Positions 1 through 64,000 of a DNA stretch of 64,000 nucleotides are shown in pieces. The translations under genes and the position numbers were made by a program. This DNA is from Astropecten irregularis. Its lineage: Eukaryota > Echinodermata > Asteroidea > Paxillosida > Astropectinidae. Where the stretch lies: NCBI GenBank assembly GCA_963971285.1, contig OZ020254.1:17080932-17144931 (forward strand). Direction: 5' to 3'. Within the stretch, counting starts at the first letter, position 1; each line of letters begins with the position of its first letter. Under the pieces are notes generated by a model. That model saw only the letters and a program-made list of their open reading frames with translations, was not told the origin of the DNA and ran no database searches.

Positions 1-60
1 GTCGCTGGTTCAAATCCCAGTCCAGTCAATTCTTCTTTGTTCACTTTTCAATGACTACTC
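1..60 (+). mobile_element. SINE-A (tRNA-derived), 3-prime part
   Basis: The window opens inside a tRNA-derived SINE. The B-box-like GGTTCAAATCC is followed by the tail shared with the other SINE-A copies (AGTCAATT, then TTGTTCACTTTTCAATGAC). The tRNA-like head lies outside the window. Confidence 0.7.
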
Positions 61-540
61 TGATATCCTTTAGTTTACACAGATAAACCATTGACATTAA
101 ATTATAACAGCTTTAGAAAAACCAGTAAGCTTTTAAGCTTATTGTAAGGGGTCCGCCTCAGTATGATATACTGATATAGGTCCTAACTCTGTGTACTGGA
201 AGCTTTGCAAATTGGACTTAGCTGCATTTTACATAGCATGAAAATTTGCCAAGCTTTGGGCTGAGCTTTGTTGATACTTGACTGTCGTATAACAGTTTAG
301 CAGTTGAAAATTAATAATTTGTTTATATTTTTTTATTTTTTATTTTTAAATTAGGACCATGATGCATGATTGAGTCTTATAGCAATGCTGTAACTTGCAC
401 TGTGCGTAAGCACTGTGTGTATCATTCATACTACTGTAATAAATTAAAGATTATAAGCAGCCAAATTTACTGGGAATATCTGATTTTAAATGTAGTGCAT
501 TGTTTTTATGCAAACATTTTTTTGCCCTCCAACGACATAG

Positions 541-690
541 ATAAGCACTTCACTAAGTGCCTTTTGAGCACACATGAAATAAAAAATCATGTGCTGGCTC
601 AGGTGGGATTCGAACACATGACCTCCTGCTTACTAGTGTAGATGTCATACCGCTTGGCCATCGAGCTAGCTTGGGTCAGCTTAGTGAATC
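541..690 (-). mobile_element. SINE-C (tRNA-derived)
   Basis: Read on the minus strand it has an A-box-like TGGCCAAGCGG and a B-box-like TGTTCGAATCC. The ends resemble a tRNA acceptor stem (GCTAGCT with AGCCAGC, one mismatch). A second copy with similar 3-prime flank (CACATGATTTTTT) lies at 3755-3900, which indicates a SINE and not a unique tRNA gene. Confidence 0.55.
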
Positions 691-891
691 GAATCCCAAT
701 GAATGTCAATGTGCATTGTTGTTATTAATAATTATGGACATTGTTTCACAGGCAGAGTTGTCACCAGACAGTTTTTAGTGGTGGAAATTTAGAATGCTTC
801 AAACCCTGACACAGTGATTCGTGGGGCATTCAAAGGGAGATTCAAAGGGAGAGGGGAGGAAAAACAACAATTAAAGTACATTTTCTGCATC

Positions 892-1217
892 TTAAAGGTA
901 CAGTACAGGATTTGTAACATACCCAAACAAAAATGTTCACAGCTTTACCAATAACCTACAGGGTATAAAGATGGTGATGGTAGAAACATACCGTTCAAAT
1001 AATTCCAAAAACAGGTTTGATCTGGAGTAAGATCAAAACTATTCTTTATGTTTTACAAGAAAAATTGAGTCGGGTTTTCGGGCGGAAATATTTTTGTGGT
1101 ATGTTTCTACCAGCACCATCTTCATACCCTGAAAGTTGTTCTGTACATGTATGTATGTATTAAAATCTGTGGACATTTCTGTTTGGGTATGTTACCAATC
1201 CTGTACTGTACCTTTAA
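892..1217. mobile_element. TTAA-MITE-2
   Basis: Inverted terminal repeats start TTAAAGGTACAGTACAGGAT on the left and return as its complement ending CCTTTAA on the right. Inner parts (GGTATAAAGATGGTGATGGT, AAACATACCGTT) are shared with TTAA-MITE-1, so the families are related. No coding capacity. Confidence 0.75.
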
Positions 1218-1563
1218 CGGAGAAAAAAAAAAGAAAAACACTGACTGACCCAAAATATGAACCTGTACCTATCTGGACTTTTCTACCGTCGACCTTCAAA
1301 CCTTTGGCTTCTCACAAACAACCAAAGGTAATTGGCAACTTGAGATACAGCAAACATCGAGCTCAAAACCTGGAAATCTCAATTGATAAAGTGCAGGTTC
1401 GAATCCTACTACAGTCAGCGTCCTTTTCCATTGCTACGTCATCAAGCCTATCAGTCTCAGTATTTGAACAGAGAATGTCCGTGGGTATAAAGGTTCAGTA
1501 CTGTCATTACACAATGACTCTGTGCAATACGGTTCCAAACGTATAATCAACGAGTGTCATGTA

Positions 1564-1829
1564 TCAGTCCGCACCAGCTACGTTGCCCTTCTTTCTCTTC
1601 TTGGAAGAAGATTCTTGATTCTTCTCTGATTGTGAGTTTGATTTCTGTCTCTTTGATGTGTTGATGCTGGTTTCTTCCTCGGTAACTTCTCGAATCTCGA
1701 ACGGACTGTCTTCCTCATCGATCATGCCGGCTGCTTCCTTACCAGCTCTGAGCTTCCACTGCTCATGGGATGACAAGTCCGTCACCTGCTGTACTGACAT
1801 CACTGATTTGATGGTGTTTCGTCTGGTGG
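1564..1829 (-). CDS. RPP30: RPP30 exon 9 (C-terminus and stop)
   Basis: The acceptor TTTCAG ends at 1830. The exon codes residues 238-325 and starts TRRNTIKSV, matching the human stretch after the conserved STNCRA block. It ends with an acidic then lysine-rich tail (KKRKK) and a TGA stop at 1564-1566. Confidence 0.9.
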
Positions 1830-4800
1830 CTGAAATAATGATAATTATAAATGATAATTTGGGAGGCTAATCATCCTTACTCGAAGCTGGGATGCTGAAT
1901 TGCGGCTACAGCATTATCAAGTTGGAACCATTCATGGGCGCCCTTGGCTGCCAGCCACATCAACCCATATATGAACACAGAGCACAGCCTGAGATCGAAA
2001 GTGTTTGATTTTTGTGGAGGGAGGAAAACCGGAGAACCCGGAGAAAAACCCTCGTAACATAGGAGAGAACCAACGCACAACTCTACTCACATATGACCCA
2101 AGCCGGGATCGAACCCGGGCCACATTAATTGGTGAGAGGCAAGTGCCTAAAGCACTTGACACCCTGCCACTCATAGAATACTATTACATGTATATTACTG
2201 ATGCATGTAATTATTGATGCATACGAAGATACACACAAATATTGTTATTTTTGTTCATATTACATGTATTCTCAATGGTTATTTTGTTCTTGCGTATGTC
2301 TGGTTCAAATGGTAATATGGAACCCTACTAGGAATGTTTTGCAACACAGATGTAGCTAGTTTGATTGGTCGATATCCCTTCAAATTAGCAGAGTACCAGT
2401 CAAAAGCGATAAACATCACATGTACATTTAGCTGGTACCCTGTGATGGATATTATAAGCAATCTTTAAACAGCTATTTGAGCTTAACAACTCCATACAAA
2501 TGACCCCAAATTGGGACTTTTATCAAGCCTTGAATTTAACGGAGGCCATGGCCTTTGTTACCCTGGTTCTTGGCCTTGGTGCCCCCTTCAAATGTTTCCA
2601 TAGACATTATGATTTTCCAATGGAAGTGCCCCTTGCGATGGAAAAGTGGCCTTGCCCTTTCAAAACCAAATTCAAGGCCTGTTTTTTCTCTTCACATTTA
2701 GGTTTTTAGTTTATTTAGGGCCGGTTTGTTTCACCACCGATCTTGGTCGCCATATTTGATCTTACAAATCCACGTCAGATGCAGGATACGCTAAAATGGG
2801 ATCTGGAGTAGCTTTTGCTCGCAGGATCACTGATCGCATTCATAAAACAAACAGGCCCTTAGTAAGATAAGATAATGTACACAAACCTGCATGGTACATT
2901 ACTGCCCTGCAGTTGGTGGATACTGCATTTTTAGCTTCTTGTTCTGTCAAACCAAAGAGCAGTCCTCTGATAAATCTACCATTAAGGAACTATACCTAAT
3001 ACAATGACATGTGCATGGTTTCATGGCTTCTGACTGCCAAACAAATAAAGAAAATTGACTTTTAGGGACACCACCAACATAGGGCTGGATAGCTCAGTTT
3101 GTAAGAGCGCCGGTACGGTATTTTGGAGGTCGCTGGTTTGTATCCCGCTCAAGTCAATTATTCTTTGTTCACTGTAAAATTGTTCATTAATTATGTAATT
3201 AACATATTGATCATCAAAGGAATAAAGGATACAAGTTTGCGACATCATACGGTCCTCTAATCTCCAGCGGCTGAAACAAAATAATCACAAAGAATTTGAT
3301 CAGTTTCAAGAAATCTGCAAATTAGGCTAATTTGCATTATCTATCTCCCGACCAAAATATTTAATATTCATGATCCAACAAATCTTCCAACAATTGTAGT
3401 GAATTCATTATTATAAATTTTTAAACCTGAAATTAGGGAGTCAGGTTGGCATAGCATTCTTTCCTCACTTTCACCCTCTGGCAGCCTGTGATTCGAGTCC
3501 TGCTCAGTCCACAAGTGATTGGGTTTTCAGTCACTACCTGATTCCGTGCTTTTAACCCATAATATTACTCTGAGGTTTTCCTCCCACCTCTAAAACTGTA
3601 TCTTCTTCTCATCATCTTTTCATAAAAGGTTTCATCAGGCTTTCCAGCTACAGTGCCTAGGGCGCTTTTGAGGAATCCTTGGTTTGAATATTAATAATTT
3701 TAGTCGGGAGATCGATAAGAACAAAATTAGGCTTGCACTTCATCGACGTGGATGAGCACTGTATACTCAGAGCTTGTTGAATGCGCATGAAAAAAAATCA
3801 TGTGCTGGCTCAGGTGGGATTTGAACCCACGACCCCCTGCTTACTAGCGCAGATGCCATATCGCTAGGCCACCAAGCCAGCTAGAGTCAACGGGATGAAT
3901 CCTTGGGTTTCATAACCAGAAATAGATAATAAATAATAATAAGTAGTCAGCATCTTACCTTCATAGCTTGACTTGTTATGATAATATTCTTGCCACGGCA
4001 TAACGTAATCAGTGCCATTGCATTGCTCAGCACATTCTTGCGCATGGTTGAATCTCGGATTGCTGGTGCGTAGGGAATCTCAAAGTATAATCCTCTCTCT
4101 ATGGCCTGTTACAGCAAATCAAAAAAATATCATCAATTCCTGAAAAAAACTGCTGAAAAATGTTCATCAACCAAAATATTGACCTGAAATAATGCTTGAA
4201 GATACTATCATACTTTGGTAGTAACATACATTGGGAGCATACCAAAACAGAAATCTTCACAGATTTACCTATAACTTCAAGGTATAAAGATGGAGATGGT
4301 AGAAACATACCATTAAACTTGTTTTGCCTGAAATGCTGTATTTTTTCAAAAAAGAGTACAAATAAAGAACAAAAACAGTTTTGATTTCAGGGTGAGATCA
4401 AAACTCCTGATTTGAAAATGCCATGAGCGTTTTTCACTATTTTCTCAAAATGTGGGCACCGGATGGGACTGGAAATGTCACAGATGACTGTTGCTGTATC
4501 TTTTTTGATATTTTTACAAAAACTAAAACTTTGTCCTTGTCCCTTGTCATTTAGCCTTTGAGAAAGATCCTAGGATCGAAACATGTCAGGCCCTCCCAAC
4601 TCCATGCATTTGATATATTTCAGGTCAATTTGGCTGATGAGCAGTTTGCAGCAGTTTATTACTTGTAAAAACTAAAACTGTTGTATGAAGTTTCCTTTGA
4701 GTAGGCCTAATGAATACTGGTCAGGTTATATCACGTGAGAGGACACCTGTCACTGTATTTTACTTGGTCCAACTTACGGCATTGATTGCGACTCTTTTCA

Positions 4801-7800
4801 GGTAGAATGGCAGCTTCTGTGTCATGTCCATGTTGATGATATCAATCTCTAGTTTGGTGCACGCCATGTGGAACATCTTCTCTGTCGTCGGTTGTATGGC
4901 TATGAGGTCATAGGACTGGATGTTATCTTGTCTCTGTTCAACAGAAATCATGGAGATAATCATCAAATAACCACAAGGGAAACTGGCTGAATTTTAAGTC
5001 ATTGAAAAGTGAACAAAGAAAAATTGACTGGAGTGGAATTCGAGCCAGCGACAACCAGAACACCAGTGCTCTTACAAACTGAGCTACCCAGCCCTATGTT
5101 GGTGGTGTCCCTAATAGTCAATTATCTTTCTTCGTTTGGCAGTCGGAAGCCATGTAACTGCGCACATACTGCTATATCCCAAGGATCATTTTATTGATAC
5201 ACGCAGCAATGCTGCAACCTGAGAAACAGTACGGGTTCGAATCCCGCAAGAACGGTCAATTGGATGTGGACTGGAATGAGTAGGAATGGGGATTGGACTA
5301 CAGACTGGCAACTTGGAAGCTCAGCCCCTAGGGCTTTAAGACTTTACCCTTCCCAATCTGCCTTAAAAAGCAAATCATAAAATATTTGATGCCCTTCGTC
5401 ATTCTAAGGCTTACTGATACTCACCAATTTATGTGTTTCCGAACCTTCCGATAAGACCATATTGACTCTAGAAACCTGACGAAGTCCCTTCGATCTTATC
5501 TGCGATAAATCCATACGAACACAGCAATAAATAGCACACTGTTGTACCAAGTCATTGCAGTTTGTGATGTAAGATAAGTCAACTGATAAGTATTGTACAG
5601 TACACTGTATACCGATTCAAGTAATACACTGTTGCAAACTGCTCATCATCATCAAAATAATGGCCTGAAATATATAAAATGCTTGGAGTTAGGAGGGCCT
5701 GACGTTTCAATCCTAGCAGGATCTTTCTCAAAGGCTAAATGACAAGAGGACAAGAACATGCAAGTAAAGATACACATAAATGGATGAGAGGATCAGAACA
5801 AAGGGGACAGAGTGACCAGGGAAACAGTGAAAGTATGAGGGGACAAAGGGGTGTGGAGGGCAGGCAAGATCAATGGTGGGTGGGGGTAGGGCAAGATCAA
5901 TGGTGGGTGGGGGTAGGCAAGATCAATGGTGGGTGGGGGTAGGCAAGATCAATGGTGGGTGGGGGTAGGCAAGATCAATGGTGGGTCAGGGTAGGCAAGA
6001 TCAATGGTGGGTGAGGGTAGGCAAGATCAATGGTGGGTCGGGGTAGGCAAGATCAATGGTGGGTGGGGGTAGGCAAGATCAAACATGGACACTAACAAAG
6101 AGTGGAGATAAAAGGGGTCCAAACATCAGGCCCCTATAGAAGTTATTCACCGATGTCATAGCATCACGTGATCGGCTGTCAAGCTTGTCTATGTTCCTCC
6201 ATGGTTACGCGTACGACACTACGCTGCATGTGCACTGAAGCGTATTGTTTACACGTGTGCAATCATTGTGCTTGACGGCCAATCCAAGCTGGTGATGTCA
6301 CGTGAATAACCTCTATAGCTATAATATACTGAATCATTAGGTTTAAACCTCAACAACTGCTAATGGGAGACTTTGGAGAACCGGTCTTCTAGTCAACAGT
6401 GCATGCGCACGCACGCGCAAAACAACGCGAGCATGCTCACAATTGCGTGCACATGCGCTGTTGACTTGAAGACCAGTTCTCCAAAGTCTCCCATTGGAGT
6501 AAAGAGTAATTAAAAGAAAACACTGGTTCTAAAGGAAGTAAAAGTTAAATGATATTCATTACATCTACCTTGGTGTCATTGTCCAACTTGACAGCTGGTG
6601 GAGCAAACGGCAGCTTTCCATGTTGAGACTTTCCCTGTGGAGAGTAAAATGAATCCATTCATAAATATTCATAGAAAATGTGTTTACTTATGCAAAATTG
6701 TATCAAACATTGAAATGCTAAATGTACAAAGGGTGGGCTTTTCAATTTAAAATTCTACAAGACTTGAATGGTCAGTACAGGTCTGCATATCTTAGCCTAG
6801 AGTAATCAGGACCAACCTATTGGAAACTGGATGTTCTGGCTGTATCTCAATAATGTTGTATCATCTTAAAACTGAAATAAATTTCTGTAGCCAGTCACTG
6901 CTAAATGTCACTTGGAAGGAGAACAGAACAAACAGGAGCATCCTTAAGCAACTTGGTGTGAAGAGACAGTTGTTTGGAGAGTTAGTGAAAAGAAAGTTCA
7001 ATTCATTTTGGCCACATCCTCAGAGGAAGGAACTCTCCATGGGTCAATTTCACGAAGCCCTCCGATCGATCGCAACTCAAGTTATGAAAGATAATAAACC
7101 CATCGTATCCTACGACTTCTATGTGGGACTGCAATGCATCATAAGTCCTACGATTGAGAGTAGGTTAATGATAATGATAATAATAATAATAATTTGGGCA
7201 TTTATATAGTGTTCTTACACACAAGAAGGGTATCACAACGCTTTATACATTATTATTATCCCTGGTCATTGGGCTCATTTACATTCCTGAAACAATCTCA
7301 ACTCCCTGGGGAGTATACAGCCCGCAGCTGCCTGCAAAGCGCGCAGGGCTAATCAAACACACAAAGCCATCTCTACCCTCACAGGTACCCATTTACACCT
7401 GGGTGAAGAGGAGCAATATGTGACAAAGCATCTTGCCCAAGGATGCAAGCACCGTTAGCCCATTGGCTGGATTCGAACCCACAATCTGAAGATTGACCAC
7501 AAGATCTTGAGTACAATACGCCAGACCACTCGGCCACAGTACCCCACAAGGGTAGGTTACGATGAGTTTGGTGAAATCAACCCCAGATCACAGAAGGAAA
7601 AGTTGGAAGAGAGGACGTCAGTGAATTGATAACTTAATAGTTGAAGCCATCAGTGTCTTGTTCAAACGGAACTGCTTGGAAGAAGGAGATATCAAAAGAA
7701 GATGCGCCGTCAGTATTGAGTGCTTCCGAGGAAGAAGAAGTCTGTCTCTGGTAAGCACATTTTTAGGTTGTTTAGTGTCCTACTACAGGCTTTGAATTTG

Positions 7801-8840
7801 GTTCTGAAAGGGGCAAGGCCACTTTTCCATTGCAAGGGGCACTTCCATTGGAAAATCATAATGTCTATGGAAACATTTAAAGGGGGCACCAAGGCCAAGA
7901 ACCAGGGCAACGAAGGCCGTGGCCTTGTTAAACTCAAAGCTTGGTACTACACTGTAGTCTGCCATTATTCTGATGAGACTGGAAATACTCACCTTCGTTT
8001 TGTCACCGCCTTGCTTGTCTTGTATTGGATAGTCATATCCGATGGCAATAACTCCATAACCCACTACACGGAATAATAAAAACAAAAAGAAAGGAGATGA
8101 TTTGTGAACAACATAAAGAATAATTGGGTGGGTCAATTGCAGAAGACCCCACCACTCACCTCTGCCTCAATGAACTACAATGTCGCTCTTGACCGCTCAT
8201 TTCAGTGGCGGGATATTCTGCAATTACCCCATAATTAATTGGGTTTTATCTGTGGCCATGAAACATGGTCCCTTTTACGAACTTTACAATCGCCCCAATG
8301 CTGATAATAATACTGAACACCGTGAGTGTGAACCAACGTCAATGACCAGGGGCCAATTTTATGGAGCTGCTAAGCACAAATGTTTGCTTAGCACAAAAAT
8401 GTCTTGCCCAATAAAACAAAGCACTGTTAAACATTCAATTTGATGTTCATGATGGTCAGTTAACAACAGCCAAAGAACAATCACAAGCGATACACAACAC
8501 ATGGGAATTTGGTTGTTAACCATGTTTTAATTAAGACAGAAATGTCATGCTTAGGCTAGCAAATTTCTGTGCTAAGCAGCTCCTTGAAATTGGCCCATAG
8601 TTTAGAGCTCTGCAATTTATTCACGAATTAGATGCTACATGAATTTACATTCACGTTAACAACTCCCAATTCGTTCGTTTTCATTTTACCCATTCCCAAA
8701 GCATTTCCTCGGACATAACACAACTGGACACATTCAATTTCAATCTAATATTAATACTTACATCTCGAGGCACATTCTAACGATAATTTCAGTGTATTTT
8801 CGTCGCTTTTTCTGACTAAATGTAAGTCGTAAGTGTCCAT
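1564..8840 (-). CDS. RPP30: RNase P/MRP protein subunit p30 (RPP30), complete 9-exon gene
   Basis: Rpp30 is a protein subunit of nuclear RNase P (tRNA 5-prime maturation) and RNase MRP (rRNA processing); it has a TIM-barrel-like fold and pairs with Pop5. Nine exons join in phase: 8762-8840, 7993-8063, 6569-6634, 5425-5499, 4778-4933, 3959-4105, 3233-3270, 2887-2966 and 1564-1829, giving 325 aa against about 268 in human. Recognisable blocks are GYGVIAI (exon 2), SYDLIAIQPTTEKMFHMAC (exon 5), IPYAPAIRDSTMR (exon 6), PLEIRGPYDVANL (exons 7-8) and GLLFGL plus STNCRA (exon 8). The extra length is a lysine- and serine-rich C-terminal tail with KKRKK, probably a nuclear localisation signal. The start at 8840 has a good context (A at -3, G at +4) and fits the human N-terminus; an in-frame ATG at 8846 would add two residues. 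Homology is from memory, but the exon chain leaves little doubt. Confidence 0.93.
1880..2175 (-). mobile_element. SINE-D (tRNA-derived), RPP30 intron 8
   Basis: On the minus strand the B-box-like GGGTTCGATCC sits in a tRNA-like head near 2095-2170. It is followed by a body carrying the complement of GGAAAACCGGAGAACCCGG. That motif resembles conserved central domains seen in invertebrate SINEs, but I could not check this. Only one clear copy is in the window. Confidence 0.45.
2523..2685 (+). repeat. Dispersed repeat, copy 1 (RPP30 intron 8)
   Basis: This segment (GGCCTTTGTTACCCTGG, then CTTGGTGCCCCCTTCAAATG) recurs inverted at 7787-7928. Two copies about 5 kb apart in opposite orientation suggest an interspersed element; its class is unknown. 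Confidence 0.6.
2887..2966 (-). CDS. RPP30: RPP30 exon 8
   Basis: The acceptor TTTATCAG ends at 2967 and the donor GTTTGT begins at 2886. It codes residues 211-237 with GLLFGLTEQEAKNAVSTN and CRA, a strongly conserved Rpp30 block. Phase in is 2 and phase out is 1, matching both neighbours. Confidence 0.92.
3022..3180 (+). mobile_element. SINE-A copy, RPP30 intron 7
   Basis: Contains GGGACACCACCAACATAGGG, the A-box-like TAGCTCAGTTTGT, a mutated B box (GGTTTGTATCC) and the tail TCTTTGTTCAC. It ends about 50 bp from RPP30 exon 7. Confidence 0.7.
3233..3270 (-). CDS. RPP30: RPP30 exon 7 (38-nt micro-exon)
   Basis: Only 38 nt between TTTCAG (ends 3271) and the donor GTATCC (starts 3232). It codes PLEIRGPYDVAN plus two bases of a leucine codon completed by exon 8. 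The block is almost identical to human Rpp30, which makes this small exon secure despite its non-consensus donor. Confidence 0.92.
3755..3900 (-). mobile_element. SINE-C (tRNA-derived), RPP30 intron 6
   Basis: The minus-strand head has a perfect 7-bp acceptor-like pairing (GCTGGCT with AGCCAGC), an A-box-like TGGCCTAGCG and the B box GGTTCAAATCC. The anticodon loop is irregular (C where T33 is expected). It shares flanks with the copy at 541-690, so a SINE is preferred over a functional tRNA gene. Confidence 0.55.
3959..4105 (-). CDS. RPP30: RPP30 exon 6
   Basis: 147 nt, phase 0 at both ends, between TAACAG (ends 4106) and GTAAGA (starts 3958). It codes residues 150-198, including YFEIPYAPAIRDSTMRKN and GKNIIITS, core elements of the Rpp30 barrel. 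Confidence 0.93.
4195..4530. mobile_element. TTAA-MITE-1, truncated, RPP30 intron 5
   Basis: The left half keeps ACTATCATACTTTGGTAG and GGTATAAAGATGGAGATGG; the inner GTGGGCACCGGATGGGACTG is present. The right terminal repeat is lost, replaced by a RATCCTAGCAGGATC-family repeat. Confidence 0.7.
4550..4690. mobile_element. TAGGATCGAAACG repeat family copy
   Basis: Carries GAGAAAGATCCTAGGATCG, then a variant of the CAGGCCCTCC...CAAGCATT block and TGCAGCAGTTTATTACTTG. Related copies lie at 5638, 9085, 9640, 25880, 26345, 34555, 42095 and 60590. The class is unknown. Confidence 0.6.
4778..4933 (-). CDS. RPP30: RPP30 exon 5
   Basis: 156 nt, phase 0 at both ends, between TTGAACAG (ends 4934) and GTAAGT (starts 4777). 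It codes residues 98-149 with SYDLIAIQPTTEKMFHMACT and QKLPFYLKR, aligned with human Rpp30. Confidence 0.93.
4960..5236 (-). mobile_element. SINE-A, near full length, RPP30 intron 4
   Basis: The most complete SINE-A copy. Read on the minus strand it runs from CTGTTTCTCAGGTTGCAGC through ATGATCCTTGGGATATAG, GGGACACCACCAACATAGGG, a tRNA-like head and TTTGTTCACTTTTCAATGAC to the CCTTGTGGTTATTTGATGAT end. Because the tRNA-like promoter is internal, the upstream part may be a fused element. Confidence 0.7.
5425..5499 (-). CDS. RPP30: RPP30 exon 4
   Basis: 75 nt, phase 0, between ATCGCAG (ends 5500) and GTGAGT (starts 5424). It codes residues 73-97 (RQVSRVNMVLSE), equivalent to the human ILTRLTIIVSD strand. 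Confidence 0.88.
5638..5760. mobile_element. TAGGATCGAAACG repeat family copy
   Basis: Shows AACTGCTCATCATCATCAAA, ATGCTTGGAGTTAGGAGGGC and ATCCTAGCAGGATCTTTCTC, in the opposite orientation to the copy at 4550. Confidence 0.6.
5862..6081. repeat. 26-bp minisatellite, about 8 units, RPP30 intron 3
   Basis: Direct repeats of AGGCAAGATCAATGGTGGGT followed by GGGGGT. Variation is confined mostly to the G-rich end of the unit (GGGGGT, CAGGGT, GAGGGT, CGGGGT). Confidence 0.95.
6133..6318. mobile_element. Palindromic MITE with CTATAG ends
   Basis: The left CCTATAGAAGTTATTCAC returns inverted as GTGAATAACCTCTATAG. CpG-rich interior containing CACGTGA. A related larger element is at 30875-31151. Confidence 0.65.
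6362..6495. mobile_element. Palindromic CpG-rich MITE (family D), copy 1
   Basis: AATGGGAGACTTTGGAGAAC returns inverted as GTTCTCCAAAGTCTCCCATT. The centre is rich in alternating GCGCACGCACGCG. Other copies at 24541, 26521 and 33149. Confidence 0.85.
6569..6634 (-). CDS. RPP30: RPP30 exon 3
   Basis: 66 nt, phase 0, between CTCCACAG (ends 6635) and GTAGAT (starts 6568). It codes residues 51-72 (GKSQHGKLPFAPPAVKLDND), a variable linker in the family. Support comes mainly from splice sites and phase. Confidence 0.82.
7030..7590. mobile_element. Family-G element split by a SINE-B insertion
   Basis: The outer element runs from TCAATTTCACGAAGCCCTCC to GAGTTTGGTGAAATCAACCC, with TGCAATGCATCATAAGTCCT inside. 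It is interrupted at 7168-7551. Intact copies lie at 16311-16469 and 50762-50912. Confidence 0.8.
7168..7551 (-). mobile_element. SINE-B (tRNA-derived) inserted in family G
   Basis: Target-site duplication GTAGGTTA at 7160-7167 and 7552-7559. On the minus strand the tRNA-like head has TGGCCGAGTGG and GGTTCGAATCC. The tail shows ACCCAGGTGTAAATGGGTAC (complement) and an AAT-rich end. Sister copies on the plus strand at 40938 and 48058. Confidence 0.85.
7787..7928 (-). repeat. Dispersed repeat, copy 2 (RPP30 intron 2)
   Basis: Inverted copy of 2523-2685; it carries GGGGCACTTCCATTGGAAAA and GGGGGCACCAAGGCCAAGAA. It ends about 65 bp from exon 2. Confidence 0.6.
7993..8063 (-). CDS. RPP30: RPP30 exon 2
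   Basis: 71 nt between the acceptor CGTGTAG (ends 8064) and GTGAGT (starts 7992). It codes residues 27-50; the first leucine codon is shared with exon 1 and gives LGYGVIAIGYDYPI, which aligns with human LGYSVVAI. Confidence 0.92.
8349..8596. mobile_element. Family-F MITE, copy 1
   Basis: Terminal inverted repeats: GGGGCCAATTTTATGGAGCT at the left, and a variant of AGCTCCTTGAAATTGGCCC at the right, each with TAAGCACAAA-type inner ends. In RPP30 intron 1. Other copies at 23552, 27941 and 50914, with a half copy at 22680. Confidence 0.85.
8762..8840 (-). CDS. RPP30: RPP30 exon 1 (start codon)
   Basis: ATG at 8838-8840 begins MDTYDLHLVRKSDENTLKLS and runs to the donor GTAAGT at 8761. The leucine-rich helix matches the first helix of human Rpp30. 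The exon is too short to stand out as an open frame; phase with exon 2 supports it. Confidence 0.85.
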
Positions 8841-8887
8841 TCTCATTTCTCTAACTCAAAACTACACATGGCATTGGTTTTTATTAG

Positions 8888-8902
8888 GGCGCCCTCCAGT
8901 GG
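8888..8902 (-). promoter_or_regulatory. CTCF-like motif upstream of RPP30
   Basis: On the minus strand CCACTGGAGGGCGCC differs at about one core position from the CTCF consensus. It lies about 50 bp upstream of the RPP30 start codon. Similar AGAGGGCG strings occur in MITEs here, so the match may be incidental. Confidence 0.35.
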
Positions 8903-8925
8903 CAGATATAAGTAAGTGCGCGGTG

Positions 8926-8930
8926 ATTGG
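8926..8930 (-). promoter_or_regulatory. CCAAT box upstream of RPP30
   Basis: CCAAT on the minus strand within GTCCAATCACCG, about 85 bp before the start codon, at a usual promoter distance. No TATA box fits clearly, as expected for a housekeeping gene. Confidence 0.4.
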
Positions 8931-9084
8931 ACAAAAGTTTTAATGTAGGGCTCATTATTTTAGTTTCTTTACCATGTTTTTAGTAAATAAAATAACTTTC
9001 TATTCAATTTTCTTATCACCTATAACCCAATGCCCATTGTTTTTAGTTGGACCATGTTTCATTAATTTGTTTAATACAAGAAAT

Positions 9085-9200
9085 AAACTGCTGCAAACTG
9101 CTCATCAGCCAAAATAATGACCTGAAATTTACAAAAAGTTAATGTTAGGAATTAGGAGGGCCTGACACGATTAGATCCTATAGTACTTAGTAGGATCTAC
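9085..9200. mobile_element. TAGGATCGAAACG repeat family copy
   Basis: CAAACTGCTCATCAGCCAAA, AATAATGACCTGAAAT and TAGGAGGGCCTGACACG mark the family. The right side is replaced by the TTTA array, which may have grown from this element. Confidence 0.6.
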
Positions 9201-9533
<333 letters not shown>

Positions 9534-9639
9534 ATTTTTATTTCCAACTGTTTTGTTTCTTCAATCATTGTTTGCATATTTTTATGTCCTGACTATTGGG
9601 TATGTATCAGTATAAAAATAACTGGTGTAGTTAATAAAC

Positions 9640-9795
9640 ATACCGCACATTGCCCATCAACCAATAAAGAATGCTTGGAGTTAGGAGGGCCTGACATTTG
9701 GATCCAAGCAAGATCTTTATCAAAGGCTTTTTTTGAGAAAGATCCTGCTAGGATCGAAACGTCAGGCCCTCCCAAATCTAAGCATTTGAAAGTCC
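9640..9795. mobile_element. TAGGATCGAAACG repeat family, inverted pair
   Basis: AATGCTTGGAGTTAGGAGGG is followed within 100 bp by the inverted TAGGATCGAAACGTCAGGCC, so two ends face each other. Confidence 0.6.
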
Positions 9796-10369
9796 ACTGG
9801 TATGATCTAGATCAGTGCAGTGGGCTAGTCTAGTTAGTCTGTTCCCCTGACCCAACATAATTATTCAAAAAGTCCTCAAAATGATAGCGGGAACCAGACT
9901 ATTATTCTCGTCTGCCGCGTCGGCCGTCTGTGCGGCCGTGAAAAGTCGTGAAAAATCTTCGTCACCGTTTTTACCCCAACATTTCCCTCAAGAATCAAAG
10001 CCCTGCCCTCTTTCCACACAATCAATCTTACTAATAATATTGAAGGTATATTCAGGTAAAAACCTTTGCAAAAAGTTGTTTTTATTTCCTTTATAGTTAT
10101 CGTATCCTTCCGGATAGCGCTTACCACAAAAGATGAAGGAGGAACTTGAAAGTAAATTTTGTGAAAAATCATGCATTATCTCACCCCACGAAATGTTAAG
10201 CTCCCCCAAAAATCCTACATGTAGCTACGCCCTGTATACCTATGTCTTGTGAACAAAGTTTCAAATTTTCGAAATTCTTCCGCTCTCCCCGGCACCGGAG
10301 TTTGAATTTCTCCCCCTCAAGAGTGTTGGATTAAGCGGGCCCTGGACCCCGGCCGCAAGGACTTAATTT

Positions 10370-10617
10370 TCAGGAGCGTATCCAGGTTTTTCAAAAAGGG
10401 GAACGGGGTGAAAAATAAGACTGCGCCAATTCAATAGCAACGGATGCATTTGGGGCCGATCAATGCTTGCTATATTTTTGCCTCCCCCTCTTTTCTGCTC
10501 TTTTGGAGTCTTAATGCTCCCTGATATTGTTTTTTTCTTCCTTCTTTTTTTTTTTTACCCTTTTTGGGGCTGGAAGAAAAGGGGGCGTGCCCTTACGCCC
10601 CCTGGATCCGCCCCTGC
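10370..10617. mobile_element. MITE with GGATCCGCCCCTG end, copy 1
   Basis: The left CAGGAGCGTATCCAGG and right CCTGGATCCGCCCCTG are imperfect inverted ends. A second copy at 61720-61852. CAGGGGCGGATCCAGG-type ends are seen in hAT-like elements, but the class is unproven. Confidence 0.55.
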
Positions 10618-10699
10618 CGCAATTCTCATATTTTTGCAAATCTCAAGTTTAAAAAAATAAATTCCGGGTGCCCCCACAAAATTCCAAAAAATTGATCTT

Positions 10700-11084
10700 T
10701 TAAAGGGATTGCATACGTTTGGTAATTTGAGCCTACTGTTTGTTTCAAACCAATATAATTGTGTAAATATACCATAAAACTAACATGTGAAAGTTTCACT
10801 TCAAAAGGTGGTAGCGTTTTTGAGATTTTGGCGACAAACTAGAGCGGTTGTTTCACGCCAGAGAACAGTTAGTCAATAGCTGAGAAGCGTTACGGCAATA
10901 ACGCTTCTCAGAGTTCGTAATTTTTGGAGATAAAAAGTGACATATTTTTCCATTACCGCGGTACTTCGAATTGAAAGTTTCTCAATATGCATTATACTAT
11001 CCAAAGCAGCTGTAGTTCTCACCAAGTAAGTTTTTATTGCCATAAATTTTCAGAGTCATTACCAAACGTATGCAATGCCTTTAA
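10700..11084. mobile_element. TTAA-MITE-3-like element
   Basis: TTAAAGGGATTGCATACGTT at the left returns as AACGTATGCAATGCCTTTAA at the right. The interior holds a GAGAAGCGTTacGGCAATAACGCTTCTC hairpin. Same TTAA-AGG start as TTAA-MITE-1 and -2. Confidence 0.8.
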
Positions 11085-11232
11085 AGATAAAAAATAAAAT
11101 GTTTTATCAAAAAGTGGGCACCGGCATTATATGGGACTGAAATTTTCACAGATGACTTTCACATAATCTTTCTTGATATTTTTGCCCATGAATCTGTTTC
11201 TTGACAAAAACGAAAGTATGATATTAACTTTA
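11085..11232. mobile_element. TTAA-MITE-1, truncated
   Basis: Starts directly at the end of the previous element. Keeps AAAAAGTGGGCACCGG, TTTCACAGATGACT and the right end AAAGTATGATATTA. The left half is missing. Confidence 0.7.
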
Positions 11233-12626
11233 AGGTTTTTATAGGGTAACCGATAACAATGGACAAAATTGCATCAAAATTAAGAATATTATTGTTAAAG
11301 CAAAATACTGAAGCCATACCATTTTGCCTAAAATCTTTCTTGTATAAGTTTTCATGTCTTGATTTTGAAAAAAAAAAAGGTTGGACATCAATTACATTTC
11401 ATTATTATCTACTATCCTTTTAGTAACTGAAGCATGAATTGAATGTAAAGCGTTTATCAATAATAACAACCCGCAGCTACAATGGCAATGAATTATTAAT
11501 GATCTATGCATGCACATCACCATTGGAGATCGATGGTTGCTAGGCATAGAGTGACGGGTGCACCACAAAATAGCTGAAAAATCAATGCGCCGAGCTGATT
11601 ATCATATTCTGTGTACCCTCAAATATTCTTTTAATTTGGGGGGTCGTGCAATTATTTTGACTGGTTATGACAACCTGGGGGTTCAGTGCTTCAGCCTGTT
11701 GTGGAGACTTGAGACATTTTGGTTTAAAATCCGGTTCTACAATCTACATTGTTTTGAACGTGGAGGGTTGCTTCATGAAAACCGGCTGCAAGTTGGTTTG
11801 GGAAACGGACATCATGAGGGTGTTTTTTCTTGGGGCAATTAGCAAGAAATCCAATCGGTTACCAAACCAAAAATTTAAAAGAATTGGGTAGATGAGGGTT
11901 CAAACTACCATTTACAGTATTGCACCAACAACTGAGAGACTCCTGGATGTTTTTTTTTTAACTGTGAAGTTGAGGGATTTTACACTTAGGTCAATGGGAG
12001 TTAAAAGAGTTCATTTGCAAAAACAGATAACTCCTTTGTTGAAAAATTTATTTACATAATCATCATGGATGCTTACCGTTATTTTTTTTATTGAAGGATA
12101 CATTCTTTTCTTTTTTTATTGTCTGTACTTTGTTAAATTTGCAATAAATAAATCAGTTGTATATGTCCAAATGTACGCAGTTTCCAGGAATACTAAAATG
12201 TAAAGCATAAAGTACATTAATTTTTTCATAAAATTTATTGGAGTTTTTGGAGCACCTGACGGATGAATGCGGTTGCTAGGCTCTAGCGCCCTCTGTCGTT
12301 CAATGTTCTGCATATCCGTCCATTGTGATGTATTGCAGAATGCCAATGTGGTAATGCACAAAATAATAATGAGTCACATCACTTCACACCAACGCATTAT
12401 GTCATGGAATGCGATAAATAACTGAAAAGGCCGGGGTAAGTTGTTTCTTTTTTTCATTTTAAGCACATTGACGCATTGTTGAACGTACGATCTACGATAT
12501 TCTTCTTAAATTTGCCAGGGCTAAGCTTGATCCTCAACTAAACCGTAAAGGTAGGTTAGTTCATTTGGAGCAAAGACAAGTTTTAAATTTAGGGGTGGAG
12601 AATCATGTTCTCGTGTTTTTCAAGTT

Positions 12627-12865
12627 GGAAAGAATTCCACTGACGGCCATTCAGGGTTATTTCCTCCAAGAGATAACTTATTGGATTTTATTCATGATGA
12701 ACTTCAATCTCAGGTGTGTTCACTGGGGTAGCATATCTGGAAAGTGAGATTTTCAGTGTTTTTGACCTACAAATGAAATGATACACTTCGAATGCAGCGG
12801 TATAACGCCCTCTGTCGGTCCCATAGGTTTGTGCACAAGTGATGGCCGTTAGTGGAATTCTTTCC
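12627..12865. mobile_element. Family-E MITE, copy 1
   Basis: GGAAAGAATTCCACTGACGG at the left and the complement of it (with one change) at the right. The interior includes AACGCCCTCTGTCGGTCCCA. Confidence 0.85.
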
Positions 12866-12967
12866 GTAATGTAGCGCTACCGGTACCGGCTGCATTTACT
12901 GCAGCTACATGTAGTGGGGATTGTGATAAGACGGGATCCCCAAAACACATTGCTTATTTCCGCTCTT

Positions 12968-13241
12968 GGAAAGAATTCCACTGACGGCCATGACGGAAAC
13001 AGCTGGTATTTCCTCCAAGACTAGGCAAGACCGCAAGAGTTAACTTATTTGATGCAAGTCATGATGAACTTCAATCTCAGGTGTGTAAACTGGTGTAGCT
13101 TATCTAAAAAGTGAGATTTTCAGGGTTTTTTTTACCTACAATTATACACTTCGAATGCAGTGGTAGCCATTTTTCTTAAAACGCCCTCTGTTGGTCCCAT
13201 AGGTTTGTGCACAAATGATGGCCATCAGTGGAATTCTTTCC
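12968..13241. mobile_element. Family-E MITE, copy 2
   Basis: Same terminal repeats and orientation as 12627-12865, about 100 bp apart. The interior CGCCCTCTGTTGG reads CCAACAGAGGGCG on the other strand. A third copy at 28997. Confidence 0.85.
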
Positions 13242-13269
13242 AAGCTCTTAATTAAACATGTTAAATAGC

Positions 13270-13508
13270 TTGTTTTAGTCAAACAACGACCAAAAATCTG
13301 TTTGATCTTTTAAAAGATCAAAAAAAAACCAGAAAAGACTTAAGAAATGTATACTGTGGCAATTTTTCACTGTTTTCTCAAAAAGTGGGCACCGTATGGG
13401 ACTGAAATTTTCACAAATGACTGTTACTGTATCTGTCTTGGTATTTTTGCCCATGAATCTGCGTTTCTTTGACAAAAACCAAAGTATGATATTACATGTA
13501 CCTTTAGG
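13270..13508. mobile_element. TTAA-MITE-1, left end lost
   Basis: Keeps GATCTTTTAAAAGATC, AAAAAGTGGGCACCGTATGG, TTTCACAAATGACTG and the right end CCAAAGTATGATATTAC, with a TGTAC insertion before CTTTA. Confidence 0.75.
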
Positions 13509-13969
13509 AGTGACATCAGAAACAGTTTCCTGAGTCTCTTCAGCCAAAACACGCCCAGCTGCTGTTTTTAAAAAGTCAAATAGTAACTTATTTCGGTATT
13601 TAAGTCTCAGCTTGAATATGAAGGGTACAGTACATGTACGTACTACGTAGTAATTAACTTGTCTCTAGACAGTATTAAATCCATGAAAATGATTGATTTC
13701 AATCTTAAGGTTTTACCCTAAAATATGATAGGAAAATTAGGGGCATACTGTACATGTATATGGTACAAGTTACAATGCAGGAAATAAATGTCATTGTTTA
13801 ATGTGTTATTAATAGAAGTACATACAGTATGTACCCTACATGTACATGTAAGTATTTCCGTAACATGTACTATTTACACAACATGTAGAGCATGTAAACC
13901 GTTTCCTGTACATTTTTACCTTATTGTATGAACATGCATACATGTACATCATACATGTACATACATCTA

Positions 13970-14222
13970 GGGCGTTTACGAAACTGAGGCTTAGGCTCAG
14001 ACTTGGGCTTCATCTCTGTCATCCATATGCTGAAAACATAGGTTGCACGGTTTTTCACTGAATTAAGCTGAAATTCTGTTATTCCTTTTCAAACCAGAGA
14101 ATCTACTTCAGAACCTCGGCCAAAAGCCTCTATTTTGATACCAGTTACATGTATAAATTTCAGAATGGATTCATGGAGCCGCAGCCTGAGTCGGAGCCTG
14201 AGCCTCAGTTTCGTAAACGCCC
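13970..14222. mobile_element. GGCTCN-ended MITE, most complete copy
   Basis: The outer ends GGGCGTTTACGAAACTGAGG and its complement are perfect inverted repeats. Inside each lie GGCTYA/GAGCCT hexamers. The core has TCATCCATATGCTGAAAAC and AACCAGAGAATCTACTTC. Relatives at 19140, 37170, 38281, 40535 and 47755. Confidence 0.85.
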
Positions 14223-14234
14223 ATAGTCATACCG

Positions 14235-14412
14235 GATCTCAGACAAACATTGCAACCATGCGAACGTGTGGCGGGTGTGCTTGTGTGCACGTGCATGCAT
14301 TTTGTACATTACATGTGTGGGTCAATGTTTGTCTGACATCGGGGGATTTTGTACATGGGCGCACTGGCCAAATCACCCTTGTGACGTCATTAGTGCGGAG
14401 CGCTATTACTGC
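14235..14412 (+). mobile_element. Low-copy repeat with TGACGTCATTAGTGCGGAGC
   Basis: CAGACAAACATTGCAACCATG and TGACGTCATTAGTGCGGAGCG recur in reverse order and orientation at 52258-52385. Confidence 0.55.
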
Positions 14413-15133
14413 AAGAATAAATTCTCACGTAGACATTTCTTTCATTGTATACCAATACGTACACTGTATGTACAGTGTATGTACATAGTACTGTACAGTA
14501 CATGGTCATGTATGTTTAATTATCATCCATTGTTTTCATTATTATTCACTCCCAGCATGTCCACAAGTTCATGAATACATGTAGGCCTACATGTGTACAT
14601 GTCATACAATTTGTACACATGTGGAGTTGAGTATTTACCCTGTTTTGTATTGACCTACAGATAACCTTTGCAGCTTCAGAAATTCCTGAGAATTTAGTTT
14701 ATTAACTGAATGTGAATTATTAAAAAGCAGCTCTACATGTACAATGACATAATCATATGCACATACCGGGTACACATGTGCAGTGTACTGTACTGTATAC
14801 ATACATGTACAATGTACAGTCATGACAGTACATGTACATGTACAGTACATACATGTACTTGTACATGTACCAAACCATGTGTACACATGCATAGCCTAAT
14901 TGATAATACAGGCTGTGTACATCATACACATGACATTTTCTTTATATAAAAATAATAGTATTATATATGTACTCGTGCATTGTTGATCCCTAAAGGCAGT
15001 GGAAAATACAGACAATTTTGAAGGTACCGATAATAAATGGATTGAAAACTATGGTTAAATCGTGTATTCTTTTTCTTTAATTTGTACATGTACATATTTT
15101 GCATTTGTACATGTACACTACAGTATTTCCTTA

Positions 15134-15512
15134 TTAAAGGTACATGTATTATCATACTTTGGTAAGAAACCAAAACAGAAATGTTCACAGATTTACGTAT
15201 TTTTTATAACTTATAGGGTATGAAGATGGTGGTGGTAGAAACATACCGTTAAGATTTTTCCGCCTGAAATGGTGTATTTATCCAGAAATTAGTAAAACAA
15301 CGACCAAAAATCTTGTTGATCTTTTAAAGGTAAAAGAATCAAAAATAAAAGAGAAAAAGACTATGGTTGTTTTTCACTGTTTTCTCAAAAAAGTGGGCAC
15401 CGTATGGGACTGAAATTTTCACAGATGACTGTGACTGTATCTTGCTAGATATTTTTGCCCATGAATCTGTATTTCTTTGATAAAAACCAAAGTATGATAA
15501 TTATTACCTTTA
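15134..15512. mobile_element. TTAA-MITE-1, near full length
   Basis: Both ends are present (TTAAAGGTAcatgTATTATC and the complement of TAAAGGTAATAATTATC). The interior has GGTATGAAGATGGTGGTGGT and GTGGGCACCGTATGGGACTG. Confidence 0.85.
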
Positions 15513-16310
15513 GAAGATTGTGTATTCTTTGTACAATATTTTGCATTTGTACATGTACACTGCAGTATTTCCTTATAATACCAATTGATCGGTATCTAGC
15601 ATATTGAATGCACTTAAACTTTGGTCTTATTTGAATAACCTTGTCCATGCAGACAACCTTTGAACAGAGATACAATGAAGGACAAAGGTGGCTATATGCT
15701 TTCCTGTAGGATGCAATATTAATATGGCATTTTCAAGTACACATGTACAAGGACAATGTGAAAGCCTTCATGTGGCTGGTTACCTAGGCAGTTATGCAAA
15801 CAGACCATTAGACTGATTGTCATCAGACGCGCAAGGTCATAAATTATTAACAGGTGATTTGTTATTAATAAATAACATTTTGTTTGGTGGGTACATGGTG
15901 GCGCTGGCATTCACTTTACAATAGGGGACGTGTTTTTATTGTTCAGGGAATTTTTGCGGTACTGCGTTCTAGGGATTTTTTCTGCATTGTTGGTAGGTGA
16001 ATATGTTTGTGTGTGACTAGGTACGGGACAAAGGCCCCACAACTACGATAAACAGGTAAAGAAGTTCTTGTACTGAATGTCATGTATGCATCAGGGCTCG
16101 AAATATCCACTAGACCGTGGACCGAGTCTAGTGATTTCAGTGTCGGTCTATAGTTAAATGTGTTATGCACTAATCCGGTTGTCGAGTGATGTTATTTTCC
16201 TGGCACAATTGGAAAAGTGCCTTAATTGATGATTTCTTTTACACAATATTGCATACAGTTATGGTTTTCCTACATATAATGCCACAGGTCTAATGAAAAT
16301 AGTTCAGTGG

Positions 16311-16469
16311 TTGATTTCACGAAGCCCTACGATCGATTTTAACTCGAGTTACGAAGGATACATGTATAACACATTGTAGGTGGCCTATCCTACGTAGGCT
16401 GCAATGCATCATAAGTCCTACGATTGATTGATAGTAAGTTACGATGAGTTTGGTGAAATTGACCCCTGG
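16311..16469. mobile_element. Family-G element, intact copy
   Basis: GATTTCACGAAGCCCTACG to GATGAGTTTGGTGAAATTG, with TGCAATGCATCATAAGTCCT. Imperfect inverted ends (GTTGATTTCAC with GTGAAATTGAC). Confidence 0.75.
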
Positions 16470-16524
16470 GGCCGATTTCATAAAGTTCTGCGACGCGTCG
16501 CAACTCAATTTGCGACACGTCCTA

Positions 16525-16640
16525 GTTGGTACTACTTGGTAGAGTGCTGGTACGGTGCATTCCGGGGGTCGCTGGTTCGAATCACGATCTAGTTAATTGT
16601 TCTGTGTTCACTTTTCAATGAGTACAAAATTGATTACTTT
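16525..16640 (+). mobile_element. SINE-A, 3-prime part
   Basis: TTGGTAGAGTGCTGGTACGG, the B box GGTTCGAATCA and the TGTTCACTTTTCAATGA tail. It lies 120 bp before the first tincar-like coding exon. Confidence 0.65.
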
Positions 16641-16760
16641 GAGCTAATATGATTCTTTCTCTTATTTGAATGTTTCCAATACAGGTGTGTGTACTGTTTT
16701 TGCTCTTAGCCATCTGTGATATACTGTAGGTCTACACTGTACATTGCAAGTTCATCAAGC

Positions 16761-16935
16761 ATGGAGCTCTCATCTCCACCTACCACTGTGATGGTCTGCT
16801 CACATAAGTTGACTATAAAGCTCAACTCACTGGAATCTATCTGGTACTGTGTGTTTGTGGTAGTGGTCACATTATTCCTGTGTCTTGACGGTACAAGACA
16901 TTATGCACACTATGATAAATTGGATTGGCCACAAG
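16761..16935 (+). CDS. tinc: Tincar-like exon 1
   Basis: Codes residues 1-58 and one base. Contains the first membrane segment ([13 protein letters not shown]) and ends HYDKLDWPQ before GTAAGT at 16936. Any upstream noncoding exon was not found. Confidence 0.75.
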
Positions 16936-19184
16936 GTAAGTGATGTTCATACTGTAGTATGTCATACAAAACATTTCTGGTGTGTATACTATACAGGGTG
17001 TCCCCATACATGTATATTAAAATTACTAGAGCGCTAACTCTGCGTTCTCCGTGCGTAGACGCTTTGAAGCTGTCCTGGGCACAGTCATTTTGAATTAGTG
17101 TGCGTGTTTGTAGAACAATTAAACTTTGACTGAAATGCCTTTCGAAGAGTGTACTCTATACTGTATGCAATGCACAACGATGCGTGAACGGCACCGGTAG
17201 CGCGTCTTGATGACGCATGCAATCATTGCGTGACAAAGTGCAGAGCGTATGCACTGAAATGAAACACTCATTTACCGAAGGTGCGTCAGATTTTGGGCGT
17301 ATTTCCTTTGATGACGCACTTGTATAGAACACAACGCAGATATGCAAATGAACGTACAAAAAAACGTACACAATTTTGTGTTTTCCAAAGGTTTGTGCAC
17401 AAACATGGATGCGCCCAGCAGGCATCACTCTGTACACGGAGCAAGCGCTCTAGCAGTCTAGTAATTTTAATATAGCTCTATGGGCATGATGGGTGTCCCA
17501 GAAAAAACACAACACTGTGTTGGGAGTTGGGTCCCCATGATGTTACAATTAAAGTGTTTATCACTTCATGATTCAGATACATATGTGATACAGCCAAGTC
17601 TTGGCTGTCACCATGTAGAATTTAAGCATGGGCCTGAATTTGCCGAAAATATGACCAATTGAAAGAGTACTTCTTAAAAACAAATTTGCAAGGATAACAC
17701 GCATAGTGGTCAATACACACATAATGTGTATGAAAGAAAGATGAAAATCGGGTTTTGAGGTTGGGTGATTCAGTCTGAGTTTTTTCACTAAATTTTAGAC
17801 CAATTTTGCTCAAATTCTACATGGTGATAGCCAAGACATACATGTAGCTGTATCACATATATCCTAATCTTGAAGTGATAAACAGTTTAATTTTCATATA
17901 ATAGTTCTCGACACAAGTGTTGCGTTTTGGGGGGACACCCTGTACACTGTATTGTGCACTGTACACTTACATGTAAAGGGCGTGTACAACATTGGTAAAG
18001 GTGACGGAGCAGCTGCAGGCTGTTCATACATGTAATTTGATTTGTCATGGAATAAAAACAAATTTGTGGAATTTTCACCTCAATTGATCTTTGGCAACAG
18101 TAGAAAACAGCAAAAAAATTGGTACACCAAATCGTATGGGAATAGAGCATCTCATTTTTTATCTTTCCACGATCAAAAATGTTTTGGTGTTTGGTTTTGC
18201 TCTTTTTTGGATTAATACAACAATTCAGGCAAAACATTATTTACTGACTTTTACGTCATTTTTGTTTCTACTTTGTTTGTACCATTACCATCTGTATACC
18301 ATGTAATTTGTACAAACATGTAAATATGTGAACATTTCTGTGTTTCAAGAAAGATTTGTGGCTTTGCATGGTGACAATTGGTATGTGGATCGGTTTGTGG
18401 AAACACCATGTAATAATCGTTTGTACTTTCGCACTTCTATATCGTTCGCACATCTATATCGTTCGCACTTCTCGCAATTAGGTCTCAACGTTTCGACTAG
18501 CCTGCTCTAGTCCTCATCAGGAGATGATGAGGACTAGAGCAGACTAGTCGAAACGTTGAGACCTAATTGCGAGAAGTACAAACGATTATTACATGGTGTT
18601 TCCGCAAACCGATCCACATTTCTATGTTCGTTTGTCACCAATGTTGTATGTGCCCTTTAACCATGGTCAAGTGGTGTTTATATTTTCATTGTAATTCTGA
18701 CTCTCGATGCCCTGGCAGGAGAGGATATATTTACATTTATGGCCTTTTCAAAAACCAAAATCCAACATTGGAGAGAGGTGCTTTCGTTGGTTGAGAGCGT
18801 GCAGCACGTGTGGGCAATCGTAACACATTATACATGTACCCGTGTGCGCCATTGCTTGGCTGTGGATATAATGGGTGTGGCCTACTGGATTGGTGTATTG
18901 TAAAGGATAATTTCTTTTGTGTAGGACAGATTACAAAGCTTTCATCTTCAATATGATATTATTATTTTGCAGGAAGGCCAAATGCTGAACTGAATCTGTA
19001 TATTTTACTGATGTTGTCAGCATTCCTGCTGATAATCCTCTTCATCCCGACACAAATCTTCAAGGTTGGAAATCGAGCTAATGACCAGGGCAAGCTAGGA
19101 CTTCTCAAAGATAACAATAATAGAAACAAAAGGTAATTCCTTAGGCATTTTAAAAACCTCGGCTCTGGCTCTGGCTCCGGCTCT

Positions 19185-19259
<75 letters not shown>

Positions 19260-22200
19260 TTCGGCTCCGGCTCCGGCTCCAGCTCTGGCTCTGCTATAGA
19301 GGCTTTTGGCTGCTGTTTGGATGTCGATACTCTGGTTTGAGAAAGAAAACAGAGCTTCAGCTTCAATGATAAACCACAACCTATATTTTTAGCATATGGA
19401 TGACAGAGCCTGAGCCTAAGCCTACTCAGACTTCTTTAATTGCACAACACCCCAGTTTGTATTTCCAAGACTAAAGATGTCAACTGTTGCTATATCATGT
19501 GATGATTCGGGGCAAGCTTTTGCATAAAAATCGCGACCCAAATAGTCTCGCTTTTTGTCGTGTCCACACAGCCAAAAAAGCGCGACCCAAATCGTACCGG
19601 TACGATTCTATCAAACTGCACATACGCAGTGAAGCGCACGGGCCCGCCTTGCATGATGGGATATGAAAAACCGGTATGTTTTTGTGCACCGTTCACACAG
19701 CAAATAATCGCGACTATTTGCAAAAAGATGCACTATTAGTGCAATTTTCCACACACAAATAAGCGCGACTATTTGGGTCGCCCTGCAAATCGCGACCCAA
19801 ATAGTCGCGCTTTTTTAGTGTGTGAACGTGCCTAAAGTATTTAGTCTGAAATAGTCAGATTTTACTGTTTACAGTTGCAATGTTTCTGCCTGAATGCTGT
19901 ATTTATCCAGAAAAACCAAAGACCAAAAACAGGCTTGATCTCAGAGAGATCAAAACTCCTGTGAATAGATTTGAAAATACTTCTTCTTCTTTTTTCAAAA
20001 AGTGGACACCGTATTGGACTGGAAATTTCACAGATGATTGTTACTGTATCCTTCTGGATATTTGTGCCCATGAATCTGCATTTCTTAGACAAAATTCAAA
20101 AGTATGATATTACCTTTAAGAAAAGTAAGCATTTATCTGGACTACTGATACATCACAAGACAATTATCTTCTTCTTCCTGACAAAAAAGATGAATTTTAT
20201 CTGAATGTGTGTTCCTTTTTTTTGTTCTTAAGTTATAGTTCCAGTCTGACCACAAATCGGAAGATTGTCAAGTACTTTCAGGCTATCCGTAAAGTCACCA
20301 AACATCTTGGACCTGTCGGAGCTACTCTACATTTTATCTCTGCATTTTGCCTGTTACTGCCATTGATGTTCCTTCAAGCTAGAGCCATACAGTATGGCCT
20401 ATTAACCTCCGGTAAGTACAATATTTTAATAAGGGGCTATTATCTGTTATATACTTCATGAATATTCATGACCTATAGCCGAATCCCAATTGGTCAATTC
20501 ACCATCACGTGCCAGTGGATATACTTGCGATCATCACTCAAGCCCAAAATCCATCGCTGAACGGAAGATTGATCGCTACTCTGCGTAGCAGTTTTCCGTA
20601 AAGTGATGGATTTGGGCTTTAGCAAAGCGTTAGTAAAATCAGCCCCTGGATTCAACTCGTCTATTGAGGGCGCGTCCAAATTCTACTGGCTGAATCCAGT
20701 TCGAAGACACAGTTGCAGCCACGACTGTAGTCAGCAGCTGCAGCAAGACAATTGGGATACGGCCTCATATTCCATAAAGATCAAACGCATGCAATCTTAA
20801 TCATCAAATAACCACAAGGGAAACTGACTAAAGTCATTGAAAAGTGAATAAAGAAAAATTGACTGGAGCGGGATTCGACCCGGCGACCTCCTGAATACCC
20901 TACTGATGGGTATGGCGGTGTGTGCGTGGTTTTATGGCTTCTGACAAAGATAATTGACTATTAGGGTCACCACCAACGTAAGGCTGGATGGCTCAGTTGG
21001 TAGAGCGCTTGTACGGTATTCAGGAGGTCACCGGTTCGAATCCCGCTCCTGTCAATTGGCATGCAATCTTAATGAGGCACGTAACTGATGATGTTTATTT
21101 TGTGTGTTCTTCACAGATGCGATATGGCGATCTGAGGTACTCGTTGGAGTCACCACTATGGAGGAATTTCAAAAGTTGGCTAACTCCATGCATAATAATT
21201 CAGGCTCTTATTTCCCGTACGGTATGAACCAGACCAACTCCAAAATCATCCCGACTATCGATCCATTCAAAGTCTACATGGTCACTCTCAACTACATCAA
21301 CTACATCATTCCGTTGTTTTTCTATGGGGTCCGCTATGCCGATGTATTCTGGTATTGCCATAAGGGTTTTGCGTTCATTTTCAGCATGCAGTTGATGCTG
21401 AACGCCATTCAGTACGCGCTCGGGTTTATCGGATTCTCGTTATTGTACAAACTTCACTGGTACGGGTGGTTCACCTATGGTTTGACAGCGGATCCGGTAT
21501 TCTCAAAGCCGACTGGTTTAGTGGCTGTGTATCTCATTAATAATATAACGGTGTTTTTCTCTGCCGTTATTACTTATATGTATGGATATAGCCGTCTGAA
21601 AGAAGCACAGTATAAACAGAAAGCTGCAAGAACGGGCATCCGAGTTAATCCCACTAGCTTTCCTCTGAAATGTAACGGATATATTGCTAATATTGCTGCT
21701 GCATTAGCCATGTGTTTATTCATAGCGTGTAAAGTGCCGTTGACCATAGAATATCTCGGTGTGTACCAAGTATCCAAGGATGCAAGACTTCTCGGTTGCA
21801 TGATATTTGACACCATATACATGGCTTTTTGGTTGTTTATATGGATCGGATTCACGTTGAAACGCGACTGGAACTTCACAATTCACCCGGCAAGTCACCG
21901 GGCCGCTTCGGAGCAAGGCTCCTTCAGTTCCATTCCTCAGCACCTTCACGGCAGTGCAATCTCAAATGTGGAACTTGAACGGATCGCAGGTTTGGAGACT
22001 TTAGATGATACTCTACCCAATCAAGGGAAACGGTTCCACACGCAGGGTACGCCTAATAACAGACAGGATTCTCAGGAATGCCTACCTACAAGTATTTCTC
22101 CGTCAGGACATAAAGTCCCTCCAAAAGACTTTGCATTAAATGAATCCTCAAATGCTTACACGCGTCTGATCAGTTCAGATCCAAAACAAAGTTCCAGCAG

Positions 22201-22441
22201 TCCACCAGAACCTGTCGGCCACTCAAGCTCTCCATCTTCTCCCTCCAGAGGGCAGCAGACATCCGTCCATTTCATTAGTTCAAGGTCTCCCCACAGAAAT
22301 AGTGACCACACCTCCCAAAGTATAGAAGAAGAGTCTCTTTTAGCTCAGTCTGTTGCCGATGACTTGAATGGTGAAGAAACCTTCGAGCCTCAACCGGGAA
22401 CTAAAACTCAGGAAGGAAAATCAACCAACGGCGTGTGCTAA
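16761..22441 (+). CDS. tinc: Tincar-like eight-pass transmembrane protein
   Basis: Four coding exons join in phase: 16761-16935, 18973-19132, 20233-20411 and 21117-22441, giving 612 aa. Eight hydrophobic segments lie near residues 25-43, 66-87, 140-163, 225-245, 255-283, 304-328, 358-378 and 395-419. With the N-terminus inside, two N-glycosylation sequons (near residues 198 and 209) fall in an outer loop, basic loops fall inside, and a long Ser/Pro-rich tail (420-612) is cytoplasmic. The motifs [20 protein letters not shown] and [17 protein letters not shown] recall Drosophila tincar, an eight-pass protein of Hedgehog-dependent eye development whose biochemical role is unknown. The ATG at 16761 has good context (A at -3, G at +4). 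AATAAA follows the stop by 20 nt. Membership of the tincar family is from memory; an unrelated multipass family is the alternative. Confidence 0.72.
16994..17942. mobile_element. Nested GGGTGTCCC-ended elements, tincar-like intron 1
   Basis: CAGGGTGTCCCC at 16994 and GGGGGACACCCTG ending at 17942 are inverted ends. A third GGGTGTCCC at 17491 starts an inner unit with ends AAAACACAACACT and AGTGTTGCGTTTT. A separate palindrome (TATTAAAATTACTAGA, returning inverted near 17455) occupies 17015-17477, which suggests one element nested in or next to another. Confidence 0.65.
18352..18630. mobile_element. Near-perfect palindrome (family L)
   Basis: Two copies of a CTAGTCGAAACGTTGAGACC element face each other around a GATGAGGACTAGAGC centre near 18520. 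The outer arms read ATGTGGATCGGTTTGTGGAA and its inverted match. Single copies at 44880-45035 and 61508-61626. Confidence 0.8.
18973..19132 (+). CDS. tinc: Tincar-like exon 2
   Basis: Acceptor TTTTGCAG, donor GTAATT at 19133. Codes residues 59-111: [19 protein letters not shown] (second membrane segment) and [13 protein letters not shown]. Enters in phase 1 and leaves in phase 2. Confidence 0.75.
19140..19425. mobile_element. GGCTCN-ended MITE with expanded hexamer array
   Basis: The left end carries about 23 GGCTCC/GGCTCT hexamers (19155-19292). They are followed by the family core (complement of AACCAGAGTATCGACATCC) and GAGCCTGAGCCTAAGCCT at the right. It begins 7 bp after the tincar-like exon 2 donor. 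The minus-strand Glu-Pro frame is an artefact of the hexamer. Confidence 0.8.
19863..20119. mobile_element. TTAA-MITE-1, truncated, tincar-like intron 2
   Basis: CTGCCTGAATGCTGTATTTATC to AAAGTATGATATTACCTTTA; the left end is missing. Confidence 0.75.
20233..20411 (+). CDS. tinc: Tincar-like exon 3
   Basis: Acceptor TTCTTAAG, donor GTAAGT at 20412. Codes residues 112-171: a basic inner loop ([19 protein letters not shown]), then the third membrane segment ([16 protein letters not shown]). Confidence 0.78.
20800..21056. mobile_element. SINE-A head-to-head inverted pair, tincar-like intron 3
   Basis: A minus-strand copy (20800-20920) is followed by a plus-strand copy (20929-21056). The plus copy has a clean A box TGGCTCAGTTGG and B box GGTTCGAATCC but a poor acceptor stem. 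It ends 60 bp before exon 4. Confidence 0.75.
21117..22441 (+). CDS. tinc: Tincar-like exon 4 (terminal)
   Basis: Acceptor TTCTTCACAG. Codes residues 172-612: an outer loop with two N-glycosylation sequons, membrane segments 4 to 8, and a Ser/Pro-rich tail without recognised domain. TAA stop at 22439-22441. Confidence 0.85.
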
Positions 22442-22460
22442 AATCATATTTTTAAGTGTA

Positions 22461-22466
22461 AATAAA
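22461..22466 (+). promoter_or_regulatory. Polyadenylation signal of the tincar-like gene
   Basis: AATAAA 20 nt after the TAA stop. If used, the 3-prime UTR would be very short; later signals cannot be excluded. Confidence 0.5.
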
Positions 22467-22679
22467 AGACTGGCATGAAGGTTTATTTGAAGGTTTCAGT
22501 TTTAAAATGCAGCATAATGTTACCAAACTAATTTACATGGGGCGCGTTTGTTTAGCTTCCACATGGCAGCCCTGGGTCCAATTTCACTAACACTTTGCGA
22601 TTAACGCTAAAGCCCAAATCCATAGCTAAACGGAAAATCGATCGTTATTTTAAAATCAGTTTGCCAGCCCAAAATCCTT

Positions 22680-22822
22680 GTGAATGTTATGCTCAGCAAA
22701 CAATGGCTGAATACAAGTCAGTAAACATCACATGAACATTTGGTTGGTAATACTTGTTTGATCAAGAAAGACTTTTCATGCTTAGCAAATTTTGTCCTTA
22801 AGCAGCTCTATGAAATGGGCTC
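22680..22822. mobile_element. Family-F MITE, right half
   Basis: TGTGAATGTTATGCTCAGC to AGCAGCTCTATGAAATGGGC matches the right half of other family-F copies. Confidence 0.65.
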
Positions 22823-22829
22823 CAGCTTT

Positions 22830-22992
22830 AGTCTTTTCTGAACAAATACAGCATTTCACGCAGAAAAAATGTTAACAGTATGTTTCTATCATCTGACCTT
22901 CCCCCATCTTCATACCCTGTAAGTTATAGGTACGTGTAAATCTGTGAAGATTTCCGTTTCTGTATGCTACCAAAGTATGACAGTACCTATAA
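22830..22992. mobile_element. TTAA-MITE-1, right half
   Basis: ACAAATACAGCATTTCACGC to ACCAAAGTATGACAGTACCT. Confidence 0.7.
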
Positions 22993-23551
22993 CTCAGAAG
23001 TAGTAGCAGTGTTTATATAATGAGCATTGGGTGTGCAATTCATTAGTAGTTTGCACAATGACTTGCCTACTTAGACTCAAAATGCTTTGTTTAGTTCTCA
23101 AAAATTGTACGATCTCATTCGTTGTGGCACTATACTTAAATAGTTCAGTTGTATAAACATCGATGATTTGGAACTCCAATTGGTTCACTAATGTTATGAT
23201 TAAAATCTACTTAATTATATAATCAATAAAATAACATGTTGTTGTTTTTTTAAAGAAAAATTATTGTGTCTTATAAAGTTTTATTAACCTTTGGAATCTA
23301 CTTCAAAGAATTGCCGTGATGTAATTTACAAATTAGTATGTCCTTAATTGAATCGAAAGTTATGTTTGCAGTTTTGTGCTTTATGGGATGTTATTTGGAC
23401 GTTATAATTGTTTATTTGATAGTCATTTGAGTGCTTTGAAATTGAATGATAGCTTTAGATTATTACTATTAAAGAATATCTGAAGAGTATTTCACATTAG
23501 ACCAAAGAGTATTAGATCTAGTCATGATGTTTCACTTTGTCACTATACCCA

Positions 23552-23795
23552 GGGGCCAATTTCATGGAGCTGCTAAGCACAAAAAAATTGCTTAGCACTA
23601 ACATGTCTTGTTCAATAAAACAAAACACTGTTAAAAATTCCATTTGATATTCATGGTCAGCGAACAACAGCCAAAGAACAATCACAAGCGATATACAACA
23701 CACGGAAATTTGGTTGTCGTAAACCATGTTTTTATCAAGACAGAAATGTCATGCTTAGGAAATGTTGTGCTAAGCAGCGTTGTGAAACTGGCCCC
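23552..23795. mobile_element. Family-F MITE
   Basis: GGGGCCAATTTCATGGAGCT at the left and GTGAAACTGGCCCC at the right, with the shared interior AACAGCCAAAGAACAATCAC. Confidence 0.85.
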
Positions 23796-24037
23796 ATGTC
23801 CTAATTCTACAGAAGATAGCATAGTACATTCTTATGATATATTATGGGTTACTATGACAACCAGAGATATTTGTTGTCAAGGCAATAGCAAGAAACTGGA
23901 GTTGCTCCCCCATTGGTTGTCTTATTTCTTTTATTTTCTTTGTTTTTTTCTCCATTTTTGATTTTACTGTTTCTGCCATTTTTAATGAAAAGTGTTTTTT
24001 TTTAAGTAATTGTTATAATCATCAAATCACCACAAAT

Positions 24038-24190
24038 GAAACTGACTGAATTAATTGCAAGTCATTGAAAAGTGAGCAAAGAAAATTTACTTGAGTGGGA
24101 TTTGAATCAGCGACCTTCTGGTACGGTATTCCGGAGGTCGCTGGTTCAAATCCCGCTCCAGTAAATTTTTCTTTGTTCACTTTTCAAATT
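24038..24190. mobile_element. SINE-A inverted pair
   Basis: The minus-strand tail (CATTGAAAAGTGAGCAAAG) runs into a plus-strand head at the TCTGGTACGGTATTCCGGAGG point, forming a palindrome with almost no loop. Confidence 0.75.
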
Positions 24191-24540
24191 GTTAACTTAT
24201 TTGCGAGGAGAATTTTACAATAGTGTCGCATGACAGTGCTTTTTATTAGTGTTTCTTTTTAAATTGCATGTAAGAGTTTCATCAGGTTTCTTAGCATTGC
24301 ACAAATTATGAATTATTTTCCAAAATTATGAAATGAAATGTATATGCTTTCACCTCAATTAATATTATTAACCCATGACCTCTGTTAAGTGTATTTTTAA
24401 TTAGAATATTAAGCAATCAATGTAATTAATGAAGAATATTAGCTTGCAAGGTATAATATTGTCAGGCATCGATGAATGTCATTGTAGCAATATATGATGT
24501 GTTTTTGCCTTTAATTTATGTACTTGCAGAAGTGCATCCG

Positions 24541-24678
24541 AATGGGAGACTTTGGAGAATTGGTCTTCAAGTCAACAGCGCACGCACGAGTACGCACGGG
24601 CAAAACAACGCGTGCATGCTCACAATTGCGTACGCGTGGGCTGTTGACTTGAAGACCAATTCTCCAAAGTCTCCCATT
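24541..24678. mobile_element. Palindromic CpG-rich MITE (family D), copy 2
   Basis: AATGGGAGACTTTGGAGAAT with its inverted match at the right. The centre has ACGCACGAGTACGCACGGGC. Confidence 0.85.
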
Positions 24679-24680
24679 GG

Positions 24681-24888
24681 ATAGACCGATCCATTAAGCC
24701 CCGCCCAATTTGTTTCTGACCAATCACAGTCATTGCTTATGTCCGACACACGTTCACTAAAGTCCGACAAATGTACGCGCGCGTATGTAGCACGCGGGAC
24801 AGAAACGTGCAGTGTGACATTGGAGAGAAACGCGTGTTCATTGCCCACATGTGCAGTGGGAGGGGCTTACTGCACATACGGTCTATTT
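24681..24888. mobile_element. Palindromic element with TAGACCG ends
   Basis: TAGACCG with TAAGCCCCGCCC at the left, and GGAGGGGCTTA with CGGTCTA at the right. CpG-rich inside (GTACGCGCGCGTATG). It sits directly beside the family-D copy. Confidence 0.6.
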
Positions 24889-25440
24889 ATTGGCCAGCGT
24901 CCATTTCATAAGTAAACAAATTATCACTTAGCCATTTATATTAATATTCTCATCATATTATAGCATATCCATCATTGTATTTTATCATAACCCTGCATGC
25001 ATGTATAGCTGCGTTCATAATGTGTCAATATTACATCTTTTTAGTATACCTCTTTAAACAAGTGTAAAACCATTTAGCAATTTATATAATTGCATGTTTT
25101 CAGAAAAACGGGCAAAAAGTACTTCCTTTGTGGAAATTTAAATTCTTAGCGATAGGAACTGAACCAAAGACCACTGTTTACTTTTTTAAAAATTAGTTTG
25201 TTATATAGATCATGATATTATTCCACATTCCATACACTGTATTGGCCAGTATATTATCTACCTGGTGTTTTTTTTGCCAGCATTTTAGCATGTAAACTTC
25301 TTCTGATACCTGAAATTGTGTTTGTATATGTTTTATTTGTTGAAATGAGTTTTATAAACTCCTTAACGACTCTAGGCAGTAGTACTTTTTAAAATCTGTT
25401 AGCCCGGAGAGAAATTTTTCAATCCAAATTTCCTTTCAAT

Positions 25441-25789
25441 TTTAAAGGTGATATCATACTTTGGTTCTTGTGAAAGAAATGCAGATTTGTGGGCAAAAAT
25501 ATCAAGAAAGATATACAGTTGTGAAATTTCCAGTCCTATACAGTGCCCATTTTTTTGTAGTGAAAAATGCTTTATTGTATTTAACAATCTTTTCACAGGT
25601 TTTTTTATCTTTCAAAGATCAAAATTGTTTTTGGTCAATTGGTTTTACTCTTTTCTGGATAAATATAGCATTTCGGGCAGAAAATTGTAACAGTATGTTT
25701 CGGCCATCAGGATAGTGTACTCTATAGCCTATAGGTATATCTGTGAAGACTTCTGTTTCGGTATGCTACCAAAGTATGATAGTACCTTT
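25441..25789. mobile_element. TTAA-MITE-1
   Basis: TTTAAAGGTGATATCATAC to CCAAAGTATGATAGTACCTT; nearly full length. Confidence 0.85.
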
Positions 25790-25879
25790 GAACGATTGTT
25801 TTTTTGAATGATGAAGGTTATAATGAAAATACTAAACTTGAAAGAAATTGAAATTGATTTCCCAAAGTTCAATACTTAT

Positions 25880-25965
25880 TTTATTATCAATTGTTTGGAG
25901 TTAGGAGGGCCATGACGTGTTTCGATCCTAGCAGGATTTGTATCGAAAGCTAAATCGGATCAGCT
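25880..25965. mobile_element. TAGGATCGAAACG repeat family copy
   Basis: TTGGAGTTAGGAGGGCCATG and ATCCTAGCAGGATTTG. Confidence 0.6.
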
Positions 25966-26136
25966 GATTTCCTCATTTTTTTACTTTACTCTTATGCCAT
26001 TGAAAAGTGAAAAAGACTGTAAAAAAGTATGGTAAAGATTGGAATTTCCTCATTTTTTTGTGCCAAGTTGCGTGCCTGAAAATACTACCAAGTAAGAGAT
26101 GTGCTCAAAACCATATGTCACTTACATAATAATTTT

Positions 26137-26240
26137 TAATCATCAAATAACCACAAAGAAAACTGACTGGATATTTCAGTTAGTATTCCTTTGGTCACTG
26201 GTTCGAATCCCGCTCCAGTCAATTTGTTCACTTTTCAGAG
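26137..26240 (+). mobile_element. SINE-A fragments
   Basis: AATCATCAAATAACCACAAA (minus-type tail), then a plus-type B box GGTTCGAATCCCGCTCC and a short tail. Confidence 0.6.
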
Positions 26241-26344
26241 ACTTTTATATTTTAAATTGAAGTATACCATAGAAGTGTTAATGTTTCTACTTTGTACAAA
26301 AAAATTCTTTAAAAACTTAATACTAGTAATAAATGGCTATATCC

Positions 26345-26405
26345 ATAATAATGACCTGCACTGTAAAATGCTTAGAGTTAGAAGGGCCCGACGTTTCAGT
26401 CCTAT
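26345..26405. mobile_element. TAGGATCGAAACG repeat family, short remnant
   Basis: AATGCTTAGAGTTAGAAGGG and CCGACGTTTCAGTCCTA. Confidence 0.5.
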
Positions 26406-26520
26406 AGTCTGGCAGTCTTAGTTCTTAGACTGTTCTGAAAGCCTTCTTACACATTTACTAATTCTATTTTAATACAGAATGTTTTTAGAATGTGGCCTTA
26501 ATTGTAGAGTTGGATCACAG

Positions 26521-26623
26521 TGGCAGACTTTTGAGAACCGGGCTTCAAGTCAACAGCGCACCCAATTGTGAGCATGCGCGTGCTCTGTTGACATGAAGAC
26601 AGGTTCTCAAAAGTCTCCCATTA
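26521..26623. mobile_element. Palindromic CpG-rich MITE (family D), copy 3
   Basis: GAGAACCGGGCTTCAAGTCA with the inverted GACAGGTTCTCAAAAGTCTC. Confidence 0.8.
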
Positions 26624-26668
26624 ACATTGAACATGAAGTGGACACATAATTTTCTTTAATTTGGGGGT

Positions 26669-27021
26669 TTAAAGGTACAATACATGATTGGTAAAGGTCA
26701 CAGACCAGAACTCGCACTTTGTCCAATCCAGCATGTACATGTAATAATAAGCATGTGAAAATTTGAGCTCAATCGGACATCTGAGTCCCGACAAAATAGC
26801 GAAAACCTGACTCAATTTTTCTTATAAAATATAAAGGATTTTTTTATCTTGCCTAGATCAAAAATGTTTTGGGTGTTTGGTTTTACTCTTTCTGGATATA
26901 AAATACACCATTTCAGGGGGAAATATTTTAACGGTATGTTTCTTCAAACTGCCTGAAAGTTATACATAAATCTGTGACATTTCTGTTTGGGTATGTTACC
27001 AATCCTGTATTGTACCTTTAA
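26669..27021. mobile_element. TTAA-MITE-2
   Basis: TTAAAGGTACAATACATGAT at the left and AATCCTGTATTGTACCTTTA at the right. Confidence 0.8.
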
Positions 27022-27100
27022 AAGCTTTAGATGTACAGGTACACTTTCATGCAGTAATCAGTGTGCTGATCATTGATCAATAAACCAATATAATGTGCAC

Positions 27101-27467
27101 TTAAAGGTAATATCATACTTTGGTTTTTATCAAAGAAATACAGATTCATGGGCATAAATATCAAGACAGATACAGTAACAGTCATCTGTGAAAATTTCAG
27201 TCCCATACGGTGCCCACTTTTTGAGAAAACATTGAAAAACAGCCATGGTATTTCTTAAGTCTTTTCTCTTATATCTTTCATCTTTTAAAAGATCAAAAAG
27301 ATTTTTGGTCGTTGTTTTACTAATTTCTGGATAAATACACCATTTCAGGCAGAACAATTTTAACGGTAGGTTTCTACCACCACCATCTTCATACCCTGTA
27401 AGTTATACGTAAATCTGTGAACATTTCTGTTTTGGTGTTTTACCAAAGTATGATATACTACATTTAA
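27101..27467. mobile_element. TTAA-MITE-1
   Basis: TTAAAGGTAATATCATAC to ACCAAAGTATGATATACTAC; complete except for a decayed right end. Confidence 0.88.
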
Positions 27468-27691
27468 GGTAGTTTTGTGTTAGCCAGACTGGTTCTTTTA
27501 ATATTCAAATGTTTTAATTTATGGACTAAAATACTTAACAGCACCAATTAAATCTGTTAATTAGTTCAACAGGTGAATTCAAATAAAAGAAAATATATTT
27601 GTAACAGCACATTCATTATGATTGACGTCTATTAAAACTGTTCAAAACTGTTCAGTGTCACTGTTCAGTGTTCCCGACCATCACTAACCCC

Positions 27692-27712
27692 GCACCCCCC
27701 CCCCCCCCCCCA
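27692..27712. repeat. Poly-C tract
   Basis: A run of about 17 C after CCCGCAC. Length is prone to sequencing error. Confidence 0.8.
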
Positions 27713-27940
27713 AGCATTTTTAGCTGTGGCGCTAAAAATCTAAAAGAAAACCTGTGTTGCTCAAGCAACTGCACTGTACTTTTTTTGAAGAATGAGCGCT
27801 AAATTTACTTGAGCTTGAAAAGTCTTCCTTGATCAAACAGGATTACCAATTAATATTCATGTGATGTTTACTGCTTTTGTCTAATTTAGCAATTTTTTGC
27901 TGAGCATAACACATTCACAAGGAGTTAAGGCGAGCATACT

Positions 27941-28185
27941 GGGGTCAATTTCATATAGCTGCTTAATCACCAAAATTTGTGTAAGCACCAAAAATCTTGG
28001 TAAATATAATCAGTAGGCCTATGCCGGCCAAAACTTGTGAATGTAATGCTCAGCAAACAATAGCCGAATACAAGTCAAAAGCAGTGAAGTTCACATGAAC
28101 ATTTGGTTTGATCCTGTTTGATCAAGGAAGACTTTTCATGCTTATGCAATTTGTTCTTCTTAAGCAGCTCTATGAAATTGACCCC
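27941..28185. mobile_element. Family-F MITE
   Basis: GGGGTCAATTTCATATAGCT to GCTCTATGAAATTGACCCC, with TTGTGAATGTAATGCTCAGC inside. A short second end (CTATGAAATTGGCCC) follows at 28240. Confidence 0.85.
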
Positions 28186-28996
28186 TGATTTTATTTACCA
28201 AAATACCAAGGTTTTTTGTATTTATAAGCAAATAATGTTCTATGAAATTGGCCCAAGACCAAAACAACAACACACCTCAAAAACCGACTGGGAATTTCCC
28301 TTTCAATTGGGATCACGTGACAGCTAGCTGATTTAATAATAGTCTGGTACATCGATAACCTGCTCTCTGTAACGTTAAGCTATCACATATGAAGTGCAGG
28401 TAACAGACCACAGTCGTCGTGGATTTTAAGTATGGTACCTTCAGTGAACACGGAGTTATAATACAAAATAACATGGTATTTACTTGCAAGACAACAGGTA
28501 CCAGACCAATACTGACTAGTGTTATATTATTGCTGAGGCGATTCTGAATGAAGTATGAAACATTTGGAAGAGATGACTGTCACAGAAGGGTCGATTTTAA
28601 AAGGTGAAAATGCTGCTAATTTGCTGACTTTTATATGTGTTATTCATTTTCAGTTTGGATAGATTTCACTTTGATACCTGTATTGGCGAAAGATAAGTCC
28701 TTCCATATTGTAATACGGGTTTAAAACAGCAACTGAACTTGGGCCGGTGGGCGCGGGCGGTGGTAATGTAGGACTAGGAGGCCGAAGTGTTTTTTGCAAT
28801 TTTACCGACACTGTCATTTTTCTGATTGGTCAATTCTCAATACTTCATGCCAGCATTCTTTCTCTAAATGTTGTTTTACATACCGGTAATGAACATTGTC
28901 CAATCAGACTCAGTCAGAGTAAAGAGTAATGAGTAACGTGGCACAAAAGCGTTTGCAGGAAGAATGGTAATGGCGGTGCAGACAAAATACCCTGCC

Positions 28997-29249
28997 GGAA
29001 AGAATTCCACTGACGGCCATCACTTGTGCACAAACCTAGGGACCAACAGAGGGCGTTTTGTTAAAAATGGCTACTGCTGCATTGGAAGTGTATAATTGTA
29101 GGTCAAAAAACCCTGAAAATCTCACTTTGTAGATAAGCTACACCAGTTTTCACTCCTGAGGTTGAAGTTCATCATGACTTGCATCAAATAAGTTAACTCT
29201 TGGAGGAAACAGCCCTGTTTCCGTCATGGCCGTCAGTGGAATTCTTTCT
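28997..29249. mobile_element. Family-E MITE, copy 3
   Basis: GGAAAGAATTCCACTGACGG to CGTCAGTGGAATTCTTTC, in the opposite orientation to the pair at 12.6-13.2 kb. Contains CCAACAGAGGGCG. Confidence 0.85.
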
Positions 29250-29871
29250 ACCCTGCCTAACAACATGTTGGTCCGTAACCAACTTGGACTGAGTCTAGAC
29301 CAAGTAATGAGGAAGCTTTTATAATTTTGAGACTCAACGGTCATACTATAGCCCCAGAAAAGATATCTTTTGAGATTTTGTGCACACAAAAATCAAATTT
29401 GTACGGAAAATGACCCCAAATGATGATTAATTGCAGAATATCCCGCCACTCAAAACTCAAAATCCCTGTGCATATATAAACATACATGGGCAGTTAATTA
29501 AGAGCAACATTTTGTACACGGTTTCAAATAGGGAGAGACGTGTGCGTGGCGGGTTAGTCTGCAATTGTACACAAATGACAACAAAGACATCACAGATCGG
29601 CTTGAAAACCGTTCCCCCTCTTGTTAAAATGCCAGGGATGAAATGCAGAGCATTGTAGTACTCGCGGTCATTTCATGTGATGAAAATCAATGTTTTACTA
29701 TCAAAACCAGGACGATCACGCCGCCGTGGCAGCCATTTTGGAAGGTATTCAACTACTCGGGTTTATGTATGAAAAACACTGAGAAGTTCTTGGACTTGTT
29801 CTTTTTTATAACAGATTGTTGTTGTGAGACCTACGTCTGTTACACGAACATTTACTGTAACCTGAAGCACC

Positions 29872-48556
<18,685 letters not shown>

Positions 48557-48621
48557 TTCACGTAAGGAGCATAAATTTATAATCACACAAATGTCAGACT
48601 TTCCCACAGATAGAACAATAG

Positions 48622-49982
48622 CCACGCCTCACATTGTGTCTTAAACATCCTCATGGAAGAAAGATCAAGCAAGCCTCACTTGGTGTCTCAAACAATGGAA
48701 GAAAGATCAACCAAGCCTCACTTGGTGTCTCAAACAATGGAAGAAAGATCAACCAAGCCTCACTTGGTGTCTCAAACAATGGAAGAAAGATCAACCAAGC
48801 CTCACTTGGTGTCTCAAACAATGGAAGAAAGATCAACCAAGCCTCACTTGGTGTCTCAAACAATGGAAGAAAGATCAACCAAGCCTCACTTGGTGTCTCA
48901 AACAATGGAAGAAAGATCAACCAAGCCTCACGTGATGTCTCAAACAATGGAAGAAAGATCAACCAAGCCTCACTTGGTGTCTCAAACAATGGAAGAAAGA
49001 TCAACCAAGCCTCACTTGGTGTCTCAAACAATGGAAGAAAGATCAACCAAGCCTCACTTGGTGTCTCAAACAATGGAAGAAAGATCAACCAAGCCTCACT
49101 TGGTGTCTCAAACAATGGAAGAAATATCAGCCAAGCCTCACTTGGTGTCTCAAACAATGGAAGAAAGATCAACCAAGCCTCACTTGGTGTCTCAAACAAT
49201 GGAAGAAAGATCAACCAAGCCTCACTTGGTGTCTCAAACAATGGAAGAAACATCAACCAAGCCTCACTTGGTGTCTCAAACAATGGAAGAAAGATCAACC
49301 AAGCCTCACTTGGTGTCTCAAACAATGGAAGAAAGATCAACCAAGCCTCACATGGTGTCTCAAACAATGGAAGAAAGATCAACCAAGCCTCACATGGTGT
49401 CTCAAACAATGGAAGAAAGATTAACCAAGCCTCACTTGGTGTCTCAAACAATGGAAGAAAGATCAACCAAGCCTCACTTGGTGTCTCAAACAATGGAAGA
49501 AAGATCAACCAAGCCTCACTTGGTGTCTCAAACAATGGAAGAAAGATCAACCAAGCCTCACTTGGTGTCTCAAACAATGGAAGAAAGATCAACCAAGCCT
49601 CACTTGGTGTCTCAAACAATGGAAGAAAGATTAACCAAGCCTCACTTGGTGTCTCAAACAATGGAAGAAAGATCAACCAAGCCTCACTTGGTGTCTCAAA
49701 CAATGGAAGAAAGATCAACCAAGCCTCACTTGGTGTCTCAAACAATGGAAGAAAGATCAACCAAGCCTCACTTGGTGTCTCAAACAATGGAAGAAAGATC
49801 AACCAAGCCTCACATGATGTCTCAAACAATGAAAGAAAGATCAACCAAGCCTCACTTGGTGTCTCAAACAATGGAAGAAAGATCAACCAAGCCTCACTTG
49901 GTGTCTCAAACAATGGAAGAAAGATCAACCAAGCCTCATGTGATGTCTCAAATAATGGAAGAAAGATCAACGAAGCCTCACT
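48622..49982. repeat. 42-bp minisatellite, about 32 units, directly after CCDC186
   Basis: The unit reads ATGGAAGAAAGATCAACCAA then GCCTCACTTGGTGTCTCAAACA. Units are nearly identical; rare changes cluster at CACTTGG (CATGG, CGTGATG) and AGATCAAC. Because 42 is a multiple of three and the unit lacks stops in several frames, long frames appear on both strands (455, 443 and 439 codons). It starts 66 bp after the CCDC186 stop and probably lies in its 3-prime UTR or flank. Confidence 0.98.
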
Positions 49983-49990
49983 AAAGCCCT

Positions 49991-50279
49991 GTCCGCACTG
50001 AACTTTTTTTGGGCAAAGTTACCGAGATGCGGGGTACCATTTTAAGTCCAGTGCGGACGTCTCGGGAAGTCTTCCTCTCAGTTACTTTTCCCGACCCGCA
50101 CGGGCAATTCTACCGGCCAACTTCTGCCCAGGAAGAATTCCCGGGACACTTTTCCAGAGACGGAAAGTCCAGTGCGAACAGTGCGAGTCGGGTACCCTCA
50201 TGAGCCTAGTATTGACAGCTCAGTAATTCTTCTATGCGTGCACGGTTAAGTTATCCGAGTCGAAAGTCCAAGTGCGGAC
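49991..50279. mobile_element. Element with GTCCGCACT ends
   Basis: GTCCGCACTGAAC at the left, AAGTGCGGAC at the right, with inner CCAGTGCGGACG and CCAGTGCGAACAG repeats. It abuts the 42-bp array. Confidence 0.6.
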
Positions 50280-50761
50280 ACCGGTAATATTTGCCCATTT
50301 TTCATTTACCCATCGGCTCAGTGAAACCCCCTGGCAAACCCCCGGACAGGACTAAAGTTATGGAAAAAAGTAAAATAACAAAAATTGTAGAGTACAGTAC
50401 CTCTTTAAAACCACATATAACCGGTTCATATATTTATCGGTACCTATGTTTTATTCCAATGATTGAAATCACATAGCTTCTTCGCATTGAAGGGAACGGA
50501 ACTCAGAATATTCCAATAGTTTTAACTTTTAAGTTCATATTGACTATTATGTATATATTGATTGCGTGAAAATTTTATTTTGAGGTATGGCCATATCATT
50601 GTGGCAATACATTCCATAGCATATCAGTGGAATTATTAAAAGTGTAATTTCTGTATATATTGTAATCATATAGAATATGTCATAGCCAAATGCAGGGTTT
50701 GTGTTAAGATATTATGAACATTCAGTTGAACCACTGAAAAAATGTGTGAACTTGCATGGAC

Positions 50762-50912
50762 TGGGGTCAATTTCACTAAACTCATCGTAACTTAATATCA
50801 ATCGTAGGACTTATGATGCATTGCAGCCCAATGTAGGATAGGCCCCCCTACGTTGGGTTATCCTTCGTACCTCGAGTTACGATCCATCGTAGGGCTTTGT
50901 GAAATCGTCCCC
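50762..50912. mobile_element. Family-G element, intact copy (inverted)
   Basis: GGGGTCAATTTCACTAAACT to GGGCTTTGTGAAATCGTCCC, with ATGATGCATTGCAGCCC. It runs directly into a family-F element. Confidence 0.8.
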
Positions 50913-50913
50913 A

Positions 50914-51179
50914 GGGGCCAATTTCATAAAGCTGCTTATTCAGCACAAAATCTGCTTACCAGTAAGCATGGAAAGTCTTCCAAAGTCAAACAGGATTACC
51001 AACCAAATGTTCATGTTTCACATCAAATGTGATGTTTACTGCTTTTGACTTGTATTCAGCCATTGTTTGCTGAGCATAACATTCACAAGGAGTATTGGCT
51101 AGCAAACTGATTTTATTTACCTAGGTTTTTGGTGCTTAAGCAAATTTTCGTGCTTAAGCAGGTCTATGAAATTGGCCTC
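50914..51179. mobile_element. Family-F MITE
   Basis: GGGGCCAATTTCATAAAGCT to TCTATGAAATTGGCCTC. Confidence 0.85.
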
Positions 51180-51476
51180 TGGTCTGTCTAGAACAGTGGA
51201 ACTTAATAAGCTGAATATTACCAGCATAAAACAAAGGTCAAAGGTCGTAAACCATATTTGAGAAAAGTATTTGGTTGTTTCCTCCGACTAATTTAATAGA
51301 AATGTGGAAGTAAGAAATGCAGCAGTTGTAATGCAAAATAGACATGAAATGTCCTGTCTTATATTTGCTTAAGTAGTGAAAAGCATGCAATTTGTAAAAT
51401 GTTCTATTTGAGTCTAGAATCAATTATGGACAGTGTATTAATGCATTATGTTAATTATGTACATTAGTTGATACAT

Positions 51477-52180
51477 TAAGGCAACTTCATACTTTGGTTT
51501 TTATCAAAGAAATGCAGATTTCCTTGGCAGAAATATCAAGAAATATACAGTAACATTCATCTGTGAAATTTCCAGTCCCATACGGTGCCCACTTTTTAAG
51601 AAAACGGTGATAAACGGCCACAGTATTTAAAAAAAAAATTTTCACAGGATTTTTTATCTTTAAAAGATCAAAATTGCTTTTGGTTAATTAATTTTACTTG
51701 TTTCTGGATAAATACAGCATTTCAGGCTGAACAAACTTGAACAATATGTTTCTACCATCACCATCTTTACACCCTGTAAGTTATAGGTAAATATGTGAAG
51801 ATTGCTGTTTCAGTATGCTACCAAAGTATGATACTATCAGAAACCAAAACAGAAATGTTCACAGATTTACGTATAACTTATAGGGTATGAAGATGGTGGT
51901 GGTAGGAACATACTGTTAAACTTTTTTTCCGCCTGAAATGGTGTATTTATCCAGAAAAGAGTCAAACAACGACCGAAAATCTTTTTTATCTTTTAAAAGA
52001 TAAAAAATAAAAAAACAAAAGACTTAAGAAATACTATGGCCGTTTTTCACTGTTTTCTCAAAAAGTGGGCACCGTATGGGACTGAATTTTTCACAGATGC
52101 TGTTACTGTATCTGTCTTGATATTTTTGCCCATGAATATGAATTTCTTTGATAAAAACCAAAGTATGATAGTACCTTTAA
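51477..52180. mobile_element. Two adjoining TTAA-MITE-1 copies
   Basis: The first copy ends at CCAAAGTATGATACTATC near 51836 and the second begins at once with AGAAACCAAAACAGAAATG, ending GTATGATAGTACCTTTAA at 52180. They face opposite ways. Confidence 0.82.
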
Positions 52181-52257
52181 GTGCAAAACTACCCCATGGT
52201 AGAGAACTTCATATCTCAAATTGCTAATGATTGGGCTTAAATGTTAATAACAATCAA

Positions 52258-52385
52258 TCATCTAAATAGCGTTCCGCACTAATGACGTCACACCACGCGC
52301 GACGCGCACAAATACTTCCACTCACCACACGTTTGCATGGCCACGTTGCAATGTTTGTCTGAGGTTCGGTGCTATTTTTAGCGCA
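52258..52385 (-). mobile_element. Low-copy repeat, inverted partner of 14235-14412
   Basis: GCGTTCCGCACTAATGACGT and GGCCACGTTGCAATGTTTGT are the complements of parts of the 14-kb copy. Confidence 0.55.
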
Positions 52386-52997
52386 AGTGCGCAGCACTAT
52401 TGGCCATGTAACTGCTGGCGAATGGTTGCCCAAGTACTTACTTAACATGGTCTGTATTGTCTTAACTTATAATGTAACAGACATAATAATTCCAATAGAA
52501 CATTCATTAGTACACAATGTTTATTCCATGTCATTTGGTGTGCAATTTCTATGTCATTTTAATTTGTTAATGTAAATGCACGAACAACGTATGTGTTATT
52601 GATCCAGTGATATGGAGATATGGTAATTCAGAAAATGATAGTCAAAAATTTGTTTTACACGCCCAAATAAAAAGGGCATAAATCCAACAAGAGCGCGAGA
52701 GAGGTAGAATATTTATTTGGAACATTTCTTAGCAAATTTGTAAGTTTTAAACATAATGAAAAAAGAAAGAAATTCAATCAAACACTGGGGCCAAGATATA
52801 TGTCACCGGCTCTGTGAAAATGAGGAATACGTCACAAATTTGACAAGCTTATCTGTATGATCAGAAAGAATGCTTTTTTAGGTTTAAAATTGTCTAAGTT
52901 TGAGTTCGGTAGCATTCTACATTCCAGAGATATACCAATTCTAAACCACAGAATGTTCCTATTATTCTACAAAATCCCATGTTTAATTTCGCTAAAT

Positions 52998-53445
52998 AGG
53001 GTGCAGACCAGTAAATAAATTCCCATAGGCTCCCACGCAAAATGGCCAATTTAAAAAAAATATTAAAAATACTCAGAAGTTTCTGAGGCAATTGACCAAT
53101 ACGGCAAAATAAAAGTGAAAACTTCAATTTTCATTTTCTTTTCAATTTTGTGACTTTTTGCAGAAAAGTACATTCAAAGAAAAATACCCCTAAAATTGAC
53201 CGGTGCCCGACCAAAAATAGTACCCCTCCACTACAGGGCAAAAATAGAGCGAATTTAGGGCCTGATTTCATCCAAACGGCTCAAAGGTGAAAGTCCAAAC
53301 TCTGGTGATCGGGTTCCATCCATTTTGTCTACAAGACTTACCACGTATGGCTCACCAGACGCTTTAAGAGAAAAGATTTTGAGGGTATACAAAAAATTAA
53401 TGAGCTCCGCGGACCGATTTCGGCCTATTTACTGGTCTGCACCCT
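52998..53445. mobile_element. MITE with AGGGTGCAGACCAGTAAATA ends
   Basis: Twenty-base perfect inverted ends, with TATTTACTGGTCTGCACCCT at the right. Flanked by AAAT on both sides, a possible target duplication. No coding capacity. Confidence 0.85.
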
Positions 53446-53633
53446 TAAATAACGCGTTGTGATTGGTCAATTTGTCAAGGGGCGTGGCCTACTGGATCGG
53501 TGTATTAATAATTAGTAGGATTATGTCAATGTTGATGTTTCTTTAAAATTTGTCACAAGCGATATTAGATGTTCATTGGCATGTGCAAAAGTGAAAAACA
53601 GTTATTGGTTTCAGTACCAGTGACATGGATTAT

Positions 53634-54125
53634 ACAGCGTGAATCAAAAAGAAGATGACCAGGATTGGTGATGTTTTTCAAAACAAACAAATGACACTCG
53701 AAAATTCAGTAAAGCATATATCTAACAAGCATTCTCTCCTGCTTATTAGAAAAAAAAGAATTTAACAAATGGATAATTCCTAAGAGGAGTTATGTCTATT
53801 TTAATAAAGGTACTCATTTTGCAAGCTTTCCATGGAATACTTGACAAACGAAATGTAAAGTAATCTTTAATTCCCTTTGCTAAATAATACTCAGATGTTT
53901 AGATTCAGTCAAGCATTAATTATTCTATGGACAACTTGCAAATTGAGTACCTTTATTAAAATAGACATAACTCCTCTTAGGAATGATCAATTTGTTTCAT
54001 TTGACTTTTCTAATGAGCAGGAGAGAGTGCTTGTTAAATATATGCTTTACTGAACGTTTGAGTGTCATTTGTTTGTTAAGAAAAGCATCACCAATCCCGG
54101 TCAAGTTCTTTTTGACTCACCCTGT
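53634..54125. mobile_element. Foldback element with TGACTCACCCTG end
   Basis: Two arms of about 180 bp match inverted: AGGAGTTATGTCTATTTTAA at the left, TTAAAATAGACATAACTCCT at the right, also TTCAGTAAAGCATATAT. The outer ends are CAGCGTGAATCAAAAAGAA and its near complement. Mariner-like ends are possible. Confidence 0.88.
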
Positions 54126-55390
54126 AATGCACTATATAATACCACACAAAAAGTCATGTACAGTTCCCTTATTAGCGAATGACTTATGACTCATCGATAT
54201 ATAGCATGAATGTATTTATATATGTTGCCCAGCATTAATTGTTCAAAGCTTTCACAAAATAACCAGAGATTTAGCAATGGAACTGCACAAATTCAAAAAC
54301 AATTTCAGCTAATTATATTTATTGTTTTATTTTTAAATTGATGTATATAATATTTGATGTCCATTATTTGATTAAAGTAAAATAATTTTGAGTGGAATTA
54401 AGATATTAATTCTCCAAATTTCCTCATTTAAATTCAGCCTGTAAAACAAACAATATTTCGTTAGATTCCTTCAATTACTTGAAAGTAGCTTGCAAAGAAG
54501 TCCTGTTTTATGGGGTGCGTTCTTTTAGCTTCTACGAGTCGACACATGTCAACCTAGTCCACACTCTCTGGCTTGTTTTGTGCAGTATATACGACCATTC
54601 CTAGGTCAGGGCTGCCCCATGGGAGCTAAACGAACGCATCTCATAATGACATCATTATGGCTAATTAGTATTGTATAAATGTCTGTTTAAATTAATAATC
54701 ATAATGGACAGTGTACACTGTTTGCCATTAATACCAACATACATGTACATTATGTGATATACCGGCACTATATATACCCTTCATAATTAATAGGTGTATT
54801 TGTTATATCTTCGTTGTGGTTCCTATGAACAAATATATCCATGGTTTTATTTATTTTTAGGACCTTCACGAAATGAGGCTTGAGGCTAGGCTTGAAATTC
54901 ATTTTACTGCCGCCATTTTGTGTCCTAAATGAAATGAAGGGCTTGAGATACATGGCGAAGCTGGAGCCTTTCTTCGGCTTCGTCATGTGGCCCAATCCCT
55001 TCATTTTGTTTTGTGGTCTAATGAAAGTAGTGAAATAAGTCCCAAGCCTAGCCATAAACCTGGGTCCGATTTCACGAAGTACTTAGACTGATCTAAAAGG
55101 TAGTATCATACTTTGGTATAAGAAACCAAACCACTCATTGGCATTGATTATATTCACCATCTGTGTTAGTTGAATATCTTTTATACATGCATGCTCATTC
55201 CAAGCCAGAAATAACTGCACATAGGCCTCGTGTTCAAAATCAGCTAGGCCTACAGTATAGTATATAGTACTTGAGCTTGAGCATCGATCGAGCCCAATGA
55301 TCATCTTGACAGGTGTCTGGCTGTATTTAGTCGCTTGCATACCGTAAGAGCAGCTTTCAAGCTGCATGAATTGCTAAGCATTCATTAATG

Positions 55391-55752
55391 TTAAAGGTAA
55401 TATCATACTTTGGTTTTTATCAAAGAAATACAGATTCGTGGGCAAAAATATCAAGACAGATACAGTAACAGTCATTTGTGAAAATTTCAGTCCCATACAA
55501 TGCCCACTTTTTGAGAAAACAGTGAAAAACAGCCACAAAAACATCGACCGAAAATCTTTTTGATCTTTTAAAAGATTAAAAATAGAAGAGAAAATACTTC
55601 AGAAATACTGTGGCCGTTTTTCACTGATTTCTCAAAAACTGGGCACCGTATGGGACTGACATTTTCACAGATGACTTTTAATGTATCTGTCTTGATATTT
55701 TTGCCATTGAATCTGCATTTCATTGACAAAAAAAAGTATGATACTACCTATA
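55391..55752. mobile_element. TTAA-MITE-1
   Basis: TTAAAGGTAATATCATAC to AAGTATGATACTACCTATA. A lone left end of the same family is at 55094-55130. Confidence 0.85.
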
Positions 55753-56345
55753 AGCGCGTCACAATCACTGTAGCTCCATTGAAAGCCTGGTGAAACCTTG
55801 AATTTAGGCTAGGAGGTGGGATGAAAACTCGCCCAAAATATTCTTGGTAAAACCCACGCAGAATTGAATCAGGTATAGGGACCGAAAACCCAATCCCTTA
55901 TGGGCTGCTGCCAGAGGGCGAAAGGGCAGGAAAGGACCCACCATACGCCAAACTGTCCACCCCCGTATAATTTCCCAAAGATCAAAGACGTATTTTTGAA
56001 TCCTTTATTTAGAAATCCTGTTCCGTTATGACCATCGTAGATGACGGATGCTAGACAAAACCTATGCTGTCCTATTCATCATACAGTTCTCACTAAGTGG
56101 TAATTATCACTGTCGTTAATTAATCATTTATCATTGTACGGTGGGCCTTGAGGAACACCTGGAGAAGTAAAGGAAGTGTAGAATGAATTGAATTATTATA
56201 GTATTCAATGCAAATACCACTTAATTCCGATGCAACGGTAAACAGACTTTCTGTAAAGGTCATTCTGACGCAAATTGATGATTTGGTGACGCACACATCC
56301 GTGGGATAAAGGACTTCCATGTTTGGTGTCTATTTTAACTATCTA

Positions 56346-56714
56346 TTAAAGGTAGTATCATACTTTGGTAGCATACCGAAACAGATATCTTCACATTTAC
56401 CTATATCTTACATAGTATAAAGATGGTGATGGTAGAAACATACCGTTAAAATTTGTCTGCCTCAAATGCTGTATTTATCCAGGAAATAGTAAAACCAGTG
56501 ATCAGAATTATTTTTGATCTTTTAAAGATCAAATATAAAAAGAGAAAAGACTTAGGAAATACTCTGGCCGTTTTTCACTGTTTTCTCATAAAGTGGGCAT
56601 GCACCGTATGGGACTGAAATTTTCACAGATGACTGTTACTGTATCTTCCTTGATATTTCCGCCCATGAATCTGTAATTCTTTGACAAAAAAACTAAGTAT
56701 AATATTACCTTTAA
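56346..56714. mobile_element. TTAA-MITE-1, full length
   Basis: TTAAAGGTAGTATCATAC to AGTATAATATTACCTTTAA. Confidence 0.9.
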
Positions 56715-56932
56715 TTCCCCATAAACCCTTTATGCATATTGTTTTCAATTGCTCTGAAGAATAGAACAGTCTGTTAAGAGTAAATACTAAACAGAGACCG
56801 ATTAACTTAAGGATCTCTTTTATTGCATGGTCACGACTTGATGACAACTCCTAAGTATACATTTACTCTACAATTAAGTTCCAGACACACTTAGTATTGA
56901 TATAAATCCTTAATGGGTATCCTTAAAAGGTA

Positions 56933-57266
56933 CTATCATACTTTGGTAGCATACATAAACATAAATCTTCACAGAATTACCTATAACTTACAGGGTATTA
57001 AGATGGTGATGGTAGAAATAATTATACCGTGGCATTTGACTGCCTAAAATGCTGTATTTATCCAGAAAAGTTTAAAACAAAATACGGTTTCAATCTCAGA
57101 GAAGACAAAACTCCTGTGAATGTAGAATTGAAAATACTGTGGATGTTTTTTCACTGTTTTCTCAAAAAGTGGGCGACGTATGGGACTGGGAATTTCACAG
57201 ATGACTAATTTTGAGCCCATGAATCTGTATGTCTTTGACAAAAACCAAAGTATGAAATTAGCTTTG
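56933..57266. mobile_element. TTAA-MITE-1
   Basis: TTAAAAGGTACTATCATAC to CAAAGTATGAAATTAGCTTT. Confidence 0.85.
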
Positions 57267-57362
57267 ATTGGAGGCCTATGGGATACAATGGTTGTCGGCA
57301 GGAACAATTTGGGTTTATAATGTGATATTTTCCAAGGCTAAATCTCGAAACAAGATAAAGTC

Positions 57363-57727
57363 TTAAAGGGATGATACAGAACTGGTTTTTGCGACAAAAC
57401 CGTTGCTGACAGTGAAAGCACATTATGTAATCCATCATATATAACTTAACTGACAAACCTGTAGAAGTTTTAGGTCAATCAGCCATCTGGGTCACGAAGA
57501 AATAGTGAAAACCCGTTTACACATTTCAACGAATGAATAAAACGCTTCGAAGCGATTTATTCCAATCGGAAAATAGTTTCATTTATTTCTCAACGAATAT
57601 GGCATTTCAGACAAAAACATTGCATGGGATGTTTTCTCCTATCATCACCATTATACTGTGTAAGTTTTATGTGAATCTGTGATCTTGAAGTGTATTTTGT
57701 CTTACCAATTCTGTACCATCCCTTTAA
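57363..57727. mobile_element. TTAA-MITE-3, copy 1
   Basis: TTAAAGGGATGATACAGAAC to ATTCTGTACCATCCCTTTAA. Very similar over its length to 61943-62320. Confidence 0.9.
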
Positions 57728-57888
57728 TTGCAACATAATGAATTTTATTCCATAGCTATGCTTAAGCCTATACGTGAATAATCTTTATAAACTGAAAGTC
57801 ACACAACCATTATGCGTTTTGCAAAAATGAAAAAAAAATGTTTATACCTTGATAAAAAGGAGTATAATGTTAAAATGGATGCTTTATA

Positions 57889-58262
57889 TTAAAGGTAATA
57901 TCATACTTTGGTCAGTTGTCAAAGAAATTCAGACTCACTGGCAAAAATATTAAGGAAGATACAGTAGCAGTCATCTGTGAAAATTTCAGCCCCATACGGT
58001 GCCCACTCAAGTTTTTTGAGAAAACAGTGAAAACGGCCACAGTATTCCTTAAGTCTTTTCTCTTTTATTTTTGATCTTTAAAAGATCAATAATGTTTGTC
58101 ACTGTTTTTACTCTTTTCTGGATAAATACAGCATTTCAGGCAGAACATATTTGTAACGGTATGTTTCTACCATCACCATCCTTATACCCTGTAAATAATT
58201 ATAGGTAATATCTGTGAAGATTTCTGTTTCGGTATGCTACCAAAGTATGATACTACCTTTAA
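57889..58262. mobile_element. TTAA-MITE-1, full length
   Basis: TTAAAGGTAATATCATAC to GTATGATACTACCTTTAA. Confidence 0.9.
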
Positions 58263-58622
58263 AACTTTTCTAAACTTGAAAAAAAACACGTTTTTAACCG
58301 GTGTACCGTTTTGCTGTGTACATTAACTTGTATGCCTAATGTAATTTGTCAATTGGATGAGCAAAAAGTCTTGTTTAAAAAAAAAAACTTACGTCGTATA
58401 TAAATTCTTTTTAACACTAAACGGCAAACATAGTAAATATTTGATCGTTGTGGGGATATTGCTTTTGTAACCATCGATAATTGGTGATTACAAGTGATGG
58501 CTTTGGTACTGATGTTATAGCGGTGCCGACACTGCCGTTAGCCAAAGCTCAGACCGGGGAATCCATTGCAATCCAGCTGCCCCCTGCATTCAGCTCCTAA
58601 TAATTCATGGCGTAGTCAATCC

Positions 58623-58630
58623 TATAAAAA
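58623..58630 (+). promoter_or_regulatory. TATA box, probable RGP promoter
   Basis: TATAAAAA, followed about 130 bp later by a clean donor (AAAG/GTAAGAG at 58762/58763). A TATA promoter with a short leader exon suits a tightly regulated hormone gene. Position-based inference. Confidence 0.5.
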
Positions 58631-58652
58631 GCAACGTCGGCTCCAGAAAGTT

Positions 58653-58762
58653 GTCATTTGCCCAGCCATTACCTGTCTTTCACCAAAGCACATAGCATGA
58701 GATAAATATTATCATCATTTTTGAGATCTTGATTTTTACTGTGACGTTTGGCGAGCATAAAG
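58653..58762 (+). other. RGP: Probable 5-prime noncoding exon of RGP
   Basis: The start is estimated about 30 bp after the TATA box; the end is fixed by GTAAGAG. It could splice to the acceptor TTTATTTAG at 59685, placing 16 nt of leader before the ATG at 59702. No transcript data. Confidence 0.4.
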
Positions 58763-58828
58763 GTAAGAGTTATGCTTCTTTGTATACTGATTTTGAAGCA
58801 TTGTTATTATCATTGATTACATTTTGGA

Positions 58829-59198
58829 TTAAATATCATACTTTGGTTTTCGTCAAAGAAATGCAGATTCGTGCACAAAAATATCAAGACAGATACAGTA
58901 ACAGTCATCTGTGAAAATTTCAGTCCCATACGGTGCCCACCTTTTGAGAAAACAATGGAAAACGGACACAGTATTTCCTAAGTCTTTTCTCTTTTAATAT
59001 AAAAAAAATATTAAGGGAGATACAGCTAAAGATCAAAAAAAGTTTTGGTCATTGGTTTTACTCTTTTCCTGGATAAATACAGCATTTCAGGAAGAACAAT
59101 TTGAACGGTATGTTTCTATCATCACCATCTTTACACCCTGCAAGTTATAGGTAAATCTGTAAAGATTTCTGTTTCGGTATGTTACCAAAGTATGATAA
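58829..59198. mobile_element. TTAA-MITE-1, proposed RGP leader intron
   Basis: TTAAATATCATACTTTGG to GTTACCAAAGTATGATAAG; an inner ATATAAAAAAAATATTAAGG insertion near 59000. Confidence 0.82.
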
Positions 59199-59272
59199 GT
59201 ATGAAAAGAAATCGCATGCATTTACCAAACAGACTCGACGTTCAGATAATGCCTAGCCTAATTTTCGTAGGT

Positions 59273-59617
59273 TTAAAGGCGATTTCATACTGGGTTTTGT
59301 GTTGTCAAAGAAATGCGGATTCATGGACAAATATCAAGGAAAATACAGTAACATGCAGTCATCTGTTACGGTGCCTACTTTTTAAGAAAATAGTAAAAAA
59401 AAAAAATTGAAGCGCTCTCGGTATTTTTAATTCACATGAATTTTGATCTTCCTGAGATCAAAATTGTGTTTGGTCTTTGGTTTTACTCTTTTCTGGATAA
59501 ATACAGCATTTCAGGCAGACACATTGTAACGGTATGTTTCTACCATCACCATCTTTATACCCTGTAAGTTATAGGTAAATCTGTGAATATTTCTGTTTCG
59601 GTATGCTACCTATAAAG
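59273..59617. mobile_element. TTAA-MITE-1, proposed RGP leader intron
   Basis: TTAAAGGCGATTTCATACTG to CGGTATGCTACCTATAAAG; both ends eroded. It ends about 70 bp before the exon with the ATG. Confidence 0.8.
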
Positions 59618-59701
59618 TTAGTGTATATACCTTAAAAGGCCTTATTTAGCATGTAAATTTGACGTTTCTCTTATGGTTTATTTAGAGAGAAAGGACTTGA
59701 A

Positions 59702-59921
59702 ATGGAGCTCCATCGACATAATGGCGTAGCCTCGACACCAGCCGTTATCTTGTTGATCGGCTTCATGGTCAGCATGTCTATCGTTCAAGCTGTTGAATCT
59801 CAACCAAACAGATACTGCGGAACAGACTTTCCAGCTGCTGTGTGGTCTGCTTGTGCAATGGCCAAGAGATCAAGTATAAGATCACCACCAACTTTATTTG
59901 ACATGCTCGCTAATTCTCAAG
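59702..59921 (+). CDS. RGP: RGP exon with signal peptide, B chain, C-peptide start
   Basis: Residues 1-73 and one base, donor GTAAGA at 59922. Start ATG preceded by TTGAA; the signal sequence and B chain follow directly. Confidence 0.88.
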
Positions 59922-61351
59922 GTAAGACATATACTTTTTAGTTTACTCCAGATGCCTATAGACTATAGCCAGTTTTTTAGGCCCTACCGTCAACCCCTGA
60001 ACCCCTCAAAACAAGTTCGGCAACTCAAGTTTGAGGGATGATATCTTTTTTGTTACTGATCTATGAACGGTGAAACTGGTATCATTGGAAAGCTTCATTA
60101 TTCCTCTTTACAATGATGTGCCATCTGTTGTGATTATGTAATCATGGAATGTGCATTTCCCCTGAATAAATGGCAAAGGCAGAAGTGATATATGTTGCAA
60201 AAATATAAATGAGAATACGCCATATTTGGACTGTGCTTTCACGCATCAGCGCATCAACACCAATCATCAAACTCAGTCCATCCTCGAAACGATTGGGAAT
60301 TCACTGCTGAAAACAACGAATTTTGCAACATTTTATTTTTTACGTTGCTGCATATTTATCAGGACTGTACATTCCACGATTACATTAGCATAACAAATGA
60401 CACATCATTTTAAAGAGGAATAATCACGCTTTCCAATGATATCAGTTTCACCCTTCATAGATCAGTAACAAAAAAGATACCATCCCTTGAGTAGCAGAAC
60501 TTTTTTTGAAGAGTAGGCTTTTTTTTTTAAGTCATGCAAGTAATTATTCTTGAGGCTAAAACCAAACGGTAAAAAAACATGCAACAAAGTCTGGTACGCG
60601 TTTCGATCCTAGCAGGATCTTTTTTTGAAGGCTAAATGGAGGGATTTTTTATGAAGTTCAGGACATTATTTTGGTTGCATGTGCAGGTTGCAGCAAATTA
60701 TTACTTGTTTAGTATTCTTATTTAATGAATTATGGTTGACACTCGTTTCCAGTATGGGAGAAACAAGATATATACCTGTGTACAGCATGTTATTTGGCCT
60801 AGTAAGTGTCTGTCTCACTTCAAAGAATATGACCTTTAAAAAGCACCGAACGCCATGTCCCAAATCTCTGGCTGCGGCTGCAAATTACACACGCACCTAT
60901 GGCAGCCACTAGCCAGTGACTGCAGCCGTTTCCATAGACTTGTGTGTTATTTGCTGCCGCAGCCAGATATTTAGAACACAGCCAAAGCTCCAATTTATTG
61001 GGTTTGAAAGCTTTCTTTTTAACATCCAGAGAAGTGCGATAAATAATGATTAAGTGCTGTATTTGTGATAATTTCTTGGTACAACATTGACGGTTGACTT
61101 TCTTTCGCAAAAAGTTTATTAATTTTTTGCTTCCAAAAGTTTATTTCCATCATCCATACCAAAAAGAAAGATGGCCGATCATAATATTTCTTGTCTGTGT
61201 TGTAATTGATTTGAAAACAGATGACCCGTTGAAGAACGTGTACGAGACACAGCAACGTCTGCGCAAACGCCAGGACTACGGAGGCATAGCTTACTACTGT
61301 TGTACCAGCGGATGCTCATACGAGGATCTCATAGCGTCAGGAATTTGCTAA
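59702..61351 (+). CDS. RGP: Relaxin-like gonad-stimulating peptide (RGP) precursor
   Basis: Secreted insulin/relaxin-superfamily hormone; in starfish RGP triggers spawning and oocyte maturation through cAMP. Two coding exons (59702-59921 and 61221-61351) give a 116-aa precursor, the length I recall for starfish RGP. Residues 1 to about 31 form a signal peptide (core PAVILLIGFMVSMSIV). The B chain (about 33-54) has NRYCGTDFPAAVWSACAMA, cysteines 39 and 51 (CX11C). KR at 55-56 and RKR at 88-90 are cleavage sites around a short C-peptide. The A chain (91-116) has QDYGGIAYYCCTSGC with cysteines 100, 101, 105 and 116. The YxGIAxYCCxxGC and YCxxDFxxAVxxxCA patterns match starfish RGP. The final spacing is X10, not the usual X8, so the A chain is two residues longer. 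The phase-1 intron in the C-peptide is typical for the superfamily. Membership of the superfamily is near certain; RGP orthology is likely. Confidence 0.88.
60003..60515. mobile_element. Foldback element in the RGP intron
   Basis: GATATCTTTTTTGTTACTGA and CTGGTATCATTGGAAAGC at the left return inverted at the right (TCAGTAACAAAAAAGATACC, GCTTTCCAATGATATCAG). Arms exceed 100 bp. Confidence 0.85.
60590..60715. mobile_element. TAGGATCGAAACG repeat family copy, RGP intron
   Basis: GTTTCGATCCTAGCAGGATC and TGCAGCAAATTATTACTTG. Confidence 0.6.
60845..60985. mobile_element. Small inverted-repeat element, RGP intron
   Basis: CCCAAATCTCTGGCTGCGGC with GCCGCAGCCAGATATTTAGA, and CTATGGCAGCCACT with TGCAGCCGTTTCCATAG. 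Single copy. Confidence 0.55.
61221..61351 (+). CDS. RGP: RGP exon with C-peptide end and A chain
   Basis: Acceptor TTGAAAACAG. Residues 74-116: DDPLKNVYETQQRLRKR, then the A chain ending SYEDLIASGIC. TAA stop at 61349-61351. Confidence 0.9.
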
Positions 61352-61507
61352 ACATCGACACAAAATCTCAATTTTTGGAACTCATTTTGTGGCTCTTTTT
61401 TCTCTTCTTTTTGAGGGGGTGGTCGAGTGGTACTTATAGAAGATCAGGAGTATTCGTTTTCTTTTTTTAAATTGGGAGAGGGTTTTTAACGAACTATAAG
61501 TTTCCTG

Positions 61508-61626
61508 ATGATGACTAGAGCAGGCTAGTCGAAACGTTGAGACCTAACCAGAAGTGCGACAAAATAAGAAGTGCGAAAGTACGAACGGATATTAGGCCTA
61601 CACAGTGTTTCCAAACCGACCCACAA
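61508..61626 (+). mobile_element. Family-L element
   Basis: GACTAGAGCAGGCTAGTCGA, AACGTTGAGACC and GTGTTTCCAAACCGACCCAC. Confidence 0.75.
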
Positions 61627-61719
61627 GAAGAATTACTTCAATACTTATAATTCAGGAATATGTCTGAGTTGTGTCATTGTAAGAAATAAAATGTCCCTTT
61701 TTAATGTTTTTTTTTTAAT

Positions 61720-61852
61720 CAGGAACGGATCCAAGATTTTCCAAAGGGGGCGGGGCGACGGATGCATTTTTGGGGGCGATTTGTTTTTTGTGGGGTGGGT
61801 GCTGAAAGAAAGGGACGTATGGCCCAAGCCCCTCCCCTGGATCCGCCCCTGT
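61720..61852. mobile_element. MITE with GGATCCGCCCCTG end, copy 2
   Basis: CAGGAACGGATCCAAGATTT to CCTGGATCCGCCCCTG; the interior GGCGACGGATGCATTTTTGG resembles 10370-10617. Confidence 0.65.
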
Positions 61853-61942
61853 TAATCTTTACTTTGTCAGATTGAAATAATTCATACATTCAGTAAGCTT
61901 ATCTATGTCAATTCCTTGTCGCAATGAATAATATCATTATTC

Positions 61943-62320
61943 TTAAAGGGATGGTACAGAACTGGTTTTTGCGACAGAACCGTTGCTGACAGTGAAAGTA
62001 CATTATGTAATCCATCATATACCTTAACTGACAAACCTGTAGAAGTTTGAGGTCAATCAGACATCTGGGTTACGGTACGAGAAAATATTGAAAACCCGTG
62101 TACGGAGAACTGTACACATTTCAACGAATGAATAAAAGGCTTCGAAGCGATTTATTCCAATCGGAAAATAGTTTCATTTATTTCTCAACGAATATGGCAT
62201 TTCAGACAAAAACATTTCATGGGATGTTTTCGCCTATCATCACCATTATACTGTGTAAGTTTTATGTGAATCTGTGATCTTGAAGTGTATTATCTTACAA
62301 ATTCTGTGCCATCCCTTTAA
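61943..62320. mobile_element. TTAA-MITE-3, copy 2
   Basis: TTAAAGGGATGGTACAGAAC to TTCTGTGCCATCCCTTTAA. The strong similarity to 57363-57727 suggests recent movement. Confidence 0.9.
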
Positions 62321-62393
62321 CCTATTTTGAATGAAATTTTCGTGAAAATTGGCTCCTATCTCGAGAAAAACAGAGTGAAACGTTTTGAAACCG

Positions 62394-62459
62394 TATAGCG
62401 TGCATTGATTCGAGTTTATTAATTTTGTAGCGTGCATTGATTCGAGTTTATTAATTTTG
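62394..62459. repeat. Perfect tandem duplication, about 33 bp
   Basis: TAGCGTGCATTGATTCGAGT followed by TTATTAATTTTG occurs twice head to tail. Confidence 0.9.
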
Positions 62460-62759
62460 GGAAGGAACACTTTCTTGACATAGTCTTTCATCGTCATTCA
62501 CAGAAACTTAATTTTATGTTATCGATTATTTAATAATTTCATAGTAAAATAAAAGTATACATCCACTGTTATTGGTATCATCATTTAATGTAACCTCCTT
62601 TGTCATTTATTTTAATTCGCCAATTTAAAAAAAAAAATTGTTTTTATGAGGATCGTTTATAAAATGCTGCAGTTTTTTGGTTCATGTTAGTTGGAATCTC
62701 AGTAATTGTTTAATACATTTCGTCCACCAAGTGAACATCAACCTATATATACGTTCCCT

Positions 62760-63089
62760 TTAAAGGTAAAATGCATGATTATTGGTAAAGGTCACAGAAC
62801 AGCACTCAAACTTACGGTCTAACCCAGCATGTAGATTTTTAAGCTCAATCTGACATCTGAGTCACGAGAAAATAGCGAAAACGCGACACTTTTTTTTTCT
62901 TATAAAACGTAAAGAATGGTTCTGATCTTACCCGAAGATCAAGACTGTTTTCGGTCTTTGTTTGACTAATTTCTGGATAAATACACCATTTCATGCGGGA
63001 ATTTTAAACATCTTCATACCTTGAAATGTAGGTAAATCTGTGAACATTTCTGTTTTGGGTATGTTACCAATCCTGTACTGTACCTTTAA
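62760..63089. mobile_element. TTAA-MITE-2
   Basis: TTAAAGGTAAAATGCATGAT to AATCCTGTACTGTACCTTTA. Confidence 0.82.
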
Positions 63090-63609
63090 TAATTTTTGAG
63101 GGACCCGGTTGGCAAACAGGTAGATAGAGTACAATCTCTTGCACATGGGGGCGGGGCTGTGGTTACAGGGGGCGGCAAGATGCTCAGATTAAGCCGCTAA
63201 CACTGCAGGAAATTAAAGCTTCAGTAAAGACCCCATACCCGAGACGGTAATCTCCGTACTAAACCAGTTTGAACCATGTTGTAGCCGTTGGAGTTGAATA
63301 AATAATACCATTTAGTACCGTTTCATGTAAATTGCCATTGGGTTTAGTTGTCAATAATTAAAAAGGAAATCAGAATATATATGTCTGTGCCGAAGTCATA
63401 ATCACTTGTGCAACATTGTATTTTCGACTGTATGTTCCCTAGATTAATCTCATTTTTAATTTATAACAAAATTATGAATAATTTAAGGTGTTTTGAAAAC
63501 CGAGGCTTAGGCTCGGGCTCAGCACTGGCGCGCTATTCTGGCTGAACTGTGTAGGCCTATACGGTTTGTTTCATTGCAGCTTTGAATTTCGTTGACAGTT
63601 GGTTTCTTG

Positions 63610-63865
63610 TTAAAGGTAATTTTATACTTAGTTTTTTGTCAAATAATTACAGTTTCATGGGCAAAAATATCAAGGAAGATACAGCAAACGATCAAAAATA
63701 ATGTTGGTCACTGGTTTAACTCTTTTCTGGATAAATACAGCATTTCAGATAGAAACATGTTAACTGCAGGTTTCTACCACCACCATCTTCGTACCCTGTA
63801 AGTTATAGGTAAATCTGTGAAGAGTTCTGTTTTGGTATGCTACTAAAGTATGATACTACCTTTAA
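63610..63865. mobile_element. TTAA-MITE-1, internally deleted
   Basis: Both ends are present (TTAAAGGTAATTTTATAC and AAGTATGATACTACCTTTAA), but the centre with GTGGGCACC is gone, leaving 256 bp. A GGCTTAGGCTCGGGCTCAG fragment precedes it at 63500. Confidence 0.85.
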
Positions 63866-64000
63866 TGCTGTGACAAGAAAATTATTCCTTCCTACGTCTA
63901 GAAGTTCAAATGATTACAGAAGTTGCCCCTGAATAACAATAATAATATCATCACTGATCTGACTAATGAAAAGCATTATTGGCCTTGTATTTTTTTATTG

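What the first reader, a model, noticed from the sequence alone, without database searches (positions are those of the whole stretch)
59702..61351. RGP-type spawning hormone gene with a longer A chain (CCX3CX10C)
The B and A chains match starfish RGP at almost every recognisable signature position, and the precursor is 116 aa. The spacing before the last A-chain cysteine is 10 instead of 8. This would change the loop after the second A-chain helix and possibly the receptor fit. It may mark a lineage-specific form of the hormone.
Basis: partly seen in the sequence, partly recalled or inferred. Interest (0 to 1): 0.85.

Follow-up and report, generated by a model that had tools for sequence, protein, structure and literature searches.

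The report
Second starfish spawning-hormone gene (RGP2 type)
This is an intact starfish gene for a relaxin-like hormone that most likely belongs to the second of two known starfish spawning-hormone types; its slightly longer A chain is real but may simply be a feature of that second type.

Summary
The gene is real: two coding exons (59702-59921, 61221-61351), one phase-1 intron, a 116-aa relaxin-family precursor with B chain CX11C and A chain CCX3CX10C. No GT-AG intron could shorten X10. The window's own genome points elsewhere. A gene on contig C16 is a standard RGP1 with CCX3CX8C, its coding exon 1 of 208 bp matching the exon length reported for Patiria pectinifera RGP. Mitochondrial gene order is starfish-like. 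The window gene is therefore the second RGP-type gene, best explained as RGP2 (formerly RLP2), a published second gonadotropin of starfish. Its 26-aa A chain starting with Gln, and Gly-Ile before the last Cys, fit described RGP2 traits. Eight of nine insulin-family A domains seen in this genome are X8; only this one is X10. Whether X10 is general to RGP2 or special to this lineage stays open: one paper states X8 for Asterias rubens RLP2, and I could not see any RGP2 sequence.

The parts
59611..59616 (+). TATAAA upstream of the gene, possible promoter element
   Evidence: motif match only; inference
59702..59921 (+). coding exon 1 (220 bp): signal peptide, B chain, first part of C-peptide; ends in phase 1
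59702..59791 (+). predicted signal peptide, residues 1-30 (hydrophobic core about 13-25, cleavage after VQA)
   Evidence: hydropathy; cleavage site inferred by eye
59792..59863 (+). B chain, residues 31-54 (VESQPNRYCGTDFPAAVWSACAMA), CX11C
   Evidence: N-terminus inferred
59864..59869 (+). Lys-Arg cleavage site (residues 55-56)
59922..61220 (+). single intron, 1299 bp, GT-AG, phase 1, inside the C-peptide
60034..60487 (.). MITE-like inverted repeat inside the intron (arms of 158 nt, 81% complementary); not part of the hormone
61221..61351 (+). coding exon 2 with stop: rest of C-peptide, cleavage site, A chain
61265..61270 (+). Lys-Arg cleavage site (residues 89-90, context RLRKR 86-90)
   Evidence: sequence
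61271..61348 (+). A chain, 26 residues (QDYGGIAYYCCTSGCSYEDLIASGIC), CCX3CX10C
61316..61345 (+). the X10 stretch SYEDLIASGI between the third and fourth A-chain cysteines
61685..61690 (+). AATAAA, possible polyadenylation signal 334 nt after the stop
   Evidence: motif match only

Best explanation
The gene is the starfish RGP2 (RLP2) ortholog, the paralog of the standard spawning hormone RGP1. Inferred mechanism, by analogy with published starfish RGP2: the precursor loses its signal peptide, forms two B-A disulfides and one within A, and is cut at the two Lys-Arg sites, giving a secreted A/B heterodimer. That peptide activates the relaxin receptor ortholog RXFP/LGR3 (cAMP) in the gonad, leading to 1-methyladenine production, oocyte maturation and spawning. 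Shown here: gene structure, cleavage sites, cysteine pattern, a separate RGP1 in the same genome, a starfish-like mitochondrion. Inferred: disulfides, processing, receptor and function. The two extra A-chain residues most likely sit between the second A-chain helix and the last cysteine (ASGIC) and probably correspond to the Gly-Ile motif published for RGP2 A chains.
For: Single phase-1 intron in the C-peptide, signal peptide and B chain in one exon, stop directly after the last A-chain Cys, as published for RGP/GSS genes. Gly before the third A-chain Cys and Cys as last residue, the published marks of RGP against IGF. A separate canonical RGP1 in the same genome: L003, C16, CX11C and CCX3CX8C, coding exon 1 of 208 bp, 117 aa, against a reported exon 1 of 208 bp for P. 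pectinifera RGP. Searching the genome with that RGP1 gives, beyond itself, the window exon 2 at E 0.09 and one hit with a stop at E 2.3. Starfish-like inversion of 16S-ND2-ND1 in the mitochondrion (PMC3308324). Tree: RGP rows against the rest 90.4/91, RGP1 pair without the window gene 94/90. Window against RGP1 of its own genome 11 of 33 non-Cys positions, RGP1 against recalled P. pectinifera RGP 18 of 33; published: A. rubens RLP2-RGP 37%, A. rubens RGP-P. pectinifera RGP 64%. A chain of 26 aa as in A. rubens RLP2; A chain beginning with Gln as in A. cf. solaris RGP2; Gly-Ile before the last Cys, and Ala at B-chain position +6 where L003 and recalled P. pectinifera RGP have Met, compatible with the described RGP2 marks. 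Two RGP types are reported as conserved in Asteroidea.
Against: PMC4772807 states that A. rubens RLP2 has CCxxxCxxxxxxxxC, that is X8, whereas this gene has X10. No RGP2 sequence was available, so orthology rests on described traits, not on an alignment. That the published Gly-Ile motif lies before the last Cys is my inference. The A. rubens RLP2 B chain is given as 26 aa, here 24 by my cleavage guess. In this genome the Gly before the third A-chain Cys is not special to RGP: L014, L016 and L018-L020 have it too, and the L018-L020 frames also end in Cys, so these two marks do not separate RGP from multinsulin-like genes. Both cross-hits between the two RGP genes are exon 2 only and weak (E 0.064 and 0.09). 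The Pfam match is below cut-off. No expression evidence.
Confidence: 0.77

Rival explanations
1. A third, lineage-specific RGP-type paralog that is neither RGP1 nor RGP2, with its own A-chain geometry, perhaps with a new role.
For: X10 differs from the X8 stated for A. rubens RLP2; in the small unrooted tree the window gene joins between the RGP1 pair and the other genes.
Against: Searches with either RGP protein found only these two RGP-type genes, and starfish are reported to have RGP1 and RGP2; a third type would require loss or non-detection of RGP2. Non-detection is possible: only the best candidates are scored, and the PF00049 family search missed both RGP genes.
Confidence: 0.11
2. One reading: the animal's main RGP (RGP1) with a lineage-specific longer A chain.
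For: Match of both chains to recalled P. pectinifera RGP (8 of 18 and 10 of 20 aligned positions); precursor of 116 aa like P. pectinifera RGP.
Against: A standard RGP1 with X8 is encoded elsewhere in the same genome and pairs with P. pectinifera RGP to the exclusion of the window gene (94/90). The 24 RGP orthologs surveyed in PMC10216564 have identical cysteine positions.
Confidence: 0.05
3. An IGF-, Dilp7-, octinsulin- or multinsulin-type gene.
For: Weak Pfam insulin-family match only; Gly before the third A Cys and a terminal Cys are shared with the multinsulin-like genes here.
Against: Six cysteines not eight, no D/E extension, signal peptide and B chain in one exon; IGF-like, Dilp7-like and multinsulin-like genes are found separately in the genome; tree split 90.4/91.
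Confidence: 0.03
4. A decaying copy or an assembly error, the X10 being noise.
For: No transcript evidence; repeats of several families crowd the locus.
Against: Intact frame, splice sites, cleavage sites and all six cysteines; the difference from X8 is exactly two codons in frame. A 6-nt repeat (CTCATA, 13 nt apart) exists in the stretch but not as a tandem copy.
Confidence: 0.04

Closest known systems
Starfish RGP2 / RLP2 (Asterias rubens ArRLPP2, GenBank KT601729; also reported in A. cf. solaris, P. pectinifera, P. miniata, M. glacialis)
   Same: Second relaxin-like gene of starfish; phase-1 intron in the C-peptide; A chain of 26 aa (A. rubens); A chain starting with Gln (A. cf. solaris); a Gly-Ile in the A chain beyond the one found in the RGP1s compared here; signal peptide about 30 aa; C-peptide 32 aa here and 33 in A. 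rubens
   Different: X10 here against X8 stated in the text for A. rubens; B chain 24 aa (my cleavage guess) against 26; the sequences themselves could not be compared
Starfish RGP1 / GSS (Patiria pectinifera RGP; L003 in this genome)
   Same: Relaxin-like A/B heterodimer precursor, YC..[DE]F..AV...C in B, Y.GIA..CC..GC in A, Cys as last residue, same intron position and phase
   Different: RGP1 has CCX3CX8C and a 24-25-aa A chain; 11 of 33 non-Cys positions shared with the RGP1 of the same genome
Vertebrate relaxin/INSL peptides (best PDB match: INSL3 A chain, E 0.26, not significant)
   Same: A chain YCC.SGC...DL; relaxin subclass with an A chain ending at or near Cys
   Different: X8 spacing; the window B chain has no RxxxRxxI/V receptor-binding motif (by eye), as reported for starfish RGP and RLP2

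Membership tests
Insulin/relaxin superfamily | B chain CX11C and A chain CCX3CX8C | tested here: not met
   B chain met; A chain is CCX3CX10C, so the strict motif fails while the six-cysteine frame is kept
Insulin/relaxin superfamily | signal peptide - B - C - A with basic cleavage pairs | tested here: met
   hydrophobic leader, KR 55-56, RLRKR 86-90
Insulin/relaxin superfamily | Pfam PF00049 at curated cut-off | tested here: not met
   21 bits against 23; the canonical RGP1 of this genome also fails, 18.8 bits
RGP/GSS (relaxin-like gonad-stimulating peptides) | only intron in the coding region is phase 1 in the C-peptide; signal peptide and B chain in one exon | tested here: met
RGP/GSS (relaxin-like gonad-stimulating peptides) | Gly before third A-chain Cys, A chain ends in Cys, no D/E domain (marks against IGF) | tested here: met
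   sequence; but Gly is also present in L014, L016 and L018-L020 of this genome, so the mark is not exclusive
Starfish RGP1 | cysteine positions identical to the 24 surveyed RGP orthologs (X8) | tested here: not met
   X10; another gene, L003, meets it
Starfish RGP2/RLP2 | second, diverged RGP-type gene beside RGP1 in a starfish genome | tested here: met
   starfish origin from mitochondrial order and from L003
Starfish RGP2/RLP2 | Gly-Ile motif in A chain and Ala in B chain, absent from RGP1 | tested here: inconclusive
   both present at places where L003 and recalled P. pectinifera RGP lack them, but the published alignment (Fig. S2 of PMC11863921) was not readable
Starfish RGP2/RLP2 | A chain CCX3CX8C, as stated in text for A. 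rubens RLP2 | tested here: not met
   X10 against PMC4772807
Starfish RGP2/RLP2 | clusters with known RGP2 sequences | not testable with these tools
   I found no RGP2 sequence to compare with
Starfish RGP2/RLP2 | gonadotropic activity through RXFP/LGR3 | not testable with these tools
   needs peptide and assay
Octinsulin | eight cysteines | tested here: not met
   six cysteines

The most novel reading that the evidence does not exclude
[quoted passage not shown] It would be a departure from the CCX3CX8C spacing described for the superfamily, in a hormone whose sister copy in the same genome keeps X8.
Probability: 0.35. Interest if true: 0.5.

Novelty: new member of a known kind. Interest (0 to 1): 0.32.

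Why it matters
Starfish RGP2 triggers spawning but activates the known receptor RXFP/LGR3 more weakly than RGP1 in cells, most notably in A. cf. solaris (PMC11863921), and how the two peptides are related physiologically is called unclear (PMC10216564). An intact RGP1/RGP2 pair in one genome, one with X8 and one with X10, gives a defined structural difference to test for that potency gap. It also suggests that a search by the strict CCX3CX8C signature can miss members.

Tried and rejected
Reference sequences: I found no starfish RGP2 sequence. A search for the X10 motif written as text gave 2 papers, on plant cysteine-rich peptides and on a conotoxin, by title and abstract not on insulin-family peptides (listing only). 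Host tracing by an abundant repeat gave nothing: 21 copies in the window with up to 3 mismatches, 0 exact matches in viral contigs and 0 in GTDB contigs. A search for related proteins in viral contigs confirmed none of 8 pattern matches. Pfam on nine single window frames, two of them the RGP exon frames, gave nothing over cut-off.

Other hits: besides its own two exons and L003, nine hits at E 0.53-3.7 (L004-L012). A scan of loci L001-L012 for an A-chain motif found intact A chains only in the window gene (L001, L002) and L003; two loose matches, in L005 and L008, lie on the other strand away from the hits and I took them for chance. The PF00049 family search gave 0 hits at the default threshold and 8 at E up to 10, and neither RGP gene was among them, so the list of nine insulin-family genes is a lower bound.

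Rejected: a hidden intron or alternative acceptor shortening X10; IGF, Dilp7, octinsulin or multinsulin identity; RGP1 identity. The exon-2-only structure model is weak: no alignment, no B chain, pTM 0.38.

Left out of the tree: L013 and L016, 2 of the 9 insulin-family genes seen in this genome, because no B domain was found for them. B domains of the multinsulin-like genes L018-L020 were taken from the CX11C frame found on the same strand. Names such as IGF-like, Dilp7-like and multinsulin-like are mine, by resemblance to the descriptions in PMC8286064.

Full report
What is there. The window holds an intact two-exon coding region on the + strand: exon 1 at 59702-59921, a 1299-bp GT-AG intron, and exon 2 at 61221-61351 with the stop. 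The precursor has 116 residues: a hydrophobic leader, B chain with CX11C, Lys-Arg at 55-56, a C-peptide interrupted by the phase-1 intron, RLRKR at 86-90, and a 26-residue A chain QDYGGIAYYCCTSGCSYEDLIASGIC. The spacing of 10 before the last cysteine is real. The only GT between the two cysteine codons lies three bases before an AG, so no canonical intron could remove two codons.

More than chance. In 200 dinucleotide shuffles of the window, an A motif with a nearby basic pair and a terminal Cys-stop appeared in 0, and the specific B motif in 1; looser versions are common by chance (A motif alone in 50, CX11C with a basic pair in 171). Pfam's insulin family matches at E 0.00069, just under its curated score; the best PDB match is the A chain of INSL3 at E 0.26, not significant. 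The canonical RGP1 of the same genome scores even lower in Pfam (18.8 bits).

Which animal. The window's genome is held as G000, 475.7 Mb in 168 contigs, unnamed; the window is C18:17,080,932-17,144,931. I take contig C168, 16,335 bp, as its mitochondrion. On it 16S rRNA, ND2 and ND1 lie on the strand opposite to COX1, COX2, ATP6, ND4 and ND5 (16S from Rfam, protein gene names given by me from the translations except COX1, found by Pfam). PMC3308324 (passages) reports an inversion of 16S, ND1 and ND2 between starfish and sea urchins; that the starfish are the ones with these genes opposite to COX1 is recalled. The same paper says brittle stars group with starfish by gene order, and PMC8286064 (section 11) reports duplicated GSS in all Asterozoa and in sea cucumbers, so neither fact alone proves a starfish. 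The RGP1 gene below settles it in my judgement.

The other RGP gene. A protein search of G000 with the window precursor gave its own two exons, then a stretch on C16 at E 0.064 (L003), then nine hits at E 0.53-3.7 without an RGP-like A chain at the hit. L003 encodes a standard RGP1: coding exon 1 of 208 bp, intron of 625 bp in phase 1, 117 aa, B chain TYCDDEFHMAVYEAC followed by QGRKR, A chain ADYDGIASFCCVHGCTSDDISVVC with X8. PMC6442644 (passages) gives exon 1 of 208 bp, an intron of 1411 bp and 116 aa for the P. pectinifera RGP gene. The reciprocal search from L003 gave, beyond itself, the window exon 2 (E 0.09) and one poor hit with a stop (E 2.3). In both directions only exon 2 was hit. 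The Gly-Arg after the B chain is an amidation signal that PMC10216564 reports for RGPs of Astropectinidae and Spinulosida (section 5 read), a hint at the order of this starfish and no more.

Placing the window gene. On 33 shared non-cysteine positions the window gene matches L003 at 11 and recalled P. pectinifera RGP at 13, while L003 and P. pectinifera match at 18. In a maximum-likelihood tree of 8 rows (7 of the 9 insulin-family genes seen in G000, plus the recalled P. pectinifera chains) the RGP rows separate from IGF-like and multinsulin-like rows with 90.4/91, and the two RGP1 rows pair without the window gene with 94/90. The alignment has only 42 columns and is hand-anchored on the cysteines, so these values are modest evidence. 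Published identities fit: A. rubens RLP2 against RGP 37%, A. rubens RGP against P. pectinifera RGP 64% (PMC10952978, passages). Two published marks of RGP against IGF, Gly before the third A-chain Cys and a terminal Cys (PMC6389678, passages), are met, but in this genome Gly is also present in L014, L016 and L018-L020, and L018-L020 also end in Cys, so they carry little weight by themselves. [quoted passage not shown]

RGP2. Two relaxin-type peptides, RGP1 and RGP2 (formerly RLP2), are reported as conserved in starfish, and both induce spawning (PMC11863921, background section). A. rubens RLP2 is a 119-residue precursor with a 30-residue signal peptide, a 33-residue C-peptide and a 26-residue A chain (PMC4772807, passages); here the numbers are 116, about 30, 32 and 26. 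The A chain of A. cf. solaris RGP2 begins with Gln, as here. RGP2 A chains carry a Gly-Ile motif absent from RGP1. Both RGP1 chains compared here have a Gly-Ile before the Cys pair, so the published motif must be another one, and the window gene has a second Gly-Ile immediately before the last Cys. I infer that the extra two residues and the motif are the same thing. Against this, the text of PMC4772807 states the X8 pattern for A. rubens RLP2. I could not see the alignments, so this conflict is open.

The X10 itself. Of nine insulin-family A domains seen in G000 (a lower bound, since the family search missed both RGP genes), eight have eight residues between the last two cysteines and only the window gene has ten. 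Against recalled P. pectinifera RGP the best-scoring place for the gap is after the helix leucine (SYEDL|IA|SGIC, score 76), the next best two residues later (73), so the exact place is uncertain. A model of exon 2 alone, without alignment or partner chain, has a helix at Tyr33-Ala38 and a coil at SGIC (mean pLDDT 79.1, pTM 0.38).

How it most likely works. By analogy with starfish RGP2: a secreted A/B heterodimer acting on RXFP/LGR3, raising cAMP; RGP2 is weaker than RGP1 on this receptor in cells, most notably in A. cf. solaris, yet similar or slightly weaker in ovary assays. PMC8286064 argues instead for a receptor tyrosine kinase for GSS (passages). Nothing here decides between them for this peptide.

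Verdict.

Noticed in passing
L003 (G000:C16:20133110-20134088) with L014, L015 and L017 (C16:19802075-19863889): The RGP1 gene lies about 269 kb from an IGF-like gene on the same contig. [quoted passage not shown] this linkage bears on that.
   Followed up: partly
window 36152-36197 (-) and 36738-36757 (+): A histone 3'UTR stem-loop match (Rfam Histone3, 35 bits against a cut-off of 34) and an inverted exact copy of its 20-mer core (2 matches, 0.01 expected) flank a stretch that looks like a reverse-transcriptase remnant; I recognised no histone gene beside them (the remnant reading is by eye).
   Followed up: partly
window 60034-60487: MITE-like inverted repeat (158-nt arms, 81% complementary) inside the intron of the RGP gene.
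   Followed up: no
window, 21 places; five of them at 58115-63747: A dispersed repeat with the core TTTCTGGATAAATACAGCATTTCA occurs 21 times in 64 kb with up to 3 mismatches (0 expected), five of them within 6 kb around the RGP gene.
   Followed up: partly
window 48653-49982: A 42-bp minisatellite of about 32 copies, 97% matches, is open in several frames (TMEERSTKPHLVSQ in one).
   Followed up: no
window 21092-22441: A 449-aa open frame looks like a multi-membrane-span protein, by recall similar to protein tincar; no Pfam match.
   Followed up: no
G000:C131:32162-33484 (L021); G000:C25:9951047-9952018 (L023): C131 has a COX1 gene in a 552-aa open frame without stops, probably bacterial, so the assembly may hold contaminant or symbiont contigs; C25 carries a COX1 fragment with 7 TGA, probably a nuclear copy of mitochondrial DNA.
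   Followed up: no
G000:C24:4562547-4575336 (L018-L020): Three multinsulin-like genes in a small cluster with X8 A chains, as PMC8286064 describes for other starfish.
   Followed up: partly
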